A DNA stretch of 64,000 nucleotides, taken from positions 1 through 64,000 of the forward strand of contig NZ_JAJAQC010000027.1 in the NCBI RefSeq assembly GCF_027604915.1, given 5' to 3'. Source of the DNA: Streptomonospora mangrovi. GTDB lineage: Bacteria; Actinomycetota; Actinomycetes; Streptosporangiales; Streptosporangiaceae. Positions 1-64,000 of this stretch are shown one piece after another. The translations under genes and the position numbers were made by a program. Within the stretch, counting starts at the first letter, position 1. The number at the start of each line of letters is the position of its first letter. Under the pieces are notes generated by a model. That model was given only the letters and a program-made list of their open reading frames with translations. It did no database searches and was not told the DNA's origin.

Positions 1-8
1 GGTTGGGT

Positions 9-125
9 TTGCGGTGGTTATGGTGGGAGGGTCACACCCGGTCTCTTTCCGAACCCGGTCGTTAAGCCTCTTTGCGCTGATGGTACTGCCCTGTTGTGGG
101 GTGGGAGAGTAGGTTGCTGCCGCAA
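9..125 (+). rRNA. rrf: 5S ribosomal RNA
   Basis: The sequence carries the hallmark 5S blocks in order: a GGGAGGGTCACACCCGG-like helix, TTCCGAACCCGG, GTTAAGCCTC, GATGGTACTGCC and GGGAGAGTAGG. The first and last bases (TTGCGG near 9 and CCGCAA ending at 125) pair to close helix I, which sets the ends. It is the last gene of an rRNA operon whose 16S and 23S genes lie upstream, outside the window. Ends are good to a few bases. Confidence 0.96.
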
Positions 126-135
126 TTTATTTGAG

Positions 136-169
136 TGGGGGGACTCCTTTGGGGGTCCCCCCATTTTTT
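136..169 (+). terminator. Rho-independent terminator of the rRNA operon
   Basis: A GC-rich stem (TGGGGGGACTCC paired with the GGGGGTCCCCCCA side) with a short loop is followed by a run of T, eleven bases after the 5S rRNA. It closes the rRNA operon. Confidence 0.92.
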
Positions 170-321
170 ATGCCCGGAATCAGGCCACGGTCGGCCCGGC
201 CGCGTGTCGCCGCCGCCCCCTCCCCGCGTCGCGACGTAGCTTTGCACCTGTCGGCCGCACCATTGCGGACCGGCCCGAAGCAGCGGACCGTTCGTCCCGT
301 CGCCAGGAGGTACTCGCTCCG

Positions 322-1389
322 ATGACCGCCACCAGGCACGCCGTGCCGACCATGCGCGCGCAGCGGTTTCGCAAGGCCACCCGGCAGTGGGCGATCGAGG
401 AGATCCCCGTTCCCGAGCCCGGACCCGGCGAGGTGCTGGTGAAGGTGGCCTACTGCGGCATCTGCCACTCCGACCTCAGCCTGATCGACGGTGTCTTCGG
501 CGGCGCGGACGTGCCCGACGTCGTCACCCAGGGGCACGAGGCGGCGGGCACCATCGCGAGCATCGGTCCCGGGGTCACCGGCTGGGCCGTGGGTGACCGG
601 GTGATTCCGGCCGCCGGTCGGCCGTGCGGCGTCTGCGAGTACTGCCGCCGCGCGGACTTCGGCAACTGCTCGAACATCCGGCTGATGGCGTTTGCCTATG
701 ACGGGGCCTGGGCCGAGTACACCGTCGCCCAGGCGGTCGGCCTCACCCGGGTGCCCGACTCGGTGCCGCTGGACCAGGCCGCCATCCTGGCCGACGCCGT
801 GTCCACGCCCTTCGGCGCGGTGGTGCGCACCGGCAAGGTGGCCATCGGCGAGGCCGTGGGCGTGTGGGGCGTCGGCGGGGTGGGCACCCACATCGTGCAG
901 TTGGCCCGGCTCGTGGGCGCCAACCCGATCGTCGCCTTCGACCTGGACGAGGAGATCCGCGGGCGCGCGCTCGCGGTCGGCGCCGACTTCGCGTTCGACT
1001 CCCGCGACCCCGATGTGAAGGCGAAGGTCGCGGAGGTCACCAAGGGCCACCTGCTCGACGTCGCCTTCGACGCGGTCGGGCTCAAGGCCACCTTTGAGCA
1101 GGGCCTGGACCTGCTCACCGCCGGCGGGCGGATCGTCGGGGTCGGGCTCAGCGCCCAGAAGGTCTCCCTGGGCACGACGGCGGCCTTCGGGCTGTCCCGC
1201 AAGCAGGCGCTGGGGCACCTGGGCTACAAGAACGAGGACATCGGCACACTGGTCGACCTGGTCGCCGCCGGGCGGCTGGACCTGTCGCGGTCGATCAGCG
1301 GAGTGGTGGGGCTGGACGACCTCGCCGACGGCATCCGCCGCCTGCACGAGCACGAGGGCAACCCCATTCGCATCCTCGTCCAGCCCTGA
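322..1389 (+). CDS. Zinc-dependent alcohol dehydrogenase (MDR family)
   Basis: A 355-residue NAD(P)-dependent medium-chain alcohol dehydrogenase of the AdhP/AdhT kind, cytosolic, predicted to oxidise alcohols or reduce aldehydes. Catalytic zinc ligands are visible as C45 in YCGICHSD and H72-E73 in GHE. The structural-zinc lobe has four cysteines at 102, 105, 108 and 116 (C-x2-C-x2-C-x7-C). The Rossmann motif GVGGVG lies near residue 188. The start was chosen at the ATG with AGGAGG eleven bases upstream; the reading frame stays open further upstream, but that stretch overlaps the 5S gene and its terminator. It stands alone after the rRNA operon, with a hydrolase gene converging on it. Substrate cannot be read from sequence. 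Confidence 0.9.
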   Translation: MTATRHAVPTMRAQRFRKATRQWAIEEIPVPEPGPGEVLVKVAYCGICHSDLSLIDGVFGGADVPDVVTQGHEAAGTIASIGPGVTGWAVGDRVIPAAGRPCGVCEYCRRADFGNCSNIRLMAFAYDGAWAEYTVAQAVGLTRVPDSVPLDQAAILADAVSTPFGAVVRTGKVAIGEAVGVWGVGGVGTHIVQLARLVGANPIVAFDLDEEIRGRALAVGADFAFDSRDPDVKAKVAEVTKGHLLDVAFDAVGLKATFEQGLDLLTAGGRIVGVGLSAQKVSLGTTAAFGLSRKQALGHLGYKNEDIGTLVDLVAAGRLDLSRSISGVVGLDDLADGIRRLHEHEGNPIRILVQP

Positions 1390-1438
1390 CTGCCCGAACA
1401 GCCCCGACAGCCCTCCCGGTCCCCGCCGGCCGCGCGGG

Positions 1439-2251
1439 CTACGCGGTGGCGGTCGGCTGCTCGGCGGTGAAGAACTCGGTGACCACGGGCGCCAGCGCCT
1501 CCGGCGCGATGCCGTGGTCCTGGCCGGGGAACGTGTGGGTGACGACGTGCGGCCCCAGCGCGGTGAGCGCCCGGCAGCCGTTCTGCATGAACGCCTCGCT
1601 GGCGCCGCCGATGCCGACGAAGACCGGGATCCGCACGGACTCCCAGCGGTGCAGCGGCAGTTCGTTGCCCGACATGGCCTCGCCCATCACCCGGCCGTCG
1701 TAGGCGATGGTGTGGGCCAGCGCCTCCATGGCGGGCCACATCGGCGCCTGGCGCATGCCCGCGACCATCTCCTCGGGAAGGCCGACCGCCGCTGTCAGGA
1801 AGTAGGCGACGGCCTCGCCGCGGGCGCCCTTGTCGACCAGCCGGTCCAGGTGCTCGACGTAGTCGGCGGGCAGCGGGGGCCGGGAGGCGTTCACGATCAA
1901 CGGGGGCTCGTACAGCGCGACCCGGGTGACGGCGCTGCCCCGCGCGGCGGCCTCCAGCGCCAGCACGGCTCCCGACGACAGGCCCAGCAGCATCGCCGAA
2001 CCGCCGGCGGCCTCGATGACCGCGTCGATGTCCTCGACCTCGCGGGCGACGTCATAGGGCGCGGTGTCGCCGCTGTCGCCCCGACCGCGTCGGTCGTGGG
2101 CGTAGACGGTGAAGTGCTCGGACAGCAGCGCGGTGTAGGGCGCGAAGTCGGCGCGGGCCATGAGGGCGCCCGACACCAGGACGAGCGCCGGTCCCGTGCC
2201 GGTCTTGTCGTAGGCGATGGGGGTGCCGTCACGGGAGATGACCGTGTGCAT
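1439..2251 (-). CDS. Alpha/beta hydrolase
   Basis: A 270-residue alpha/beta-hydrolase fold protein, cytosolic, without signal peptide. The nucleophile elbow GLSSG sits near residue 94, an HDRRGRGDS oxyanion/loop motif near 52, and a candidate catalytic histidine in QDHG near 245. The layout resembles small esterases of the YvaM/haloperoxidase-like group that act on unknown esters. It converges on the alcohol dehydrogenase with about 50 bp between stops. Function beyond hydrolase is not deducible. Confidence 0.85.
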   Translation of the reverse strand: MHTVISRDGTPIAYDKTGTGPALVLVSGALMARADFAPYTALLSEHFTVYAHDRRGRGDSGDTAPYDVAREVEDIDAVIEAAGGSAMLLGLSSGAVLALEAAARGSAVTRVALYEPPLIVNASRPPLPADYVEHLDRLVDKGARGEAVAYFLTAAVGLPEEMVAGMRQAPMWPAMEALAHTIAYDGRVMGEAMSGNELPLHRWESVRIPVFVGIGGASEAFMQNGCRALTALGPHVVTHTFPGQDHGIAPEALAPVVTEFFTAEQPTATA

Positions 2252-2380
2252 GCCGGTCGGCCTTTCTGTTTCGTTTTCGGCGCGCAGCCGCAGTCACCTG
2301 CGCTTTGGCCGCAACAGTAGTGGGCGGCGGTGACATTCCGGCCGGGCGGGGCGGGCGGGAAGGTGCGGGACGGACGCCTC

Positions 2381-2430
2381 GCGGAGCCGACGAGAGCCGA
2401 CGAGAGCCGACGAGAGCCGACGAGAGCCGC
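2381..2430. repeat. 10-bp tandem repeat, five units
   Basis: Five consecutive 10-bp units of CGAGAGCCGA (the first diverges at its 5' end, the last at one base) lie in the 274-bp gap between the hydrolase start and the P450 stop. No gene is supported here. The unit length is not a multiple of three, which argues against a coding repeat. Confidence 0.85.
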
Positions 2431-2525
2431 CCGCGGCCACCCGTCCCCGCGCGTGCGGGTTCCGGGTGGTGGCGGGCGGCCCCGGGCGATTCCAGGCGGT
2501 GGTGCCTCGGCTCACCGCCTCCCGC

Positions 2526-3737
2526 TCACACGTCCCAGGTGACCGGGAGGCACCGCACCCCGTAGAGGTCCGCCGTCTCCGGGCGCAGGGGGACCTCCTC
2601 GGGCGGTACCGCCAGGCGCAGGCCGGGGAACCGGGCGAACAGCGCGGGGAGCGCGACGCGCATCTCGGTGCGGGCCAGTTGCTGCCCCAGGCACTGGTGG
2701 ATGCCGTGGCCGAAGGCGAGGTGCCCGCCGTCCTGCCGGCGCAGGTCCAGGGTGTGGGGGTCGGTGTAGCGTTCGGGGTCGCGGTTGGCGGTGTTGAGCG
2801 ACAGCACGACCGTCGTGCCGGCCTCGACCATCTGGCCGCCCACCTCGGCGTCCTCCAGCGCGACGCGCATCGACGTCTTGGCGACGCTCAGGTACCGCAG
2901 CAGCTCCTCCACGGCCCCGTCGGCGAGGCCGGCGGGGTCCGCGCGCAGCGCGGCGAGCTGCTCGGGGTTGCGCAGCAGCGCGAAGACGCCCAGCGCCAGC
3001 GAGTTCGCGGTGGTGTCGAACCCGGCCGCCAGCAGGGTCAGGGCGACGCCCTTCAGCTCCTCGTCGGTCAGGTCGCCCTGGGAGAGTTCGCTGAGGATGT
3101 CGTCGGTGGGGTCGGCGCGCTTGGCGGTGACCAGGTCGGCGAGGTAGGTCTGGACCGCCGTGTAGGCCGCGATCAGGTCCTCGTCGCTCACCTCCGCGCT
3201 GTGGAACAGGTCCACCTGCCGCTGGAAGGCCCCCCGGTCCGCGTAGGGCACCCCCAGCAGTTCGCAGATCATGACGGCGGGGACGGGCTTGGCGAACGCG
3301 GTGACGAGGTCGGCCGTCGGCCCGGCCTGCTCCATGGCGTCCAGGTGCTCGGTGGTGACCTGTTCGATCCGCTCGGTGAGCAGCCGCATCCGCCGCGCGG
3401 TGAAGCTGCGGACCAGCGGCTTGCGGTAGCGGCTGTGCACCGGCTCGTCGGTGAGCATGAACTCGCCGGGCGCCGCCGGGGGGACCTGCATGCCGCCGTA
3501 GTCGATGAGGGGGTGGTGGCCCATCAGCTCCTTGCGGGCGCTGAACCGGGGGTCGGCCAGGATCTGGCGGACCTGGTCGTATCCGGTGACCAGCCAGCCC
3601 TGGTGGCCGTCGGGGAAGGAGAGGCGGCTGATCGGACCGTGCTCGCGGGCCGCCAGCAGTTCCGCCGGGGGGTCGAAGGGGCAGCCGGGCCGGCGCGTGG
3701 TGGGCATCGCCGGGACGGTGTGGACGGGGTCGTTCAT
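2526..3737 (-). CDS. Cytochrome P450
   Basis: A 403-residue soluble bacterial class I P450, a haem monooxygenase needing external ferredoxin and reductase, neither of which is encoded nearby. The haem-ligand loop FGHGIHQCLG is near residue 345, the I-helix oxygen-activation motif AGFDTT near 237, and the K-helix ExxR in EELLRYL near 278. It looks like the CYP105/CYP107 secondary-metabolite type, but subfamily cannot be fixed by eye. The start is an ATG preceded by a moderate GAGGAA. It lies 344 bp downstream of the drrAB-type genes on the same strand and may or may not be cotranscribed. Confidence 0.93.
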   Translation of the reverse strand: MNDPVHTVPAMPTTRRPGCPFDPPAELLAAREHGPISRLSFPDGHQGWLVTGYDQVRQILADPRFSARKELMGHHPLIDYGGMQVPPAAPGEFMLTDEPVHSRYRKPLVRSFTARRMRLLTERIEQVTTEHLDAMEQAGPTADLVTAFAKPVPAVMICELLGVPYADRGAFQRQVDLFHSAEVSDEDLIAAYTAVQTYLADLVTAKRADPTDDILSELSQGDLTDEELKGVALTLLAAGFDTTANSLALGVFALLRNPEQLAALRADPAGLADGAVEELLRYLSVAKTSMRVALEDAEVGGQMVEAGTTVVLSLNTANRDPERYTDPHTLDLRRQDGGHLAFGHGIHQCLGQQLARTEMRVALPALFARFPGLRLAVPPEEVPLRPETADLYGVRCLPVTWDV

Positions 3738-4081
3738 AAGGTTCTCGGTTCCTCGGGTCCGTGGGACAGGGACGGGGTGGGAAGCGGGTTATCCACAGCC
3801 GGGGAAGCCGCGTTGCGGCGGCGCGGCCCGGCAGGCGATCGTGAGTGTGAGCACGGTGTGCGTCCACTCGGACGCGCTCCGTGGTCGGCCGAGGCGTGGG
3901 CGGCGGGCCCGTGGTCGGCTCGCGGCGGGGGTGTCGAGACGGAGACGGGGATGGAGGCCGATCGGCCTCGGTGACGGCTGCCGCGGAGGTGCTCGGGCAC
4001 GACGGCCCGGTGCGGTCGCGGCCGGCCGGGGGGAGGGGAGTGGTGGCGGTGTGGCAGTGGGGATCGGAGCGGGGGCCCGCG
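3738..4081. other. Intergenic region with 16-bp palindrome and one DnaA box
   Basis: No convincing gene was seen in these 344 bases upstream of the P450 gene. A perfect palindrome GAGGCCGATCGGCCTC lies at 3954-3969, a plausible repressor operator about 217 bp before the P450 start. A consensus DnaA box TTATCCACA lies at 3789-3797, but it is single, so there is no sign of a replication origin. Confidence 0.5.
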
Positions 4082-4915
4082 TCAGTTGGCGGGCTCGCGG
4101 TTGAACAGGCGCCGGGCCCAGAGGTAGGAGCCCAGGGCGATCGCGGCGCACCAGGCGAGCGCGATCCAGGCGTTGTCGCCGACCGGCTGGTCCATCAGCA
4201 GGTCGCGCAGCGTCTCGATCATCGGCGTGAACGGCTGGTACTCGGCGAACCAGCGCAGGCCGGTCGGCATGGAGTCGGTGGGCACGAACCCGCTGCCGAG
4301 GAAGGGCAGCAGCACCAGCGGCAGCAGCACGTTGCTCGCGGACTCCACGCTCTTGCTCACCTGGCCCAGCGCCACGGCCAGCCACACCAGCGCGAAGGTC
4401 ATCACCGCGAGGAATCCGACCACGGCCAGCCACTCCACCGGTCCGGCCTCGGGCCGGAAGCCCACCAGCAGCGCCACGCCGATCACGACCGCCAGGGCGA
4501 TCGCCGTCTGGATCATGCTGCCCAGGACGTGCCCGGTGAGCACCGCCGCGCGGGCGATGTGCATGGTGCGGAAGCGGGCGATGATCCCTTCGGTGAGGTC
4601 CATGGCGACCGAGATCGCGGTGCCCTGGATGACGCTGGTCACGGTCATCAGGATGATCGCGGGCGCCACGTAGTCGACGTAGGCGGAGCGCCCGTCGGCG
4701 GAGTCGCCGGCCGTCGGGCCGCCGAGCCCGGCGCCCAGCGTGCCGCCGAACACGTAGACGAACAGCAGCAGGAACACCACCGGCATCCCGACGAGCGTCA
4801 GGGTCATCGAGGGGTAGCGCAGCATGCGTCTGAGGTTGCGGCGCAGCATCGTGACCGAGTCGCGGAACGGGTGGAGGCGCGGGCGCGCGGCGGGGGCGAG
4901 GGCGTGGGTGCTCAT
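4082..4915 (-). CDS. ABC-2 transporter permease (DrrB-type), cassette 1
   Basis: A 277-residue membrane permease of the DrrB/ABC-2 exporter family. Six hydrophobic segments are visible, with the typical EGIIARFRTM cytoplasmic coupling loop and AEYQPFTPMIETLR near the last pair of helices. The ATG overlaps the stop of the ATPase gene by four bases (ATGA), so the two are translationally coupled subunits of one exporter. Similar to the second permease at 10305-11090, including RFNR near the C-terminus. It is the last gene of the order RHH regulator, DUF4097, ATPase, permease. The exported substrate is unknown; DrrAB relatives export anthracyclines or lipids. Confidence 0.92.
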   Translation of the reverse strand: MSTHALAPAARPRLHPFRDSVTMLRRNLRRMLRYPSMTLTLVGMPVVFLLLFVYVFGGTLGAGLGGPTAGDSADGRSAYVDYVAPAIILMTVTSVIQGTAISVAMDLTEGIIARFRTMHIARAAVLTGHVLGSMIQTAIALAVVIGVALLVGFRPEAGPVEWLAVVGFLAVMTFALVWLAVALGQVSKSVESASNVLLPLVLLPFLGSGFVPTDSMPTGLRWFAEYQPFTPMIETLRDLLMDQPVGDNAWIALAWCAAIALGSYLWARRLFNREPAN

Positions 4916-5877
4916 CGGGTGGTCGCTTTCTCGTTCTCGGTGGCGGGCTTGCCGGTGAGGGCCAGGAACACGTCGTCCAGGTCGGGGGTGTGCACGGACA
5001 GCTCCTCGACCTCGATGCGGTGGTCGTCCAACCGGCCGATCAGGTGCTTGAGGGAGCGCAGGCTGCCGCTGCCGGGCACCCGCAGGGCGAGCGGGTCGTT
5101 GTCGCGCGAGGGCTGGTCGAGCACGCGCATGGCCGCGTCGAGGTGCCGGTGGTCGCCGAACCGCAGGCGGACGTGGCCGCCGGGGATCCGGCGCTTGAGT
5201 TCGTCGGCGGTGCCCTCGGCGACCACCCGGCCGCCTTCGAGCACGGCGATCCGGTCGGAGAGTTCGTCGGCCTCCTCCAGGTACTGCGTGGTCAGGAAGA
5301 CGGTGACGCCGCCGGCCACCAGGTCCCGGACGATCTGCCACATGTTGCGGCGGCTGCGCGGGTCCAGACCGGTGGTGGGCTCGTCCAGGAAGATCAGCCG
5401 CGGGCTGCCCACCAGGCTCATCGCGAGGTCGAGACGGCGGCGCATGCCGCCGGAGTAGGTCGCCGCCGGCTTGCGGCCGGCCTCCACCAGGTCGAACTGT
5501 TCGAGCAGCTGCCCGGTGCGGCGCCGGGCGTCGTCGCGGGGGAGGTGGTGGAGGTCCGCCATCAGCAGCAGGTTCTCCTCGCCGGTCAGCAGGTTGTCCA
5601 CGGCGGAGAACTGGCCGGTGACACCGATCGCGGCGCGCACCGCGTCGGGTTCATGGGCGAGGTCGTGCCCGGCCACGCGGACGTCGCCGGAGTCGGCCCG
5701 GATCAGCGTGGAGAGGATCTTGACCGTGGTGGTCTTGCCGGCGCCGTTGGCGCCCAGCAGCGAGAAGACCGTGCCTTCGCGCACGTTGAGGTCGAGGCCC
5801 TTGAGGACGGGTTTGTCGCCGTAGGACTTCCGTAGCCCGGTGGCGGCGATCGCCGGCCGGGGCTGGGCTGTGGTCAT
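4912..5877 (-). CDS. ABC transporter ATP-binding protein (DrrA-type), cassette 1
   Basis: A 321-residue nucleotide-binding subunit of a DrrA-type exporter. Walker A is GANGAGKTTT near residue 42, the signature is YSGGMRRRLDLA near 142, Walker B is LIFLDEPTTGLDPRSR near 163, and the switch region is FLTTQYLEEADEL. The DrrA C-terminal motif VHTPDLDDVFLALTG is intact near 298. An AAAGGGAT ribosome-binding site precedes the ATG. It is coupled to the permease by a 4-bp overlap and lies 93 bp after the DUF4097 gene. The protein is closely similar to the ATPase at 11087-12064. Confidence 0.95.
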   Translation of the reverse strand: MTTAQPRPAIAATGLRKSYGDKPVLKGLDLNVREGTVFSLLGANGAGKTTTVKILSTLIRADSGDVRVAGHDLAHEPDAVRAAIGVTGQFSAVDNLLTGEENLLLMADLHHLPRDDARRRTGQLLEQFDLVEAGRKPAATYSGGMRRRLDLAMSLVGSPRLIFLDEPTTGLDPRSRRNMWQIVRDLVAGGVTVFLTTQYLEEADELSDRIAVLEGGRVVAEGTADELKRRIPGGHVRLRFGDHRHLDAAMRVLDQPSRDNDPLALRVPGSGSLRSLKHLIGRLDDHRIEVEELSVHTPDLDDVFLALTGKPATENEKATTR

Positions 5878-5970
5878 GGTGGATCCCTTTCTCCAGTGGG
5901 GGGTGCGGATGGACGTGAAGGTGGTGTGGACGGAGATGGTGTGGATGGACGTGCGGACGGAAGGGGGGTG

Positions 5971-6816
5971 TCAGGGGCGGCGGATGGTGATGTCGCCGTA
6001 GTCGGTGCGGCCGCGCACCTCGACGGTCTCGTCGGCGTCCTCGGGGCCGGGAGCGTTGTCCAGCAGGTTGCGCACGTGGCCCCGGCCGGTGTGGACGTCC
6101 AGCCAGGCGGCGGTGCCCTCGGCGATGCCGATCTCCAGGTCGCCCATGGGGGTGGCGAGCGCGACCGAGCCGCGGGCCACTTCGCCGACGCGGATGGTGC
6201 CGGTTGAGGTCTTGGCGTCGACGCCGGCGCCGGCGCGGTCGATGGTGATGTCGCCGGCGGCCGAGCGGACCCGGACGTCGCCGGTGACAGCGTCGATCGT
6301 GGTCTCGCCGCTGGAGTTCTTGACGACCGCGCTGCCCTCGATCTCGCCGAGCTGGATCCTGCCGGTGCCGGTGGAGACTTCGGCGCCGCCCGCCACGGCG
6401 TCGGCGGTGATGTGGCCGGCCCCGGTGCGCAGGTACAGCGGGCCGGTGCGTTCGACCCACAGGTGCCCGGCGGAGGTCTTGAGGCGGCACTCGCCGAGCC
6501 GGCCGACGCAGTGGTGGTCGCCGGCCTGGGTCTCGGCCGTCACCGCGGAGCCGCTGGGCAGTTGGATGGACACGTCGGCCGACCAGGACTTCTTGGAGAA
6601 GTCGAAGGCGCGGATCTTGGGGCCGACGACCCGGAGCACGCCGTTGGCGTAGTCGACGCGGATCCGCTGGGCGGCCTTCACGTCGGACTCGTCGGCTTCG
6701 TCGCTGGGGCGGACCTCGACAACGGTGTCGGTCCGGTCGCTCGCGGCGATGCGGATGTTGCCCGCGCCCATCTCCACGGTGACGGAGATCGGGTCGGGAG
6801 TGTCGAAAATCGGCAT
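5971..6816 (-). CDS. DUF4097 family beta-solenoid protein, cassette 1
   Basis: A 281-residue protein of the DUF4097 (putative adhesin) family. From about residue 85 onward it is built of short repeating strands with Gly and alternating small/hydrophobic residues (for example SGETTIDAVTGDVRV, AGDITIDRAGAGVD), as expected for a right-handed beta-helix. There is no signal peptide, membrane segment or wall anchor, so despite the family nickname it is predicted to be cytosolic. It lies between an RHH regulator and an ABC exporter and has a paralogue at 12227-12892 in the same position beside another exporter. Role unknown; the conserved linkage suggests it serves the transporter or its regulation. 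Confidence 0.85.
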   Translation of the reverse strand: MPIFDTPDPISVTVEMGAGNIRIAASDRTDTVVEVRPSDEADESDVKAAQRIRVDYANGVLRVVGPKIRAFDFSKKSWSADVSIQLPSGSAVTAETQAGDHHCVGRLGECRLKTSAGHLWVERTGPLYLRTGAGHITADAVAGGAEVSTGTGRIQLGEIEGSAVVKNSSGETTIDAVTGDVRVRSAAGDITIDRAGAGVDAKTSTGTIRVGEVARGSVALATPMGDLEIGIAEGTAAWLDVHTGRGHVRNLLDNAPGPEDADETVEVRGRTDYGDITIRRP

Positions 6817-6922
6817 GGCTGTCCCCTTGGCATGGGTCGGTGGAGCGTCCCCGCAGGTCAGGGACGTGGTGGTGGAGAGGTGCGGTGGAGGCGGGTGGGA
6901 GGGGGCGGGGCGGGGGCGGGGG

Positions 6923-7459
6923 TCAGCGCACCCAGCCGGTCAGCCCCTGCTCGGTCCGCTTCCCGCCGGCGGGCGGCGATGTGGTGCGCCCGGGGGCGGG
7001 CCGCTGGAGGGCCGCGGCGGCGGCCCGGCCCAGCCAGGCGTTGACCGAGCGCCCTTCCCTGGCGGCGGCCTCCTCGATCGCGGCCTTGAGCTGTTCGGGC
7101 AGGCGGACGTTGATGCGGGCGGTGGGACCGCCGTCGTCGGCGAGCAGTGCCTCGGGGTCGGGCGCGCTCTCGGCTGGCGCCGGGGCGGCCTCGGCGGGGG
7201 CGGCGAACGGCTCGACGGTGGGCGCGTTGACGACGAAGTCGGGGTCGCGGCCGCGCAGGCGCAGCTCCACCGACCCGGGGGCGAGGTCGCGGCTGATCTC
7301 GTCGGCGGCGGCCGACAGCGCGTCCAGCAGGGTCATGCGGATCGCGGATTCGAGCGACCCGCTCAGCCGCTCGACCAGCGCCCGCGACTCCTCACCTCCG
7401 GCTTCGGCGAGCGTGGCGAACTCGCGGCCGAGGTGGTTCACGTAGGCGGTCAAGTCCAT
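6923..7459 (-). CDS. Ribbon-helix-helix regulator (HicB/Arc-like C-terminal domain)
   Basis: A 178-residue protein. The N-terminal half (MDLTAYVNHLGREF onward) is helical. The C-terminal half contains an Arc/MetJ-type ribbon-helix-helix: TARINVRLPEQLKAAIEEAA, then GRSVNAWLGRAAAAAL, around residues 120-160. Such domains bind DNA as dimers through the strand with R-x-N-x-R-L. The start chosen is the ATG at 7459; upstream in-frame codons fall inside the operator array. It heads the DUF4097-ABC operon and lies 11 bp from a row of TGGCGCCA-like boxes, so autoregulation is likely. No toxin gene is adjacent, so this is not a standard HicAB pair. Confidence 0.82.
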   Translation of the reverse strand: MDLTAYVNHLGREFATLAEAGGEESRALVERLSGSLESAIRMTLLDALSAAADEISRDLAPGSVELRLRGRDPDFVVNAPTVEPFAAPAEAAPAPAESAPDPEALLADDGGPTARINVRLPEQLKAAIEEAAAREGRSVNAWLGRAAAAALQRPAPGRTTSPPAGGKRTEQGLTGWVR

Positions 7460-7469
7460 GACGCCACTG

Positions 7470-7553
7470 TGGCACACGCGTGGCACCAAGGCAAGCCCAA
7501 GTGGTGCCAAACTGGCGCCATAGTGGCGCCATGTGGCGCCGCGTGTGGCGTAC
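7470..7553. promoter_or_regulatory. Operator array: TGGCGCCA-like boxes at 11-bp pitch
   Basis: Boxes begin at 7470 (TGGCACAC), 7481 (TGGCACCA), 7502 (TGGTGCCA), 7513 and 7524 (both TGGCGCCA), 7534 (TGGCGCCG) and 7546 (TGGCGTAC). Steps are 11, 21, 11, 11, 10 and 12 bp, close to one helical turn, so all boxes face one side of the DNA. The array sits directly upstream of the RHH regulator start, which suits cooperative loading of RHH dimers. The assignment to that protein is inference. Confidence 0.75.
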
Positions 7554-8130
7554 GGGCAGGTCAGGGCGTGTGCCAGTGGCCGTTAGAAAAACCGGTCCCC
7601 CGCCCCGCACCACTCGGCACCCGCTCCCCTCCCCGCCCGTCCTCGCGCGGACACGCGGGCAGCGTTGGCGCGGTTTCCCGGCGGGGTGCCGAGGTGGCCG
7701 CGCCCGACACCGCCGCCCCCTGTGGTGGGCACGGGCGCGCCCCGAGCCTGTCCCGGCCGGTCCAGCCGTCCTGGTCGGCCCGACCGCCTAACCGGCTGCG
7801 CCGACCACCGCATCTTTTCCTTTAGCGAAATAAAAGAGTTGCGGCGGCGCTGCGGGGAAGTACATGCCGCCCCCGCCGCGCCGCCTGCGAGCGCGGACCG
7901 GCGCCGGCGCGTCCGCGCGGTTTCCCGGCGGGGCGCGGGGGTAGCCGCGCCCGCACACCGCCGCCCCCTGCGGCGAGAGCACCGGCAGTCCGCCCGAGCC
8001 GTCCCGGCCGGTCCGGCCGACACGGGCGGCCGAACGTCCGCGCGGATGTTCGGCCGCGCACCCGCACGTCCGGTTGCGGCTGCGCGGCACGGTGCGGCGG
8101 GGCGTGGCGGCACCCGGAAGGAGACGCACC
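7554..8130. repeat. Gene-free region with a 96-100 bp imperfect direct repeat flanking an AT-rich inverted repeat
   Basis: Copy 1 runs about 7669-7764 and copy 2 about 7915-8014. Both begin with the same 19 bases (GCGCGGTTTCCCGGCGGGG) and end with GTCCCGGCCGGTCC; the middles match imperfectly. Between them, at 7808-7844, is a sharply AT-rich inverted repeat (CCGCA, CTTTT and TTT arms mirrored by AAA, AAAAG and TGCGG). No supported gene was found. The AT-rich core may hold a promoter for the DUF2243 gene or be a remnant of a small element. Confidence 0.6.
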
Positions 8131-8667
8131 ATGGCGCGAGCGCGGAGCGGCGCCGGCCCGGCGGGGACGCCGGATGCGGCGGGCGGCCGGTACGACCGGC
8201 ACGGGCGCAACCTGGTGGCGGGTGTGCTGCTGGGCCTGGGCACGGTGGCCTTCCTCGACGAGGTGGTCTTCCACCAGCTCCTGCACTGGCACCACTTCTA
8301 CGACCGCTCCACCACCTCCGTCGGCCTGGTCTCCGACGGCCTGTTCCACGCCTTTAGCTGGTTCGCCACCGTCGCCGGGTTCTTCCTCATGGCGGCCCTG
8401 CACCGCGAGCGCGCCTTCTGGGGTGCCGCCGTCGCCTCCGGCTGGCTGACGGGCGCCGGGTTCTTCCAGCTCTACGACGGGCTGGTGCAGCACAAGCTGA
8501 TGGGCCTCCACCAGATCCGCTACGGCGTTGACCTGCTGCCCTACGACCTCGTGTGGAACGTCGTCGCCGCGCTGCTGCTGGCGGCCGGGATCGCCGGGTG
8601 GGTGCTGACCCGCCGCGCCCGGTCCCGCGCCCGCGTCCGCACCGCCGCCGGGCGCCGGGCCGGATAG
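8131..8667 (+). CDS. DUF2243 membrane protein
   Basis: A 178-residue membrane protein with four hydrophobic segments and the family's histidine-rich motif EVVFHQLLHWHHFYD near residue 49. A second conserved stretch, QLYDGLVQHKLMGLHQIRY, is near 115. The family function is not established; the histidines suggest metal handling. The start is the ATG preceded by GGAAGGAG. It lies seven bases before the CtaG-like gene, an arrangement often seen for these two families, so a shared role in copper delivery or oxidase assembly is a reasonable inference. Confidence 0.88.
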   Translation: MARARSGAGPAGTPDAAGGRYDRHGRNLVAGVLLGLGTVAFLDEVVFHQLLHWHHFYDRSTTSVGLVSDGLFHAFSWFATVAGFFLMAALHRERAFWGAAVASGWLTGAGFFQLYDGLVQHKLMGLHQIRYGVDLLPYDLVWNVVAALLLAAGIAGWVLTRRARSRARVRTAAGRRAG

Positions 8668-8674
8668 CGGCGCC

Positions 8675-9637
8675 GTGCACGGCCACGGCCCGCCCGGCGG
8701 CGGCTCGCCCGGCCACGGTCCGCCCAACCACGGCGTGCCTGGCGGCGCCGACCACGCCGGGGTGGCGCTCGGCGCGGGCGAGTGGGCGGTCGCCGGCGTG
8801 CTCGCCGCCGCCGTCCTGGCCTACGGGGCGGGGGTGCTCGCCCTCTGGCTCCGCGACACCGACTGGCCCGGCCGCCGTCTGGCGCTGTGGGTGTGCGGCT
8901 GGCTGTGCGCGGGCGCGGCTCTGCTCGGCCCCCTCGCCGAGCGCGCCCACCACGACTTCGCCGCCCACATGGCCGGCCACGTGCTGCTGGGCATGCTGGC
9001 ACCGCTGCTGCTGGTCCTGGCGGCGCCGGTGACGCTGGCCCTGCGGGCGCTGCCGCGCCGACGCGACCGCGCGCTGGGCCGGCTCCTGGCGTCGCGTCCG
9101 GCCGGGGCGGTGGCCCACCCCCTCACGGCGGCGGTGCTCAACATGGGCGGCCTGTGGGTGCTCTACCGCACCGGCCTGTACGCGGCGGCGGCGACGGACG
9201 CGTGGTGGCACGCCGCCGTGCACGTCCACGTGCTGGCCGCCGGGTACCTGTTCGCGTTCGCCGTGCTGGGCGGCCCCGACCCCGCGCCGCACCGGCCGGC
9301 CGCGCCGTGGCGCGCGGCGGTGCTGGTGGGCGCGCTGGCCGCGCACAACGTCCTGGCCAAGGTCGTCTACGCGGATCCGCCGCCGGGGGTGGCCGCCGAG
9401 CAGGCGCGGGCGGCGGGGCAGGTGATGTACTACGGCGGCGCGCCGGTGGAGATCGCGCTCATCGTGCTGCTGTGCGCCGCCTGGCTGGGGCCGCGCAACG
9501 AGTACGGTGCCCGCGCGGGCACCGGCGGGAGCGCGCGCGGCCGCGCCCCTCGGCCGTCCGCGCCGCTCACGGCCGGGCGGGGCCGCCGACCGGCGGCGCG
9601 CCGGGCGGGTCGAACGGCGGCTCGGACTGCGGATTAG
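8675..9637 (+). CDS. Cytochrome c oxidase assembly protein (CtaG/caa3 family)
   Basis: A 320-residue polytopic membrane protein of the CtaG_Caa3 family, thought to help metalate cytochrome c oxidase. About seven hydrophobic segments are visible, with the conserved HHDFAAHMAGHVLLGMLAP stretch near residue 91, histidines around VHVHVLAAGYLF, and a loop ending in MYYGG. The N-terminus is Gly/His/Pro-rich (HGHGPPGGG), a possible metal-binding tail. The GTG start is seven bases after the DUF2243 stop. The last 71 bases overlap the 3' end of the MarR gene on the other strand; the C-terminal tail is basic and low-complexity. Confidence 0.88.
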   Translation: MHGHGPPGGGSPGHGPPNHGVPGGADHAGVALGAGEWAVAGVLAAAVLAYGAGVLALWLRDTDWPGRRLALWVCGWLCAGAALLGPLAERAHHDFAAHMAGHVLLGMLAPLLLVLAAPVTLALRALPRRRDRALGRLLASRPAGAVAHPLTAAVLNMGGLWVLYRTGLYAAAATDAWWHAAVHVHVLAAGYLFAFAVLGGPDPAPHRPAAPWRAAVLVGALAAHNVLAKVVYADPPPGVAAEQARAAGQVMYYGGAPVEIALIVLLCAAWLGPRNEYGARAGTGGSARGRAPRPSAPLTAGRGRRPAARRAGRTAARTAD

Positions 9638-10070
9638 CCTGCGGGTGGGCGATGAGGCGCCGCATCATGCGGTGGAGTTCGCGGACGTCGCGCTCGGGCC
9701 AGTCGGCGGTGAGGTCGGCGAACACCGACTCCTGCCAGGCGTGGGCGGCGCTTAGCAGGCGGCGGCCGGAGTCGGTGACGACGAGGATGCGGCGCCGGGC
9801 GTCGTCGGCCGAGGTGGTCTTGCGCAGGTAGCCGTGGGCGACGGCCTGGGCCACGAGCCGGCTGGCGCCGGACTGGTCGATGCCGAGTTCGTCGGCGACG
9901 TCGTTGACGGTGGCGCCACTGCCCTGCGCGCGGGCGGCGACGGCCTCGGTGACCCAGACGTCGCGGCCCCGATCGGGGCCGATCCCGGCCCCGGTGGGGC
10001 TGAGCCAGCGCCGCGACCAGTAGCGGACGAAGTGGAAGAGGGTCTGCCCCGGCCCTTCGGTGTCCGGCAT
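9567..10070 (-). CDS. MarR family transcriptional regulator
   Basis: A 167-residue winged-helix protein. The helix-turn-helix is around GATVNDVADELGIDQSGASRLVAQAV and the wing follows as KTTSADDARRRILVVTDSG. The ATG has GGGAGAG upstream. The C-terminal tail (Pro/Gly-rich) overlaps the ctaG-like gene by 71 bp convergently. A 13-bp inverted repeat ATGCG-gta-CGCAT, about 100 bp upstream of its start, recurs before the NTF2-like gene at 15735, so this protein is the best candidate for controlling both sites. Confidence 0.9.
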   Translation of the reverse strand: MPDTEGPGQTLFHFVRYWSRRWLSPTGAGIGPDRGRDVWVTEAVAARAQGSGATVNDVADELGIDQSGASRLVAQAVAHGYLRKTTSADDARRRILVVTDSGRRLLSAAHAWQESVFADLTADWPERDVRELHRMMRRLIAHPQANPQSEPPFDPPGAPPVGGPARP

Positions 10071-10164
10071 GGCCCGCTCTCCCTTCCGCCCACCCGCTCG
10101 CCGCCCCTGCCGCTACCGCAGCCGTTACCGCGACCGCTGCCGCCGAGTCGACTCTACACACGCG

Positions 10165-10184
10165 TTGCATGCGGTACGCATACA
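10165..10184. promoter_or_regulatory. Candidate MarR operator, copy 1
   Basis: An inverted repeat ATGCG-gta-CGCAT at 10169-10181 with partly symmetrical flanks (TTGC on the left, ACAC on the right) lies in the gap upstream of the MarR gene. The same core with the right flank TACA is found at 15698-15710. It is likely the autoregulatory site of the adjacent MarR protein (inference). Confidence 0.65.
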
Positions 10185-10218
10185 CATCTGCGGGGTGTCG
10201 GCGGCCCGCGCCGCGCAC

Positions 10219-10261
10219 GAAAGGGGCGGCGTACCCGACGCGGTGTCGGTGTACGCCGCCC
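10219..10261 (-). terminator. Terminator after cassette 2
   Basis: The arms GGGCGGCGTAC (10224-10234) and GTACGCCGCCC (10251-10261) pair perfectly and continue into CCGAC/GTCGG, for a stem of about 16 bp. On the minus strand the hairpin is followed by CCTTTCG, a short T stretch. It lies 44 bp beyond the stop of the second permease gene and separates it from the MarR gene. Confidence 0.7.
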
Positions 10262-10304
10262 GGCGGGGGACGGGGGGCGGGCGCTGCCCGCGCTGTCACG
10301 GCGG

Positions 10305-11086
10305 CTACCTCGGGTCGCGGTTGAACCTCGCCGTCGACCAGATGTAGCCGGCCACCGCCAGCCCCACGCACCAGGCCACCGCGAGCCACCCGTTGTCGCC
10401 GATCTCGGAACCCAGCAGCAGGCCCCGCAGCGTCTCGATGGCGGGCGTGAACGGCTGGTACTGGGCGATCGGCTGGATCCAGCCCGGCATCGCCTCCACG
10501 GGGACGAAGGCGCTGGACAGCAGCGGCATCAGGATGAGCGGCATCGCGTTGTTGCTGGCGGCCTCGGCGTTGGGGCTGATCAGGCCCAGGCCCACCGCGA
10601 TCCAGGTCAGCGCCGTGGCGAAGAGGACGAGCAGGCCGAAGGCCGCGAACCACTCCAGGAGGGTGGCGTCGGTGGCGCGGAAGCCGATGGCCACGGCGAC
10701 GGCGCCGACCAGGACCACGCTGGCGACCGACTGCACGACGCTGCCGACCACGTGGCCGACGATCACCGAGCCGCGGTGGATGGCCATCGTGCGGAAGCGG
10801 GCGATGATGCCCTCGGCCATGTCGTTGGCGACCGACACCGAGGTGCCGACCACGGTGCTGCCGATGGTCATCAGCAGCAGGCCCGGAACGATGTAGGCGA
10901 TGTAGGCGGAGCGGTCGCCGCCGCCGATGCCGGCGCTCATGGTGTCGCCGAAGATGAAGACGAACAGCAGGAGCAGCATGATCGGGGTGAACAGCAGGTT
11001 CAGCGTGAGCGAGGGGTAGCGCCGGGCGTGCAGGAGGTTGCGGCGCAGCATCGTGGCGGAGTCGCGCGCGGCGAGGGACAGGGTGT

Positions 11087-11090
<4 letters not shown>
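10305..11090 (-). CDS. ABC-2 transporter permease (DrrB-type), cassette 2
   Basis: A 261-residue permease with six predicted membrane helices, the coupling motif EGIIARFRTMAI near residue 92, and the loop AQYQPFTPAIETLR near 211. These are the same motifs as in the permease at 4082-4915. Its ATG overlaps the ATPase stop by four bases. It forms an exporter with the product of 11087-12064. The substrate is unknown; the family exports drugs and lipids. Confidence 0.92.
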
Positions 11091-12064
<974 letters not shown>

Positions 12065-12226
12065 GAGGGGTGCTTCCTTCTACGGGCCGCAGGCGCAGGT
12101 GCCGGCGGAGCCGGTGGGGCGGGGAGGGGGAGGGCGGGGGGCCGGGGGCGGCGCGGTGGGCGCCGCCCCGTTCGGCGGGTCGGCCGGTGGCCCGAGGGTC
12201 TGGGTGGTTCCGGCGCTTTCAGCGGG

Positions 12227-12892
12227 TCAGAGGCTGCGGGCGGTGATGTTGCCGTGGGTGGTGGTGGCGTGGATGTGCAGGGTGGGGGTGCCGTCGTTCT
12301 TCAGGGAGTTGCTGACGCGGCCGTGGCCGGTGTGGGAGTCCAGGGTGGCCGAGGCGCCGGCGGCGGCGGTGACGTTGATGTCGCCGGACTGGGTGCTCAG
12401 GTTGAGGGTTCCGGCGGTGGCTTGGGTGATGGTGATGTCGCCGGACTGGGCGGTGATGGTGGCGTCGCCGTTGAGGCGGCCGACCACGGTGTCGCCCTGG
12501 GTGGCGGTGAGGGTCAGGGCGGCGGCCTCGTCGATCTTGGTGTGGTTGTAGGCGCCTTCGAAGGTGACCTGGCCCAGGCGGCCTACGCCGCGCAGTTCGC
12601 AGGCGGCGGTGGTGGCGCGCACGTGGGAGTCGGCGGGGAGTTGGACGGTGATCTCGACGGATCCGGCGGAGCTGAGGACCGTGTTCTTGGGTTGGGGGGT
12701 GTGGATGCGCAGGACGCCGTCGGTGTAGGTGGCGGTGGTCTGCTGGGCGGAGGTGATGTCGCGGTTCTTGGTGGGGTTGGCGGGGCGGATGTCGACGGTG
12801 GTGTCGGTGCGGTCGGCGGCGATGATCTGGATGCGGCCGGCGGGGAGGGTGAGGTCGGCGGTGATGGGGGCGGGGGTGGTGAAGGTCTGCAT
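12227..12892 (-). CDS. DUF4097 family beta-solenoid protein, cassette 2
   Basis: A 221-residue DUF4097 protein, 60 residues shorter than its paralogue at 5971-6816. Strand repeats such as AQSGDITITQATAG and STQSGDINVTAAAG in the C-terminal half imply a beta-helix. The N-terminal pattern GRIQIIAADRTDTTVDIRP parallels GNIRIAASDRTDTVVEVRP of the first copy. No signal peptide or anchor is present, so it is probably cytosolic. The DNA is notably simple, rich in GGTG and CGGT triplet runs. It is divergent from the Tra8/MarR-like regulator and upstream of a DrrAB exporter. Confidence 0.83.
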   Translation of the reverse strand: MQTFTTPAPITADLTLPAGRIQIIAADRTDTTVDIRPANPTKNRDITSAQQTTATYTDGVLRIHTPQPKNTVLSSAGSVEITVQLPADSHVRATTAACELRGVGRLGQVTFEGAYNHTKIDEAAALTLTATQGDTVVGRLNGDATITAQSGDITITQATAGTLNLSTQSGDINVTAAAGASATLDSHTGHGRVSNSLKNDGTPTLHIHATTTHGNITARSL

Positions 12893-12949
12893 GGTGTGCT
12901 CCTGGCCGGGTGGTGGTGGTTCGTGGTGGGGCGTGGTGCCCGTGTCGTT

Positions 12950-13130
12950 TCCGACATCGCAAAAGCTACGTTGCTTTCCAGATTCCTTCAACTGCATCGT
13001 TGCGTCCAGACATTGTTTTAGCAGGTGGACGAATCAAAATCGTTGCGCTGGTCGCGTGTAGAACGCAATGGGTGCCACTGTGTCGTTGCAATGTAGATGA
13101 ACGGAACGCTATGGTGGGCGCAACGGAGTA
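12950..13130. promoter_or_regulatory. AT-richer divergent promoter region with repeated CGTTGC boxes
   Basis: This stretch, clearly lower in GC than its surroundings, separates the second DUF4097 gene from the divergent regulator. CGTTGC occurs at 12969, 12998, 13041 and 13084, and inverted (GCAACG) at 13120-13125. The 12998 and 13041 copies share a longer ATCGTTGCG core. Steps are 29, 43, 43 and 36 bp. It probably holds both promoters and binding sites for the adjacent regulator (inference). Confidence 0.55.
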
Positions 13131-13150
13131 CTGACGAAGGGGAGACCGCG

Positions 13151-13909
13151 ATGCCGGGAGGCAGGCTCAGCCAGCAGGAGCGTCAGCAGATCGCGGTGGG
13201 GCTGGCCGACGGCCTCGCCTACGCCGAGATCGCCCGGCGCCTGGACCGTCCCACCTCCACGGTCACGCGTGAGGTGATGCGCAACGGCGGCCCCACCGGC
13301 TACCGTCCCGACCTGGCCCAGCGCGCCACCGAGCAGCGCACCCGCCGCCGCCGGACCGCCGCCACCCGGGAGCGCGAACCCAGCCCCCAGCCCTACGGGC
13401 GCGACCCCGAAGCCGTTGCGGAGTTCGAGGAGCGGCTGACCACCGTCCTGATGATGTCGGGCCTGGCCAAGATGCCCGCGCGGGTGCTCGGCCGCCTCTA
13501 CATCACCGACGAGGCCAGCCTCACCGCGGGCGAACTCGCCCGCCACCTCCAGGTCAGCCCGGCGTCCATCTCCAAGGCCACCACCTACCTGGAGGGGCTG
13601 AGCCTGGTCCGCCGGGAGCGCGCCGAAGGCCGCCGCGACCGCTACGTCGTGGACAACGAGCTGTTCTACCAGTCCACGATCGCCAGCGCCCGCGCCAACG
13701 ACCTGCTGGTCGAGACCACGCGCCAGGGCGCGGCCATCCTCGGCGCGAACACCCCCGCCGCCATACGCCTGGAGAACATCGCCCGCTTCCTCGACTTCGT
13801 CAGCGAGAGCACGCACCGCGCCGCCGAGCAGGCGCGCGAAATCCTGCGCGCCACCTCCGCCCCCGCCCCGGCCGACGCCCCCAAACCGCCGCCCTCGGAC
13901 CCCGCGTAG
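13151..13909 (+). CDS. Tra8-type HTH / MarR-GbsR-like regulator
   Basis: A 252-residue regulator with two DNA-binding parts. The N-terminal part is an IS30-transposase-type helix-turn-helix (LSQQERQQIAVGLADGLAYA, then IARRLDRPTSTVTREV, residues 5-45). The central part is a winged helix of the GbsR/MarR kind (LTAGELARHLQVSPASISKA near 125-150), followed by a helical C-terminal region ending in a Pro-rich tail. The start is the ATG after GAAGGGGAG. It has no transposase catalytic core, so it is a regulator rather than a mobile element. Divergent placement next to the DUF4097-DrrAB cassette suggests it controls that cassette through the CGTTGC boxes between them. Confidence 0.85.
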   Translation: MPGGRLSQQERQQIAVGLADGLAYAEIARRLDRPTSTVTREVMRNGGPTGYRPDLAQRATEQRTRRRRTAATREREPSPQPYGRDPEAVAEFEERLTTVLMMSGLAKMPARVLGRLYITDEASLTAGELARHLQVSPASISKATTYLEGLSLVRRERAEGRRDRYVVDNELFYQSTIASARANDLLVETTRQGAAILGANTPAAIRLENIARFLDFVSESTHRAAEQAREILRATSAPAPADAPKPPPSDPA

Positions 13910-14022
13910 CGCCGCGCGGCGGTCCGGCCCCGGCGGCGGTCCCGCGTCCGAGATCCGGGGTCCGGCGACCGGGGACCGGGCTGTCGACCGCGCTGTCACA
14001 CCCCGCTGGTAGCGTTCGGGGC

Positions 14023-14076
14023 ATGTCCGGCTCCTCCGCGGCCGCCTGCGCCGCCGTCACCAGGACGCTCCGCTAG
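14023..14076 (+). CDS. Putative leaderless 17-codon leader peptide before the MFS gene
   Basis: An ATG lies seven bases after a TAGCGT -10 element (14010-14015), the spacing expected for a leaderless transcript. It opens a 17-codon frame (MSGSSAAACAAVTRTLR) ending in TAG. Its 3' end lies in hairpin 1 (GGACGC 14063-14068 with GCGTCC 14084-14089). The same bases can instead pair downstream (14082-14088 with 14106-14112), giving mutually exclusive structures. This resembles translation-dependent attenuation upstream of a drug exporter. No clear -35 element was found; this is a hypothesis. Confidence 0.35.
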   Translation: MSGSSAAACAAVTRTLR

Positions 14077-14184
14077 CGGCGGGGCGTCCCGGCCTCTCTC
14101 GGTGAGACGTCCAGCCGCTTCGTGATCAGACCGGAGCGGCGCCTTCGTGCTGCCCGGAAACTCCTCTGAGCGACGGAGCACCGG

Positions 14185-15612
14185 ATGTCCTCACGTCTTC
14201 TCCCTTTCCTTTCTTCCGGCGGGCGCGGCCCGTCCCCGGCACGCGCGTGGCTGGTGCTGTGCGCGCTGTCGATGCTTCAGTTCTTCATCGCGGTCGACGT
14301 CACCGTGGTCAACATCGCCCTGCCCTCGATCGGCGCCGAACTGGGGGTCGGCGGCCACGCGCTGACCTGGGTCGTGGTCGGGTACACCGTCACCGGCGGC
14401 GGGCTGCTCATGCTCGGCGGGCGCCTGGGCGACCTGCTGGGGCGCCGCCGCACGCTGCTGGTGGGCACGGGCCTGTTCGGCGCCGCCTCCCTGCTGGCGG
14501 GTCTGGCGCCGACCTTCGCGCTGCTGGTGGTCGCCCGGCTGCTCCAGGGCGCCGGTGAGGCCATCGCGCTTCCGGCGGCGATGGCGACCATCGTGCTGCT
14601 GTTCCCCGAGGGGCCGCGCAGGTCGCGGGCGCTGGGCGTGTGGGCGGCGGTCGCCAGTTGCGGGCTGGTGCTCGGGTTCGTCCTGTCGGGGGTCGTCACC
14701 GCCCACCTGGGGTGGCGGTGGATCTTCCTGATCTCGGTGCCGTTCGTGCTGGTGGTGCTGCTGGCGGCGCTGCTGCTGGTCGAGCACGACCGGTCGCCGG
14801 CGCCCGGCGCCGCTCCGCTGGACGTTCCCGGGGCGCTGCTGCTGACCGCCTGCCCGCTGCTGCTCGCCTACGGCGTGGTCGAGGCGGGCGAACCGGGCGG
14901 GCCGGTGTGGGTGGTGCCCGCCGCGCTGGCCGGGGCGGTGCTGGCGGGGGCCGCGTTCGCGCGGGTGGAGGCGCGTTCCCGCAACCCGCTGCTGCCGCCG
15001 GCCTTCTTCGCCGACCGCACCCGGGTGGCGGCGAACCTGACCACGGTGCTGCTCAGCGGGGCGCTGTCGACCTCGTTCCTGCTGTTCACGTTCTACCTTC
15101 AGGACCGCCTGGGCCTCGGCCCGCTGGCGGCCGGGGTGACGATGCTGCCGCTGGCGGTCGCCCTCATCGCCGCGTCCGTGCTCGTGCCCCGGCTGCTGGC
15201 CGGGTGGGGTGCGCGCGCGTGCGTGCTGGCGGGGCTCGGGTTCACCGGTGCCGCGATGGCGGTGATCGCGCTGGTCGCCCGCTGGGAGGCGGGGCCGGTG
15301 GCGCTGGTCCCGGCGATGCTGCTGGTGGCCGCCGGGATGGGGTTCGGCCTCGTGGGTCTCCAGTACCTCGCGGTCAGCGGCGTGACCGGCTACGACGCGG
15401 GGGCGGCCGCAGGAGTGCAGCGCGCGGCCGACCAGCTCGGCGGCTCCGGCGGTGTGGCGGTCTACGTGGGGATCGGGTTCGCCCCCGCCCTGCACGGCGC
15501 CGACCCGTTCCTGGTGGCCGCCCTGCTGGCCGGGGTCGGGCTGCTGGCCGGTGCGGTGGTGGCCGGGCGCATGCCCGTGCCGGACGCCGACCCGCAGGCG
15601 CGGGAGGCGTAG
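14185..15612 (+). CDS. MFS transporter, DHA2 (14-TM) drug exporter
   Basis: A 475-residue major facilitator with about 14 hydrophobic segments, as in EmrB/QacA-type proton-coupled drug exporters. Typical motifs: FFIAVDVTVVNIALPSIG in helix 1, GGRLGDLLGRRR as motif A near residue 88, and a motif-C-like Gly-rich stretch (ASCGLVLGFVLSGV) near 163. The ATG lacks a strong ribosome-binding site, and the 275-bp upstream region may contain a leader peptide and alternative hairpins. The GbsR/MarR-like regulator gene ends 275 bp upstream on the same strand and the MarR operator lies just downstream, so drug-responsive control is plausible. Substrate unknown. Confidence 0.9.
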   Translation: MSSRLLPFLSSGGRGPSPARAWLVLCALSMLQFFIAVDVTVVNIALPSIGAELGVGGHALTWVVVGYTVTGGGLLMLGGRLGDLLGRRRTLLVGTGLFGAASLLAGLAPTFALLVVARLLQGAGEAIALPAAMATIVLLFPEGPRRSRALGVWAAVASCGLVLGFVLSGVVTAHLGWRWIFLISVPFVLVVLLAALLLVEHDRSPAPGAAPLDVPGALLLTACPLLLAYGVVEAGEPGGPVWVVPAALAGAVLAGAAFARVEARSRNPLLPPAFFADRTRVAANLTTVLLSGALSTSFLLFTFYLQDRLGLGPLAAGVTMLPLAVALIAASVLVPRLLAGWGARACVLAGLGFTGAAMAVIALVARWEAGPVALVPAMLLVAAGMGFGLVGLQYLAVSGVTGYDAGAAAGVQRAADQLGGSGGVAVYVGIGFAPALHGADPFLVAALLAGVGLLAGAVVAGRMPVPDADPQAREA

Positions 15613-15690
15613 CAGTCCGCCCTGCCGCCGTGCCCACCGTGATTTCCGGCCGGACGCGGCGGCGGGGCGGCGCCCCTCCGGACCCGGCGG

Positions 15691-15714
15691 CTAATATATG
15701 CGGAACGCATACAA
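15691..15714. promoter_or_regulatory. Candidate MarR operator, copy 2
   Basis: The inverted repeat ATGCG-gaa-CGCAT (15698-15710), extended to TATATGCG/CGCATACA, lies 24 bp upstream of the NTF2-like start. It matches the site upstream of the MarR gene at 10169-10181 in both arms and in the ACA right flank, implying common control. Confidence 0.65.
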
Positions 15715-15734
15715 ATGCTCGAAGGAGGGCTCGC

Positions 15735-16085
15735 ATGGCCGAGGACGACTGGTCGTCGGTGCGGGAGTGGCACCGCGCGGTCAACGAACGCGACCTGGCC
15801 GCCGCCCGCCGCCCCAAGGGCGCGGCCGAGGGCGTGGAGGTGTTCACCGACTGGATCACGCGCTCGGGGATCCACCTGGAACCGGTGTCCTGGCACCCGG
15901 TGGCGCGGGACCGGATCGTGGTCGAGCAGGACGCCACCTGGCCCGACGCCCCGGACGCGGAGTCCCGCCAGGCCCCGCCCGTGCGCACGGCCACCCTGTT
16001 CGTCCTCGACGGCGACCGGGTGGCGGCGGCCCTGCGCTACGACGACGGCCTCCACGCGGCCCTGCGCGCGGCCGACGGCGGCTGA
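15735..16085 (+). CDS. NTF2/SnoaL-like protein, internally short
   Basis: A 116-residue protein with the look of a small NTF2-like (SnoaL) fold: VREWHRAVNERDLAAA at the N-terminus, then GVEVFTDWITRSGIHLEPVSWHPV, RIVVEQDATWPD and RVAAALRYDDGLHAALRAA. GAAGGAGGG precedes the ATG. Related proteins usually carry a further strand-forming segment of about 15 residues between the first helix and the GVEVF block; here it is replaced by RRPKGAAE. Either this is a short family variant or an in-frame deletion. It sits directly behind the second MarR operator. Activity unknown. Confidence 0.7.
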   Translation: MAEDDWSSVREWHRAVNERDLAAARRPKGAAEGVEVFTDWITRSGIHLEPVSWHPVARDRIVVEQDATWPDAPDAESRQAPPVRTATLFVLDGDRVAAALRYDDGLHAALRAADGG

Positions 16086-16279
16086 GCGCACGGCGCGCCC
16101 GGCACCGTCCAAGGGCGCCCACCGCGGGTCTCGCCTCCTGCCCCGCGCGGCCCGGTCCGGCCGCGCCGTGCGCGCGGATGTATGCCGGGTGGCAGATGTG
16201 GCGCGGCGGTCGCCTGCCTAGCGTTGGGGCACCCGACGACGGCGCGGCCGCGCCCCTTTTTTCCGTGAGGACCCCTTCC

Positions 16280-17737
16280 ATGAACCGCCCGCGACCAGCC
16301 CTGCTCGCCCCGCTCGCCCTGCCCGTGCTCCTCGTGCTCGGCGGCTGCTCCACCGCCGACGCCCAGCCCGTTGCCGACTCCACCGCCCCGGCGGCCCTGT
16401 CGTGGTCGGCGTGCGCGGGCGACGTCGCCGCCGCACTGGAGTGCGCCGAACTCGACGTCCCCGTCGACTACGACGACCCCGGCGGGGCCACCATCACGCT
16501 CACCCTGGCGCGGGCGGCCGCGACCGGCGAGGGCGACCCGCTGGGCACGGTCCTGTTCAACCCGGGCGGTCCGGGCGGGAGCGGGGTCGGTGCCCTGTCC
16601 CGGTCGCTGGCGAACTTCGCGGGCCTGCGCGAACGGATGGACGTCGTGACCTGGGACCCGCGCGGCGGGCAGAGCGGCGAGCACCTTCCGCTGGAGAACT
16701 GCGCGACCGGACCCGCGTTCGCCACCCCCGACAACCGGCGTGCCTACGAGCGGGCCGCGGAGGCAAACGCCGAGGCCGTCGCGGCCTGCCGCGACGCCGC
16801 CCCCGAGGTGTTCGCGAACATGGACTCCGCCACCCAGGCCCGCGACATGGACGCCATCCGCGCCGCCCTCGGTGAGGAGGAGCTTTCCTACCTCGGCAAC
16901 TCCTACGGCGGCGTCCTCGGCGCCTCCTACGCGCGGCTGTTTCCCGAGCGGGTGCGGGTGATGGCGCTGGACAGCGTGCCCGACCACGTCTCACCCATGG
17001 CGGAGTCCGAGCGGCTCCAGTACGAAGGCCTGGAGGCGGTGTTCGAGCGCTTCACCGCCTGGTGCGCCGAGGACACGTCGTGCGCGCTGCACGGGAGCGA
17101 CGCCGAGGAGGTGTGGCAGGACACCGTCCGCCGGGCCGAGCGCGATCCGCTGCCCGGCGCCGAAGCCGCCGGCGACCGCCGCTACGACGGGGACGACCTC
17201 AAGGCGCTCGCCCAGTCCATGGTGCTGCGCGAGGCGAACTGGCCGGCGTTCGCCGAGGCGGTCGCGGCGGCCGCCGACGGCGACGCCGCCAAGTTCGATC
17301 CGCGCGGGCGGGGCCTGCCGCCCCAGCCCAGCGCGCTGCTCGCGGTGCGCTGCGCCGACGGGTTCGCCTACGACGGCTACCGCGCCTACCGCCGCGCGGT
17401 GGAGCGCTCCGAAAGCTTCTCGCCCAACTTCTCCGGGGTCCGGGAGAACGCCCACCTCGCGTGCTCCTCGTGGTCGCCCGACGCCGTGAACCCGCCCGCG
17501 CCCCTGCCCGCCGACGAACTCCCGCCGATCCTAGGCGTCGCCCCGGTGTATGAGGAGGGCTCCGTGCGGGCCGTCACCGACGCGGTGCCCGGGTCGGTCA
17601 CCGTCGGCTACGACGGAATCGGCCACGGCCTCTACGTCAACCACGGCGACCCCTGCGCGATCGGCCACGTCGACCGGTACCTGATCGACGGCGTCCTGCC
17701 CGACCCCGGCACGAGCTGCCCCGCGCCGGACGCGTGA
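16280..17737 (+). CDS. Secreted lipoprotein peptidase, TAP-like alpha/beta hydrolase
   Basis: A 485-residue extracytoplasmic hydrolase of the tripeptidyl-aminopeptidase (TAP/SlpD-E) family. It starts with a lipoprotein signal ending in LGGC (lipobox near residue 23). The oxyanion motif NPGGPGGSG is near 93, the nucleophile elbow GNSYGG near 205, and the TAP-like C-terminal domain ends with GHGLYVNHGDPC, holding the likely catalytic histidine. The substrate is presumably N-terminal peptides outside the cell. The stop codon overlaps the histidine kinase GTG, so the kinase may sense conditions linked to this peptidase. Confidence 0.88.
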   Translation: MNRPRPALLAPLALPVLLVLGGCSTADAQPVADSTAPAALSWSACAGDVAAALECAELDVPVDYDDPGGATITLTLARAAATGEGDPLGTVLFNPGGPGGSGVGALSRSLANFAGLRERMDVVTWDPRGGQSGEHLPLENCATGPAFATPDNRRAYERAAEANAEAVAACRDAAPEVFANMDSATQARDMDAIRAALGEEELSYLGNSYGGVLGASYARLFPERVRVMALDSVPDHVSPMAESERLQYEGLEAVFERFTAWCAEDTSCALHGSDAEEVWQDTVRRAERDPLPGAEAAGDRRYDGDDLKALAQSMVLREANWPAFAEAVAAAADGDAAKFDPRGRGLPPQPSALLAVRCADGFAYDGYRAYRRAVERSESFSPNFSGVRENAHLACSSWSPDAVNPPAPLPADELPPILGVAPVYEEGSVRAVTDAVPGSVTVGYDGIGHGLYVNHGDPCAIGHVDRYLIDGVLPDPGTSCPAPDA

Positions 17738-19032
17738 TACTGGCCGCCGTGAGAGCACTGCGGACGCTTCGGCCCACGGCCACCCGGCGGCGGATGTCCC
17801 CCGCCGCCGGGGACGCCCTGCTCGCGGGCGGTGCGGCGGCCGCCACCCTGGCCGCCGCGGCACTCGACGGGTGGGTGCGCGGCCGGCCGCCCGACCTCAC
17901 CGACGCGGGCGCGCTGGTCGCGTGGGTGCTGCCGGTCGTGGCCGCCTGCGCCCCCCTGGCGGTGCGCCGCCGCGCGCCGCTGGCGGCGGTCGCCGCCTCG
18001 GCCGCGGTGGTGCTGGTGGCGAGCATGGTCCTCCAGCGCGACACCGGGATGTGGGCGCTGGCGCTGTGCGTCGCGTCGGCCGCCTACCACCGGCACCGGC
18101 TGCGGGTCGTGCTGGCGGCGGGCTCCGCCGTGTGGGCGGCGGCGCTCGCGCTCGCGGGCGGCGGGACCTGGGGCCTGGCCGCCCTGCCGGTGTACGCGGC
18201 GGCCGGTGCGGCGCCGGCCGCCGTCGGCTACGCGCTGCGGCTGCGCTCCGAGCGCGCCGAGCAGGCCGAGCGGTTGCAGCGTGCCCGCGAGGAGCGTGCG
18301 CGCGCGGACGAGGCCGCGCGGATCGCCCGCGACGTCCACGACATCGTCGGCCACCACCTGAGCGCGATCCGCCTCCAGGCGGTCGGCGGCCGCCGGGCGC
18401 TGGGCGGCCGCGACCCGGAGGCCGACCGCGCGCTCGGCGGGATCGCCGACCTCTCCGCGGAGGCGCTCGCCGAGATACGCGGGCTGCTCGCGACTCTGGT
18501 GCCGACCGACGCGCGGTCGCGCGCCGCGGACCGGGGGTTCGCCGACCTGGCGGCGCTCGCGGAGCGCAGCGGGGGTTCGGAGCTGGACGTCGTGCTCGAC
18601 GTCGACCCCGCTGTCCAGCGGAGTGGCGCGGACGCGGCCGTGGCGGGCTGCGTCTACCGCATCGTGCAGGAGGCGCTGACCAACGCGGCGCGGCACTCGG
18701 CGGCGGGCGCGGCCGAGGTCCGGGTCCGGGGGGTGGACGGCGCGATCACCGTCACCGTCGAGGATCCCGGCCCGCCCCGGGTCCGGCCCGGGGGCGCACC
18801 GGCCGGGCGCGCTGACGGCGGTCCGGCCGGGGGCGCCGAGGGTGCTCCGAGCGGGGGCCGCGGCCTTGCGGGGATGCGCGAGCGCGTGGCCGCGCTCGGG
18901 GGAAGCTGCACCGCCGGGCCGCGCCCGGAGGGCGGCTGGCGGGTGCGGGCCGACCTGCCCGCACGCCCGCCGAACGCCGACGCGGGCGCGGACGCCCACC
19001 GCGACGACGCGCTCGCCGGGGAGGCCCGGTGA
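17734..19032 (+). CDS. Sensor histidine kinase, NarL/DesK class
   Basis: A 432-residue membrane kinase. Five or so hydrophobic segments span residues 25-168 without a large extracellular domain, suggesting sensing within the membrane. A coiled linker leads to the HisKA_3 motif ARDVHDIVGHHLSAI with phospho-acceptor H202. The ATPase domain follows: EALTNAARHS as the N-box and GRGLAGMRERVAALGG as the G-box region, separated by a Gly/Ala-rich insert. The GTG overlaps the peptidase stop by four bases (an alternative GTG lies five codons in). Its 3' end overlaps the response regulator start by four bases, so the pair is cotranscribed. Confidence 0.92.
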   Translation: MILAAVRALRTLRPTATRRRMSPAAGDALLAGGAAAATLAAAALDGWVRGRPPDLTDAGALVAWVLPVVAACAPLAVRRRAPLAAVAASAAVVLVASMVLQRDTGMWALALCVASAAYHRHRLRVVLAAGSAVWAAALALAGGGTWGLAALPVYAAAGAAPAAVGYALRLRSERAEQAERLQRAREERARADEAARIARDVHDIVGHHLSAIRLQAVGGRRALGGRDPEADRALGGIADLSAEALAEIRGLLATLVPTDARSRAADRGFADLAALAERSGGSELDVVLDVDPAVQRSGADAAVAGCVYRIVQEALTNAARHSAAGAAEVRVRGVDGAITVTVEDPGPPRVRPGGAPAGRADGGPAGGAEGAPSGGRGLAGMRERVAALGGSCTAGPRPEGGWRVRADLPARPPNADAGADAHRDDALAGEAR

Positions 19033-19730
19033 TCCGCCTCCTGGTGGCCGACGACCAGCGGCTGGCCCGCGAGGGACTGCGCCAGCTCCTCAGCCACGAG
19101 CCCGACATCGCCTTCCTCGGCGCGGCGCGGGACGGCGCCGAGCTGGTTGAGATGGCCGGTCGGCTCCGGCCGGACGTGGTCCTCACCGACATCCGGATGC
19201 CGGGCATCGACGGGATCACCGCCATCCGGCGCCTGATGGCCGGTCCGCACTGCCCGCCGGTGATCGCGCTGACGACCTTCGACACCGACGCCTACCTGTT
19301 CGGGGCGCTCGAAGCGGGCGCCGTGGGGTTCCTGCTGAAGGACGGCGACCCCGACCTCTACCCCGCCGCTGTGCGGGCGGCCCACAAGGGGCACGGCCTC
19401 ATCGACCCCCAGGTGACCCGGCGGCTGGTGCACCGCTACGCGACGCCCGGCCCGCACGCCGCCGCGCCGAAGGCTCCGACACGGCCGACGGCCGCGCCTG
19501 ATGCGGCGCCCGCGGCCGTGCCGGAGCTGACGGCGCGGGAGACGCAGGTCCTACGCCTGCTCGCCCTCGGCCGGTCCAACACCGAGATCGCCGACGACCT
19601 GGGAATCGCCGCCGGAACGGCCAAGATCCACGTGTCCCGCATCCTCACCAAGATCGGCGTCCGCACCCGCGTCCAGGCCGCGATTTACGCCTACCGCACC
19701 GGCCTGGTGGAGGAGGACGAGCAACCGTAG
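19029..19730 (+). CDS. Response regulator, NarL/LuxR family
   Basis: A 233-residue two-component regulator. The receiver domain has DDQ at 8-10, phospho-acceptor D54 in LTDIRMPGIDG, a conserved Thr in ALTTFD and Lys in LLKDGDP. An Ala/Pro-rich linker follows, then a LuxR-type HTH (LTARETQVLRLLALGRSNTE, then AGTAKIHVSRILTKIG) near 165-215. The GTG start overlaps the kinase stop. It forms a pair with the preceding sensor; the target promoter is not evident, though the upstream peptidase gene is a natural candidate. Confidence 0.94.
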   Translation: MIRLLVADDQRLAREGLRQLLSHEPDIAFLGAARDGAELVEMAGRLRPDVVLTDIRMPGIDGITAIRRLMAGPHCPPVIALTTFDTDAYLFGALEAGAVGFLLKDGDPDLYPAAVRAAHKGHGLIDPQVTRRLVHRYATPGPHAAAPKAPTRPTAAPDAAPAAVPELTARETQVLRLLALGRSNTEIADDLGIAAGTAKIHVSRILTKIGVRTRVQAAIYAYRTGLVEEDEQP

Positions 19731-20013
19731 ACACCGAGGCGGCGGTGGTCCGTGGCGGGGTCCTGCAAGACCCCCTGAGCCCGGAGCAGCCCGACCATCT
19801 CGGCCATGGCACCCCTCCGACTTCGCTGGAGACCTTCCTCATTGAAGGTAATCACCCGCACGCTCAGAGTCAGGAGAAGCACGACACCGGTCTACTCTGG
19901 GGGCGTCCGAGAGAAGTCTCCGTGTGGTAGCAGGGACATAAGACGGGTGGTCTGCCCCGGCGTCGTCCTCCGCCATCCAGCCCGACCGCTCTTGCACAGG
20001 AAGAGGCCGCACC
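19731..20013. promoter_or_regulatory. Intergenic region before the graspetide operon
   Basis: This 283-bp gap holds a small hairpin (GGGGTC 19756-19761 with GACCCC 19768-19773) soon after the response regulator stop, without a T run. An AT-richer stretch at about 19835-19935 probably contains the promoter of the peptide operon. No gene is convincing. A short minus-strand frame with a good ribosome-binding site (starting near 19808) was seen but not accepted. Confidence 0.4.
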
Positions 20014-20280
20014 TTGGAGAAAGTGGAACCTCAGGCGCCGTGGGCTATGCGGCTGGTCACCGGACGGCTGCCGGTCGGCCCGCCGGGCTACGCGGTGGTG
20101 AGCCTGGACCCCGCAACCCAGATCGCCCGCTACACCGACGCCGCCGGACGGCCGGTCGAGCTTGCCAAGCACGGCACCTCCCGGACGAAGGGCACCGCCT
20201 CGATGTCGGGGGGCGGCGACGGCACCGGCCCCAACCCCCAGACCCAGGACGACAACACCACCGACTACGAGTCCGACTGA
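20014..20280 (+). CDS. tgmA: Graspetide precursor peptide (TgmA-like)
   Basis: An 88-residue ribosomal peptide precursor. The leader shows the APWAMRL motif (residues 8-14) and a YAVVSLDPATQIARYTD segment typical of ATP-grasp-modified peptides. The C-terminal core from about residue 53 is rich in Thr/Ser donors and Asp/Glu acceptors (TKGTASMSGGGDGTG, then QTQDDNTTDYESD), as needed for omega-ester cross-links. A single Asp-Gly pair (D69-G70) is a natural site for aspartimide formation. The start is TTG at 20014 with AGGAAGAGG seven bases upstream. It is followed after two bases by the ATP-grasp gene. Family call from precursor shape plus context; cross-link pattern not predictable. Confidence 0.88.
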   Translation: MEKVEPQAPWAMRLVTGRLPVGPPGYAVVSLDPATQIARYTDAAGRPVELAKHGTSRTKGTASMSGGGDGTGPNPQTQDDNTTDYESD

Positions 20281-20282
20281 GC

Positions 20283-21260
20283 ATGGGCTCCACCGTCCTG
20301 GTCCTCACCGCTCTGGAAGACGTCACCGCCGACTGGGTCATCGCCGAACTGAACGACCGGGGCGTGCCTGTGGCGCGCGTGGATCCCGCCGACATCGGGG
20401 CCGCGCTGTCCTTCGACTTCCGCCTCGGCCTTGACACAGGGGAGTGGCAGGGGCGGCTGCGCACGGGAAGCCGGGAGGTGAACCTGGAGGACGTGGCGGC
20501 GGTGTACTACCGCCGCCCCACCCCTTACGCCGCCCGATACGAGCACCTGCCAGCCCAGCAGCAGCGTTTTGCCGCCGCCGAGGCTCGCCACGGTCTGAGC
20601 GGCGTCCTCAACCACCTGTCGGCCGCCCGCTACGTCAACCACCCTTCTGCGGTGGCCCGCGCCGACTTCAAACCGGCCCAACTCCAGCGCTTCGCCGACC
20701 TCGGACTGACCATCCCGCCGACGCTGATCACCAACGACGCCGAGGCCGCACGTGCCTTCGCCGCCGACCACGAGCACGTCGTCTACAAGACATTTCGCGG
20801 CCTGCCCCCCGGCGAGGACGGGCACGCCGGGGTGATCTGGGCGCAGCGCGTCGACCCCGCCGCCTTTGACGACTCCCTCGCCCTCACCGCGCACCTGTTC
20901 CAGGCGCAGATCCCCAAGACCTGCGACGTGCGGGTCACCGTCGTCGGCCCCCAGGTGTTCGCCCAGCAGATCACCACGCCACACGGCGCGCTCGACTGGC
21001 GCAGCGGCGACTGGGCGGAACTGGTCCACACCCCCGTCACCGTCCCCGCCGCCGTCGAGGCCGCCCTGCACGCCTACCTGGAGTCCTGGGGGCTCGTCTT
21101 CGGCTGCTTCGACTTCGCCCTGACCGGCGCGGCCCTCGATCCGCAGTGCTGGACCGCCATCGAGTGCAACCCCAACGGGCAGTGGGGCTGGCTGCCCGAC
21201 GCGCCGGACATCGCGCGCGCCTTCGCCGACATTCTGAGTAGAGGAGACGGTCGGCCATGA
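20283..21260 (+). CDS. tgmB: ATP-grasp ribosomal peptide maturase (TgmB-like)
   Basis: A 325-residue ATP-grasp ligase of the MvdC/MvdD-TgmB group, expected to join Asp/Glu side chains of the precursor to Ser/Thr hydroxyls as esters at the cost of ATP. The N-terminal preATP-grasp part starts VLVLTALEDVTADWVIAEL. VAAVYYRRPTPYAAR near residue 80 is characteristic of the maturases. ATP-grasp residues include VVYKTFRGLPPGED near 165, and the metal-binding end CWTAIECNPNGQWGWLPDAP near 290 with E and N ligands. The ATG is two bases after the precursor stop. The 3' end overlaps the methyltransferase start by four bases. Confidence 0.93.
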   Translation: MGSTVLVLTALEDVTADWVIAELNDRGVPVARVDPADIGAALSFDFRLGLDTGEWQGRLRTGSREVNLEDVAAVYYRRPTPYAARYEHLPAQQQRFAAAEARHGLSGVLNHLSAARYVNHPSAVARADFKPAQLQRFADLGLTIPPTLITNDAEAARAFAADHEHVVYKTFRGLPPGEDGHAGVIWAQRVDPAAFDDSLALTAHLFQAQIPKTCDVRVTVVGPQVFAQQITTPHGALDWRSGDWAELVHTPVTVPAAVEAALHAYLESWGLVFGCFDFALTGAALDPQCWTAIECNPNGQWGWLPDAPDIARAFADILSRGDGRP

Positions 21261-22456
21261 CGCTGCCCGCTGACCTGGACGCCGACGCCGCGCGGCTGCG
21301 GCGCGGCTTGGTCCGCGCCCTGGCCGAGGAGGGGGTCCTGGGCGATCCCGCCTGGCGGCAGGCGGTCGCGGCGGTGCCCCGACACCGGTTCGTGCCCGGC
21401 TTCTACCTGCCGGGCGAGGAGCCTGACCCAGACGGGCTGACGGTGTGGGAGCCGGTCACCGCCGACCTCGACCACGCCCGGTGGCTGGCCGCCGCCTACT
21501 CCGACACCACGCTCATCACCCAGTTCGACGGCGACGAACCCGACTGGGCGCGCCCCGCCGTGCGCCACGGCGGCGCGCCGACCTCCTCCTCCACGCTGCC
21601 GTCGCTGGTGGTGGGCATGTGGGCCGACGCGGAGGTCGCCGAGGGCCACAACGTGCTGGAGATCGGCACCGGCACCGGCTACTCCACCGCGCTGGCCTGC
21701 GAACGGCTCGGCTCAGCCGGGGTCACCTCGATCGAGGTCGACGGGCACCGATTGAGGCAGGCCGCTTCCTCGCTGCACGCCTGCGGCTACATCCCCGCAC
21801 TGGCGGTGGCCGACGGTCTCTATGGGTACCGGCCCCGGGCGCCGTTCGACCGGATCGTGGCCGCCTGCTCGTTCCGGGCCGTGCCCCCGGCCCTGCTCGC
21901 CCAAGCCCGGCCGGGCGGCAAGATCCTGCTCACCCTGTCGGGGTGGCTCTACGGCTACGCGCGCGTCCTGCTGACCGTCGACGCCGACGGCACCGCCCAC
22001 GGGCGCCTGCTGCCGGGGACGGTGTCGTTCATGGCGGTGCGCACCCACGCCCCGCCCTCGTTCGGCAACCCCGCCCACTGGGCTGCCTTGGCGTCCGGCG
22101 CCGACCGCCCGACCCGGCACGCTCCGGACCGCCTCACCCACCCGACGGTTGAGGCGTTCCACCTGCGGTTCCTCGCCCAGTGCGCGGTCCCCGACGCGCA
22201 GATGGCGACCGTGGACGGGCACGTGCACCTGGTGGATGTGGTCACGGGGTCGGTGGCCGTGCTGTCGGCCCAGGGCGGGGACTGGAGGGTCCGGCAGGGC
22301 GGCCCGGTGGCGCTGTGGGATCGCGTCGAGGCCGTGGTGGACGCCTACGACGCCGCCGGTGCCCCCGAGCCCTCGGCCTTCACGCTGCACGTGGACGCTG
22401 CCGGGCAGTACCTGCGCCACCCCGGCATGCCGAGCCTGCGGCTACCCCAGTTGTGA
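21257..22456 (+). CDS. tgmC: PIMT-like methyltransferase of ATP-grasp peptide system
   Basis: A 399-residue protein whose N-terminal half is a protein-isoaspartate-type SAM methyltransferase: APTSSSTLPSLVVGMWADA near residue 97, the SAM-binding motif VLEIGTGTGYSTALACERLG near 133, and IVAACSFRAVPPALLAQARPGG near 195. The extended C-terminal half (residues 250-399) is typical of methyltransferases in ATP-grasp peptide clusters. In characterised relatives (fuscimiditide) the enzyme methylates an Asp of the cross-linked peptide, which then closes to an aspartimide; by analogy it may act on D69 of the precursor. The ATG overlaps the ATP-grasp stop. A strong terminator follows. Confidence 0.9.
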   Translation: MTLPADLDADAARLRRGLVRALAEEGVLGDPAWRQAVAAVPRHRFVPGFYLPGEEPDPDGLTVWEPVTADLDHARWLAAAYSDTTLITQFDGDEPDWARPAVRHGGAPTSSSTLPSLVVGMWADAEVAEGHNVLEIGTGTGYSTALACERLGSAGVTSIEVDGHRLRQAASSLHACGYIPALAVADGLYGYRPRAPFDRIVAACSFRAVPPALLAQARPGGKILLTLSGWLYGYARVLLTVDADGTAHGRLLPGTVSFMAVRTHAPPSFGNPAHWAALASGADRPTRHAPDRLTHPTVEAFHLRFLAQCAVPDAQMATVDGHVHLVDVVTGSVAVLSAQGGDWRVRQGGPVALWDRVEAVVDAYDAAGAPEPSAFTLHVDAAGQYLRHPGMPSLRLPQL

Positions 22457-22481
22457 GGTGACGCGGCCCGCCGGTAATAGG

Positions 22482-22513
22482 AAGAGCCCCTAGGGACGTC
22501 CCTGGGGGCTCTC
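22482..22513. terminator. Convergent terminator hairpin
   Basis: AGAGCCCC (22483-22490) and GGGGCTCT (22505-22512) enclose the self-complementary AGGGACGTCCCT, making one long hairpin with single-base bulges. It lies between the stop of the methyltransferase gene and the convergent DUF397 stop and can serve both, although T runs are weak. Confidence 0.75.
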
Positions 22514-22527
22514 TCGTCTGGGGGCTG

Positions 22528-22713
22528 CTAGAGGGTGTCGTTGCGGAGGGCGGAGAGGAAGGCGTCCCACTCGGTCGCCGGGAAGGTGAGGTGGCCCAGG
22601 TCGCGGTGCTGGGTGTCGCGCATGAGGGTGTGCGCGCCTTCGGCGACCTCGACGCAGTTGGGGTTCTGTGCGCCGCTGTAGCTGCTCTTGTGCCAAATGT
22701 TAGTTTTGCTCAT
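22528..22713 (-). CDS. DUF397 protein
   Basis: A 61-residue DUF397 protein with the typical WHKSSYSGAQNPNCVEVAEG, RDTQHRD and TFPATEWDAFLSALRN blocks. These small proteins are encoded next to XRE/DUF5753 regulators in actinomycetes, often as a regulator-effector or anti-sigma-like pair (BldB/WhiJ-type context); the biochemical role is unsettled. Its ATG overlaps the regulator stop by four bases. Confidence 0.93.
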   Translation of the reverse strand: MSKTNIWHKSSYSGAQNPNCVEVAEGAHTLMRDTQHRDLGHLTFPATEWDAFLSALRNDTL

Positions 22714-23531
22714 GGAATATCGCTTCTCATTCTCTTGATGAGGATCAACGACTGATCCGGGGACAAGGCTTCCACTTGGAGATCCCCGAACTGATTCGAG
22801 ACGTCCGCAACTTCCGTTGCTTTCTCTATGAGCACCATTCCTTTGATGTGTTCGGCGTGAACGATCTGGCGTCCGTCTGCCATGGTCGCGATTCGGAACG
22901 AACCACAGACGCCAACTCGGGGTCGCCGAATGTCGTGGGGAACCACGCTGAGCACGATGCCATGCCGGTTGACCACTGTAACCAGATGGTCCAGTTGTTC
23001 GGCCATGACCTCAGGCATCACCATGGTGCGAGTCAGGGCGTACTCATCCAGCACGAACCTGAGTTCCGTGCGGGGGTTGAGCTGCTCCAGCCGAGCCATG
23101 CGTGAGGCTATCAGTTGGTCGACCTGCTCCTCGGCCAGCGCCCGTCGCCAAAGAATGGTACGAGCATACTTGGGGCTCTGGAGCAGACCAGGGACGATGA
23201 GCGGCTGGTACTCCCTGATCTCGATGGCGGCCCTCTCCATGAGTATGAAGTCGTTCCACTCGTCGGGGACATCGTGTGTGCCGCTCAGTTCGCGCCAGCG
23301 CTGAAGCAGAACTCCACCTGTAGCAAGCCCTTCATCGAGCGCGCCCGCTTGGTCCCGATTTGGTGTTCTCGTGCCGTTCTCCATTTTTCCAATGAGTTGT
23401 CGGCTCTGATGAATCATGCGAGCGGCATCGGTCTGGTTCTTTCCGGCCATTTTGCGAAGGCGGCGAAGTTCGGCGCCCCACCGAGCCCACTGCTCGTTCA
23501 CTTGTTCTGCCATGTTATGAGGGTGCACCAT
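22710..23531 (-). CDS. XRE family regulator with DUF5753 domain (WhiJ-like)
   Basis: A 273-residue regulator. An XRE helix-turn-helix lies near residues 15-70 (WGAELRRLRKMAGKNQTDAA, then RQLIGKMENGTRTP). A DUF5753 effector domain follows (IREYQPLIVPGLLQSPKYA, then FVLDEYALTR, RHGIVLSVVPHD and FRIATMADGRQIVHAEH). Two starts are possible, ATG at 23531 or ATG at 23513; neither has a strong ribosome-binding site and the shorter form begins MAEQVNEQWARW. GC content is visibly lower than in flanking genes. It is translationally coupled to DUF397 and divergent from three small genes that it may control. Confidence 0.9.
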   Translation of the reverse strand: MVHPHNMAEQVNEQWARWGAELRRLRKMAGKNQTDAARMIHQSRQLIGKMENGTRTPNRDQAGALDEGLATGGVLLQRWRELSGTHDVPDEWNDFILMERAAIEIREYQPLIVPGLLQSPKYARTILWRRALAEEQVDQLIASRMARLEQLNPRTELRFVLDEYALTRTMVMPEVMAEQLDHLVTVVNRHGIVLSVVPHDIRRPRVGVCGSFRIATMADGRQIVHAEHIKGMVLIEKATEVADVSNQFGDLQVEALSPDQSLILIKRMRSDIP

Positions 23532-23688
23532 CCGCGCTACGCGATGCGCGGCATTCTCGATAACGCTATAAACATGTAGCTCTTATGGCAGGTCAGCCCA
23601 TGGGTCGTCATGGTGGGCATGAAAGACCCCCGCGATGCGGGTCAGGCATCCGGGGGCGTGGTCCCCAGCTTCAAGGGAGCTGAGAACG

Positions 23689-23841
23689 ATGCACATCCTA
23701 GCGATGGTTATTGCGCCGTTGGCGGTTATCGCCCGATTGGTTCGGCCCGCGCGCGGGCTGCACGCCGCACCCCCGCAGTGGGCGCGGTTCGAACCCGACG
23801 ACGACCTTTTCGGTGTCGGCCGCCGTGTGGTGGCCGCGTGA
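23689..23841 (+). CDS. Small membrane-like protein, unknown function
   Basis: A 50-residue frame beginning MHILAMVIAPLAVIARLVRP, a single hydrophobic helix followed by a basic, Pro/Arg-rich tail. AGGGAGC lies upstream. Its stop overlaps the GTG of the next gene by four bases (GTGA), which supports it being real and coupled. Small proteins like this are frequently found divergent from XRE/DUF397 pairs in actinomycetes. Function unknown. Confidence 0.6.
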   Translation: MHILAMVIAPLAVIARLVRPARGLHAAPPQWARFEPDDDLFGVGRRVVAA

Positions 23842-24188
23842 GCGCCGATGGCCGGGTGATTCGCCATCCCGGGTCGCTGCGCCAGATCCCGGCCTCGGGC
23901 AAGGTCGTCTCCACGCCCCGCCCCGACACCCCGCCGGTCTCCGTCCTGTGGGCCGCGCGCGAGGGGTGGTGCGTGTGGCACAAGCACGTCGGCACCCGCT
24001 GCGTCGCCTCGGGCACCTGGGACGGGCGCGACTACCCGCTCGCCGTCCTGTGGCGGTTCTTCGTCAGCGAGGAGCGCCGCGACTGGGAGCAGGCGATCTA
24101 CCCGATCGACCCGCGAAGCCTTATCGGTCCTTTTCTCCGCGAAAGCACGGATTCCCATGTCCACGGATTTTCCACCTGCGTGCGATGA
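23838..24188 (+). CDS. Hypothetical protein downstream of small membrane-like gene
   Basis: A 116-residue frame starting at a GTG that overlaps the preceding stop. It contains RVIRHPGSLRQIPASGK, then SVLWAAREGWCVWHKHVGTR and YPLAVLWRFFVSEERRDWEQA, with several Trp and Cys residues and no recognisable catalytic motif. Codon third positions are strongly GC, as expected for a real gene. The last ten codons lie in sequence shared with the following gene's start. Family not recognised. Confidence 0.6.
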   Translation: MSADGRVIRHPGSLRQIPASGKVVSTPRPDTPPVSVLWAAREGWCVWHKHVGTRCVASGTWDGRDYPLAVLWRFFVSEERRDWEQAIYPIDPRSLIGPFLRESTDSHVHGFSTCVR

Positions 24189-24366
24189 GTGGCGCTGCCA
24201 TCTCTGCGAACGCTCAAATGACAGGGAGATATGCGGGTACTGCGGAAATCCGAAGGAGGCCACCGCCGCCTACCTCCGGATCTACGCCCCGCGTAAAAGA
24301 CGACGGCGGCCCCGGCACGGCCGCGTCCGGCCCTACGTCCACCACCTGACACCCGCCGCCGCATGA
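24157..24366 (+). CDS. Small RanBP2-like zinc-finger protein
   Basis: A 69-residue protein whose N-terminal half reads EWRCHLCERSNDREICGYCG: a W-x-C-x2-C ... N ... C-x2-C arrangement matching RanBP2-type zinc fingers or short zinc ribbons. The C-terminal half is strongly basic (PRKRRRRPRHGRVRP), suggesting nucleic-acid binding. It overlaps the preceding gene by 32 bases in another frame. It ends at the start of a 14-bp tandem repeat array, so its last few codons lie in the first repeat unit. Real but functionally unassigned. Confidence 0.55.
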   Translation: MSTDFPPACDEWRCHLCERSNDREICGYCGNPKEATAAYLRIYAPRKRRRRPRHGRVRPYVHHLTPAAA

Positions 24367-24441
24367 CACCGGCCGCATAAAACCCGCCGCATAAAACCCG
24401 CCGCATAAAACCCGCCACATGGAACCCGCCGCATGAAATCC
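24358..24441. repeat. 14-bp tandem repeat, six units
   Basis: Six consecutive 14-bp units with consensus GCCGCATAAAACCC start at 24358, 24372, 24386, 24400, 24414 and 24428. The three units from 24372 to 24413 are identical and the outer ones carry a few substitutions. The array begins in the last codons of the zinc-finger gene and ends about 20 bp before the convergent ArsR stop. Confidence 0.92.
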
Positions 24442-24461
24442 GGCGGCGGTGAGAACGAGCC

Positions 24462-24809
24462 TCAGCGGGTGGCGGGGTCGGCTGCTTCGGTAGGCGCCGG
24501 GCTTTGCCGCTCGGGCTGAGGCTCGGATTCGGATGCCAACTCCTCGGTCAGCAGGTCGAGCAGGCCGGGGAGGTGGCGTTCGATGTGGCCTCTGCGCAGG
24601 GAGACCGCACTGCCGTTGCCGTGGTCGCGCTGGACGATCAGGCCCGCCTCGCGCAGGACACGGAAATGGTGGGTGCGGGTGGCCTTCTTCACCGGCAGGG
24701 CGAACGAGCCGCAGGCGCGTTCGCGGTCGGCCGGGTCGGCGGCGAGTTCGGCCACCACCCGGCGGCGGGAGTCGTCGGCCAGCGCGCCGAACACCTTGCC
24801 CAGATCCAT
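24462..24809 (-). CDS. ArsR/SmtB-type HTH regulator
   Basis: A 115-residue winged-helix regulator: LGKVFGALADDSRRRVVAEL at the N-terminus, then the recognition region KKATRTHHFRVLREAGLI and the wing RDHGNGSAVSLRRG. The C-terminal tail is acidic and Pro-rich. No paired cysteine metal site is seen (only one Cys, in RACGSF), so it probably senses something other than a metal. AGGAG precedes the ATG. It is divergent from a small monooxygenase gene; two similar palindromes with TCGTACCT arms in the gap are its likely operators. Confidence 0.93.
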   Translation of the reverse strand: MDLGKVFGALADDSRRRVVAELAADPADRERACGSFALPVKKATRTHHFRVLREAGLIVQRDHGNGSAVSLRRGHIERHLPGLLDLLTEELASESEPQPERQSPAPTEAADPATR

Positions 24810-24820
24810 CCACCACTCCT

Positions 24821-24884
24821 AGGTACGACTTGCATCGTACCTCATGGCGGGCTAGCGTCCTCAGGTATGACGATCGTCGTACCT
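24821..24884. promoter_or_regulatory. Two ArsR operators and monooxygenase promoter
   Basis: Operator 1 (24821-24842) is AGGTACGA-6 bp-TCGTACCT, a perfect palindrome. Operator 2 (24863-24884) is AGGTATGA-6 bp-TCGTACCT with one mismatch. Their centres are 42 bp apart, four helical turns. A promoter can be read as TTGCAT (24830-24835, inside operator 1), 17 bp, TAGCGT (24853-24858), which would place the transcript start at or very near the ATG at 24867. Operator 2 covers that start codon. Confidence 0.8.
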
Positions 24885-25193
24885 GAAGCAGAAGGGGCCG
24901 TCGGCCTCTACGGATTCGCCCGACCCAAGCCCGAGCGGGCCGATGAGCTGGAACGCCTGCTGCTGTCGTTCGTGGAGCCCACCCGGGCCGAACCGGGCTC
25001 GTTGCAGTACCAGGTCCACCGCGACACCGCCGACCCCGGCACGCTCGTGTTCTACGAGCTGTGGCGCTCGCCCGCCGACCTGCGCGCGCACCTGGCCCGC
25101 CCCGAACTCGCGGACTTCCAGCGGCACCGCATGGACTACCTGCGCGAAGACCTGGAGGTGCACTGGCTGACCCCCCTCAGCGCACCCGCCTGA
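24867..25193 (+). CDS. Antibiotic biosynthesis monooxygenase (ABM) domain protein
   Basis: A 108-residue ferredoxin-like ABM protein, a cofactor-independent monooxygenase or quinol-type small enzyme. Family hallmarks are LYGFARPKPERADELERLLL, EPGSLQYQVHRD, LVFYELWRSPADLRAHL and ELADFQRHRMDYL. There is no ribosome-binding site before the ATG, which fits the promoter geometry of a leaderless transcript. It is under likely direct repression by the divergent ArsR protein, whose second operator overlaps codons 1-6. Substrate unknown; YgiN-like quinone protection is one possibility. Confidence 0.9.
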   Translation: MTIVVPEAEGAVGLYGFARPKPERADELERLLLSFVEPTRAEPGSLQYQVHRDTADPGTLVFYELWRSPADLRAHLARPELADFQRHRMDYLREDLEVHWLTPLSAPA

Positions 25194-25216
25194 GCCCCCG
25201 CGCGGACGCGACGCGA

Positions 25217-25253
25217 ACGGCCGCCCATCCCCTTCCGGGGATCGGGCGGCCGT
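25217..25253. terminator. Convergent terminator hairpin between ABM gene and serB
   Basis: ACGGCCGCCC and GGGCGGCCGT arms enclose ATCCCC-TTCC-GGGGAT, giving a stem of about 16 bp. It lies between two convergent stops and is probably used in both directions. Confidence 0.75.
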
Positions 25254-25286
25254 GGTGGTGCGGGTCGGCGGGTCGGTGCGGTGGCC

Positions 25287-26519
25287 TCAGTGGGCGGCGG
25301 GGTCGAGGTCGTCCATGCGGTCGGCGGCCTCGACCTCCTCGCGGGTGATGCCCAGGAGGTAGACGATGGTGTCCAGGTAGGGCACGCTGACCGAGGTGTC
25401 GGCCTGCTGGCGCACCACCGGCTTGGCGTTGAACGCCACCCCCAGCCCGGCGGCCTGGAGCATGTCGAGGTCGTTGGCGCCGTCGCCGATGGCCACGGTC
25501 TGGCTCAGCGGCACCCCCGCCTCGCCCGCGAAGCGGCGCAGCGCCTCGGCCTTGCCCACGCGGTCCACGATCGGCCCGACGAGTTCGCCGGTGAGCTTGC
25601 CGTCCACGATCTCCAGCGTGTTGGCCATGGCGTAGTCCAGCCCCAGCCGCTCCACCAGGACGTCGGTGATCTGGGAGAACCCGCCGCTGACGATCGCGCA
25701 CTCATACCCCAGCCGCTTGAGCGTGCGCACCAGGGTGCGCGCGCCCGGCGCCAGCACCAGTTGCTCGCGCACCCGGTCCACGGCCGAGGCGTCCAGCCCC
25801 TTGAGCATGGCCACGCGGCGGCGCAGGGAGTCCTCGAAGTCGATCTCGCCGCGCATGGCTTCCTCGGTCACGCGGGCGACCTCCTCGGCGCAGCCCGCGT
25901 GCTCGGCCAGCAGCTCGATGACCTCGCCCTGGATCAGGGTGGAGTCGACGTCCATGACGACCAGGTGCTTGGCGCGGCGGTGCAACCCGCTGGGCTGGAG
26001 CGCGACGTCGATGGCCTGGGTGGCGGCCTCCATGGAGAGGTCGCCGCGCAGGCGCTCGGGGTCGGCGCCCGAGACGTCGAGTTCGATGGAGGTGACGGGA
26101 TAGCTGGCCAGCCGCTCGATGCGGTCGATGTTGGCCCCGGCGCGGGCGATGCAGGACGCGATGGCGCCCAACTGCCCGGGCCGCAGCGGGTCGGCCAGGA
26201 TGGTCACGTGGAGCTGGTCGGTGGAGTCGGCGCCCACCCGGCCGTTGCCACGGGAGAACTCGACGTCCATGTCGAGGTCGATGCAGGTCTTCTCGACGGC
26301 GCTGCGCAGCTCGGTGAACACGCGGTCGTGGCTGACACCGGGGGCGACGCCGTCGTCGACCGCCAGAACCGCCCCGAGCACCAGGCGGCCGCCCACGACG
26401 ACCTGTTCGAGGTCGACCAGGGTCACCGGGTACACCGAGAGGGTGCTGAGCAGCCGCGCGCTGACACCCGGACGGTCGCGACCGGACACCGTAACCAGGA
26501 GCGTGGAGTGTTCATTCAT
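25287..26519 (-). CDS. serB: Phosphoserine phosphatase with N-terminal ACT domains
   Basis: A 410-residue SerB, the last step of serine synthesis (phosphoserine to serine plus phosphate), cytosolic. Two ACT-like domains occupy about residues 1-170 (LLVTVSGRDRPGVSARLL at the start, LHVTILADPLRPGQLGAIAS later), probably for amino-acid feedback. The HAD phosphatase domain follows, with nucleophile motif VMDVDSTLIQGEVIELLAEH, SGGFSQITD, and the DGANDLDML metal site. The ATG at 26519 was preferred (GGATGAA upstream); a GTG four codons earlier at 26531 is possible. Length matches the actinobacterial long form. Confidence 0.95.
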   Translation of the reverse strand: MNEHSTLLVTVSGRDRPGVSARLLSTLSVYPVTLVDLEQVVVGGRLVLGAVLAVDDGVAPGVSHDRVFTELRSAVEKTCIDLDMDVEFSRGNGRVGADSTDQLHVTILADPLRPGQLGAIASCIARAGANIDRIERLASYPVTSIELDVSGADPERLRGDLSMEAATQAIDVALQPSGLHRRAKHLVVMDVDSTLIQGEVIELLAEHAGCAEEVARVTEEAMRGEIDFEDSLRRRVAMLKGLDASAVDRVREQLVLAPGARTLVRTLKRLGYECAIVSGGFSQITDVLVERLGLDYAMANTLEIVDGKLTGELVGPIVDRVGKAEALRRFAGEAGVPLSQTVAIGDGANDLDMLQAAGLGVAFNAKPVVRQQADTSVSVPYLDTIVYLLGITREEVEAADRMDDLDPAAH

Positions 26520-26630
26520 GGCTTCATCCACGGTACTCGGCGGAAAAATCCCGCCGTGTCGCAGCCCGCCCCCTGTGGACGGCCGTTCACCGCGCGGCCA
26601 CGGACCCGACCGGGGCGGGTCGCGCGGGGG

Positions 26631-27251
26631 TCACCGGTCCTTCTTCTTCTTGCGCTTGGGCTTCTTCGCCTTCACCTCGATACCACCCAGCATGCAGGTA
26701 CCCGTAAGACGTATAACGGGGTGATTGGGGTCGGTGACCTCGTCGGTGCCGTGGAGGCTACAGCCCCCCAGAATGCCTGATGTGTTGTTCACCACACGCA
26801 CGCCCGGGGGCACGGTGATCTCCAGCCCGCCCAGCACCACCGCGCACTGGATGGTGACCTCGCGCTGGCTCAGCACGGCCTCGCGCAGGTCGAGTTCGAC
26901 CCCGCCGCACAGCACCGACACGTTGGTGCGGGCCTCGACCAGCCACCGGCCCTTGCGCTCGGCGCCGCCGAAGACCGCCACGATGTTCTCGCGGCCCTCG
27001 CCCTGGGCGGCCAGCCGCCGGGCCTCCTCGGAGGACACCTCCATGCCCGGCGCCGCGCCCGGGCCGCCGCCGGGGGCGGGCAGGTCGCGGGTGACGACGG
27101 CGAGTTCGCCCACGGTCTTGGCGCGGTAGAGCGCGTCCAGCCGCTCCTCGTGCTCCTGGGGCGTCAGCCGACCCTCGGCGACCGCTTCCCGCAGCCGTTC
27201 GATGACGCGGTCGCGGTCGGCATCGGAGGCGCGGATGTGTTCGGGTTCCAT
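26631..27251 (-). CDS. DUF1707 protein with C-terminal DUF2154-like beta domain, copy A
   Basis: A 206-residue protein. The N-terminal DUF1707 domain reads IRASDADRDRVIERLREAVA, GRLTPQEHEERLDALYRAKT and GELAVVTRDLP. The second half (ENIVAVFGGAERKGRWLVEA onward) is a beta-rich cell-wall-active-antibiotics-response-like domain. It ends in a very basic tail (KKPKRKKKKDR). It has no transmembrane segment, so it is likely cytosolic or peripherally bound to the membrane through the tail. Directly followed upstream by a paralogue in tandem. Function unknown; relatives turn up near envelope-stress systems. Confidence 0.85.
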   Translation of the reverse strand: MEPEHIRASDADRDRVIERLREAVAEGRLTPQEHEERLDALYRAKTVGELAVVTRDLPAPGGGPGAAPGMEVSSEEARRLAAQGEGRENIVAVFGGAERKGRWLVEARTNVSVLCGGVELDLREAVLSQREVTIQCAVVLGGLEITVPPGVRVVNNTSGILGGCSLHGTDEVTDPNHPVIRLTGTCMLGGIEVKAKKPKRKKKKDR

Positions 27252-27300
27252 GGCAGTGTGCCGCTCTCTCACTCGGTGTGCCGGATCGGCGCGCACGCGC

Positions 27301-27924
27301 TCACAGCCAGCGCTTGGCCTTGGGGTCCTTGGACCGGACCGTGATGGTGGACAGCCAGGCTCCGCCCTCCAGCACCACGGTGGGCGGGGCGGGCGAGGCG
27401 GCGTCCTCGCGGGTCTTCACCTCGACGGTGCTGAGGGTGTCGCTGACGCGGCTGACCACGCGCACGCCCGGCGGCACGACGACCTCCAGGGTGCTGAGGA
27501 CCATGGCGACCTGCACCGTGACCTCGCGCTGGCTCAGCACGGCCTCGCGCATGTCCAGCACGGCGGTGCCCACCATCACCGAGACGTTGGTGCGCGGCTC
27601 GACCAGCCAGCGGCCCTTGCGCTCGGCGGCGCCCAGGACGGAGCGGATGTTCTCCACGCCCTCGGGGGAGCGGGCCAGGCCGCCGAGGTCGGTCCGCCCG
27701 GCGGCGCCGCCCGCCACGGGGAGGTCCTGGGTGAGGGGGGCGAGTTCGCCCAGCGTCTTGGCGGCGTACAGCGCGTCCAGCCGCTCGGAGTGCTCGTCGT
27801 GGGTGAGGCGGCCCTCGCTCAGCGCGGTCGACAGCACCTCGGCAACGCGGTCGCGGTCGGCGTCGGAGGCGCGGAGGTGGGGGAGGGCCTGTCCGTGAGA
27901 GGAAGCCGGTGCCGTGTCGTTCAT
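27301..27924 (-). CDS. DUF1707 protein with C-terminal DUF2154-like beta domain, copy B
   Basis: A 207-residue tandem paralogue of the neighbouring gene: LRASDADRDRVAEVLSTAL, GRLTHDEHSERLDALYAAKT and GELAPLTQDLPV, then ENIRSVLGAAERKGRWLVEP and AVLSQREVTVQVAM. It lacks the lysine-rich tail of copy A and ends KDPKAKRWL. Both copies run in the same direction with 49 bp between them, so they are probably cotranscribed, with this one first. Function unknown. Confidence 0.85.
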   Translation of the reverse strand: MNDTAPASSHGQALPHLRASDADRDRVAEVLSTALSEGRLTHDEHSERLDALYAAKTLGELAPLTQDLPVAGGAAGRTDLGGLARSPEGVENIRSVLGAAERKGRWLVEPRTNVSVMVGTAVLDMREAVLSQREVTVQVAMVLSTLEVVVPPGVRVVSRVSDTLSTVEVKTREDAASPAPPTVVLEGGAWLSTITVRSKDPKAKRWL

Positions 27925-28112
27925 GGTGTCGAGTATCGCCTGCCGACCGTGCGGGGCGGATCCGGAACATCCCCGGGGTTTCCCCTGAGAACGCGCCCCG
28001 GCCCCGGCCCCGGCCGCCCGCGCTGCGCGAACCCCGCCGCGACCGGCCAGAAGCCGACGCGCGACCGGCCCCGCACCGACCCCCGACCCGTCCGGCGCGG
28101 CCCGGGGCGGGC

Positions 28113-28880
28113 TCAGTCGCCCGCGCAGTAGGCGGCCACGCGCGCCCGGCGCACCGCGCTGTCGAGCACCCGCAGCGCCTCGTGGCGGGCGCTCATCTGG
28201 GCGGCGCTGAGCCCGCGCCCGCCGTCGGCCCCGGCCAGGCGCACCACCACGGCCAGCCGGTCGGCCTGGGCCGCCAGGCGGTGGGCGCGCTGGGGGTGGC
28301 CGGGCGCCAGGCCGTGGGCGGGGGCGCGGTCGGCGTCGCGCAGGTCGGCCAGCGCGCGGGCGACCTCGGGCCCCCACGAGGAGATGTCGTCCACCCGGCC
28401 GAACAGCTCGGCCGACTCCCGGATGGCGCCCTGGAGCCGGTGCTCGGCGTCGGCCAGCGGGACGTACTCGGGGTCGCGGTCGGCGGCGGGGTAGGCGTCC
28501 CAGGCCACGCCGACGTAGGAGGAGCCGCGCCGGTCCTCGCCGGGGACCAGCCCCACCCGGCGATCCGCCAGCCGGACCAGCACGGCCTCGCGCGCCTCGA
28601 CGGCGGCCCGGTTGAGGTCGGGGCCGCCGACCAGCCCGAGGGGGTCGCCGGGCACGGGCAGGCACAGGTGGAACCGGGCCAGGCCGTGGGAGCGCAGGCG
28701 GGCGAGCGCGCTGCGCAGCGGGGCGCCGGACTCGAACGGCAGGCCCTCGGCGACCGCGCCCACCACGTGCGGCCCGGTGGCGCGCTCGACGGCGTCGACG
28801 AGGTCGTCCAGCCCGGCGTGCCCGGCGAGCCAGGCGTTGCCCCAGGCGACCACCTGTGCGGATGACAGTTCTGCGAGCAT
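28113..28880 (-). CDS. Conserved actinobacterial hypothetical protein
   Basis: A 255-residue protein beginning LAELSSAQVVAWGNAWLAGH, with LPFESGAPLRSALARLRSHG, RFHLCLPVPGDPLGLVGGP and SSYVGVAWDAYPAADRDPEY in the first part and a helical, Ala/Arg-rich second part. No catalytic signature or signal peptide could be identified. It is divergent from an ABC ATPase gene with 135 bp between, containing a TAGGTT -10-like element. The long, well-composed frame and conserved-looking blocks support a real gene. Function not recognised. Confidence 0.8.
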   Translation of the reverse strand: MLAELSSAQVVAWGNAWLAGHAGLDDLVDAVERATGPHVVGAVAEGLPFESGAPLRSALARLRSHGLARFHLCLPVPGDPLGLVGGPDLNRAAVEAREAVLVRLADRRVGLVPGEDRRGSSYVGVAWDAYPAADRDPEYVPLADAEHRLQGAIRESAELFGRVDDISSWGPEVARALADLRDADRAPAHGLAPGHPQRAHRLAAQADRLAVVVRLAGADGGRGLSAAQMSARHEALRVLDSAVRRARVAAYCAGD

Positions 28881-29015
28881 CGCTTCAGCCTAGATCGGGG
28901 CGCGGACAGGCGGGGGCGTCGAGTAGGTTCCTAACGGCGAGGCCCGCGCCGCGCGGCGCCCCCTCCGGCGGCGCGGCGGCGGGCGGCATGGACGTGGAAG
29001 ACCCCGGGGAGTGCG

Positions 29016-29801
29016 ATGAACGGCCAGGTGCTGCGCATGCGCGGCGTGACGGTGCGCCGCGGCGAGGCGGAACTGCTGCACGAGGTGGAGTGGACCGTCG
29101 AGGAGGACGAGCGCTGGGTGGTCCTCGGCCCCAACGGCGCGGGCAAGACGTCGCTGCTCAGCGTGGCCGCCGCGCAGTTGGCGCCCGACTCCGGCGAGGT
29201 CGCGGTGCTGGGCGAGGACCTGGCCGAGGCCGACACCACCGAGCTGCGCAGCCTGGTCGGGTTCGCCAGTTCGGCGGTGGCCAACCGCATCCCCGACTCC
29301 GCGCTGGCGCTGGACCTGGTGATCAGCGCGTCCTACGGCTACCTGGGCCGGTTCGGCGAGGAGTACGGCACCGTGGACCTGGGCCGGGGCCGGGCGCTGC
29401 TGGCCCGCTGGGGCGCGGCGCACCTGGCCGAGCGCCGCTACGGCACCCTGTCGGAGGGCGAGCGCAAGCGGGTACTGATCGCGCGGGCGCTGATGGCCGA
29501 CCCCGAACTGCTGCTGCTGGACGAGCCGGCGGCGGGGGTGGACCTGGCCGGGCGCGAGGACCTGCTGCGCCGGTTGACCACGCTGGCCGACGACATCGAC
29601 GCCCCCGCGCTGGTGATCGTGTCCCACCACGTCGAGGAGATCCCGCCGGGGTTCACCCACGTGCTGCTGATGCGCGAGGGGCGGGTCGTGGCGGCGGGGC
29701 CGCTGGAGTACGAGCTGACCGGCGAGAACCTGAGCGAGGCGTTCGGGATGCCGCTGAAGGTGGACCGCGACGGCGACCGGTGGAGCGCCCGCGCCGTGTG
29801 A
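29016..29801 (+). CDS. Orphan ABC transporter ATP-binding protein
   Basis: A 261-residue ABC ATPase. Walker A is GPNGAGKTSLL near residue 38, the signature LSEGERKRVLIARAL near 147, and Walker B LLLLDEPAAGVDL near 168, with SHHVEEIPPGFTHVLLMREG as the switch His region. No permease gene is adjacent. The sequence type resembles ModF/PhnL-like single ATPases, so it may partner with a distant permease or act without one. Substrate unknown. Confidence 0.9.
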   Translation: MNGQVLRMRGVTVRRGEAELLHEVEWTVEEDERWVVLGPNGAGKTSLLSVAAAQLAPDSGEVAVLGEDLAEADTTELRSLVGFASSAVANRIPDSALALDLVISASYGYLGRFGEEYGTVDLGRGRALLARWGAAHLAERRYGTLSEGERKRVLIARALMADPELLLLDEPAAGVDLAGREDLLRRLTTLADDIDAPALVIVSHHVEEIPPGFTHVLLMREGRVVAAGPLEYELTGENLSEAFGMPLKVDRDGDRWSARAV

Positions 29802-30095
29802 GGCGGCGGCGCGGCGGCGCGCTCGCGGGAGGCGGGCGCGCCGGACGCCGCCGGTGGGACGGGTGTGCCGGGCGGGCGGGGTTTGTGCGGTTGTCGAACC
29901 CTGACATCCGGTTGCCCGTAATTAGGCGAGGTGTCCGCATCCGGCCACGTTGACCGGGTTTAGCGCCTGGTCGGCGGCCTGCTCCGGGGATCGGCCCACG
30001 TGCGGCCCCTAGGATCGCCGCGTACATCGGTTGTGTGGCAGCCGATGTGCCGCGCCCGCCCGTGTCCCCCTGCCAGGAGAGCCGGAGCCGCCCTG

Positions 30096-31085
30096 ATGGG
30101 AACCGTCATCGTCATCCTGCTGATCTTCGTCGCCATCCTGGCGGTGGTCGGCTGGTTCAGCATCCGGATCGTGCCCCAGGCCGAGGCCGACGTGGTCGAG
30201 CGCTTCGGCGGCTACCACCGCACCCTCGGCTCCGGGTTCCACGTGGTCATCCCGTTCGTGGACCATGTGCGCGAGCGGATCGACCTGCGGGTGCAGGTGG
30301 TCAGCTTCCCGCCGCAGGCCGCCATCACCCAGGACAACCTGTCGGTGAACGTCGACACCGCCGTCTACGTGCGGGTGACCGACCCCTACAACGCCACCTA
30401 CAAGGTCGCCAGCTTCATCCAGGCTGTGGAGCAGTTGGCCTCGGCCACCCTGCGCAACGTGATCGGCGGGATGGACCTGGAGCAGACCCTCACCTCCCGC
30501 GACCAGATCAACCGCGAGCTGCGGGCGGTCCTGGACGAGGCCACCGCCGAGTGGGGCATCGAGGTCAGCCGGGTCGAGCTGAAGGCCATCGAGCCGCCGG
30601 AGTCGGTGCAGGAGGCCATGGAGAAGCAGATGCGCGCCGACCGCGACAAGCGCGCGGAGATCCTGACGGCCGAGGGCCAGAAGCAGTCGGCGATCCTGCG
30701 CGCCGAGGGCGAGCAGTCGGCCGCCGTGCTCAGCGCCCAGGGCGCCGCCGAGGCCGAGAAGGTGCGCGCCAAGGCCGAGGCCGAGGCGATGACCGTGCGG
30801 GCGCGCGGCGAGGCCGACGCGATCATGATGGTGGCCCGCGCGCTGAACTCCGGCAAGGTGACCAACGAGCTGCTGGCCTACCAGTACCTCCAGAAGCTGC
30901 CGGAGATCGCGCGCGGCGACGCCAACAAGGTGTGGATCGTGCCCAGCGAGATGGGCAAGGCACTGGAGAGCATCGGCGGGATGTTCGACCGGGTGCGCGA
31001 CAGCGGCCCCGAGCAGCCCGACCAGCGGGTGACCGGCGAGGCCAACGGCCGCGAGCGCACGGTGGAGCCCGGCGCGCGCACCTGA
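30096..31085 (+). CDS. SPFH/Band 7 membrane protein (stomatin-like)
   Basis: A 329-residue protein with one N-terminal membrane helix (MGTVIVILLIFVAILAVVGW) and an SPFH domain (VPQAEADVVERFGGYHRTLG, PFVDHVRERIDLRVQ, SVNVDTAVYVRVTDPYNATY). A long coiled coil follows, rich in Ala/Glu (AEGEQSAAVLSAQGAAEAEK region), then a disordered acidic tail. It is a flotillin/prohibitin-like scaffold of membrane microdomains. The usual partner NfeD is not adjacent. The start is an ATG with GGAG about ten bases upstream. Confidence 0.93.
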   Translation: MGTVIVILLIFVAILAVVGWFSIRIVPQAEADVVERFGGYHRTLGSGFHVVIPFVDHVRERIDLRVQVVSFPPQAAITQDNLSVNVDTAVYVRVTDPYNATYKVASFIQAVEQLASATLRNVIGGMDLEQTLTSRDQINRELRAVLDEATAEWGIEVSRVELKAIEPPESVQEAMEKQMRADRDKRAEILTAEGQKQSAILRAEGEQSAAVLSAQGAAEAEKVRAKAEAEAMTVRARGEADAIMMVARALNSGKVTNELLAYQYLQKLPEIARGDANKVWIVPSEMGKALESIGGMFDRVRDSGPEQPDQRVTGEANGRERTVEPGART

Positions 31086-31241
31086 GAGGTGCGGGCCGGG
31101 GTTCGCGCGGCAGAGCGCGCGGACCGGCGCCGCCGGCCTGAGGGCGCGCGCACGGCGGGCCGCGCCCGCCGCCGACGGGGCGGGGCGCGGTGGCGGACGG
31201 ACCGGCGGGGGCCGCGCCGCACGGGCGCGGCCCCCGGCCGG

Positions 31242-31595
31242 CTACCGGCCGGCCTCGGCGCCGACCCCCGCCACCAGGGGGGAGTCGGTCAGCCAGCCGT
31301 CGCCCGAGGGCTCGGTGTTCTCGCGCTCGTAGCGGTCACGCGCGGCGGTCAGCAGGTCCCACCACGACGTGACGTCCTGGCGGCGGCGCAGCAGCGCCCG
31401 GCGCTCGCGTTCGGTCATCCCTCCCCAGACGCCGAACTCGATGCGTTCGTCCAGCGCCTCGGCAAGGCACTCGGTGCGCACCGGGCAGCCCCGGCAGATG
31501 AGCTTGGCGCGGTTCTGCGCGGCTCCCTGCACGAACAGCGCGTCGGGATCGACCTCGCGACAGAGCGCGCGGGTCGTCATCTCCGCAGTCCACAT
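31242..31595 (-). CDS. wblA: WhiB-family iron-sulfur regulator (WblA-like)
   Basis: A 117-residue Wbl protein with the four cluster-binding cysteines C12, C34, C37 and C43 (C-x21-C-x2-C-x5-C) and the GVWGG turn at 55-59, followed by MTERERRALLRRRQDVTSWW. The block ALFVQGAAQNRAK and the DVTSWWDLL tail are those of the WblA/WhiB4 branch, which in streptomycetes affects development, antibiotic production and oxidative-stress genes. The start at the ATG preceded by GGGAG was preferred over an ATG eight codons upstream that lacks a ribosome-binding site. A long 500-bp upstream region suggests complex control. Confidence 0.9.
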   Translation of the reverse strand: MWTAEMTTRALCREVDPDALFVQGAAQNRAKLICRGCPVRTECLAEALDERIEFGVWGGMTERERRALLRRRQDVTSWWDLLTAARDRYERENTEPSGDGWLTDSPLVAGVGAEAGR

Positions 31596-32095
31596 GTTGC
31601 CCCACTCCCAGATCAGCATGTGTGTTATCGGGTGTGCCGACGGGCGCGGACGCCGACACGGTGCGGGGGACGGCACGGGCCGCGACGGGGGTCCCGTGGA
31701 TCGTCCGACAGGGGGTCGGTGGTCGCTCGGGGCCGGGGTTTCGGCGGACTGTGTCGTTCCTCACCGCTGAGGACGAAACTACGGACCGGCGCAGATCACC
31801 GACAGGCCCCATTGGGTTCATTTCTGATATAGCCCGAGTGAGCTATAGCCAAAGAGACGGTAAGTAATCTACCAGGTGCGGAGAGTAGTCGATTGCGTCC
31901 TGGTGGCCAGGGGGCGGTCGACCGGTCGATTCCCTGCGGTGCGTAGACTGTATGCATCGCCATCGTGATCGGGCCAGGTCATCGACCACGCGCGGCGGGC
32001 GCGACCGCATGCCCGCCCGGCACGGCGCAACCCCGGATCCCCCCACCGGGGCCCCGCCGTGCCCGGCCCGTCCCCGCCACCGACGAAGGGTGCCC
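31596..32095. promoter_or_regulatory. Long AT-richer divergent control region (wblA / TauE)
   Basis: No gene is supported in these 500 bases between two divergent genes. Around 31815-31870 the GC content drops sharply. Here an inverted repeat TATAGC-8 bp-GCTATA (31828-31847) stands about 230 bp upstream of the wblA start. Promoter-like TAGACT and TATGCAT elements lie near 31945-31955, reading toward the TauE gene. Confidence 0.5.
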
Positions 32096-32857
32096 ATGAG
32101 TGTCTGGGAGGCGCTCGCCATTCTGCTGGCGGGCATCGGAGCCGGCGGCATCAACGCCGTCGTGGGCTCGGGGACCCTCTTCACCTTCCCCGTGCTGCTC
32201 GCCCTGGGCTATCCCCCGGTGACCGCGTCGATCTCCAACAGCGTGGGCCTGTCGCCGGGCGCGATCACCGGCGCCATCGGCTACCGCCGCGAACTCAAGG
32301 GGCAGGGCCGCCGCGCGGCGCGGCTGGCCGTGATGTCGTGCGCGGGCGCCATCACCGGCGGGGTGCTGCTGCTCAACCTGCCCTCGGAGGTCTTCGAGCT
32401 GGTCGTGCCGGTCCTCATCACGCTGGCCTGCGTGCTGATCATCGTGCAGCCGCGGATCTCGGCGTGGGTGCGCTCGCGCCGGGGCGCCGAGCACCGCGGC
32501 CGGGGGCCGCTGCTGCCGCTGGGGGTCTACGGCGCCGGGGTCTACGGCGGCTACTTCGCCGCCGCCCAGGGGATCGTGCTCATCAGCGTCCTGGGCACCG
32601 CGCTGGACGAGGACGTGCAGCGCATCAACGCGATCAAGAACGTGCTGACCTCGGTGGTGAACGCCACCGCCGCGGTGTTCTACACGGTCTTCGCCCAGCC
32701 GGAGTGGCCGGTGGTGGGGTTGATCGCGGCGGGGTCGGTGCTGGGCGGCTACGTCGGCGCCCGGCTGGGCCGCCGGCTCAAGCCGTTCGTGCTGCGCGGG
32801 CTGATCGTCACCGTGGGCCTGATGGCCGTGGTCCACCTGGTGATCGAGCAGTTCTGA
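32096..32857 (+). CDS. TauE/SafE family sulfite/anion exporter
   Basis: A 253-residue membrane protein with about eight hydrophobic segments in two halves. Each half starts with a family motif: AGGINAVVGSGTLFTFPVLL near residue 16, and GVYGGYFAAAQGIVLISVLG near 147. The family exports sulfite, sulfoacetate or related organic anions. GAAGGG lies upstream of the ATG. No sulfur-metabolism gene is directly adjacent, though a CoA-disulfide-reductase-like gene is 0.8 kb downstream. Exact substrate not deducible. Confidence 0.9.
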   Translation: MSVWEALAILLAGIGAGGINAVVGSGTLFTFPVLLALGYPPVTASISNSVGLSPGAITGAIGYRRELKGQGRRAARLAVMSCAGAITGGVLLLNLPSEVFELVVPVLITLACVLIIVQPRISAWVRSRRGAEHRGRGPLLPLGVYGAGVYGGYFAAAQGIVLISVLGTALDEDVQRINAIKNVLTSVVNATAAVFYTVFAQPEWPVVGLIAAGSVLGGYVGARLGRRLKPFVLRGLIVTVGLMAVVHLVIEQF

Positions 32858-32875
32858 CCCGGGCGCCCGACCGGG

Positions 32876-33502
32876 TCACCCGGTGGCCAGGTAGCCCCGG
32901 CGGTCGGCGTCCTCGATCAGGGCCACCGCGTAGGAGCCCAGCGCCTCGGAGCCCTCGGCGATGATCCTGACCTTCTCCAGCACCTGGGCGCGCGTGACAC
33001 CGTGGCGCACCCAGGTGCCGCCCTCGGTGTGCCAGTTGGCCAGCATCGGGGCGAGGCGGTCGATGGCCTTGGCGAAGCGGGCCTCGGGGGTCTCGCGGGC
33101 CTCGAACTCCTCCCACAGGGCGCGGGTGCGCTTGGCCTGGTCCTCGGGCAGCAGCGCGAAGATGCGGTCGGCGGCGGCGCGCTCGCGCTCCAACTGCGAG
33201 ACGGACTCCTGGGCGTCGTAGACGAAGGTGTCGCCGGCGTCGATCTCGACGATGTCGTGCAGCACGAGCATCTCGACCACGCGGTCGATGTCGGTGCCCT
33301 CGGGCGCGTACTCGGCGAACACCCGCGCGGCCAGCGCCAGGTGCCAGGAGTGCTCGGCGTCGTTCTCGCGCCGCGAGCCGTCCACGAGCATGTTGCGCCG
33401 CAGGATCCGCTTGAGCTTGTCGGTCTCAAGGTAGAACCGGAGCTGGGACGTGAGCCGTTCGTGGTCGACCCCGTTGGCAAACACCGGTGCCGGTTCCGTC
33501 AC
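32876..33502 (-). CDS. HD-domain phosphohydrolase (YfbR/HddC-like)
   Basis: A 208-residue HD hydrolase, likely a nucleotide (5'-deoxyribonucleotide) phosphatase. Metal ligands are visible in RRENDAEHSWHLALAARVF (H near residue 50), MLVLHDIVEIDAGD (HD near 81-82) and a late Asp in AIDRLAPML. The start is a GTG with AGGAGGGCGG upstream. The 3' end faces the TauE stop at 18 bp. It is divergent from the flavoprotein gene. Confidence 0.88.
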   Translation of the reverse strand: MTEPAPVFANGVDHERLTSQLRFYLETDKLKRILRRNMLVDGSRRENDAEHSWHLALAARVFAEYAPEGTDIDRVVEMLVLHDIVEIDAGDTFVYDAQESVSQLERERAAADRIFALLPEDQAKRTRALWEEFEARETPEARFAKAIDRLAPMLANWHTEGGTWVRHGVTRAQVLEKVRIIAEGSEALGSYAVALIEDADRRGYLATG

Positions 33503-33622
33503 GTAAGCCGCCCTCCTAGCGCTGTGTTCGTCACTATGTACCAGGGAGATCCCGGCCGCCACGGGGATGATCCCATGCAACGGCGGCAGACTGACGCCGG
33601 AGCGTCCGACAAGGGAGGCGGC

Positions 33623-34996
33623 ATGGAGCGGCGAGTGAACGCACGGCCACGACTGATCGTCATCGGAGGCGACGCCGCGGGAATGAGCGCCGCGTCGCAG
33701 GCCCGCCGGCTGCGAGGGCCCGAGGAGCTGGACATCCTCGCCTTCGAGCGGGGCCGCCACACATCGTACTCGGCGTGCGGGATCCCGTACCTGGTCGCCA
33801 AGACCGTATCGAGTGCCGAGGACCTCGTGGCGCGCGACCCCGACACTTTCCGCCGCGAGCACGCCGTGGACGTGCGCACGGAGACCGAGGTGGTGGGCAT
33901 CGACCTGGACCGCCGCTCGGTCACCGCGCGCGGACCCGCCGGCGAGGAGGTCGAGGAGCGCTTCGACGACCTGGTGATCGCCACCGGCGCGGTGCCGGTG
34001 CGCCCCGCCCTGCCCGGGATCGACGCCGAGGGCGTGTTCGGGGTGCAGACCCTGGCCGACGGGATCGCGGTGCGCTCCTACGTGGACGAGGCGCGGCCCT
34101 CCTGCGCCGTGGTCGTGGGCGGCGGCTACATCGGGCTGGAGATGGCCGAGGCGTTCATCGAGCGGGGCCTGCGCGTGCACCTGGTCGAGGCGGCGGCCGA
34201 GCCCATGGGCACCCTCGACCCCGACATGGGCGCCATGGTGCGCACCGCCCTCACCGGCCTGGGCGTGGAGGTGCACATGGGCGAGCCCGCCACCGGGCTG
34301 CGCACCGAGGGCGGCCGGGTGCGCGCGGTGGCCACCGAGAAGGGGGAGTACCCCGCCGACATCGTGGTGCTGGGGCTGGGCGTGCGGCCCAACAGCGCCC
34401 TGGCGCGCGCGGCCGGGCTGGAGATCGGCCCCACCGGCGGGATCGCGGTCGACGCGCGCATGCGCACCTCGGCCGAGGGCGTCTGGGCGGCGGGGGACTG
34501 CGTGGAGTCCTTCCACCGGATCTCGCACCGGCCGGTGTCGATCGCGCTGGGCACCCACGCCAACAAGCAGGGCCGGGTGGCCGGGACCAACATCGGCGGC
34601 GGCTACGCCCGCTTCGGCGGGGTGCTGGGCACCGCCATCAGCAAGGTGTGCGGGCTGGAGGTGGCGCGCACCGGGCTCAACGAGGCCGAGGCGCGCGCGG
34701 CCGGGTTCGAGTACGAGGCGGAGACGCTGGCCTCCACCACCCGCGCGGGCTACTACCCCGGCGCGGCGACGATGACGACCAAGATCCTGGCCGAGCGGCG
34801 CACGCGGCGGCTGCTGGGCGCCCAGATCGTGGGCTGGGAGAACGCCGGAAAGCGGATCGACACCGTCGCCGCCGCGCTGTGGGGCGGCATGGCGGTGGAG
34901 GACCTGGCCGGCATGGACCTCGGCTACGCCCCGCCGTTCTCGCCGGTGTGGGACCCGGTGCAGATCACCGCCCGCAAGCTGGCCGAGCGGATGTGA
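33623..34996 (+). CDS. CoA-disulfide reductase / NADH oxidase-like flavoprotein
   Basis: A 457-residue pyridine-nucleotide-disulfide oxidoreductase of the single-cysteine class. It has an FAD site IGGDAAGMSAASQARRL near residue 14 and the active cysteine in SYSACGIPYLVAKT near 51, the Cys-x-x-Pro arrangement of CoA-disulfide reductases and Nox enzymes. The NADH site is VVVGGGYIGLEMAEAFI near 158, the FAD ribityl site VWAAGDCVE near 290, and a dimerisation domain from about 325. It likely reduces CoA or related disulfides, or polysulfide, with NAD(P)H. No rhodanese domain is fused. AAGGGAGG precedes the ATG. Confidence 0.92.
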   Translation: MERRVNARPRLIVIGGDAAGMSAASQARRLRGPEELDILAFERGRHTSYSACGIPYLVAKTVSSAEDLVARDPDTFRREHAVDVRTETEVVGIDLDRRSVTARGPAGEEVEERFDDLVIATGAVPVRPALPGIDAEGVFGVQTLADGIAVRSYVDEARPSCAVVVGGGYIGLEMAEAFIERGLRVHLVEAAAEPMGTLDPDMGAMVRTALTGLGVEVHMGEPATGLRTEGGRVRAVATEKGEYPADIVVLGLGVRPNSALARAAGLEIGPTGGIAVDARMRTSAEGVWAAGDCVESFHRISHRPVSIALGTHANKQGRVAGTNIGGGYARFGGVLGTAISKVCGLEVARTGLNEAEARAAGFEYEAETLASTTRAGYYPGAATMTTKILAERRTRRLLGAQIVGWENAGKRIDTVAAALWGGMAVEDLAGMDLGYAPPFSPVWDPVQITARKLAERM

Positions 34997-35075
34997 AGGC
35001 GCGGGTGAGGCCGTAGACGGGTGGGCGGCGTGGCGGCGAGGTGGCGCCCGGCTACCCGCCCGCTGTCTTCCCCGC

Positions 35076-35864
35076 CTACCGGCCGACGACCTCCTCCAGG
35101 TACGCCACGGCGGCCCGCGCCGCGTCCTCCTGGTGGGCGGGCGGGTCCGGGAGCGCGTCGCGCAGGGCCGCGTACAGCTCCACGCACCGCAGGACGGCCC
35201 GCCCCAGCAGGGCGGGGTCGTAGCCGGGGGCGGTCTCGACCAGCGCGGGCACGAGGCCGGGCAGCGCCAGTTCGGCCTTGCGCACCCCGCGCGGCTCCAG
35301 CCCGCGCGCGGCCCCGGCCAGCGGCACCAGCACCCGCGCCCGCAGGAATGCCAGGAACTCCACCACCTCGAACAGCTCACCCCGGCCGAGCTTGGTCGCC
35401 GCGTAGTGCACCCAGATCCAGAACCGGTCCTCGATCCACTGGGGGTCCACCTCCGGCGGCGCGGCGGGGGCGGCGGCCAGCGCCCGCGACAGCGCGCCGT
35501 CGCGCTCCCACACCACCCGGGGGTCCTCGATCCGGTCGGCGAGTTCGTCGGCGCGCAGGAACTTGAGGTCGACGTGCAGCAGCGGGTCGGCGTAGAGGCA
35601 GATGAGCACCCGGGGCTCGCCGACGTGCTCGCCGGTGAACGCGGCCAGCAGCCGCCCCCATGACGCGGCGATCTCCCTGCGGGCGGCCATGACCGCCTCG
35701 TGGTGCTCGTCGGCGACGACGACCACGAGGTCGAGGTCGGAGTAGGCGTCCACGGCGCCGGACAGCAGCGAGCCGCCCGCGCCCAGCCCGGTGAAACGGG
35801 GGTCGGCGCGCACCCGGGCCTCGATCCGGGCCAGGGTGGCGGCGTGCTCACGGGGCAGGTCCAC
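35076..35864 (-). CDS. Nucleotidyltransferase-fold protein (aminoglycoside adenylyltransferase-like)
   Basis: A 262-residue protein with a Pol-beta-type nucleotidyltransferase motif: GAGGSLLSGAVDAYSDLDLV, i.e. GS ... DxD, near residues 29-48, and a third acidic site in HVDLKFLRADEL near 102. The C-terminal half is helical (FWIWVHYAATKLGRGELFEV onward), as in AadK-like or oxalate:formate-antiporter-misannotated homologues. It could modify an aminoglycoside or another small molecule; substrate unproven. The GTG start has GAGGAGG upstream, which forms one arm of a long inverted repeat and may be masked in the mRNA. Confidence 0.85.
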   Translation of the reverse strand: MDLPREHAATLARIEARVRADPRFTGLGAGGSLLSGAVDAYSDLDLVVVVADEHHEAVMAARREIAASWGRLLAAFTGEHVGEPRVLICLYADPLLHVDLKFLRADELADRIEDPRVVWERDGALSRALAAAPAAPPEVDPQWIEDRFWIWVHYAATKLGRGELFEVVEFLAFLRARVLVPLAGAARGLEPRGVRKAELALPGLVPALVETAPGYDPALLGRAVLRCVELYAALRDALPDPPAHQEDAARAAVAYLEEVVGR

Positions 35865-35868
35865 GAAA

Positions 35869-35929
35869 GCCCTCCTCAGCGGGGCGGCGGCGGCAAAGTC
35901 TTGCAATGTACAACGCCGCTGAGGAGGGC
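35869..35929 (-). promoter_or_regulatory. Inverted repeat masking a ribosome-binding site
   Basis: A perfect 14-bp inverted repeat: GCCCTCCTCAGCGG at 35869-35882 and CCGCTGAGGAGGGC at 35916-35929, separated by 33 bp. In the minus-strand transcript the arm next to the GTG start contains GAGGAGGG, the ribosome-binding site, so the distal arm would sequester it. Alternatively, if transcription starts in the AT-richer spacer, the repeat is a DNA operator. Confidence 0.65.
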
Positions 35930-35982
35930 GGCAACGCGTCGTGCCGCACACTCGGCGCCGTCGGCGCCGGCCCCGCCGGGGC

Positions 35983-36918
35983 CTAGCCCAGCCGCACGGT
36001 CTCCTCGGCCGCCGAGCCGGTGGGGCTGAGGTGGGTGTGGAACCACTCCACCAGCGCGCGGTCGGCCAGCACGCCGCCGGGCTCGGGCGGGCCGGGCTGG
36101 AGGCCGGGCTCGGGGCCCATGGTGTGGGCGAGGTCGGGCACCACGATGTGCCGCAGCGCCTGCGGGATGTAGCCGGTGGCCAGGGCGTCGTGCAGGGCGC
36201 GGGTGCGCTCGGGCGGCATGACGTCGTCCTGGCCGCCGCTGACGATCAGCAGCGGCGGCTGGGGGCGGCGCGCGCAGATCTCGGCGGCGCGGGCGGTGAA
36301 GTCGAGCCAGGCGGCCACGCCGCGCGAGGTGTCGGTCCAGGCGTAGTCCACCCCCAGGCGGCGCTCGCGGGCGGCCAGCACCGGGCGGGGGTCCACGATC
36401 GGGTTGACCAGGCCGGCGGCGCCCACCGGCACGCGGTTGTCGGCGAGGGCCAGCAGCGCGGCCGCGCCGCCCGCGCCCACGCCCAGGAGGCCGGCGGGGG
36501 TGTCGCCCACGGGGTGGAGTTCGCGCAGGCCGGCCACCGCGCGGGGGAGTTCGGCGGCGGCCTTCTCGACCACCGGGCCGAACAGTTCGATGAGGTAGTC
36601 GTCGTGGCCGCGCCGGTTGACCTCGGCGATCCCGCCCTCGGGCAGCCGGGCGCCGAACATGGGCAGGCCCAGGTAGAACCGCCAGGCGGGCAGGGAGGCC
36701 AGCGGCAGGGTGCCGGCCAGCGCAATCTCGCTGCGCGGCGGCTCGAACGCGTGGAGCGCCACCACCATGGGAGCGTCGGCCACGGGCAGCGCCGGGGGCA
36801 CGGCCAGGTAGGGGATTCCGGCCACCGTGCCGGTGGTGGGGTGGGCGGTGGCGAGCGGGGCGGTGGCGGACTGGGCGGTGCTGTCGGCGGGTCTTGGGGC
36901 GGTGCTGTCGGCGGGCAC
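35983..36918 (-). CDS. Alpha/beta-hydrolase-fold protein lacking the nucleophile serine
   Basis: A 311-residue protein with alpha/beta-hydrolase features: APMVVALHAFEPPRSE, LLIVSGGQDDVMPPERTRAL and VPDLAHTMGPEPG supplying the Asp and His regions. At the nucleophile elbow it reads GVGAGG instead of GxSxG; the serine position is a GGC glycine codon in the DNA. It may therefore be non-catalytic, or use another mechanism. The start is a GTG with GGAGGAG upstream, and the first 30 residues are low-complexity. A TetR gene lies about 100 bp upstream on the same strand. Confidence 0.75.
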   Translation of the reverse strand: MPADSTAPRPADSTAQSATAPLATAHPTTGTVAGIPYLAVPPALPVADAPMVVALHAFEPPRSEIALAGTLPLASLPAWRFYLGLPMFGARLPEGGIAEVNRRGHDDYLIELFGPVVEKAAAELPRAVAGLRELHPVGDTPAGLLGVGAGGAAALLALADNRVPVGAAGLVNPIVDPRPVLAARERRLGVDYAWTDTSRGVAAWLDFTARAAEICARRPQPPLLIVSGGQDDVMPPERTRALHDALATGYIPQALRHIVVPDLAHTMGPEPGLQPGPPEPGGVLADRALVEWFHTHLSPTGSAAEETVRLG

Positions 36919-37018
36919 TTGAGGGTCTCCTCCCGTGTGCGGTTGCCGCGCGCCGGAACGCGGGGCCGGGCGGCCGCCGCGCCGGTGCCCGGACCGTGGA
37001 GGGGTGCGGGCGGTGGCC

Positions 37019-37756
37019 TCAGCCGAAGTGGTGGCCGAGGTAGGTGCGCAGCAGCAGCTTGGTCTCCTCGATGAGGCGGGGCTCGCCGTCGGGGTCGAGG
37101 CGGAACGCGAGCTTGAGCACCGCGTCGGCGGCCTCGACGGCCACGACGACGGCGCGGTCCAGTTGCTCGCACTCGTGCGCGCCGCCGTGGGCGGTGAGCA
37201 ACTGGCGCAGCCGGGTGGCGATCACCCGGTTGTTCTCGGTGCCGGAGTCCAGCAGCCGCTCGTCCACGACGTCGCCGAAGTGCAGGCTCCGGAACCCCGG
37301 GACGGTGCGGTGCATGTCAAGGTACTCGTCGATGATGACATCGGCGGCGTGCGTCCAGTGCTCGCGGTCCTCCTCGGCGAGTCGCTCGGTCACGCGCGCG
37401 GTGAACTGGTCGAGGTAGCGCAGGCCCAGCGCCTGGGTGATGGCCTTCTTGTCGGGGAAGAACTGGTAGACCGAGCCGATCGCCACACCCGCCCGCTCGG
37501 CGATCCGGGTGGTCGACAGCTCGCTGTAGCCGCCCTCGTCGAGGAGTTCGGCGCAGGCGTCCAGCATCCGCTGCACCCGCACCATGCTGCGGTGCTGGGC
37601 GGGCAGCCGGCGCAGCGGCGCGTAGGCCAGCGACGGCTCCACCGCGCCCACGCGGCTGCGCTGGTCGGCGGCCCCGGTGTCGTCCCCCGACTTGGCCTGC
37701 CGCGCGCCCGCCCTGGGCAGGGTTGAAGCGGTTGAGCTGCCAGAAGTTGTCGTCAT
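37019..37756 (-). CDS. TetR family transcriptional regulator
   Basis: A 245-residue regulator with an extended disordered N-terminus (about 55 residues) before the TetR helix-turn-helix: RVQRMLDACAELLDEGGYSE, then TTRIAERAGVAIGSVYQFFPDKKAI. The ligand domain ends ETKLLLRTYLGHHFG. The start is the ATG at 37756 with AGGGGGC seven bases upstream; a GTG one codon earlier is equally possible. It precedes the serine-less hydrolase on the same strand and diverges from an adenosine deaminase gene, so either may be its target. Confidence 0.9.
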   Translation of the reverse strand: MTTTSGSSTASTLPRAGARQAKSGDDTGAADQRSRVGAVEPSLAYAPLRRLPAQHRSMVRVQRMLDACAELLDEGGYSELSTTRIAERAGVAIGSVYQFFPDKKAITQALGLRYLDQFTARVTERLAEEDREHWTHAADVIIDEYLDMHRTVPGFRSLHFGDVVDERLLDSGTENNRVIATRLRQLLTAHGGAHECEQLDRAVVVAVEAADAVLKLAFRLDPDGEPRLIEETKLLLRTYLGHHFG

Positions 37757-37986
37757 CACGCCCCCTATGATGTGCTTCCGCGTTCAAACGGTTCCCATTG
37801 AATTCCTGCTGAGCCGGCGCTGATCGGCGGCTGTCCGGATATGGCCAGTCGCGTACGGCGGGTAACTGCGCAGCCGGAGCGCGCGGGGGCACGGCGCTCT
37901 GGAAGCATGGTCAATCAGACGAATCAACGTCAAATGCCGGGGCCGCGCCTTGGCGCGCGGGGGGCCGCCTGCGTAGCGTCGCCGCC

Positions 37987-39027
37987 ATGGATCTGACCAC
38001 CACCCCATCCGGCCTCGACACCGAGGCGTTCATCCGCGCCCTGCCCAAGGTCGAGCTGCACGTCCACCTGGAGGGCTCGATGCGGCCGGAGCTGCTGCTG
38101 CGGCTCGCGCGCAAGCACGAGGTGGCGACCCTGCCGGGCACCCTGGAGGAGGTGCGCGACTGGTACGCCTTCCGCGACTTCCCGCACTTCGTGGACGTCT
38201 ACCTGGCCTCGGTGCACACCCTGGTGGACGAGGAGGACTTCGCCCTGCTGGCCGCCGACGTGGCCGCCCGGCTGGCCGCGCAGAACGTGCGCTACGCCGA
38301 GGTCCACGTCAGCCTCTACGGCCACCTGATGCGCGGGGTGCCCGCGCGGACGGTGTTCGCGGGCATCGAGCGCGGCCGAATCGAGGCCGAGCGCGAGCAC
38401 GGGATCCGGCTGCGCTGGATCCCCGACTACCCCAGCGACTACGGCCCCGAGGTCGCCGAGCAGACCCTGGAGGCGGTGCTGGCCGAGGGGCCCGAGAGCG
38501 TGGTGGGGTTCGGCGTGGGCGGGATCGAGGCGCCCTTCGCGCCGGTGGCCCACCTGTTCGCCCGCGCGCGGGCGGCCGGGCTGCACAGCCTGCCCCACGC
38601 CGGCGAGCACGGCGGGCCCGAGCGGGTCCGCGAGGCGCTGGACCTGCTGGGCGCCGAGCGCATCGGGCACGGGATCGACGCCATGCGCGACGCCGACCTG
38701 GTGGCCCGGCTGGTGGCGGAGCGGGTGCCCCTGGACGTCTCGCCCACCTCCAACCTGCGCACCGGCGCGATCGCCGCCATCGGCGACCACCCCCTGCCGC
38801 GCATGGTGGAGGCGGGGCTGGTGGTCACCCTCAACAGCGACGACCCCACCATGTTCGGCACCGACCTCACCAACGAGTACCGCACGGCGGCCCGGCTGGG
38901 CCTGGACGCCTCGGCGCTGGCGGCGCTGGCGCGCAACGGGGTGGCCGCGTCGTACCTGGAGGAGTCGGCGAAGCGGGAGCTGACGGCGGAGATCGACGCG
39001 GTGCTGGCGGAGCACGCCGGCTCCTAG
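37987..39027 (+). CDS. Adenosine deaminase family protein
   Basis: A 346-residue metal-dependent deaminase. Zinc ligands and catalytic residues are present: HVHLEG near residue 20, SLPHAGEHGGPE with the His-Ala-Gly-Glu catalytic site near 203, AERIGHGIDA near 227, and LNSDDPTMFG near 285. It converts adenosine or 2'-deoxyadenosine to inosine; family members acting on aminodeoxyfutalosine or other adenine-containing molecules look alike, so the substrate is open. It stands alone, divergent from the TetR gene with 230 bp between. Confidence 0.92.
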   Translation: MDLTTTPSGLDTEAFIRALPKVELHVHLEGSMRPELLLRLARKHEVATLPGTLEEVRDWYAFRDFPHFVDVYLASVHTLVDEEDFALLAADVAARLAAQNVRYAEVHVSLYGHLMRGVPARTVFAGIERGRIEAEREHGIRLRWIPDYPSDYGPEVAEQTLEAVLAEGPESVVGFGVGGIEAPFAPVAHLFARARAAGLHSLPHAGEHGGPERVREALDLLGAERIGHGIDAMRDADLVARLVAERVPLDVSPTSNLRTGAIAAIGDHPLPRMVEAGLVVTLNSDDPTMFGTDLTNEYRTAARLGLDASALAALARNGVAASYLEESAKRELTAEIDAVLAEHAGS

Positions 39028-39133
39028 GCGGTGCGGCGGGTGGGCGGCTCGGGCGGGCGGTCGTCGGGCCGCCCGCCGCCCCCGTCGCGGTCCCCCGCCC
39101 GGGAAGATTCCCTCCGCCCCGGGAACCGGTCGC

Positions 39134-40384
39134 CTACCCGGCCTCGACCGCGTCGTCGGTCCCCTCCGTCGCGCCGCCCTCCGGCGCCGGGGCGAGGTCC
39201 AGGCCGCCGCACTCCGCGCGCAGCCCCTCCCAGGCGGCCAGGGCGTCCTTGGCCTCCGCGCCCTCGTAGGGCACGGGCACGCCGCCCTCGATCCGGGCGG
39301 GGGTCCAGGTGTCCCCGACCGCGCGGCCGTCCTCGAACTCCAGGGTGAGCACGCCGGTCTCGGCGGTGGCGTCCGCGTAGTTGTAGAACGCGAAGTTGCC
39401 CAGGCCGTAGTGGACGTAGGCGCCGCCCGTGTAGCCGCCGGGGGACAGGACGTGGGCGTGGCCGCCGACGACCGCGTCGGCGCCCGCCTCCACCAGCGCA
39501 CGCGCCAGTTCGGGGGCGTGCGGCAGCGGGCAGTGCTCGCCCTCCAGGCCCCAGTGCAGGTAGACCACCACGACGTCGGCCTCCTTCGCCGCCGCCGCGA
39601 CCGCGTCCACCAGGCGGGCGCGCTGCTCGTACTTCGCCGACGCCAGACCGGGCCGGGTGTCGGTGGCGGTCCACTCGGCGATCAGGTGCTCGTCCAGGAC
39701 GTCGCTGGCGCCGATCACCGCGACGGTTCCGGCGCCGGTCTCGACCAGATGCGGGGCGTACGCCTCCGCCGCGTTGTGCCCGGCGCCGACCAGGGGGAAC
39801 CCGGCGGCCTCGGCCTCGGCCAGGGTGTCGGCCAGGCCCTCGGCCCCGAAGTCCATGCCGTGGTTGTTGGCCAGCGACGCGACGTCGACGCCCGCCGAGG
39901 CCAGCGCGGTGAAGGCGGTGGCGGGCGCGCGGAACGCGTACTCCTTGCCCGGCGCCCGGGTGCCGCCCTCGGTGACGGCGGTCTCCAGGTTGACCACGGC
40001 CACGTCGGCGGCCGAGAGGGTGTCGGCGATGGAGGGCCCCAGCGCCGTCTCGGGGTCGGCGGCCAGGCGCTGGGCCAGTTCGCCCTCGAAGTGGACGTCG
40101 CCGCCCACGGCGACGGTGATCCGGCCCGGGTCGGCGGAGGGCGAGCCCGAGGCCGGGGGCGAGGAGCTGGGCGGGGGCGCGTCGCGCCCGGCGGCCTGGT
40201 CGCCGCCGCCCGACCCGTCGCCGCCCTGCCCGCCGGAGGAGGAGCAGGAGGTGGCCAGCGCGGCGGCGGCGAAGGCCGCGCCCGCGCGCAGGACGACGCG
40301 CCGGGTGGCCGGCCGGGCGGTCGGTCTGACGGGCGGCCGCGCGGACGGCGGGGCTGTCGGCCGGGCGGGGGAGGGTCGGTCCAT
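39134..40384 (-). CDS. CapA-family lipoprotein (metallophosphatase-like)
   Basis: A 416-residue secreted lipoprotein. The N-terminus carries a twin-arginine-type signal (TRRVVLRAGAAFAAAALATSC) with a lipobox ending at Cys near residue 47, then a Gly/Ser/Pro spacer. The PGA_cap (CapA) domain follows: ITVAVGGDVHFEGELAQRL near 89, VAVVNLETAV, SLANNHGMDFG, VYLHWGLEGEHC and VVGGHAHVLSPGGY, with His and Asp residues arranged as in calcineurin-like phosphoesterases. CapA proteins take part in polyglutamate synthesis or release. No capB/capC neighbours are present, so a general surface-polymer role is more likely. TGGAG precedes the ATG. Confidence 0.92.
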   Translation of the reverse strand: MDRPSPARPTAPPSARPPVRPTARPATRRVVLRAGAAFAAAALATSCSSSGGQGGDGSGGGDQAAGRDAPPPSSSPPASGSPSADPGRITVAVGGDVHFEGELAQRLAADPETALGPSIADTLSAADVAVVNLETAVTEGGTRAPGKEYAFRAPATAFTALASAGVDVASLANNHGMDFGAEGLADTLAEAEAAGFPLVGAGHNAAEAYAPHLVETGAGTVAVIGASDVLDEHLIAEWTATDTRPGLASAKYEQRARLVDAVAAAAKEADVVVVYLHWGLEGEHCPLPHAPELARALVEAGADAVVGGHAHVLSPGGYTGGAYVHYGLGNFAFYNYADATAETGVLTLEFEDGRAVGDTWTPARIEGGVPVPYEGAEAKDALAAWEGLRAECGGLDLAPAPEGGATEGTDDAVEAG

Positions 40385-40641
40385 GGTCGCTCCAGGGGGA
40401 TGGGCGGCCAGGGGCCGCCGCGTGGGGTCGTCGCGGAGCGGGCGCGACCGGCACGGCCGGTTCCCGGTGCACGGGAGCGGCCACGGCGAGGATACGTCGG
40501 CGTCCCGCCGCGCCACAGGCGTGTTATGAAAAGGTGCGCTTACGATGCGTCGCCCCGCCGGTGCCGCCGGTGGCGGCGGCTCCCGCGCGGCCCGTCCGGC
40601 GGGCCGGAAAACTCCTGGTGAAGCCTTGCCCAACGCCCCCG

Positions 40642-40675
40642 ACTGGAATCACTCGTTTTCTTGAATCATTCCAGT
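40642..40675. promoter_or_regulatory. Candidate Fur-family operator upstream of the Fur gene
   Basis: A perfect 8-bp inverted repeat ACTGGAAT (40642-40649) / ATTCCAGT (40668-40675) lies in an AT-rich stretch 22 bp upstream of the Fur start. The octamer TTCTTGAA inside it (40658-40665) recurs just upstream of the catalase start at 41234-41241. It is probably the peroxide-sensing operator of the Fur-catalase pair. Confidence 0.65.
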
Positions 40676-40696
40676 CTGTGTCGTAGAGTGATCACC

Positions 40697-41158
40697 ATGG
40701 ACAACGTCGCCGATGATCTCCGATCGGCCGGACTCCGGGTCACCGCGGCACGGGTGGCCATCCTGGAGCAGGTCCGGTCCGGCAACCACCTCGACGCCGA
40801 ACGCATCGCGCGCGGCGTGCGGGGTGCGGTCGGCCACGTCTCGACCCAGGCCGTCTACGACGGGCTGCACGCGCTCACCAGAGCCGGCCTCCTGCGGCGC
40901 ATCGAGCCGGCGGGTTCGCCCGCGCGGTTCGAGGCCCGGGTCGGGGACAACCACCACCACCTGGTCTGCCGCTCCTGCGGCGAGGTCAGCGACATCGACT
41001 GCGTGGTCGGCGAGGCCCCGTGCGTGGAGCCCTCGCAGACCCACGGCTTCGTGGTCGAGGAAGCCGAAGTGGTGTTCTGGGGCGTCTGTCCGCAATGCCA
41101 GGAGCACGGCGCGCCTCCCGACCGCCCGCCCGCGCGGCGGGCGCACGGCGCGTCCTGA
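40697..41158 (+). CDS. Fur family peroxide-type regulator (CatR/FurA-like)
   Basis: A 153-residue Fur protein. The DNA-binding helix region is RSAGLRVTAARVAILEQVRS and HVSTQAVYDGLHALTRAGLL, the regulatory metal site DNHHHLVCRSCGEVSDIDC near residue 82, with a second Cys pair in CPQC near 135. It lies 94 bp upstream of a monofunctional catalase gene on the same strand, the classic furA/catR-catalase arrangement in which the regulator represses both until oxidised by peroxide. The ATG follows the inverted repeat directly. Confidence 0.93.
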   Translation: MDNVADDLRSAGLRVTAARVAILEQVRSGNHLDAERIARGVRGAVGHVSTQAVYDGLHALTRAGLLRRIEPAGSPARFEARVGDNHHHLVCRSCGEVSDIDCVVGEAPCVEPSQTHGFVVEEAEVVFWGVCPQCQEHGAPPDRPPARRAHGAS

Positions 41159-41252
41159 TTCCACCCGCCCCCCGCCCGAGGCGGCACGGTGCGGCCCCTC
41201 GGCCATGCGCCGATCCCGAGGCAGCTTTGAGCATTCTTGAAAGGTGCGAGCA

Positions 41253-42701
41253 GTGAGCGTTCCCTACAGCACGGACGACGCCGGCCACCCGGCGCCCAGC
41301 GATGGTTTGTCGCAGTCGGTCGGCCCCAACGGGCCGCTGCTGCTCCAGGACCACTTCCTCATCCAGAAGATGGCCCACTTCAACCGCGAGCGCGTGCCCG
41401 AGCGCGTCGTGCACGCCAAGGGCGGCGGCGCCTTCGGCGAGATGGAGATCACCGAGGACGTCAGCGCCTACACCAAGGCCGACCTCTTCCAGAAGGGCAA
41501 GAAGACCCCGCTGCTGCTGCGCTTCTCCACCGTGGCCGGCGAGCTGGGCAGCGCCGACACCGCGCGCGACCCCCGCGGGTTCGCCCTGAAGTTCTACACC
41601 GAGCACGGCAACTACGACATCGTCGGCAACAACACGCCGATCTTCTTCATCCGCGACCCCTCGAAGTTCTCCGACTTCATCCACTCGCAGAAGCGCCGCG
41701 CCGACAACCAGTTGCGCGACAACAACATGCAGTGGGACTTCTGGACGCTGAACCCGGAGTCGGCGCACCAGGTGTCGTTCCTGATGACCGACCGCGGCAC
41801 CCCCAAGAGCTGGCGCCACATGCACGGCTTCGGCAGCCACACCTTCATGTGGTACAACGCCAACGGCGAGAAGTTCTGGGTCAAGTACCACTTCAAGACC
41901 GAGCAGGGCATCGAGAACCTCACCGCCGGCGAGGCCAAGGCCATCGAGGCCGAGGACCCCGACGCCCACCGCCGCGACCTGTGGCAGGCGATCGAGCGCG
42001 GCGACTACCCCTCCTGGACCGTCAACGTCCAGATCATGCCGTTCGAGGACGCCGTCGACTACCGGTTCAACCCGTTCGACCTCACCAAGGTGTGGCCGCA
42101 CAGCGACTACCCGGAGATCACGATCGGCCGGTTCACCCTGAACCGCAACCCCTCGAACTACTTCGCCGAGATCGAGCAGGCCGGCTTCGAGCCCTCCAAC
42201 CTGGTCCCGGGTATCAGCGGCAGCCCCGACAAGATGCTCCAGGGGCGGCTGTTCTCCTACCCCGACGCCCACCGGTACCGCATCGGCCCGAACTACCTCC
42301 AGTTGCCGGTCAACCAGCCCAAGGTCGAGGTCCGCAGCTACAACTTCGACGGCCCGATGGCCTACCGCAACGGCGTGGACCCGGTCTACGCGCCCAACAC
42401 CGTGGGCGGCCCCGCCGCGGCGGTCGACCTCTACGAGGCCGAGGGCTACCAGGTCTCCGGCGAGATCGTGCGCTCGGCCTACGAGTTGCACAAGGAGGAC
42501 GACGACTTCGGCCAGCCCCGCGCCCTGTGGGAGAACGTCCTGTCGGAGCCCGAGCGCGCCAACATGGTGAGCAACATCGTCGGCCACGCCTCGGCCCCCG
42601 AGGTCACCGCCGACATGAAGAAGCGCGTCGTGGAGTACTGGACCAACGTCCACCCCGACCTCGGCGCCGGCGTGGCCAAGGGCCTGGGCGTGGAGTCCTG
42701 A
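41253..42701 (+). CDS. katA: Monofunctional haem catalase
   Basis: A 482-residue clade-3-size catalase converting hydrogen peroxide to water and oxygen. The active-site His is H54 in FNRERVPERVVHAKG, Asn N127 in GNNTPIFFIRDP, and the proximal haem tyrosine is in LFSYPDAHRYRIG near residue 337. The start is a GTG with GAAAGG nine bases upstream; a GTG three codons earlier would place the GAAAGG against the start and was rejected. It is controlled by the adjacent Fur protein and ended by a strong terminator. Confidence 0.97.
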   Translation: MSVPYSTDDAGHPAPSDGLSQSVGPNGPLLLQDHFLIQKMAHFNRERVPERVVHAKGGGAFGEMEITEDVSAYTKADLFQKGKKTPLLLRFSTVAGELGSADTARDPRGFALKFYTEHGNYDIVGNNTPIFFIRDPSKFSDFIHSQKRRADNQLRDNNMQWDFWTLNPESAHQVSFLMTDRGTPKSWRHMHGFGSHTFMWYNANGEKFWVKYHFKTEQGIENLTAGEAKAIEAEDPDAHRRDLWQAIERGDYPSWTVNVQIMPFEDAVDYRFNPFDLTKVWPHSDYPEITIGRFTLNRNPSNYFAEIEQAGFEPSNLVPGISGSPDKMLQGRLFSYPDAHRYRIGPNYLQLPVNQPKVEVRSYNFDGPMAYRNGVDPVYAPNTVGGPAAAVDLYEAEGYQVSGEIVRSAYELHKEDDDFGQPRALWENVLSEPERANMVSNIVGHASAPEVTADMKKRVVEYWTNVHPDLGAGVAKGLGVES

Positions 42702-42770
42702 CGCCCTGACCGGCTGATCGCCTGCCCCCGGCACCCTGCTCGGCGCCGCGCGCGCTGAGCCCGGCCGCCC

Positions 42771-42809
42771 GCCCCGGGCGCGGACCCTCGGTCCGCGCCC
42801 GGGGCTTTT
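42771..42809 (+). terminator. Rho-independent terminator after catalase
   Basis: A perfect 16-bp stem (GCCCCGGGCGCGGACC with GGTCCGCGCCCGGGGC) with a three-base loop is followed by TTTT, 70 bp after the catalase stop. Confidence 0.95.
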
Positions 42810-43389
42810 CCGTACAGGGAGAGAAGGGGGAGACGCGCCGGCGTGAGGGCGGGGCGAGTGGCTGGAGGTGCGCCCCGCCACGCCGGGTGATCGGCGGATT
42901 TCGCTCGTGACCTTTTTGTTGCTCACCAGGCGTAAGGCCCTGATTCCCCGCATTCGGCGGGCATGGGCGAAAGAGCCACGTTGTCTTGTCCTGTTTGGCG
43001 AAAAATGTCGGGCTTATGGGAGCCGGAAGGCTGGCGCGCGTGCGTCAACAGGGATCACGGAGCGTGTCGTTCGGCCAGTCCCCGCCCCTGTTGGTATGGG
43101 TGGATTTTTTGCAAAACGCCTGACAGGAAGGCCAAAGCTGCTAGCGTGACTCACGAGCGGCAAGGTGACACGCTCGTGGGGGACCCCGGTGTCCCGACGA
43201 GTCGATCTTTCCGCCGCCCCACGGCCGCCGCCCGCGAACGGGCGCCGACAGGCCGCCGGGTCGGTGCCGCCTGAAGCACCATCCTCTGCCCGCGGGCCGC
43301 GCCGTGCCGCACTGCGCCCGCCCGTGGTGACGCTTCGACACAGATCGAACGCCCAACGTGTTCGCGTCCGCGAAAGGTCACGCCGAAAT
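42810..43389 (+). promoter_or_regulatory. Chaplin promoter and long 5' leader
   Basis: No gene is supported in this 580-bp gap. A promoter can be read as CTGACA (43120-43125), 16 bp, TAGCGT (43142-43147), which gives a leader of about 235 nucleotides. Early in the leader an 8-bp stem CACGAGCG/CGCTCGTG (about 43152-43178) could form. No known riboswitch, including the c-di-AMP type found before some wall genes, was recognised. Upstream sequence around 42890-43110 is AT-richer and may hold regulator sites. Confidence 0.5.
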
Positions 43390-44481
43390 ATGCGCAAGCA
43401 GTACACCTATCTGACCGCCTCCCTGCTGACCGCGGGGCTCCTCAGCGCAGCGCCCGCCGCCGCCTTCGCCAGTCCCCAGACCGACGGGTCGGGCGGGGTC
43501 GGCAGCGGCAACCAGGTCAACGTCCCCGCCGACATCCGCGCGCAGTTGTGCGGCAACGCGCTGGCGGTGCTGGGGATCTCCCAGGCCGACTGCGACCGCG
43601 TCTCCGAGGTCCTCTACGCCGCCAGCGGCGCGGGGCAGGAGGACGGCCCCAGCACCGACGGGTCGGGCGGGATCGCCAGCGGCAACCAGATCAACATCCC
43701 CGTCGACGTCGCGCTGGACGTCTGCGGCAACTCCGCCGCCATCGGCGGGATCGCCAAGGCCGACTGCGTCACCGTGGTGGAGAAGCTGGCCGAGGAGTCC
43801 GAGGACGGCCCCAGCACCGACGGGTCGGGCGGGATCGCCAGCGGCAACCAGATCAACATCCCCGTCGACGTCGCGGTCAACGTCTGCGGCAACTCCATCG
43901 CCGTGCTGGGCGCCTCCAGCGCCGAGTGCACCACCATCGTCAACGCCATCGAGGAGGAGTCCGCCGAGTCCTCCGGAGACGACGCGCCCACCACCGACGG
44001 GTCGGGCGGGGTCGCCAGCGGCAACCAGGTGAACATCCCGGTCGAGGCTGCGGTCGACATCTGCGGGAACGCGGTGTCGGTGCTGGGCATCGCCGAAGCG
44101 GACTGCGTCGAGAAGATCTCCGACGGCGACCCCGGCAAGCCCGGTGACGGCGGCGACGGAGAGCAGCCGCCCGGCGACGACGACGAGCAGCGCGGCGAGG
44201 AGGAGGACCCCGAGGGTGAGGACCCCAAGCCTTCGGCCGAGCCCTCGCCGTCCCCCTCGACCGGCGGCACGGCCACGCCCGACGACCAGGCCGCGCCCGC
44301 GCCCGGCGACGACACCGGCGCCGCCGGCGGCCTTCCCCTGACCGGCCCCGCGCTGGGCGGCCTGGTGGCCGCGGCCGTGGCCGCGATCGGCGGCGGCGCC
44401 GGCGCGATGTACCTGTCGCGCCGCCGCCGGGCCGCCGCCGGCCCGGCCGAGGACACCGCCGGGACCGCTGACCAGGACTGA
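43390..44481 (+). CDS. Long chaplin with four chaplin domains and LPxTG wall anchor
   Basis: A 363-residue secreted surface protein. It has a signal peptide ending near AFAS (residue 28), then four chaplin domains (about 31-70, 89-128, 142-182 and 201-241). Each starts TDGSGGxxSGNQ and carries two cysteines (C54/C68, C112/C126, C166/C180, C225/C239). An acidic Pro/Glu/Asp linker (245-310), a sortase motif LPLTG (315-319), a membrane helix and an RRRR tail follow. Chaplins assemble as amyloid on aerial hyphae and spores to lower surface tension; long ones are sortase-anchored. Streptomycete long chaplins usually have two chaplin domains, so four is unusual. Start: ATG with GAAAGG upstream. Confidence 0.93.
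   Translation: MRKQYTYLTASLLTAGLLSAAPAAAFASPQTDGSGGVGSGNQVNVPADIRAQLCGNALAVLGISQADCDRVSEVLYAASGAGQEDGPSTDGSGGIASGNQINIPVDVALDVCGNSAAIGGIAKADCVTVVEKLAEESEDGPSTDGSGGIASGNQINIPVDVAVNVCGNSIAVLGASSAECTTIVNAIEEESAESSGDDAPTTDGSGGVASGNQVNIPVEAAVDICGNAVSVLGIAEADCVEKISDGDPGKPGDGGDGEQPPGDDDEQRGEEEDPEGEDPKPSAEPSPSPSTGGTATPDDQAAPAPGDDTGAAGGLPLTGPALGGLVAAAVAAIGGGAGAMYLSRRRRAAAGPAEDTAGTADQD
43639..43875 (+). repeat. 75-bp exact direct repeat inside the chaplin gene
   Basis: Positions 43639-43713 and 43801-43875 are identical over 75 bases, spaced 162 bp (54 codons) apart, covering the first half of chaplin domains 2 and 3. The other domains match less well at the DNA level, so domains 2 and 3 are a recent duplication or are kept alike by gene conversion. 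Confidence 0.9.
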
Positions 44482-44602
44482 TTCCCGTCGGCACCACCGC
44501 TTCCGCGCCGCGCCGCCCCGGACCCCATGCCGGGGCGGCGCGGCGCGCGGCGCGGACGCGTAGGATCTCCGCCAGTTCTGTCCGTTCATGTGGAGCCCAC
44601 CC

Positions 44603-44998
44603 ATGGCGTCTGTGGCATCTGACGAACACCGCATCGTGGCCCGCTACACCGAACGCGACGAAGAGGTCCGCGCCGCGTTCTCCGCCTACACCGGGGGTGG
44701 TTTCGGGCGACGGGTGGTCGGCGTGACCGATCACCGGCTCATCCTGGTCAAGAGCGGCTACTGGTCGATCACGGACAAGGGGCTGCTGTGGGCCGACCCG
44801 CTGGACCGGGTCGCGCTCAAGGGCGGTTACGAGGTCTGGCTGACGAGCGGCGTCAACACCGGCAACGCCTACGTGACGGTCCGCCGGGCCGATGGGAGCA
44901 CGCTCAGGCTCAACCCGCGCAGCGGTTTCGTCGGCCGGACCGATTCGGCCGCCGCCAACATCGCGAAACTGTATTCGCTGGTCCCCGGCCGCTTCTGA
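44603..44998 (+). CDS. Small PH-like domain protein, unknown function
   Basis: A 131-residue protein: SDEHRIVARYTERDEEVRAA, then GGGFGRRVVGVTDHRLILVK, SGYWSITDKGLLWADPLDRV and NAYVTVRRADGSTLRLNPRS. The GVTDHRLILVKS pattern and alternating strands followed by one helix resemble bacterial PH-like (bPH/YdjO-type) domains. The start at the second ATG is preferred because GTGGAG lies eight bases upstream; an in-frame ATG five codons earlier is less likely. It is the only gene between the chaplin and the TetR gene. Function unknown. Confidence 0.75.
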   Translation: MASVASDEHRIVARYTERDEEVRAAFSAYTGGGFGRRVVGVTDHRLILVKSGYWSITDKGLLWADPLDRVALKGGYEVWLTSGVNTGNAYVTVRRADGSTLRLNPRSGFVGRTDSAAANIAKLYSLVPGRF

Positions 44999-45073
44999 CC
45001 GTGCCGCACCCGTGCGGCCGGGAACCACCCGCTCGCGCGTCGCGGTGTCACCCGGAGGACGCGCACCGGCGGG

Positions 45074-45637
45074 CTAGGCCGACAGGAGGGCCCGCACCGC
45101 GTCGTGGACGAGGCGGTGGCGGGTTTCCGGGGATGTCGGGCCGATGACGCCGGCGAGCTCGTCGGGGGTGGACGCCCACACGGCGGCTGTGTGGAGGACC
45201 AGGGCGAGGAGCACGCCGGGCGGGTAGTGGGTGGTCAGTCTGCCTTCCCGCTGGGCGGCGGCGATCTGGTCGACCTTGGTCTGGTTGCTGCGGACGGCGG
45301 CCTCGACCAGGGCCGAGTCGCCGCGTTCGAGGCGGTGCCAGGTGCTGAGCCGGAGGATGTCGGGGTGCTCGTCGTACCCCCGGGCGAGTTTCACGGCGTA
45401 GCCGGGCAGGTCGTCGACGTCGAGCGGGATACCGGTCACCACCTGCTCCACGATCCCGGTGAACACGGCGTCGAACAGGCCGTCCTTGTTGCCGAAGTAG
45501 TGGTAGATCTGCGCCTTGTTGCTGTTCGCCTCGGCGGCGATGCGGTCCACGCGCGCTCCGGCGATGCCGTAGGCGGCGAACTCCCGGCGGGCCGCGGCGA
45601 GCAGGCGGGCCCGGGTGGCCTCGGCGTCTCTGATCAT
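45074..45637 (-). CDS. TetR family repressor of the hydrolase/SDR operon
   Basis: A 187-residue TetR protein: TRARLLAAARREFAAYGIAG, then VDRIAAEANSNKAQIYHYFGNKDGLF. The C-terminal ligand domain contains HPDILRLSTWHRLERGD. It is divergent from the hydrolase-SDR operon. Two sites with TAACCGGTTA and TAAACGGTTA cores lie between the genes, so it very probably represses both itself and the operon until a ligand binds. Confidence 0.93.
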   Translation of the reverse strand: MIRDAEATRARLLAAARREFAAYGIAGARVDRIAAEANSNKAQIYHYFGNKDGLFDAVFTGIVEQVVTGIPLDVDDLPGYAVKLARGYDEHPDILRLSTWHRLERGDSALVEAAVRSNQTKVDQIAAAQREGRLTTHYPPGVLLALVLHTAAVWASTPDELAGVIGPTSPETRHRLVHDAVRALLSA

Positions 45638-45652
45638 GCCGTCGAGCGTATC

Positions 45653-45727
45653 AACTAACCGGTTATTTGACGGATTTGGACGTGCGACCTACAGTCGGCG
45701 CGAGTCCAGTCAACTAAACGGTTAGAA
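45653..45727. promoter_or_regulatory. Two TetR operators
   Basis: CAACTAACCGGTTA (core palindrome TAACCGGTTA at 45656-45665) and CAACTAAACGGTTAG (core 45715-45724) share the left flank CAAC and are 59 bp apart. They sit close to the TetR and hydrolase starts respectively, covering both promoters. Confidence 0.8.
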
Positions 45728-45749
45728 ACTTCGCTCCGAGGAGCAGCCC

Positions 45750-46706
45750 ATGCCCCGCAACGACCCCGTGATCGACCGCCGTGCCGCGCGGCGGGCGCGC
45801 ATGTTCCAGGCGGTGTTCCCGCTGATGCACCGCCTCATGTACGCGTCACCGAAGGTGCGGTTCGCCACCCGGCCCATCGCGCGGCCGACGACGGTCCGCA
45901 TCCCCACCCGCCACGGCGACCTGCGCACGATCGTCTACGCCCCCACCGCCGCCGACATCGCCGCCCAGAAGGACGCCGGGCACCTGCCGCCCGTGCACCT
46001 GATCACGCACGGCGGCGCGTTCATCATCCGGGTGCCCGAGCAGGAGGACAACGTGGCCCGCTACCTCGCCAGCGAGGTCGGCTGCTACGTGGTGATCCCC
46101 GACTACGACACCGCTCCGGCGGTGCGGTTCCCGGTCTCGGAGGAGGAGAGCTACGACGCCTACCGGTGGGTGCGCGAGCACGGCGCGCGGATGGGGTGGG
46201 ACGGCGACCGGGTCACGGTCGGCGGCGCCAGCGCGGGCGGCAAGCTCGCCCTCAACGTGGCGCTGACGGCGATCGACGAGGGCTACCCCGTTCCGCTCGC
46301 GGTGTCCAGCGAGTACGGAGTCGCCGACATGTCGCGCCCCGACTCGACCCGCACCAGCGCGAAGCGGAACCCCGTGGTCGCGCCGAGCCTCATGCGCCTG
46401 GTCCGCGCGACCTACTTCAAGGACGCGCCGCTCGACACGCCGCTCGCCTCGCCCGCGCTGCACCCGCGCCTCGCCGAACTTCCCCCCACCCTCATCGAGA
46501 CCGCCGAGTTCGACACGCTCAGGCACGAGTCCAACGCCCTTGCCGCCGACCTCGCCGCGAAGGGCGTGCGGGTCACCCACCGTGAGTTCGCCGGTGTCGA
46601 CCACGGCTTCACCCACACCGAGCCCGCCGGGACCGCCCGGGAAGCCATCACCCTCCTCGGCGACCACCTGGCCGCCGCCTTCGCCGGCGCGCTCCGCGCC
46701 CGCTGA
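45750..46706 (+). CDS. Alpha/beta hydrolase, HSL family esterase
   Basis: A 318-residue hormone-sensitive-lipase-type esterase. The oxyanion motif THGGAFII is near residue 90, the nucleophile elbow GGASAGG near 155, a catalytic Asp in TAEFDTL near 252, and His in GVDHGFTH near 283. It hydrolyses small acyl esters, substrate unknown. CGAGGAGC precedes the ATG. It is the first gene of an operon with the SDR, 22 bp apart, driven from the TetR-controlled promoter. Confidence 0.92.
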   Translation: MPRNDPVIDRRAARRARMFQAVFPLMHRLMYASPKVRFATRPIARPTTVRIPTRHGDLRTIVYAPTAADIAAQKDAGHLPPVHLITHGGAFIIRVPEQEDNVARYLASEVGCYVVIPDYDTAPAVRFPVSEEESYDAYRWVREHGARMGWDGDRVTVGGASAGGKLALNVALTAIDEGYPVPLAVSSEYGVADMSRPDSTRTSAKRNPVVAPSLMRLVRATYFKDAPLDTPLASPALHPRLAELPPTLIETAEFDTLRHESNALAADLAAKGVRVTHREFAGVDHGFTHTEPAGTAREAITLLGDHLAAAFAGALRAR

Positions 46707-46728
46707 CCCATCCCGGAAAGGGACCACC

Positions 46729-47670
46729 GTGACCGTCTGGCTCGTCACCGGAAGCTCCCGCGGCCTCGGCCGCGCCGTCGTCCACGCCGCCCTCGATCGC
46801 GGCGACCGCGTCGTCGCCACCGCCCGCCGCCCCGGAACCCTCGCCGACCTGGCCGAACGGTATCCCCGCACGCTGCGCGCCATCGCCCACGACGTCACGG
46901 ACCGCGCGCGGGCGGACGCGGCCGTCGCGCTCGCCCGCGACGCCTTCGGGGGCCTGGACGTGCTGGTCAACAACGCCGGCTACGCCAACGTGGAAGCGGT
47001 CGAGGACGCCACCGAGGAGTCGTTCCGCGACCAGGTCGAGACGGTGTTCTTCGGCACCGTCCACACCACCCGCGCGGCGCTGCCCGCCCTGCGCGAGCGC
47101 GGCGGCGGCCACGTCATCAACATCAGCTCGGTGGGCGGCCGCCTCGCCACCCCGGGGCTGGCCGCCTACCAGTCGGCCAAGTGGGCCGTCAGCGGATTCA
47201 GCCAGGTGCTGGCCCTTGAGGTCGCGCCGCTCGGCGTCAAGGTCACCGCGATCGAGCCTGGTGGCATGGACACCGACTGGGCCGGGTCGTCGATGGCCGT
47301 CCCGCCGGTGAGCGAGCCCTATCGGGCCACCGTCGGCGCCGCCGCCGCGATGTACGGCGCCGGCCGCCCGCTCGGCGACACCGCCAAGGTCGCGCGGGTC
47401 GTGCTCCGGGTCGCCGACATGGACGAGCCTCCGGTGCGGCTGCTGACCGGCAGCGAGGCGTACACCTACGCCACCGGCGCCGCCCGCGCCCTGCTGGCCA
47501 GTGACGAGAGATGGGCGGAGCTGTCCCGCTCGACCGACCGCGACGACGCCACCGACGACGAGCGCGACCCCACGGGTGCGCTGCGGTCCGGCCCGGAGCC
47601 GACCGGGCGGCGCGTCAGCACCGAGGACGTCGACGGCGGAGATCGGGACGCCGCCTCCGAACCGCGGTGA
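46729..47670 (+). CDS. Short-chain dehydrogenase/reductase
   Basis: A 313-residue classical SDR with cofactor motif TGSSRGLGRAV near residue 7, NNAGYAN near 80, catalytic Ser in INISSVGG near 130 and YQSAK as the Tyr/Lys pair near 148. It is probably NADP(H)-dependent given the basic RRP after strand 2. The last 40 residues (from about 270) are acidic, low-complexity and beyond the usual SDR length. The GTG start has GGAAAGGG upstream. Cotranscribed with the HSL esterase; together they suggest detoxification or use of an ester whose alcohol is then oxidised. Confidence 0.92.
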   Translation: MTVWLVTGSSRGLGRAVVHAALDRGDRVVATARRPGTLADLAERYPRTLRAIAHDVTDRARADAAVALARDAFGGLDVLVNNAGYANVEAVEDATEESFRDQVETVFFGTVHTTRAALPALRERGGGHVINISSVGGRLATPGLAAYQSAKWAVSGFSQVLALEVAPLGVKVTAIEPGGMDTDWAGSSMAVPPVSEPYRATVGAAAAMYGAGRPLGDTAKVARVVLRVADMDEPPVRLLTGSEAYTYATGAARALLASDERWAELSRSTDRDDATDDERDPTGALRSGPEPTGRRVSTEDVDGGDRDAASEPR

Positions 47671-47897
47671 CGGACCGCCCGCCCGGCCGGTTGCCTGCCT
47701 GCCTGCTCGCTCGCCCGCCCGGGTGCTCGCCCGCCCGCCCGGTTGCCCGCCCGCTCGGCCCGGTCATGGACCACCCCGTTCGACGGTGGGGTCGGCACGG
47801 CCGGCCGCGCCCGGGCGGGCGCGCCCCGGCGCGGGCGGTGGTGGAGCGTGGTGGCGGGTCGTGGCCGGTAGGACGGCGGACGGGGCCGGTCTCCGGG
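47671..47897. repeat. Low-complexity CCCG/CTGC repeats between convergent genes
   Basis: About 47676-47765 consists of imperfect runs of CCGCCCGG, TTGCC, CTGC and CTCG units. No gene, and no clear terminator hairpin with T run, was found in this 227-bp gap between convergent genes. Confidence 0.6.
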
Positions 47898-49424
47898 TCA
47901 GTCGAACCAGCGCTGGGGGCGGGGGTCGAGGTTGCGGTAGACGTGCTTGGCCTCGCGGTATTCGTCAAGCCCGGCCTGGCCGAGTTCGCGGCCCACGCCC
48001 GAGCGCTTGAACCCGCCCCATTCGGCGGCCGGGAAGTAGGGCCCGTAGTCGTTGATCCACACGGTGCCGTGGCGCAGCGCGGCGGCGACGCGGTCGCCCC
48101 GGCCGGGGTCGTTGGTCCACACGGCACCGGCCAGGCCGTAGTCGGTGTCGTTGCCGAGGGCGATCGCCTCGTCCTCGGTGCGGAAGGTCTCGACGGTGAC
48201 GACCGGGCCGAACACCTCGGTCTGCACGATGTCCATGTCGCCGCGGCAGCCGGTGAAGACGGTGGGCCGGTAGAAGAACCCGGCGGCGAGGTCGGGGTCG
48301 TCGGGGCGGCGCCCGCCCGCCGCGAGGTGGGCGCCCTCCTTGACGCCGCGCGCGACGGCGGCCTCGACCTTGGCGCGGTGCTCGGCCGAGACCAGCGGGC
48401 CGCACTGCACGCCGGGGTCGGTGCCCCGGCCCAGCCGCACGCCCTCGGCGCGGCGGGCGAGTTCGGCGACGAACGCGTCGTGGATGTCCTCGTGCACGAT
48501 CAGGCGGGCACCGGCCGAGCACACCTGGCCGGAGTGGAAGAACGCGGCGGCCATGGCGTAATCCACGGCGGTGTCGAGGTCGACGTCGGGGAAGACGATG
48601 TTGGGGTTCTTGCCGCCGAGTTCGAGGGCGACCTTCTTCACGGTGGCCGCCGCCGCGGCCATGATGCGCGTGCCGGTGGCCAGGCCGCCGGTGAAGGACA
48701 CCAGGTCGACGTCGCGGTGCTCGACCATCGCCGCGCCGACCTCGGCGCCGGTGCCCAGCACGAGGTTGGCCACCCCGGCGGGCAGCCCGGCCTCGGCGCA
48801 CAGTTCGAACAGCTTGCACGTGGTGACGGGGGTGACCTCGCTGGGCTTGACGACCATGGTGTTTCCGGCGGCGATCGCCGGCGCCATCTTCCACGACAGT
48901 TGGAGGAGCGGGTAGTTCCAGGGCGTGATCATGGCGCACACGCCCACGGGCTCGTAGACGACCCGGCTGAAGACGCCTTCGGGCGCGGCGATGACGCGTC
49001 CGGCGTCCTTGTCGGCCAGCCCGGCGTAGTAGCGGAAGACGGCGGTGACGTCGTCGACGTCGATGCGGCCTTCTTCGAGGGTCTTGCCGGTGTCAAGCGA
49101 CTCCATCAGCGCGATCTCCTCGCGGTCGCGCTGGAGGAGGTCGGCGACGCGGTGGAGCAGCGCGCCGCGCTCGGCGGCGGGGGTGCGCCGCCAGCCGCCG
49201 GAGTCGAAGGCCGCGCGGGCGGCGGCGACGGCGGCGTCGACGTCCTCGGCGCCGGCCTCGCTCACCACGGTGAGCACGGAGGCGTCGTAGGGGTTGACCA
49301 CCTCGCGGACCCGCCCCTTGGCCGCCGGGCGCCAGGCGCCGTCAACGAAGAGGCTGGTGGCGGCGGAGGAGCCGGGTGCGGCGAGGTAGGAGGTGCTGGG
49401 CAGTCGTACGTCGGGTCGGGTCAC
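47898..49424 (-). CDS. Aldehyde dehydrogenase (betaine-aldehyde-dehydrogenase-like)
   Basis: A 508-residue NAD-dependent aldehyde dehydrogenase. Landmarks: ITPWNYPLLQLSWKMAPAIA with the catalytic Asn near residue 166, KPSEVTP, SFTGGLATGTRI, catalytic Glu in KVALELGGKNPNIVF near 266, catalytic Cys in FHSGQVCSAGARL near 300, and EVFGPVV near 400. The overall pattern is that of betaine-aldehyde or gamma-aminobutyraldehyde dehydrogenases, but no choline dehydrogenase or aminotransferase is adjacent. The GTG start has GGGGAGAAG upstream; an in-frame start 22 codons earlier is less likely. Confidence 0.93.
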   Translation of the reverse strand: MTRPDVRLPSTSYLAAPGSSAATSLFVDGAWRPAAKGRVREVVNPYDASVLTVVSEAGAEDVDAAVAAARAAFDSGGWRRTPAAERGALLHRVADLLQRDREEIALMESLDTGKTLEEGRIDVDDVTAVFRYYAGLADKDAGRVIAAPEGVFSRVVYEPVGVCAMITPWNYPLLQLSWKMAPAIAAGNTMVVKPSEVTPVTTCKLFELCAEAGLPAGVANLVLGTGAEVGAAMVEHRDVDLVSFTGGLATGTRIMAAAAATVKKVALELGGKNPNIVFPDVDLDTAVDYAMAAAFFHSGQVCSAGARLIVHEDIHDAFVAELARRAEGVRLGRGTDPGVQCGPLVSAEHRAKVEAAVARGVKEGAHLAAGGRRPDDPDLAAGFFYRPTVFTGCRGDMDIVQTEVFGPVVTVETFRTEDEAIALGNDTDYGLAGAVWTNDPGRGDRVAAALRHGTVWINDYGPYFPAAEWGGFKRSGVGRELGQAGLDEYREAKHVYRNLDPRPQRWFD

Positions 49425-49967
49425 GAGACGCTTCTCCCCTGGTGAAAAGGCCACAAAACGGTCGGTGCACGTTCTATACGGTTCCGACACACGAAGCTAC
49501 GGCACGGACGGCGGGCGGCGTCGGCGCTGTCCACAGGGCGGGCCGGTCGCGGTGGACCGCCGGAGGCGTCGGGTCGGTTGGGGCCGCCGGCGCTTGGCAG
49601 GGCCGCCGGGGCCGTCGGCCCGCGCGCGACCGCGAGGAGGCACCGCCGGGGACGGCGCGACCCCGCTCTAGCAGATGGCGTTCCCCCTGCCGGGCGCGGC
49701 GGCGGGACCGCCGGGGAAGGCGGCCGCCACCGGCCTCACCAGCCTCTTCCGCCCCCGAGAAGCCCCGCCCATCAGCGGACGGAGGCGGGCAATCCGGGTG
49801 GCCGGGAACAGGGGTCGATCTGCCCGTTTTGGGGCTGGAGTGATCACAGTGAGCAACTCTGTGAATTCATATGGTGACCGTGTGTGGCCACATCTCTAGG
49901 CGGCACCCCCGCCCCCGCTTAATGTCCATCACGTCACTCCACACCGCCGAACGGAAGGCGTACACGC
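49425..49967. other. Intergenic region, possible regulatory sites
   Basis: No gene was accepted in these 543 bases. The stretch around 49835-49900 is AT-richer and contains GTGATCAC (49840-49847) and a perfect palindrome TGTGGCCACA (49883-49892) about 75 bp before the secreted-protein start, which could be a CRP-like or other operator. The rest is GC-rich and featureless to the eye. Confidence 0.4.
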
Positions 49968-50288
49968 ATGCTCAGGAAGACGTCAGCGATCGCCGCGAGC
50001 GCGCTGGTCGCGGCCTCGATCCTGGCGGGGGCCGCCCCCGCCGCCGCAGAGACCACCCCCCAGTCGGCTCCGCGAGCCGCATCGGTCCCCGGCTGCGTCG
50101 TGACCAGCCTCGACGACAGCGGAACGACCGACTACCTGACCGTGTACAACGACTGCGGCTACGACGTGCGCGTCAAGGTCGTCCTGGCCCACGCGACCGA
50201 CCTCTCCTGCCAGACGATCTTCAGCGGCACCCACCGGAACTACCAGTGGGTCTGGCCCGGCAGGTTCGACCGCCTCGACGCCTGCTAG
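49968..50288 (+). CDS. Small secreted four-cysteine protein, tendamistat-like
   Basis: A 106-residue exported protein with a signal peptide (MLRKTSAIAASALVAASILA, cleavage near AAA-E). The mature part has four cysteines: PGCVVTS, VYNDCGYDVRVKVV, LSCQTIFSG and the C-terminal LDAC. Spacing and the C-x5-V-K-V-V block recall the tendamistat-type alpha-amylase inhibitor fold with two disulfides. The WRY inhibitory triplet of tendamistat is absent, so inhibition of amylase is not predicted. GGAAGG lies ten bases before the ATG. It stands alone; a secreted binding or inhibitor protein is the best guess. Confidence 0.8.
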   Translation: MLRKTSAIAASALVAASILAGAAPAAAETTPQSAPRAASVPGCVVTSLDDSGTTDYLTVYNDCGYDVRVKVVLAHATDLSCQTIFSGTHRNYQWVWPGRFDRLDAC

Positions 50289-50409
50289 CAGCGGACGACA
50301 CGAGCCCCCGGCCGCCCCGGGCCGGGGGCTCGGCTTCGGACGGCGCGCGGCCGGGCGTGGGGCGGATCTCGCTCCGGCACTGGACAAGACCACCGGGGCT
50401 CGGGTTACC

Positions 50410-50428
50410 GTAGTTTAGGCAAACCTAA
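50410..50428. promoter_or_regulatory. Iron box (DtxR/IdeR-type operator)
   Basis: GTAGTTTAGGCAAACCTAA agrees at 16 of 19 positions with the actinobacterial iron-box consensus TTAGGTTAGGCTAACCTAA. It lies 69 bp upstream of the class II aldolase start, as expected for Fe-dependent repression by a DmdR/IdeR protein. Confidence 0.75.
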
Positions 50429-50496
50429 CCGGGTGCCGCCGTGACCGCCGCCCCATCCCCGGACGCCTCGCCGCTCCGGGAGACTGCCGAGGAACC

Positions 50497-51141
50497 ATGC
50501 TGCTGGAGCAAGAACGCCGCGACGTGTGCCTGACCGCCCGCCGCCTCGCCGATGCCGGGCTGGCGCAGCACGAGGGCGGCAGTGTCAGCGTCCGCAGCGG
50601 CGAATGGGTGGCCGTCACCCCGGCCGGGATCCCGCTGGACCGCGTGGAGCCCGCCGACTGCCCGGTGCTCTCCGTCGACGCCGGAGTGCTGGAGGGCCGC
50701 CGCGAGCCCTCCGCCGAGACCATCCTGCACACCGCCGTCTACCGCGCCACCGACGCGGCGGCCGTGGTGCAGGCGCACGGCCACCACGCCGCCGTGGTGT
50801 CGGCCGCGCTGGCCGAGCTGCCGCCCGTGCACCACCGCGCCGCCCGCCTGGGCGGGGCGATCCCCGTCACCGACTACGCCACCTACGGCACCGGGCAGCT
50901 CTCCGACCACTTGGTCAAGGCCCTCAAGGGCAAGCGCGCCGCGCTGCTGGCCAACCACGGCGGCGTGGCCATCGGCGCCGACGTGGAGGAGGCGCTGGCC
51001 AACGCCCGCCTGCTGGAGTGGCTGTGCGGCGTCTACATCGGCGCGCGGGCGCTGGGCGGCCCCCGGATCCTCACCGAGGACGAACTGGCCGCCGTGCGCG
51101 ACCGCGACACCTACGACTGGGGCGGTCCCGACATCTTCTGA
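50497..51141 (+). CDS. Class II aldolase/adducin family protein
   Basis: A 214-residue class II aldolase-like enzyme. Zinc-binding and catalytic features: EGGSVSVRSGEWVAVTPAG near residue 26, catalytic-type Glu in EPSAETILHTAVYRA near 73, the His pair in VVQAHGHHAAVVSA near 94, and a third His in LLANHGGVAIG near 152. Members act on fuculose-, ribulose- or methylthioribulose-phosphates; substrate not deducible. The unusual feature is a good iron box just upstream, suggesting induction under iron starvation. The ATG is used, with GAGGAACC upstream. Confidence 0.85.
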   Translation: MLLEQERRDVCLTARRLADAGLAQHEGGSVSVRSGEWVAVTPAGIPLDRVEPADCPVLSVDAGVLEGRREPSAETILHTAVYRATDAAAVVQAHGHHAAVVSAALAELPPVHHRAARLGGAIPVTDYATYGTGQLSDHLVKALKGKRAALLANHGGVAIGADVEEALANARLLEWLCGVYIGARALGGPRILTEDELAAVRDRDTYDWGGPDIF

Positions 51142-51198
51142 CACAGGCACCGTGGTGACGTGGTGGTTCGCCGCCCCGGCCGGTGGAGCGCGGCCGCG

Positions 51199-51561
51199 TC
51201 AGCCGGTGAACGCGGCGCCCGCGGCCAGGCCCGCCGTCAGTGCCGCCAGGCCCACCGCGATCGACACCGCCGCGTTGGCCAGCGCGAGCAGGCGGCGCCC
51301 CGCGCGCAGCAGGGCGAACGTCTCGTAGCCGAACGCGGAGTAGGTGGACAGCCCGCCGAGCACACCGGTCGCCACCAGCGCCGACGCCCACGCGGGCAGG
51401 GTGAGCGCGGTGACCGCGCCCAGCAGCAGGCACGCCGCGGCGTTGACGGTGAGCGTGCCCCACGGAAGCGCCGAGCCGGTCGCCCGGCCCACGAACGTGT
51501 CGGTGAGGTAGCGCAGCGGAGCGCCGATCGCGGCGCCCAGCGCGGCCAGCAGGACGGTCAC
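51199..51561 (-). CDS. crcB: Fluoride channel subunit CrcB (second subunit)
   Basis: A 120-residue Fluc/CrcB fluoride channel subunit with four membrane helices. Family motifs are GAAIGAPLRYLTD near residue 9, WGTLTVNAAACLLLG near 35 and GVLGGLSTYSAFGYE near 68 with the Phe/Ser/Thr channel-lining pattern. The GTG start with GGGAGG overlaps the stop of the other crcB gene by four bases. The pair would form a heterodimeric dual-topology channel that expels fluoride. Confidence 0.92.
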   Translation of the reverse strand: MTVLLAALGAAIGAPLRYLTDTFVGRATGSALPWGTLTVNAAACLLLGAVTALTLPAWASALVATGVLGGLSTYSAFGYETFALLRAGRRLLALANAAVSIAVGLAALTAGLAAGAAFTG

Positions 51562-52010
51562 GTCCGCCTCCCGGAGCCTCCGGCCGCCGACGGGCGGCCC
51601 CACAGCCGCTCGGCCGCCGCCGCACCCGCCCACACCGCCGCCAGCCCGCCCAGCAGCGTCGCCGCGAGGTAGCCCAGTGCCACGGGCACGGCCCCGGCGA
51701 CCGCCATCGCCAGCGCGTCGGCGGTGTGGGTGGAGAACGTGGTGAACCCGCCCAGCACGCCCGCGCCGAGGAAGGGCCGCAGCAGGCGGGTGCGCGGGCG
51801 GCGCAGGGCGAGGACGGTCATCAGCGCGCCCATGAGCAGGCAGCCGGTCCAGTTGACGGCCAGCGTGGACCACGCCCAGGCGCCGGGTTCGTGCGCCATC
51901 AGCAGGTCGACCGCCGCGCGCGCCCCGCCGCCGATCGCCCCGCCCGCCGCCACCGCGCCGACCTCGGCCCACGGCACACCCCCGGCGGCGGGCTCGGAGG
52001 CGGCGGGCAT
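51558..52010 (-). CDS. crcB: Fluoride channel subunit CrcB (first subunit)
   Basis: A 150-residue CrcB subunit: AAGGAIGGGARAAVDLLM near residue 20, STLAVNWTGCLLMGALM near 45 and GAGVLGGFTTFSTHTAD near 82. The N-terminus is about 15 residues longer than in the partner. CGAGGGGAG precedes the ATG. A TATGAT -10-like element at 52244-52250 on this strand would give a leader of about 230 nucleotides. No fluoride riboswitch was recognisable in it. Confidence 0.92.
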   Translation of the reverse strand: MPAASEPAAGGVPWAEVGAVAAGGAIGGGARAAVDLLMAHEPGAWAWSTLAVNWTGCLLMGALMTVLALRRPRTRLLRPFLGAGVLGGFTTFSTHTADALAMAVAGAVPVALGYLAATLLGGLAAVWAGAAAAERLWGRPSAAGGSGRRT

Positions 52011-52284
52011 GGTGTCTCCCCTCGGCGGCGGATCGGGGCGGACGATCGGACGGGGGGCTCGGACGGGTGGGTGGCCGGCGGCTCGACCGGCCATCGGGCC
52101 GGCGAGGTGGCCGGTGGGCCGGACGGGAGCGGCGGACCCGGCGGGCCGGACCGGCGGTTCGGACGGCGGGCGGCTTCGCCGCGCCCGCGCCGGGACCCGG
52201 AAACGCGGGGCCGGACCCGGGGCCGAGCCCGGCACGCCGTGGCGATCATAGTCCCCGCCCGGGCGGCCGCCGCAGGGCGGCGGG

Positions 52285-53052
52285 TCAGCGCGCGACGTGC
52301 GCCATCAGCAGTTCGTTGACGCGGTCGGCGCGCTCGATGCCCACGAGGTGGGCGGCGCCCGTCACCGACGCGAACCGGGCGGAGGGCAGCGCCGCCGCCA
52401 GGCGCCGACCGTGGCCGGGCGGCAGCAGCGGGTCGTGCGCGGCGGCCACCACCAGGGCGGGCGCGCGGACGCGGTCCAGCAGGCCGCGCTGGTCGGCGCC
52501 CGCGACCGCCGCGCACCAGCCGGAGAACCCGGCGGGGTCGATCCGGGCGAAGTCGTCGGCCAGGCGCGTGACCACGTCGGGGCGGTCCTCGGCGAAGGCG
52601 GGCGTGAACCAGGGGCGCATGACGTCGTCGGCCACCCCCGCCATCCCGCTGTCGCGGGTGCGGGCCGCGATCGCCGCCCAGGGCTGGGTGCGCGGCACGA
52701 CGGCGGCCCCGGCCAGGTAGGCGAGGCGCCGGACGCGCTCGGGCCGGGCCGCCGCGATCCAGGTGGCCAGCAGCCCGCCGAGTCCGGCGGCGACGACGGA
52801 CAGCCGGTCCAGCCCGCACTCGTCCAGCAGGGCGAGCACGTCGGCGCCGAGGTCGTCGAGCCGATAGTCGCCGGGCGGGGCGGGCGAGGAGCCGTGGCCC
52901 CGGTGGTTGACCCGCAGCACCCGCAGCACGCGGGTGAGTTCCGGCATCTGGGGTTCCCACAGTGTCCACCGCACGCCCGGCGGTGCCAGCAGCAGCACAG
53001 CGGGGGCGTGCCGAGGCCCGTCAAAGCGGTAGTGGAGGGGAACGACGGCCAT
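52285..53052 (-). CDS. Alpha/beta-hydrolase-fold protein lacking the nucleophile serine (PcaD-like)
   Basis: A 255-residue protein resembling 3-oxoadipate enol-lactonase: PAVLLLAPPGVRWTLWEPQM, NHRGHGSSPAPPGDY, DLGADVLALLDECGLDRLSV, VVAAAHDPLLPPGHGR and TGAAHLVGIERADRVN supplying Asp and His. The nucleophile elbow, normally GLSLGG, reads AAGLGG; the serine position is a GGA glycine codon. It may be a catalytically altered paralogue. The ATG has GGAGGTCGC upstream. Confidence 0.78.
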   Translation of the reverse strand: MAVVPLHYRFDGPRHAPAVLLLAPPGVRWTLWEPQMPELTRVLRVLRVNHRGHGSSPAPPGDYRLDDLGADVLALLDECGLDRLSVVAAGLGGLLATWIAAARPERVRRLAYLAGAAVVPRTQPWAAIAARTRDSGMAGVADDVMRPWFTPAFAEDRPDVVTRLADDFARIDPAGFSGWCAAVAGADQRGLLDRVRAPALVVAAAHDPLLPPGHGRRLAAALPSARFASVTGAAHLVGIERADRVNELLMAHVAR

Positions 53053-53255
53053 GCGCGACCTCCTGGAAGTTCGGGGCCAGCGTAGCGGTCACGGCGGTCC
53101 GCACCAGGGCTTTTGCCGTGACCCGAACCCCGCGGCCAGGGGTGCGGGGCACCGAGGTGGGCGGGAGGTGGAGGCCCGGCCGCCCACCCCGAAAACCGAT
53201 GTCCGGCGACCTCGGCCTCCGCCGCGCCTCAGCGCCAACCGGCCTTGGACCCGGC

Positions 53256-55571
53256 TCAGCGGCCGCGACTGAGGAAGACGTTCACCTTGGCGCCCTCCGG
53301 CAGATGCGACCCCGTGGGCGGGTTGGTCGAGGCGACGCGGCCCTCGGCGGTGTCGGAGGGCACGGTCACCTCCCCGACGACGGGGCGCAGTCCGGTGTCC
53401 TCCAGGGCGGCGGCGGCCTCCTCGGGCTCCTGGCCGATCACGTCGGGGATCTCGGCGGACTCCTCGGCGGGGGCTTCCGGGTCTTCCGCCTCCGCCTTCT
53501 GCTCCGCCTCCTGGGGCCGCCGGGCGTCCTCCCCGCCCTCGAAGCCCTTCGGCGGGCGCGGGAACCGGCTCTTGGGCATGTCCTCGACCGCCTTCTCCAT
53601 GGTCTCCTGCCAGATGGGGCCGGGCAGGGTGCCCCCGTAGACGGTCGAGTGGTACTGCCCGCCGATCACCACGCCGCGCAGCGGGTGCCGGGTGGCGCCG
53701 CGCGGGTCGCCCAGGGCCACGGCGCCCGCCAGGTCGGGGGTGAACCCGGCGAACCACGCGGCGGCGGCGTTGTCGGTGGTGCCGGTCTTGCCCGCCACCG
53801 GGCGGTCGATGGCCAGCCCCTCGGCGGTGCCGCCGGACGCGAAGGGCTGGCGCAGCACGTGGGCGGTGGCGTCGGCGACGTCGCGCGGCAGCACGCGGGC
53901 GCAGACGGGCGCCAGCCGGTCGGTGCCCACGCCGTCGGAGATCGCGCTGACCGGGCGCGGCTCGCAGCGCACCCCGCGCGCCGCGAACACCGCGTAGGCG
54001 CCGGCCACCGCCAGCGGCGAGACCTCCTGGTCGCCCAGGGTGAGGGAGTTCCACTCCGCCAGCGGCTCGCCGTCGGCGCGCTCCACGCCCAGGGTGCGCG
54101 CCATCTCGGCGGTCTCGCACAGTCCGACCTCCTTCTGGAGTTGGGCGAAGTAGGTGTTGACCGAGTGCCGGGTGCCCGACAGCATGTCGTGCTTGCCGGA
54201 GGTGGAGTCGCCGTGGTTGCGCACGTGCCAGGTCGGCAGCTTCTCCCCCGAGCACTTGCGCATGCCCTTGACGGTGGCGTTGCGGGGGGAGTCGAAGGAG
54301 GTCGTGAACCCCATGCCCGCCTTCAGCGCGGCGGCGATGGTGAACGCCTTGAACGTGGATCCGGCCTGGAACCCCGAGGAGCCGCCGTAGGCGGCGTCCA
54401 CCGCGAAGTTCACCGAGGTCGTGCCCGGCTTGTCGGCCTCGAACCCGTACTCGCGGTTCTGCGCCATGGCGCGGATGCCGCCGGTGGCCGGGTCGACCAG
54501 CACGTTCACCGCGACCTTGCCCGAGGGGTCGGTGGGCGGCACGAAGTCCTCCACGGCGGTCTGGGCGGCCTCCTGCATGCGCACGTCCAGGGTGGTGTGG
54601 ATGGTCAGGCCGCCCCGGCGGATCCACTGGGCGCGCTCGCGCTCGCTGTCGCCCAGGCCCGGGTGCGCCTCGACCCACGACAGCACGTGGGCGCAGAAGA
54701 AGGGGTAGTCGCTGGTGTGGCAGCCGGGCGGGGTGGGCGGCGGGGACAGGTCCAGGCCGAGGTCGCGGCGCTGGGCCGCGCGCGCCTCCTGCTCGCTCAC
54801 GGCGCCGGTGCGGGCCATGCTGTCCAGGACGGTGTCGCGGCGGTCGCGCGCCTCCTCGGGCCGGGTGAGGGGGTCGTAGAGCGCCGGACCCTTGACCAGG
54901 CCCGCCAGCAGCGCGGCCTGCTCCAGGCGCAGGTCCTTGGCCGACACCGAGAAGTAGCGCCGGGCGGCGCCCTCGACCCCGTAGACGCTGTTGCCGAAGT
55001 AGGAGATGTTCAGGTAGCCCTCCAGGATGTCCCGCTTGGACATCCGCTCCTCGGCGCCGAGGGCATAGCGCAGTTCGCGGACCTTCCTGCTCAGGGTGAC
55101 CTCGCGCGCGGCGGCGGCCTCCTTGGCGGTGCCCGCCGACTCCACCAGCACGTTCTTGACGTACTGCTGGGTGAGCGTGGAGCCGCCCTGGGTGCTGCCC
55201 TGCGCGGTGCGCACGGCGGCGCGGAACACCGAGCGGAAGTCCACCCCGCTGTGCTCGTGGAACCGCTCGTCCTCGATGGCCACGATCGCGTCGACCATCA
55301 CCGGCGCGATGTCCTCGATCGGCACCGGGTCGCGCCGCTTGTCGCCGATCTCGGCGATGGTGGTGCCGTTGACGTCCACCAGCCGCGTGGGCTGGGCCGG
55401 GCGCAGCCGGTGGATGTCGGCGGGCAGGTTCAGGAACCCGCTGGCGCCGTCGCGCACGGTGAGCGCGAGCCCGCCGACGAGCGGCAGCACCATGACGGCG
55501 ACGAGGACCCCGGCTATGGCGGCGAGGTAGGCCATCCGCACAGCGGACGACGACCAGAACGACTTGTCCAT
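53256..55571 (-). CDS. Bifunctional penicillin-binding protein with PASTA domain
   Basis: A 771-residue class A PBP that polymerises and cross-links peptidoglycan. One N-terminal membrane helix (residues 12-38) is followed by the GT51 transglycosylase (catalytic Glu in IEDERFHEHSG near 98, GGSTLTQQYVKN near 128). The transpeptidase has SxxK in GSTFKAF near 400, SxN in RHSVNTYF near 455 and KTGTT near 570. A charged linker and one C-terminal PASTA domain (IPDVIGQEPEEAAAALEDTG onward) follow. It resembles the PonA-type PBPs of actinobacteria. It is divergent from the clpP operon. Confidence 0.96.
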   Translation of the reverse strand: MDKSFWSSSAVRMAYLAAIAGVLVAVMVLPLVGGLALTVRDGASGFLNLPADIHRLRPAQPTRLVDVNGTTIAEIGDKRRDPVPIEDIAPVMVDAIVAIEDERFHEHSGVDFRSVFRAAVRTAQGSTQGGSTLTQQYVKNVLVESAGTAKEAAAAREVTLSRKVRELRYALGAEERMSKRDILEGYLNISYFGNSVYGVEGAARRYFSVSAKDLRLEQAALLAGLVKGPALYDPLTRPEEARDRRDTVLDSMARTGAVSEQEARAAQRRDLGLDLSPPPTPPGCHTSDYPFFCAHVLSWVEAHPGLGDSERERAQWIRRGGLTIHTTLDVRMQEAAQTAVEDFVPPTDPSGKVAVNVLVDPATGGIRAMAQNREYGFEADKPGTTSVNFAVDAAYGGSSGFQAGSTFKAFTIAAALKAGMGFTTSFDSPRNATVKGMRKCSGEKLPTWHVRNHGDSTSGKHDMLSGTRHSVNTYFAQLQKEVGLCETAEMARTLGVERADGEPLAEWNSLTLGDQEVSPLAVAGAYAVFAARGVRCEPRPVSAISDGVGTDRLAPVCARVLPRDVADATAHVLRQPFASGGTAEGLAIDRPVAGKTGTTDNAAAAWFAGFTPDLAGAVALGDPRGATRHPLRGVVIGGQYHSTVYGGTLPGPIWQETMEKAVEDMPKSRFPRPPKGFEGGEDARRPQEAEQKAEAEDPEAPAEESAEIPDVIGQEPEEAAAALEDTGLRPVVGEVTVPSDTAEGRVASTNPPTGSHLPEGAKVNVFLSRGR

Positions 55572-55875
55572 CCGATGATGCCCTCAGCAGACAGGCGCGG
55601 GCGCGGCGGCCCCTGACGCGGAAAACGGCACTCCGGGCACTACACAACGAAACAGCCCAATAACGCACCGCCATTGCGAATCTAGGAGAAAGCACCCAAA
55701 CAGCCGGTCAACGCGGCATCAGAACGGGTTATGGCTTCGCGGGTCTGCCCTGAGCAGATCTCCGACCGGCAGAATCGCTCGCCCCCGGCCCCCTCCGGCG
55801 CCCAGGCTGGGGATCGACCGGCCCGGCCGGCGCCGGATCGGGCGGCGCCGGCGGGCCGCACCCCGAGGAGGAGAT
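55572..55875. promoter_or_regulatory. Divergent promoter region of PBP and clpP genes with TCTGC inverted repeat
   Basis: A 15-bp inverted repeat TCTGC-cctga-GCAGA (55744-55758) and a further half site GGCAGAA (about 55768-55774) lie 100-130 bp upstream of the clpP start. They are candidate sites for the PopR-like regulator encoded after the clpP pair. The left half of the gap (55610-55730) is AT-richer. No gene is present. Confidence 0.55.
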
Positions 55876-56571
55876 GTGTTCACAACGGCTTTGGGCACCG
55901 GGCCGCGCCCGGCGCGGGCCATGGCGCAGGCCGCCGAGGCGGCCGCCGCGCCCTTCGAGGACCAGATCGCCCACCGGCTGCTGCACGGGCGCATGGTGGT
56001 GCTGGGCGCGCAGGTGGACGACGCGATCGCCAACCGAATCTGCGGGCAACTGCTGCTGCTGTCGGAGGAGGACCCCAAGCGCGACATCACGCTGATCATC
56101 AACAGCCCGGGCGGCTCGGTCACCGCCGGCATGGCGGTCTACGACACCATGCGGTTCATCCCCAACGACGTGGCGACGCTGGTGATGGGCTTCGCCGGCA
56201 GCATGGGCCAGTTCCTGCTGTGCACGGGCACCCGGGGCAAGCGCTTCGCCCTGCCCAACTCCCGCATCATGATGCACCAGCCCTCCGGCGGCATGGGCGG
56301 CACGGCCGCCGACATCGCGATCCAGGCGGAGAACCTCGCCTACACCAAGCGCCGGCTCCAGGAGCTGACCGCCGAGCACACCGGCCAGCCGGTGGAGCGC
56401 ATCGCCGAGGACCAGCGGCGCGACCGGTGGTTCACCGCCGAGGAGGCCCGCGAGTACGGGTTCGTGGACCGGGTGGTGGAGAGCGTCGCCGAACTGGGCG
56501 GCGACACCGCCGACCGGTTCGGGTTCGGCACCCCCGCCGGTGTCGGCGCGGCGGGAGGGGAGCGGGCATGA
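55876..56571 (+). CDS. ATP-dependent Clp protease proteolytic subunit, ClpP3-like
   Basis: A 231-residue ClpP serine protease subunit with catalytic S109 ([12 protein letters not shown]), H134 ([10 protein letters not shown]) and D183 ([12 protein letters not shown]). The [12 protein letters not shown] context, instead of the usual GQAASMAA, is typical of the ClpP3-type subunits of the second actinomycete clpP operon. The start is GTG with GAGGAG upstream; an ATG two bases earlier belongs to another frame. The 3' end overlaps the next clpP by four bases, so the two form a hetero-oligomeric protease. Confidence 0.94.
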
Positions 56572-57179
56572 GCCAGTACACCGTCCCCTACGTGGTGGAG
56601 CGCACGCCCACCGGGGAGCGCTCCTACGACGTCTTCAGCCGGCTGCTGTCGGAGCGCATCGTCTTCCTGGGCACCGCGATCGACGACGGGGTCGCCAACG
56701 TGGTCATGGCGCAACTGCTGCACCTGGACCACGAGAACAGCGACCGCGACATCCACCTCTACATCAACTCGCCGGGCGGCTCGACCTCGGCGCTGACGGC
56801 CATCTACGACACCATGCAGTTCGTGCGCGCCGACGTGGCCACCGTGTGCATGGGCCAGGCGGCCTCGGCGGCGGCGGTCCTGCTGGCGGCGGGCGCGCCG
56901 GGCAAGCGCATGGCCCTGCGCCACTCGCGGGTGCTGCTGCACCAGCCCTCCAGCGAGGGCCAGGGCGAGGCCGCCGACCTGGAGATCCACGCGGCCGAGG
57001 TGCTGCGGGTGCGCGCGGAGATCGAGGAGATCCTGTCCCAGCACACCGGGCAGAGCGTTGAGCGCCTGCGGGAGGACACCGACCGGGACAAGATCTTCAC
57101 CGCTGAGCAGGCCAAGGAGTACGGCCTGGTCGACGGCCTGGTCACCAGCAGGGAGCTGCCCCGCGCGGCGGCGGCCTGA
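56568..57179 (+). CDS. ATP-dependent Clp protease proteolytic subunit, ClpP4-like
   Basis: A 203-residue ClpP with catalytic S100 ([12 protein letters not shown]), H125 ([13 protein letters not shown]) and D174 ([14 protein letters not shown]). No propeptide is evident. It is coupled to the upstream clpP by an ATGA overlap. With the PopR-like gene converging from downstream, this matches the clpP3-clpP4-popR locus of streptomycetes, which is switched on when the housekeeping clpP1-clpP2 pair is lacking. Confidence 0.94.
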
Positions 57180-57257
57180 GACCGGGGTCGGCCTCCAGCC
57201 CACCGCGGCCCGAGACGCCCGCGTTCGGCCGTGGCGACCCGTCCCCGAGGCCGGTGC

Positions 57258-57629
57258 TCAGGCCGCCAGCGCCATGGCGCGGGGCGCGGTGCGGGGCACC
57301 GGCCCCGGGCGGCCCGCCCGCCCCGCCCCGAGCGGGGCGGGCGCGGCGGCCAGGCGCAGCCGCATGTGGAGGTCGCCGACGAGGTCGACCAACTGGAGCC
57401 CGAGGGCGCGGTACACGGCGGCCAGCACCTCGGAGGAGGGCTCCTTGCGCCCCCGCTCGATCTCGGAGAGGTAGGGCAGCGACACCTGCGCCGCCTCGGC
57501 GACGTCCTGGAGGGTCCGGCCCTGCTCCAGCCGCGCCCGCCGCAGAGCGGCGCCGACCAGGTCCCGCATCAGGGGTTCGCCCGCACCACGGGCGGGCTCG
57601 GGGCCGCCGTGTCCGCCGTCTTCGCGCAT
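57258..57629 (-). CDS. popR: PopR/ClgR-like XRE regulator with Ala-Ala tail
   Basis: A 123-residue regulator: RDLVGAALRRARLEQGRTLQ, then DVAEAAQVSLPYLSEIERGRKEPSSEVLAAV, an XRE HTH of the ClgR/PopR group. The C-terminus ends AMALAA, resembling an ssrA-type ClpXP degron; in Streptomyces lividans PopR is degraded by ClpP through C-terminal alanines, so loss of ClpP1/P2 activity stabilises PopR and turns on clpP3-clpP4. The ATG at 57629 with GGGAGG was preferred; a shorter form from the ATG in MRDLVG is possible. It converges on the clpP genes. Confidence 0.88.
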   Translation of the reverse strand: MREDGGHGGPEPARGAGEPLMRDLVGAALRRARLEQGRTLQDVAEAAQVSLPYLSEIERGRKEPSSEVLAAVYRALGLQLVDLVGDLHMRLRLAAAPAPLGAGRAGRPGPVPRTAPRAMALAA

Positions 57630-57944
57630 GAGGTCCTCCCGCACCGCTCGGCACACCACTGCCCCGAACTCTACGACGCCCCGCCCCACCGCACCCGCCC
57701 GCCGAAGCCGTTTCAGCGCCGGGCGTAACGGGACGGTCGGCGCCCGCGGGGACCGTGCGCGTGGCAACGGACGAACGGCTCGTCGTGGACACCGCGCGGG
57801 AGGTGGTCGCCGCCACCGGGTGGGCCGGGGCTCCCATCGCTCGCAGACCGTGATCGTTGGGGGCGGGCCGGGAGGGAACCGATCGGCTGTGGGGCTGGGC
57901 GGGGAGGTCTCTCCGGGAGGGCGTTCCGCTTGGCCGCGCCGGGC

Positions 57945-58062
57945 CTCACGCGGGAAAGCGCGAGGGCCGCCTCCGTGTCCCCCCTCAAAATCACGGTGGC
58001 GGCCCTCGCTGGGAACGGTCGCTGACTCCTCCCCCCTGGAGTCGCGACCTGGGAAAGGTCTG
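57945..58062 (+). ncRNA. 6C RNA
   Basis: Two hairpins with loops of six cytosines in a row identify the actinobacterial 6C small RNA. Hairpin 1: CGAGGGCCGCC (57961-57971) pairs with GGCGGCCCTCG (57998-58008), inner CCGTG/CACGG, loop T-CCCCCC-TCAAAAT. Hairpin 2: GGTCGC-GACTCC (58017-58029) pairs with GGAGTC-GCGACC (58038-58049), loop T-CCCCCC-T. The plus orientation follows from the C loops. Ends are estimates. In other actinobacteria 6C RNA binds G-rich leader sequences to control mRNAs. Confidence 0.88.
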
Positions 58063-58079
58063 TGTTGTGGGCGGGTGGG

Positions 58080-58135
58080 GGTGCCGGTGGGCTTCCCTCC
58101 CGCTCTGGTTCAGAGACTACCGAGCCCCACCAGGG
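58080..58135. other. Possible second structured element downstream of 6C RNA
   Basis: GGTGGG (58086 onward) can pair with CCCACC near 58126-58131. Between them CTCTG-gtt-CAGAG (58103-58115) forms a tight inner hairpin. It may be the 3' terminator domain of the 6C transcript or a separate RNA. After it the sequence becomes AT-rich (58150-58190), probably the promoter region for the SURF1 gene. Confidence 0.35.
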
Positions 58136-58278
58136 CGAACAACCCTCAGTCACGGCGAATTACTTAAAGTGATCACCATTTCCGGTTCTGTTGCGCCCCA
58201 AAGGGCCGGGGCGCGCCGGGGCGGGGCGGTTGCGGGGGGCCGGTGAGGGGGTGTGCGGGGCGCGCATAGCCTGGGGGG

Positions 58279-59193
58279 GTGCGTTCCGTGTTGGTGACCC
58301 CGCGATGGATCGGGCTGCATGTGCTGGCGGTCCTGGCCGTCGTCGTGTGCCTTGGCGCGGGCTACTGGCAGTTCGTCCGGGCCCAGGAGCCCGAGCGCGA
58401 CGCCGTGACCAACCCCGTGGAGGAGTTGGCGGCGGCCCGGCCCGTGGGCGAGGTGCTGCGGCCCGGCGAGTACATGCCCGAGGCCGAGGGCAACCAGGCC
58501 GTCACCGCCACCGGGGTCTACGACGCCGACGCCCGCCTGCTGGCGCCGGCCCTCTCGCCCGAGGGCGACCGCGGCTACTACGTGATCGCGCCGCTGGTCA
58601 CCGCCGACGACACCGCGCTCACCGTCAGCCTCGGCTGGATCCCCGAGTCCGCGGCCGACTCCCTCGACCGGCTGCCCGCCCCGCCCGAGGGCGAGGTCAC
58701 CGTGACCGGCTGGCTGATGCCGCCCGACAAGGCCGAGGACGGCTACGTCCCCATGGAGACCCCCGAGGGCTACGCCGCCCGGATCGCGCCCTCGGTGCTG
58801 GTCAACGAGTGGCCCTACCGCTTGTACGAGGGCTATGTCATCCGCGGCGCCCAGGAGCCCGCCGACACCCCCGGCACCGCGCGACTCCGCGAGATCCCGC
58901 CGCCCGAGCCCCCGCAGGGCATCGTGTGGAACTGGCGCAACGTGAGCTACGCCGCGCAGTGGGTGGTGTTCGGCGGCGCCGTGGTGGTGTTCTGGATCTC
59001 ACTGATGCGCCGCGAACTCCAGGACGCGCGCGACCGCGCCGCCGGCGGCGGACCGGGCGGCGGCGCAGGTCCCGGGGACGGCGATGGGGACGGGGACGGC
59101 GGGGACCCGCCGTCCTCCGGCACCGGGCCGGACGACGCCGACGCGGTCGGCGCGGCCGGTCCTCAGGACGCCTCGGTGGCGCGGACCTCCTGA
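58279..59193 (+). CDS. SURF1-family cytochrome oxidase biogenesis protein
   Basis: A 304-residue membrane protein with SURF1 architecture. The N-terminal helix PRWIGLHVLAVLAVVVCLGAGYWQ ends in the GxWQ-like motif. A periplasmic domain (VTATGVYDADARLLAP, YYVIAPLVTADDTALTVSLG, VTVTGWLMPP) precedes a second helix around NVSYAAQWVVFGGAVVVFW. A Gly/Asp-rich tail (DGDGDGDGG) follows. It assists haem-copper oxidase assembly. The GTG start lies after a weak ribosome-binding site. The 3' end overlaps the DUF3817 gene by 31 bp convergently. Confidence 0.92.
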   Translation: MRSVLVTPRWIGLHVLAVLAVVVCLGAGYWQFVRAQEPERDAVTNPVEELAAARPVGEVLRPGEYMPEAEGNQAVTATGVYDADARLLAPALSPEGDRGYYVIAPLVTADDTALTVSLGWIPESAADSLDRLPAPPEGEVTVTGWLMPPDKAEDGYVPMETPEGYAARIAPSVLVNEWPYRLYEGYVIRGAQEPADTPGTARLREIPPPEPPQGIVWNWRNVSYAAQWVVFGGAVVVFWISLMRRELQDARDRAAGGGPGGGAGPGDGDGDGDGGDPPSSGTGPDDADAVGAAGPQDASVARTS

Positions 59194-59606
59194 GCGGGCG
59201 CGCCCGCCGCGGCGGTGCCGGCGCCGCCGGCCTTCCCCGTCTTTCCGGCCTTCTCCGCCTTGGTCAGCCGGTGCTCGATGATCAGCCCGGCGAAGGGGAT
59301 GGTCCCGGCCAGCGCCACGCCCACGGTGCGCGCGGCGCTCCAGCGCCGCCCCAGGGCCAGCCACAGCACCACCAGCACGTAGGCCATGTAGATGTAGCCG
59401 TGCGGGATGGCCACGATCGGCATGAGCACGGAGTCGTCGCCGAAGAACGCCTCCGTGCCCGCCGGCGCCGACACCAGCGAGAACCGCGCGGTCTCGCCGA
59501 TGAGGTACTTGGCGGGCATCGACACGAACGTGAGCAGGATCAGGAACACACCGGTCACGTAGGCGAGGATCCGGTACAGCAGGAACGGCAGGCGGTTGTT
59601 GTCCAC
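59163..59606 (-). CDS. DUF3817 membrane protein
   Basis: A 147-residue membrane protein with three hydrophobic segments and the DUF3817 motifs LLYRILAYVTGVFLILLT and PIVAIPHGYIYMAYVLVVLW. An AKAGK/TGKAGG-rich C-terminal tail follows. The start is GTG with GAGGTG upstream. Genes of this family often neighbour SURF1 in actinobacteria; function unknown. The two stops overlap by 31 bp. Confidence 0.9.
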   Translation of the reverse strand: MDNNRLPFLLYRILAYVTGVFLILLTFVSMPAKYLIGETARFSLVSAPAGTEAFFGDDSVLMPIVAIPHGYIYMAYVLVVLWLALGRRWSAARTVGVALAGTIPFAGLIIEHRLTKAEKAGKTGKAGGAGTAAAGAPAQEVRATEAS

Positions 59607-59969
59607 GGGGACACCTCGTCGGTCGGGCGGGCGCGGCGCGGGGCGGCCCGCCGCGTCGGCGGCGCGGCGCGGGCGTCCCGGACCCCGCGCGGTGCGGGGG
59701 CCGCGCCCGGGGGTCATGGGTGGTGGAACCGGGCCGCCGGCGCGGCGCGCGGCGGGCGCCGCGCGGGTGCGGGAACGGCCCTGCTCCCGAGCCTAAACGC
59801 CGTGGTGAGCACCCGTGCCGCGGGGCGTGCCACACCGCCCCCGCGCAGGTCGGGAGGGGTGCGGCGGCCCACCGCCGCTTCTTGGGCGCCCGCCCGGGTG
59901 AAGCTCGTCCACCGGCCGTGGGGCGGGAAGAGCAGGCCCTGGCGCGGTGACTCCGGCCGCCCCGCGCCG
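59607..59969. other. Intergenic region, nothing recognised
   Basis: These 363 GC-rich bases between the glycosyltransferase stop and the DUF3817 start (both minus strand) show no convincing gene, terminator or repeat. The promoter of the DUF3817 gene must lie here, but no clear -10/-35 pair was found. Confidence 0.4.
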
Positions 59970-61625
59970 CTACTTCTTCAGCGCCACCCGGGTGGGGCTC
60001 TTCCAGCGGCCGTCGGACTTGGCGGTCCAGGCCATCGGCAGGGTGCGCAGGGTCAGGTAGGAGTCGATGACCCGCATCGGCAGGAAGAACAGGCCGTAGA
60101 CCAGGTAGCTCGGCCGGCGGCGCGCCGTGGCCAGGACGCAGGTGAGGATGTAGTCGGGCACGAACAGGCCCACGGCGATCGTGGTCAGCGGCAGGACGGC
60201 GGTGACCGCGGTGTAGGCGGCGGCGTAGGCGTCCAGCTCCAGCACGGCGCCTCCGGTGAGGGGCGGCAGTACCGCGAGGGCGCCGATGGCGAGGGTGGCC
60301 AGCAGCAGCACCGAGACGACCACCACCTCCAGGATGTAGAAGAACAGCGAGAACCAGAACAGGCTGGGCCACACCCCGTGGCGGCGCACCGTCTGCCAGA
60401 AGCCGAGGGTCCAGCGCCGCACCTGCTTGACGTAGTCGCCCAGGGTGAAGGGGTCCTGGCAGTAGGCGCGGGTGTCGGGGCTCATGGAGATCCGGCCGAG
60501 CCGCTTGTGGTGGACCTCGAAGGTCATGTTGTAGTCCTCGATCACCAGCCCCTTGGGGTTGATGTCGATCTGGCGCAGGACGCCGCTGCGGTAGACGCTG
60601 GCGAACCCCGGGACGATCGGCGCGACGCTGGTGTGCCGCCAGGTCTGGCCGTAGCGCAGGAGGTACTGGAGCAGCCAGTAGAGGCGGTCGCGGTACGCCG
60701 AAACCAGGCGTCCGATGACGGTGCGTTGCTTCGGCTTCCACTCGGCGACCACGAAACCGGCCACCGCCGCCACGGTCGGATCGCTGAGCTGCCTGCGCGC
60801 CCCGGCCACGTAGCCGGCGTCGAGTTCGGTGTCGGCGTCGAGGATGACCACTCCGTCATAGTTTTCGGTCAGCTCAAATTCCTCGATGACCGCCTCGATC
60901 GCGCCGGCCTTGCCGCGGTTGGTCAGCAGTTCCAGGACGTTCACGCCGGTCTCGGCGGCGATGTCGGCGGTGGCGTCGTGGGAGCTGTCGGAGACCACGT
61001 AGATGTCCCACCGGTTGAACAGCCGCAGTGCCGAGGTGATGGCGGAGTCGATGACCGGTTCCTCGTTGTGGGCGGGGATCACCACGGCGAGCGAGATCTG
61101 GTCGGGGTCGGTGCGCCGGCGGCCCGCGCCGCCACCGGTCCCGCCCGCGTTGCCGCCCCCGGAAGGCGCGAGCGGCAGCGGCGCGGTGTCGGCGGTGGGG
61201 TCGGCGTAGGCATCGGCAGGGGGGTCGGCCGGTCCGCCCGGCGCCGCGATCCCCGCCGCCCCGGCGCCGCCGGCGCCGTGGAGGGCGGCGGCCCCGGCGG
61301 CGGCGTGCGCGCGCACCGGTGCGCGCCGGGCCCCGGCGCCCTCGGCCGGGCGCCCGCCCCCGCCGCGCGCGGAGTGCGCCGGGGCCCGGGCCGGCGTCCG
61401 GCGCGAGATGAGGGCGCGCACGGAGTCGTCGCCCAGCCGGACCAGGCCGACCACGCTCCAGGCCAGCAGGTTGGCGCCGAAGGCCACCACCAGCAGCAGC
61501 GGCATGGGGGAGTTCGCGCCGCCGGAGTCGAGCACGAACCCGATCCACTGCACGAAAAGGGTCACCGCCAGGGCCAGGGCGATCGCGGCCGCCAGCCAGC
61601 TTCCGATGAAACGGGCGGTACGCAC
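59970..61625 (-). CDS. Family 2 processive-type glycosyltransferase, membrane
   Basis: A 551-residue membrane glycosyltransferase. Two N-terminal helices (residues 8-65) are followed by a long Ala/Gly/Pro-rich linker (75-170). The GT2 domain shows LAVVIPAHNEEPVIDSAITS near 180, VVILDADTELDAGYV near 260 (metal-binding DxD), VIEDYNMTFEVHHK near 365 and the processivity motif QVRRW near 410. Four to five C-terminal helices follow. This is the chitin/hyaluronan/cellulose-synthase-like layout (BcsA/NodC type), so it likely polymerises and extrudes a polysaccharide. The GTG start has AGGAGGAC upstream. It is divergent from the WbqC gene. Confidence 0.93.
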   Translation of the reverse strand: MRTARFIGSWLAAAIALALAVTLFVQWIGFVLDSGGANSPMPLLLVVAFGANLLAWSVVGLVRLGDDSVRALISRRTPARAPAHSARGGGGRPAEGAGARRAPVRAHAAAGAAALHGAGGAGAAGIAAPGGPADPPADAYADPTADTAPLPLAPSGGGNAGGTGGGAGRRRTDPDQISLAVVIPAHNEEPVIDSAITSALRLFNRWDIYVVSDSSHDATADIAAETGVNVLELLTNRGKAGAIEAVIEEFELTENYDGVVILDADTELDAGYVAGARRQLSDPTVAAVAGFVVAEWKPKQRTVIGRLVSAYRDRLYWLLQYLLRYGQTWRHTSVAPIVPGFASVYRSGVLRQIDINPKGLVIEDYNMTFEVHHKRLGRISMSPDTRAYCQDPFTLGDYVKQVRRWTLGFWQTVRRHGVWPSLFWFSLFFYILEVVVVSVLLLATLAIGALAVLPPLTGGAVLELDAYAAAYTAVTAVLPLTTIAVGLFVPDYILTCVLATARRRPSYLVYGLFFLPMRVIDSYLTLRTLPMAWTAKSDGRWKSPTRVALKK

Positions 61626-62029
61626 GGGGGTCCTCCTGTGAGGGGGTTTCGGGCCGACGCTAATCGGCTGCGGCTACAGCGCTCGCTATTACGTGACGTT
61701 TCCGCTATGCCGGGAGTTGACAGAACTCGGCGACCTAACCAGGCCACCCGAATCGTTTGCATGGACTTGCCAAGCGGGGGCGCCGTTGATGCAATACCGG
61801 GAGGAGCCGGTACTACCCCCTCACGTACGTAGTTTCTTCGTATTCCTCGGGCCTTTCAACCGCTGCGCGCGAACCGGGCCGTCCCCGACCGGATCCGCGG
61901 CGCGACCACAACAGAACCCCACCGTCACCCCAGGCGGTCCGGCCCACCCTGCGAGCAGGGCCGACGCCGCGGAATCCGCACGCACGACCGCCACCTTCCG
62001 TGCCGGTCCCGCCCCGGAGAGGAACCGCA
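61626..62029. promoter_or_regulatory. Divergent control region between GT2 and WbqC genes
   Basis: No gene is supported in these 404 bases. The central part (about 61670-61860) is clearly less GC-rich and contains TTGACA at 61728-61733 and TACTAC at 61811-61816. A TTGATG element (61786-61791) lies 19 bp before the latter, a possible weak promoter toward WbqC. No operator could be recognised. Confidence 0.4.
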
Positions 62030-62749
62030 GTGCGCGTCGCCATGCACCAGCCGCACTACCTGCCCTGGCTCGGCCTCATCGACAAGGCCGATCGCAGCGA
62101 CCTGTTCGTCGTTCTCGACCACGTGCAATACGAGCGCCGGGGGTGGCAGAACCGCAACTACGTCGCCGCCAAGAACGGTCCCGTCCTGCTCACCGTTCCG
62201 GTAATACACGGCACCCGGGACGCACGAATACTGGACAAAACCATCAACAACGAACAACCGTGGCGAGAAAAGCACCGAAGAACGCTTGACGAACACTGCT
62301 ACCGGGGCGCCCCATTCTGGACACGGTTCCGCGAGGGCATTCTGCGCCCCTACACCGCCGAATGGGACCGCCTGGCCGACCTCGCCATGGCCACCACCCG
62401 CTTCGCCCTCGACGCCTTCGGAATCCGCACCCCGGTCGTGCTGTCGAGCGAACTCGGCGAGTTCCCCGGCCACAAGAGCGAACTGCTCGCCCAGATCGCC
62501 GCGAAGGTGGGGGCCACCACCATGCTCTCCGGCGACGGCGCCCGCGGCTACGTCGACACCGACGTCTTCCGCCGCCACGGCGTCGCGGTGGAGTGGCAGG
62601 ACTTCCGCCACCCCCGCTATCCCCAGCACAACCGCGCCGGCGCCGACTTCCTGCCGCGCATGGCCGCCCTGGACCTGCTGGTCAACGTCGGCCCGGTGGC
62701 CGGCCTGCGGCTGCTGCGCGAAGCCCGCGCCGCCTCCGGCAGCGGCTAG
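62030..62749 (+). CDS. WbqC family protein
   Basis: A 239-residue WbqC-like protein: VAMHQPHYLPWLGLIDKADR at the N-terminus, DHVQYERRGWQNRNYVAA, TVPVIHGTRDARI, LSSELGEFPGHKSELLAQIA, and LLSGDGARGYVD-type block (here TMLSGDGARGYVDTD) near 160. The family is found in O-antigen and surface-glycan clusters; biochemical role unknown, possibly acyl or aminoacyl transfer to sugars. The start is GTG with GGAGAGG upstream. The first third has noticeably lower GC (around 62180-62300), hinting at mixed origin. Confidence 0.9.
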   Translation: MRVAMHQPHYLPWLGLIDKADRSDLFVVLDHVQYERRGWQNRNYVAAKNGPVLLTVPVIHGTRDARILDKTINNEQPWREKHRRTLDEHCYRGAPFWTRFREGILRPYTAEWDRLADLAMATTRFALDAFGIRTPVVLSSELGEFPGHKSELLAQIAAKVGATTMLSGDGARGYVDTDVFRRHGVAVEWQDFRHPRYPQHNRAGADFLPRMAALDLLVNVGPVAGLRLLREARAASGSG

Positions 62750-62843
62750 CGCCCCGGCGCCGCCGCGCCGGCCCGCGCCCCGCACCCGGCCGGCCGCACC
62801 CGCCGCGCCCCCGGCGCCCCGCCGCCGCTGCCGCCACCGCACT

Positions 62844-62894
62844 CCGTGCCCTCATCCGCACCGTGCCCTCATCCGCACCGTGCCCTCATCCGCA
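62844..62894. repeat. 17-bp tandem repeat, three units
   Basis: Three consecutive exact copies of CCGTGCCCTCATCCGCA (62844-62860, 62861-62877, 62878-62894) lie in the 233-bp gap between the WbqC and PIG-L genes. Confidence 0.92.
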
Positions 62895-62982
62895 CCCCGC
62901 ATCCCGCACCCGCCGGGGCCGGCGCGACCGCGTCGCGCCGTGCCCGTTTCCGTGTCCCCCAACGCGAAAAGGACGCCGCTTC

Positions 62983-63693
62983 ATGTTCGACTGGTCCCAG
63001 CAGCGCCTCCTGGTCATCGCCCCCCACCCCGACGACGAGACCCTCGGCTGCGGCGGTCTCATGCACAAGGCCAAGGCCGCCGGCGCCCAGGTCTACGTCC
63101 AGTTCCTCACCGTCGGCGACACCGCCGACGTCTCCGCCAAGGGGTTCTCCACCGCCACCGAGCGCGTGGCCGAGGTCAAGGAGGTCGCCGACTACTTCCG
63201 CTGGGACGACTGGCACATCGCCTACCCCGGCGACGAGTTCCACCTGCGGCTGGACGCGCTGCCCCGGTTCGAGTTGGCCAACACCATCGAGAAGGCCAGC
63301 CCGATCTCCATCGCCGCCGTCGAGCCCACCGTGGTGCTCGCCCCGCACCGCACCAGCTACAACCAGGACCACCAGGCCGCCGCCGAGGCGGTGCTCACCG
63401 CCCTGCGACCCTCGAACGCCGGGCGCCGCCACCACCCCGGCCTGGTGCTGGCCTACGAGGAGGCCGCCGACCAGTGGCGCGACCAGGCCGTGTGCGCCCC
63501 CAACGCGCTGGTGGAGCTGACCGAGGCCGACGTCGAGGCCAAGCTCGCCGGCATGCGCCTCTACGGCAGCCAGGTCCACGATCACCCGCACACGCGGTCG
63601 GAGCTGACACTGCGCAGCCTGGCCGTGCTGCGCGGGATGCAGGGCGGGGTCGCCTTCGCCGAGGGCTACCACGCGATGCGCTGGCTGACCTGA
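62983..63693 (+). CDS. PIG-L family N-acetylsugar deacetylase
   Basis: A 236-residue LmbE/PIG-L deacetylase with the zinc-site motif APHPDDETLGCGG (His and Asp-Asp near residues 15-18), the third His in SYNQDHQAAAEAV near 130, and DHPHTRSELTLRS near 205. It removes acetyl groups from GlcNAc-type sugars or conjugates. Between WbqC and an NAD-dependent epimerase it probably prepares an amino sugar for a surface glycan or glycolipid. AAAAGGACG precedes the ATG. Confidence 0.93.
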   Translation: MFDWSQQRLLVIAPHPDDETLGCGGLMHKAKAAGAQVYVQFLTVGDTADVSAKGFSTATERVAEVKEVADYFRWDDWHIAYPGDEFHLRLDALPRFELANTIEKASPISIAAVEPTVVLAPHRTSYNQDHQAAAEAVLTALRPSNAGRRHHPGLVLAYEEAADQWRDQAVCAPNALVELTEADVEAKLAGMRLYGSQVHDHPHTRSELTLRSLAVLRGMQGGVAFAEGYHAMRWLT

Positions 63694-63762
63694 GCCCCGT
63701 TCCGGGTCGCCACCCCGCCCACCAGCACATCCATGCAGCACCCTTCAGGAGGGGAAGTCACG

Positions 63763-64000
63763 TTGAAGGCCGTTGTGACCGGCGGAGCCGGATTCATCGG
63801 GTCGCACCTGTGCGACCACCTGATCGCCCAGGGGCACGAGGTCATCGCCCTGGACGACCTCTCGACCGGGTCCGAGTCCAACCTCGAACAGCTCAGCGGT
63901 AATCCCAAGTTCGAACTGGTGAAGGGCTCCATCCTCGACAAGGCGCTGGTCGGCGCGGTCGTGGCCGAGGCCGACACCGTCTTCCACCTCGCCGCCGCCG
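63763..64000 (+). CDS. NAD-dependent sugar epimerase/dehydratase (5' part)
   Basis: The first 79 codons of an extended [23 protein letters not shown] (NAD-binding GxxGxxG), [20 protein letters not shown] and a GSILD block, then VFHLAAA at the window end. This is the UDP-glucose 4-epimerase/dTDP-glucose dehydratase group. The start is TTG with AGGAGGGG ten bases upstream. It is truncated by the window edge. It completes the sugar-modifying run with WbqC and PIG-L. Confidence 0.93.

Follow-up and report, generated by a model that had tools for sequence, protein, structure and literature searches.

A very probable graspimiditide operon in Streptomonospora mangrovi with a discrete core type and a tentative ring model

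Described graspimiditides and the Streptomonospora operon

Graspimiditides make up group 13 of the 24 graspetide groups, and three surveys counted 1326, 962 and 1432 group-13 clusters (PMC13001092). The class is common among actinomycetes and the subject of repeated surveys (PMC13001092, PMC10787088, PMC8939145); PMC8939145 deals with the same actinobacterial branch as the locus described here. According to the available text of PMC13001092, the four characterised products are all Thr-Asp stem-loops in which the modified loop Asp is followed by Gly. Fuscimiditide, the product of ThfABM from Thermobifida fusca, arises from a precursor, one ATP-grasp ligase and one PIMT homologue and adopts a stem-loop whose loop contains the modified Asp (PMC12291112, PMC13001092). 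SsfA(BM) from Streptomyces sp. F-3 has the same gene set, again with a modified Asp followed by Gly (PMC10787088). Amycolimiditide and albusimiditide are stem-loop graspimiditides with one aspartimide (PMC13001092), and amycolimiditide carries four esters (PMC13003496). As far as the available text of PMC12291112 goes, the native protease has not been determined for any graspimiditide.

How does the Streptomonospora mangrovi locus compare with these systems? The window, that is the whole stretch of 64,000 nucleotides that was analysed, holds the same gene set:

20014..20280, forward strand: precursor gene, 88 aa, TTG start; above the cut-offs of TIGR04186 and PF14408
20283..21260, forward strand: ATP-grasp graspetide ligase, 325 aa; TIGR04187, with an MvdD pre-ATP-grasp domain
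21257..22456, forward strand: PIMT-type O-methyltransferase with a C-terminal extension, 399 aa; TIGR04188, with a PCMT domain

Re-reading the sequence bore out the initial annotation in its coordinates, TTG start, precursor length and gene spacing, with a gap of 2 bp (20281-20282) between precursor and ligase and a 4-bp overlap, ATGA (21257-21260), between ligase and methyltransferase; the precursor does contain exactly one Asp-Gly, D69-G70. The TTG start lines up with the ATG starts of relatives, and all three reading frames are open and contain the expected motifs. Read upstream, the ligase frame also runs without a stop across the entire precursor gene (19806-21260, forward strand), giving a spurious ORF of 484 aa and a possible trap for gene callers.

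NCBIfam has one system-specific model for each part (TIGR04186, TIGR04187 and TIGR04188), and a Pfam scan was run beside it. The precursor scored 63.7 bits against TIGR04186 and 72.8 bits against PF14408 (Actino_peptide), the cut-off being 25 in both cases; the ligase reached 395.7 bits against TIGR04187 (cut-off 350) and the methyltransferase 444.6 bits against TIGR04188 (cut-off 380), with 72.2 bits for the PCMT domain. Among 14 control genomes TIGR04186 had no match; TIGR04188 matched in all 14 and TIGR04187 in seven, neither of them ever above its cut-off. The gene set also recurs with the relatives of the ligase: in the best 80 of 397 confirmed ligase loci, tblastn found the ligase in 80, the methyltransferase in 78 and the precursor in 70, and several of the loci that lack a precursor or methyltransferase end at contig ends. 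Because of the scores above cut-off, the control genomes and this recurrence, the family matches are not due to chance. The locus thus combines a precursor of the Actino_peptide / GRASP_targ kind, an ATP-grasp maturase of the matching subfamily, a RiPP-associated PIMT homologue that lies in the operon and is extended at its C-terminus (its PIMT-like part spanning residues ~105-236) and a single loop Asp (D69-G70) between hydroxyls at 55-65 and acids at 79-88, all features of a group-13 graspetide.

In the structural database, a PDB sequence search with the ligase matched six distinct sequences, including 9bou, 7mgv (CdnC), 5ig8 and 7m4s (AMdnB), and one with the methyltransferase matched ten PIMTs over about residues 105-236. 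The ligase motif IECNPNGQW is exact in 57 of 80 aligned rows, with a near form in most of the others. That this is a graspetide locus with a PIMT partner had been claimed at the outset and is now backed by three curated families; on the sequence evidence we hold, with high confidence, that a three-gene group-13 graspetide (graspimiditide) operon is the overall best explanation. The operon is real, apparently intact and ordinary for graspimiditides.

By analogy with the characterised relatives, which perform ester and aspartimide chemistry (PMC13001092, PMC12291112, PMC10787088), the leader would guide the ATP-grasp ligase in phosphorylating Asp side chains of the C-terminal arm and coupling them to Thr/Ser hydroxyls of the N-terminal arm of the core, and the resulting side-chain esters would hold a stem-loop together. 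Next, the PIMT homologue would methylate one loop Asp, D69, and displacement of methanol by the backbone nitrogen of G70 would give an aspartimide able to hydrolyse to isoAsp and Asp. The leader would be cut off by an enzyme encoded elsewhere. Gene content, family membership and conservation at this locus are the basis of the scheme, while the chemistry and the order of its steps would follow the characterised members.

Neighbourhood and distribution

Do the flanking genes belong to the operon? Two genes downstream are of uncertain membership:

22528..22713, reverse strand: DUF397 protein; PF04149, 72.3 bits; relative in 22 of 80 loci
22710..23531, reverse strand: HTH-DUF5753 regulator; PF19054, 159.4 bits; relative in 37 of 80 loci

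Both counts are raw, with the background rate still included, and the HTH-DUF5753 relatives are mostly 24-34% identical. The two genes form a possible regulator pair; DUF397/DUF5753 pairs are reported near group 11 and group 13 graspetides in the available text of PMC13097080. Upstream, a histidine kinase (17734-19032) recurs at none of the 80 homologous loci and a response regulator (19029-19730) at two, and both were discarded as cluster members. The same holds for the nearest upstream candidates for a transporter and a protease, an MFS-like ORF at 14185-15612 (1 of 80) and a secreted alpha/beta-hydrolase-like ORF inside 15698-17737 (0 of 80), both named by eye. Clustering of flanking ORFs with a minimum length of 110 aa over the best 80 of the 397 loci gave 22 families present in at least eight loci. 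Ten of these fall mostly on the three core genes, and in an eleventh the precursor frame simply runs on. Among the rest are DUF6087, DUF6879, a HAD hydrolase, the HTH-DUF5753 family (37 loci), a few families with no Pfam match and a long protein that reads like a regulator (15 loci), with apparent shadow ORFs on its opposite strand. Ten representatives of the recurring families were scanned and included neither a protease nor a transporter. The observation that neither is adjacent to the operon holds. Such an absence is ordinary, since no native protease has been determined in the class (PMC12291112, available text) and none recurs in the flanks. A promoter and terminator scan, using one consensus only for the sigma-70-like promoter, found neither element at the operon.

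The gene family is common in Streptomyces: TIGR04186 is above cut-off in at least 211 of 295 sampled genomes, and in two of six genomes of the window's own genus, S. mangrovi counted. A search with the window precursor, at E values up to 1e-6, found this core type in at least 22 of the 295 Streptomyces genomes, one of which was the centre of the sample and a known carrier beforehand. In these genomes 24 matches cover most of the precursor at 63% identity or more; the remaining matches reach at most 49%, save one of 38 residues at 68%. The Streptomyces genome counts are lower bounds because 18-19 first-look candidates were scored per genome. The window's core is therefore a discrete minority type, and most of the nearest Streptomyces loci have nearly the same core. 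The core type also occurs in uncharacterised loci of Streptomyces, Actinoallomurus and further actinomycetes. Those of S. hoynatensis (L002), Streptomyces sp. AC512_CC834 (L006) and Actinoallomurus purpureus (L009), for instance, share with the window the gene trio and its order, and have a core near-identical to the window's (in L006, 5 of 37 residues differ from K52 on, counted by eye) and a ligase 71-76% identical, whereas the genes flanking these and similar loci are unlike those of the window.

An ATP-grasp tree (80 rows, 78 of them different, chosen by similarity to the window; midpoint root) places the window in a 54-row clade (support 100/97) of mostly Streptomycetaceae, with two Actinoallomurus, one Actinomadura and genome G035; Nonomuraea, Streptosporangium, Sphaerisporangium and Planomonospora form a separate 16-row clade (97/87). 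Horizontal exchange among actinomycetes would be a reasonable reading of this tree.

The genome of S. mangrovi has two further graspimiditide-like clusters, on contigs C10 (20314-22654) and C72 (5175-7419), recorded as L082, L083, L093 and L095. Both have a ligase and a methyltransferase above cut-off; the C10 core ends in DEDHTQDSDQD and is of a different type, and the C72 precursor barely passes (25.8 bits). Eight more proteins (on C26, C29, C69, C121 with two, C28, C6 and C109; L096-L100) score 275-332 bits against TIGR04188, under its cut-off. Small Gly/Pro/Asp/Lys-rich ORFs lie directly ahead of the methyltransferases in L096 (1295-1471) and L100 (1310-1477), and these could be imiditide precursors.

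Core sequence and candidate ring pairings

We infer a boundary that leaves residues ~1-52 as leader and ~53-88 as core. The features of the core are:

20170..20277, forward strand: conserved core, residues 53-88, HGTSRTKGTASMSGGGDGTGPNPQTQDDNTTDYESD, from column and co-occurrence counts
within the core, forward strand: predicted donors T55, T61, S63 and S65 and predicted acceptors D79, D80, D84 and D88, of putative pairing
20218..20223, forward strand: D69-G70, predicted methylation and aspartimide site, from conservation and a comparison with the locus L057

Two sets of precursors were used. An alignment of 76 rows (the window and 75 others) contains many near-copies and six rows from relatives fetched apart; it leaves out L045 (a broken match), L057, L081 (a copy of the window) and L088 (a copy of L050). 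Of 138 precursors, 118 of them distinct, 83 make up the co-occurrence set; they were picked by a pattern in which the loop Asp and the DD pair are obligatory, as are hydroxyls at positions 63 and 65. Of 41 further matches to the collection, 33 were added, four were already included and four partial ones were left out. In the alignment the acids are D79 in 71 rows, D80 in 76, D84 in 73 and D88 in 71, with position 86 acidic in 60, and hydroxyls stand at position 55 in 69 rows, at 58 in 62, at 61 in 73, at 63 in 76 and at 65 in 74.

How might these residues be paired? Four conserved donors (55, 61, 63, 65) face four acceptors (88, 84, 80, 79), which suggests a nested hairpin with esters S65-D79, S63-D80, T61-D84 and T55-D88. 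We give this pairing, read from conservation, a little less than an even chance. T55 and D88 are lost together: among the 83 precursors, 70 have both, ten have neither, three have T55 alone (one of these, L166, mis-registered) and none has D88 alone, counts that shared ancestry inflates, as the co-losses sit in related genera. The predicted loop has 13 residues in 67 of the 83. In the shortest cores (L050, L053), T-x-T-x-S stands ahead of the loop and D, D and D behind it, and D84 is kept with both 55 and 58 absent. L051, L054 and L173 have a hydroxyl at 58 with no D88, and this hydroxyl has no partner in the nested pairing. The pairing would require Ser donors, unlike the Thr of the four known products, and this counts against it. 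Moreover, position 65 is Ser in all 83 selected precursors and Thr in none, so S65 could have a role in a turn instead of acting as a donor.

The same operon might instead make rings from Thr only (T61-D80, T58-D84 and T55-D88), with a long loop and with D79, S63 and S65 unlinked, a reading we find rather unlikely. It would account for the regular spacing, Thr at every third position and D80, D84 and D88 at every fourth, and for the use of Thr in the four known products (PMC13001092). The conservation pattern argues the other way: seven of the 83 precursors keep D84 and D88 with no hydroxyl at 58, the short cores just described retain D84 with neither 55 nor 58, and Ser/Thr is found at 63 in 76 of 76 aligned rows and at 65 in 74. 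A fifth ester, with T58 as donor to E86 or to the C-terminal carboxylate, is more doubtful still. It was postulated for SsfA, whose last 12 residues hold only four Asp even though the peptide has five esters (PMC10787088), and here 62 of 76 rows have Ser/Thr at position 58 and 60 an acid at position 86; both positions are nevertheless less conserved than the other ring candidates.

With the nested pairing as the preferred reading, the core differs from the described products in several ways. Fuscimiditide has two Thr-Asp esters, a 22-aa core and a 10-aa loop (PMC12291112), against four conserved acceptors and a predicted 13-aa loop here, and its spacing (T3-D22, T7-D18; PMC12291112) is not reproduced by the conserved acids at 79, 80, 84 and 88. 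SsfA is closer in that its last 12 residues also hold four Asp, but 17 residues separate its modified Asp from the C-terminus, compared with 20 here, and it has five esters and no Glu in its last 12 residues where the window has E86 (PMC10787088). Amycolimiditide is 29 aa long (PMC13003496) with a native loop of 10 aa (PMC12291112), whereas T55-D88 spans 34 aa around the predicted 13-aa loop. The core and the precursor were each searched against PDB sequences, and either search yielded a single weak match of no relevance. The ring sizes reported for albusimiditide do not seem to fit the window core and did not enter the comparison. Covering fuscimiditide, amycolimiditide (by core length and loop size) and SsfA, as described in the available text of their sources, this comparison found no characterised product with this core. 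The initial annotation had suggested that the product may be new, and this stands in part: the core differs from those of fuscimiditide, amycolimiditide and SsfA, but many Streptomyces loci in a repeatedly surveyed class have closely similar cores. The core sequence itself is not novel; the exact ring pattern of the core type has apparently yet to be worked out. The product of the type may be a tetracyclic hairpin in which two neighbouring Asp residues each accept an ester from a Ser (S65-D79, S63-D80) and which has a 13-residue aspartimide loop, the PIMT motif having shifted from W to Y/F along with the new fold; we regard this full picture as possible rather than probable. In the window's own genus, the precursor L087 (genome G004) has T for D79 and a core ending in RTDTTTDYVQD, which suggests one acceptor fewer.

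Methyltransferase and predicted target aspartate

The methyltransferase carries an EIGTGTG motif, and YDAAGAP where WXXXGXP is expected. WXXXGXP is reported as conserved in graspimiditide PIMTs (PMC13001092, available text) and is matched here only in part, with Y in place of W and with G and P kept, a point against the scheme given above. Across 80 aligned methyltransferase rows, in which two genes of the window's genome are each entered twice, the W position is Y in 40, W in 23, F in 11, H in three, V in one and a gap in two. None of the 23 W rows falls in the 54-row ligase clade of the window (L076 is not part of the tree), and within this clade W is replaced by Y, F or H, and once by V. 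The motif is not class-defining for graspimiditides.

We consider it very improbable that the operon is silent or decaying, or that the methyltransferase is a repair-type PIMT merely adjoining a graspetide operon: the promoter scan came back empty and the window precursor matched only one of five other genomes of the genus, at 47% identity, but the scan relied on a single consensus, the three frames are open with their motifs in place, and the methyltransferase passes TIGR04188, scores only 64-82 bits against repair-type PIMT models (cut-offs 159-282) and has a relative beside the ligase in 78 of the best 80 of 397 loci.

For a graspimiditide operon with a dedicated PIMT homologue, which residue is the target? 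D69 is present in 76 of 76 aligned precursors and G70 in 75; L057, which has no such site, stands outside the alignment. L057 (= L174), from Nonomuraea cavernae, has an open, intact-looking ligase of 321 aa, followed by ~5 kb in which, as in the rest of its 10-kb locus, tblastn found no methyltransferase even at E 1, and its precursor ends in PGGSTKNAANAEDDSSSGQR, with no Asp-Gly. Since a second cluster of the same species (L062) has a methyltransferase, L057 is a single suggestive case rather than a clean gene loss. A case to the contrary is L046 (Streptomyces sp. CB03234), of the window's core type, where no methyltransferase follows the ligase, yet D69 is kept; this locus seems degraded, as its ligase match ends at residue 294. 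The proposal in the initial annotation that D69 is the aspartimide site gains from both the conserved D69-G70 and the relative that lacks PIMT gene and loop Asp-Gly together, and D69 is very likely to be the target of the PIMT homologue and the site of the aspartimide.

According to the available text of PMC13001092, what the aspartimide does is an open question. Loci of the L057 type, set against their PIMT-bearing relatives, offer a natural comparison for asking what the modification is for, and the operon of S. mangrovi adds to the graspimiditides a well-delimited core type with a concrete ring prediction.
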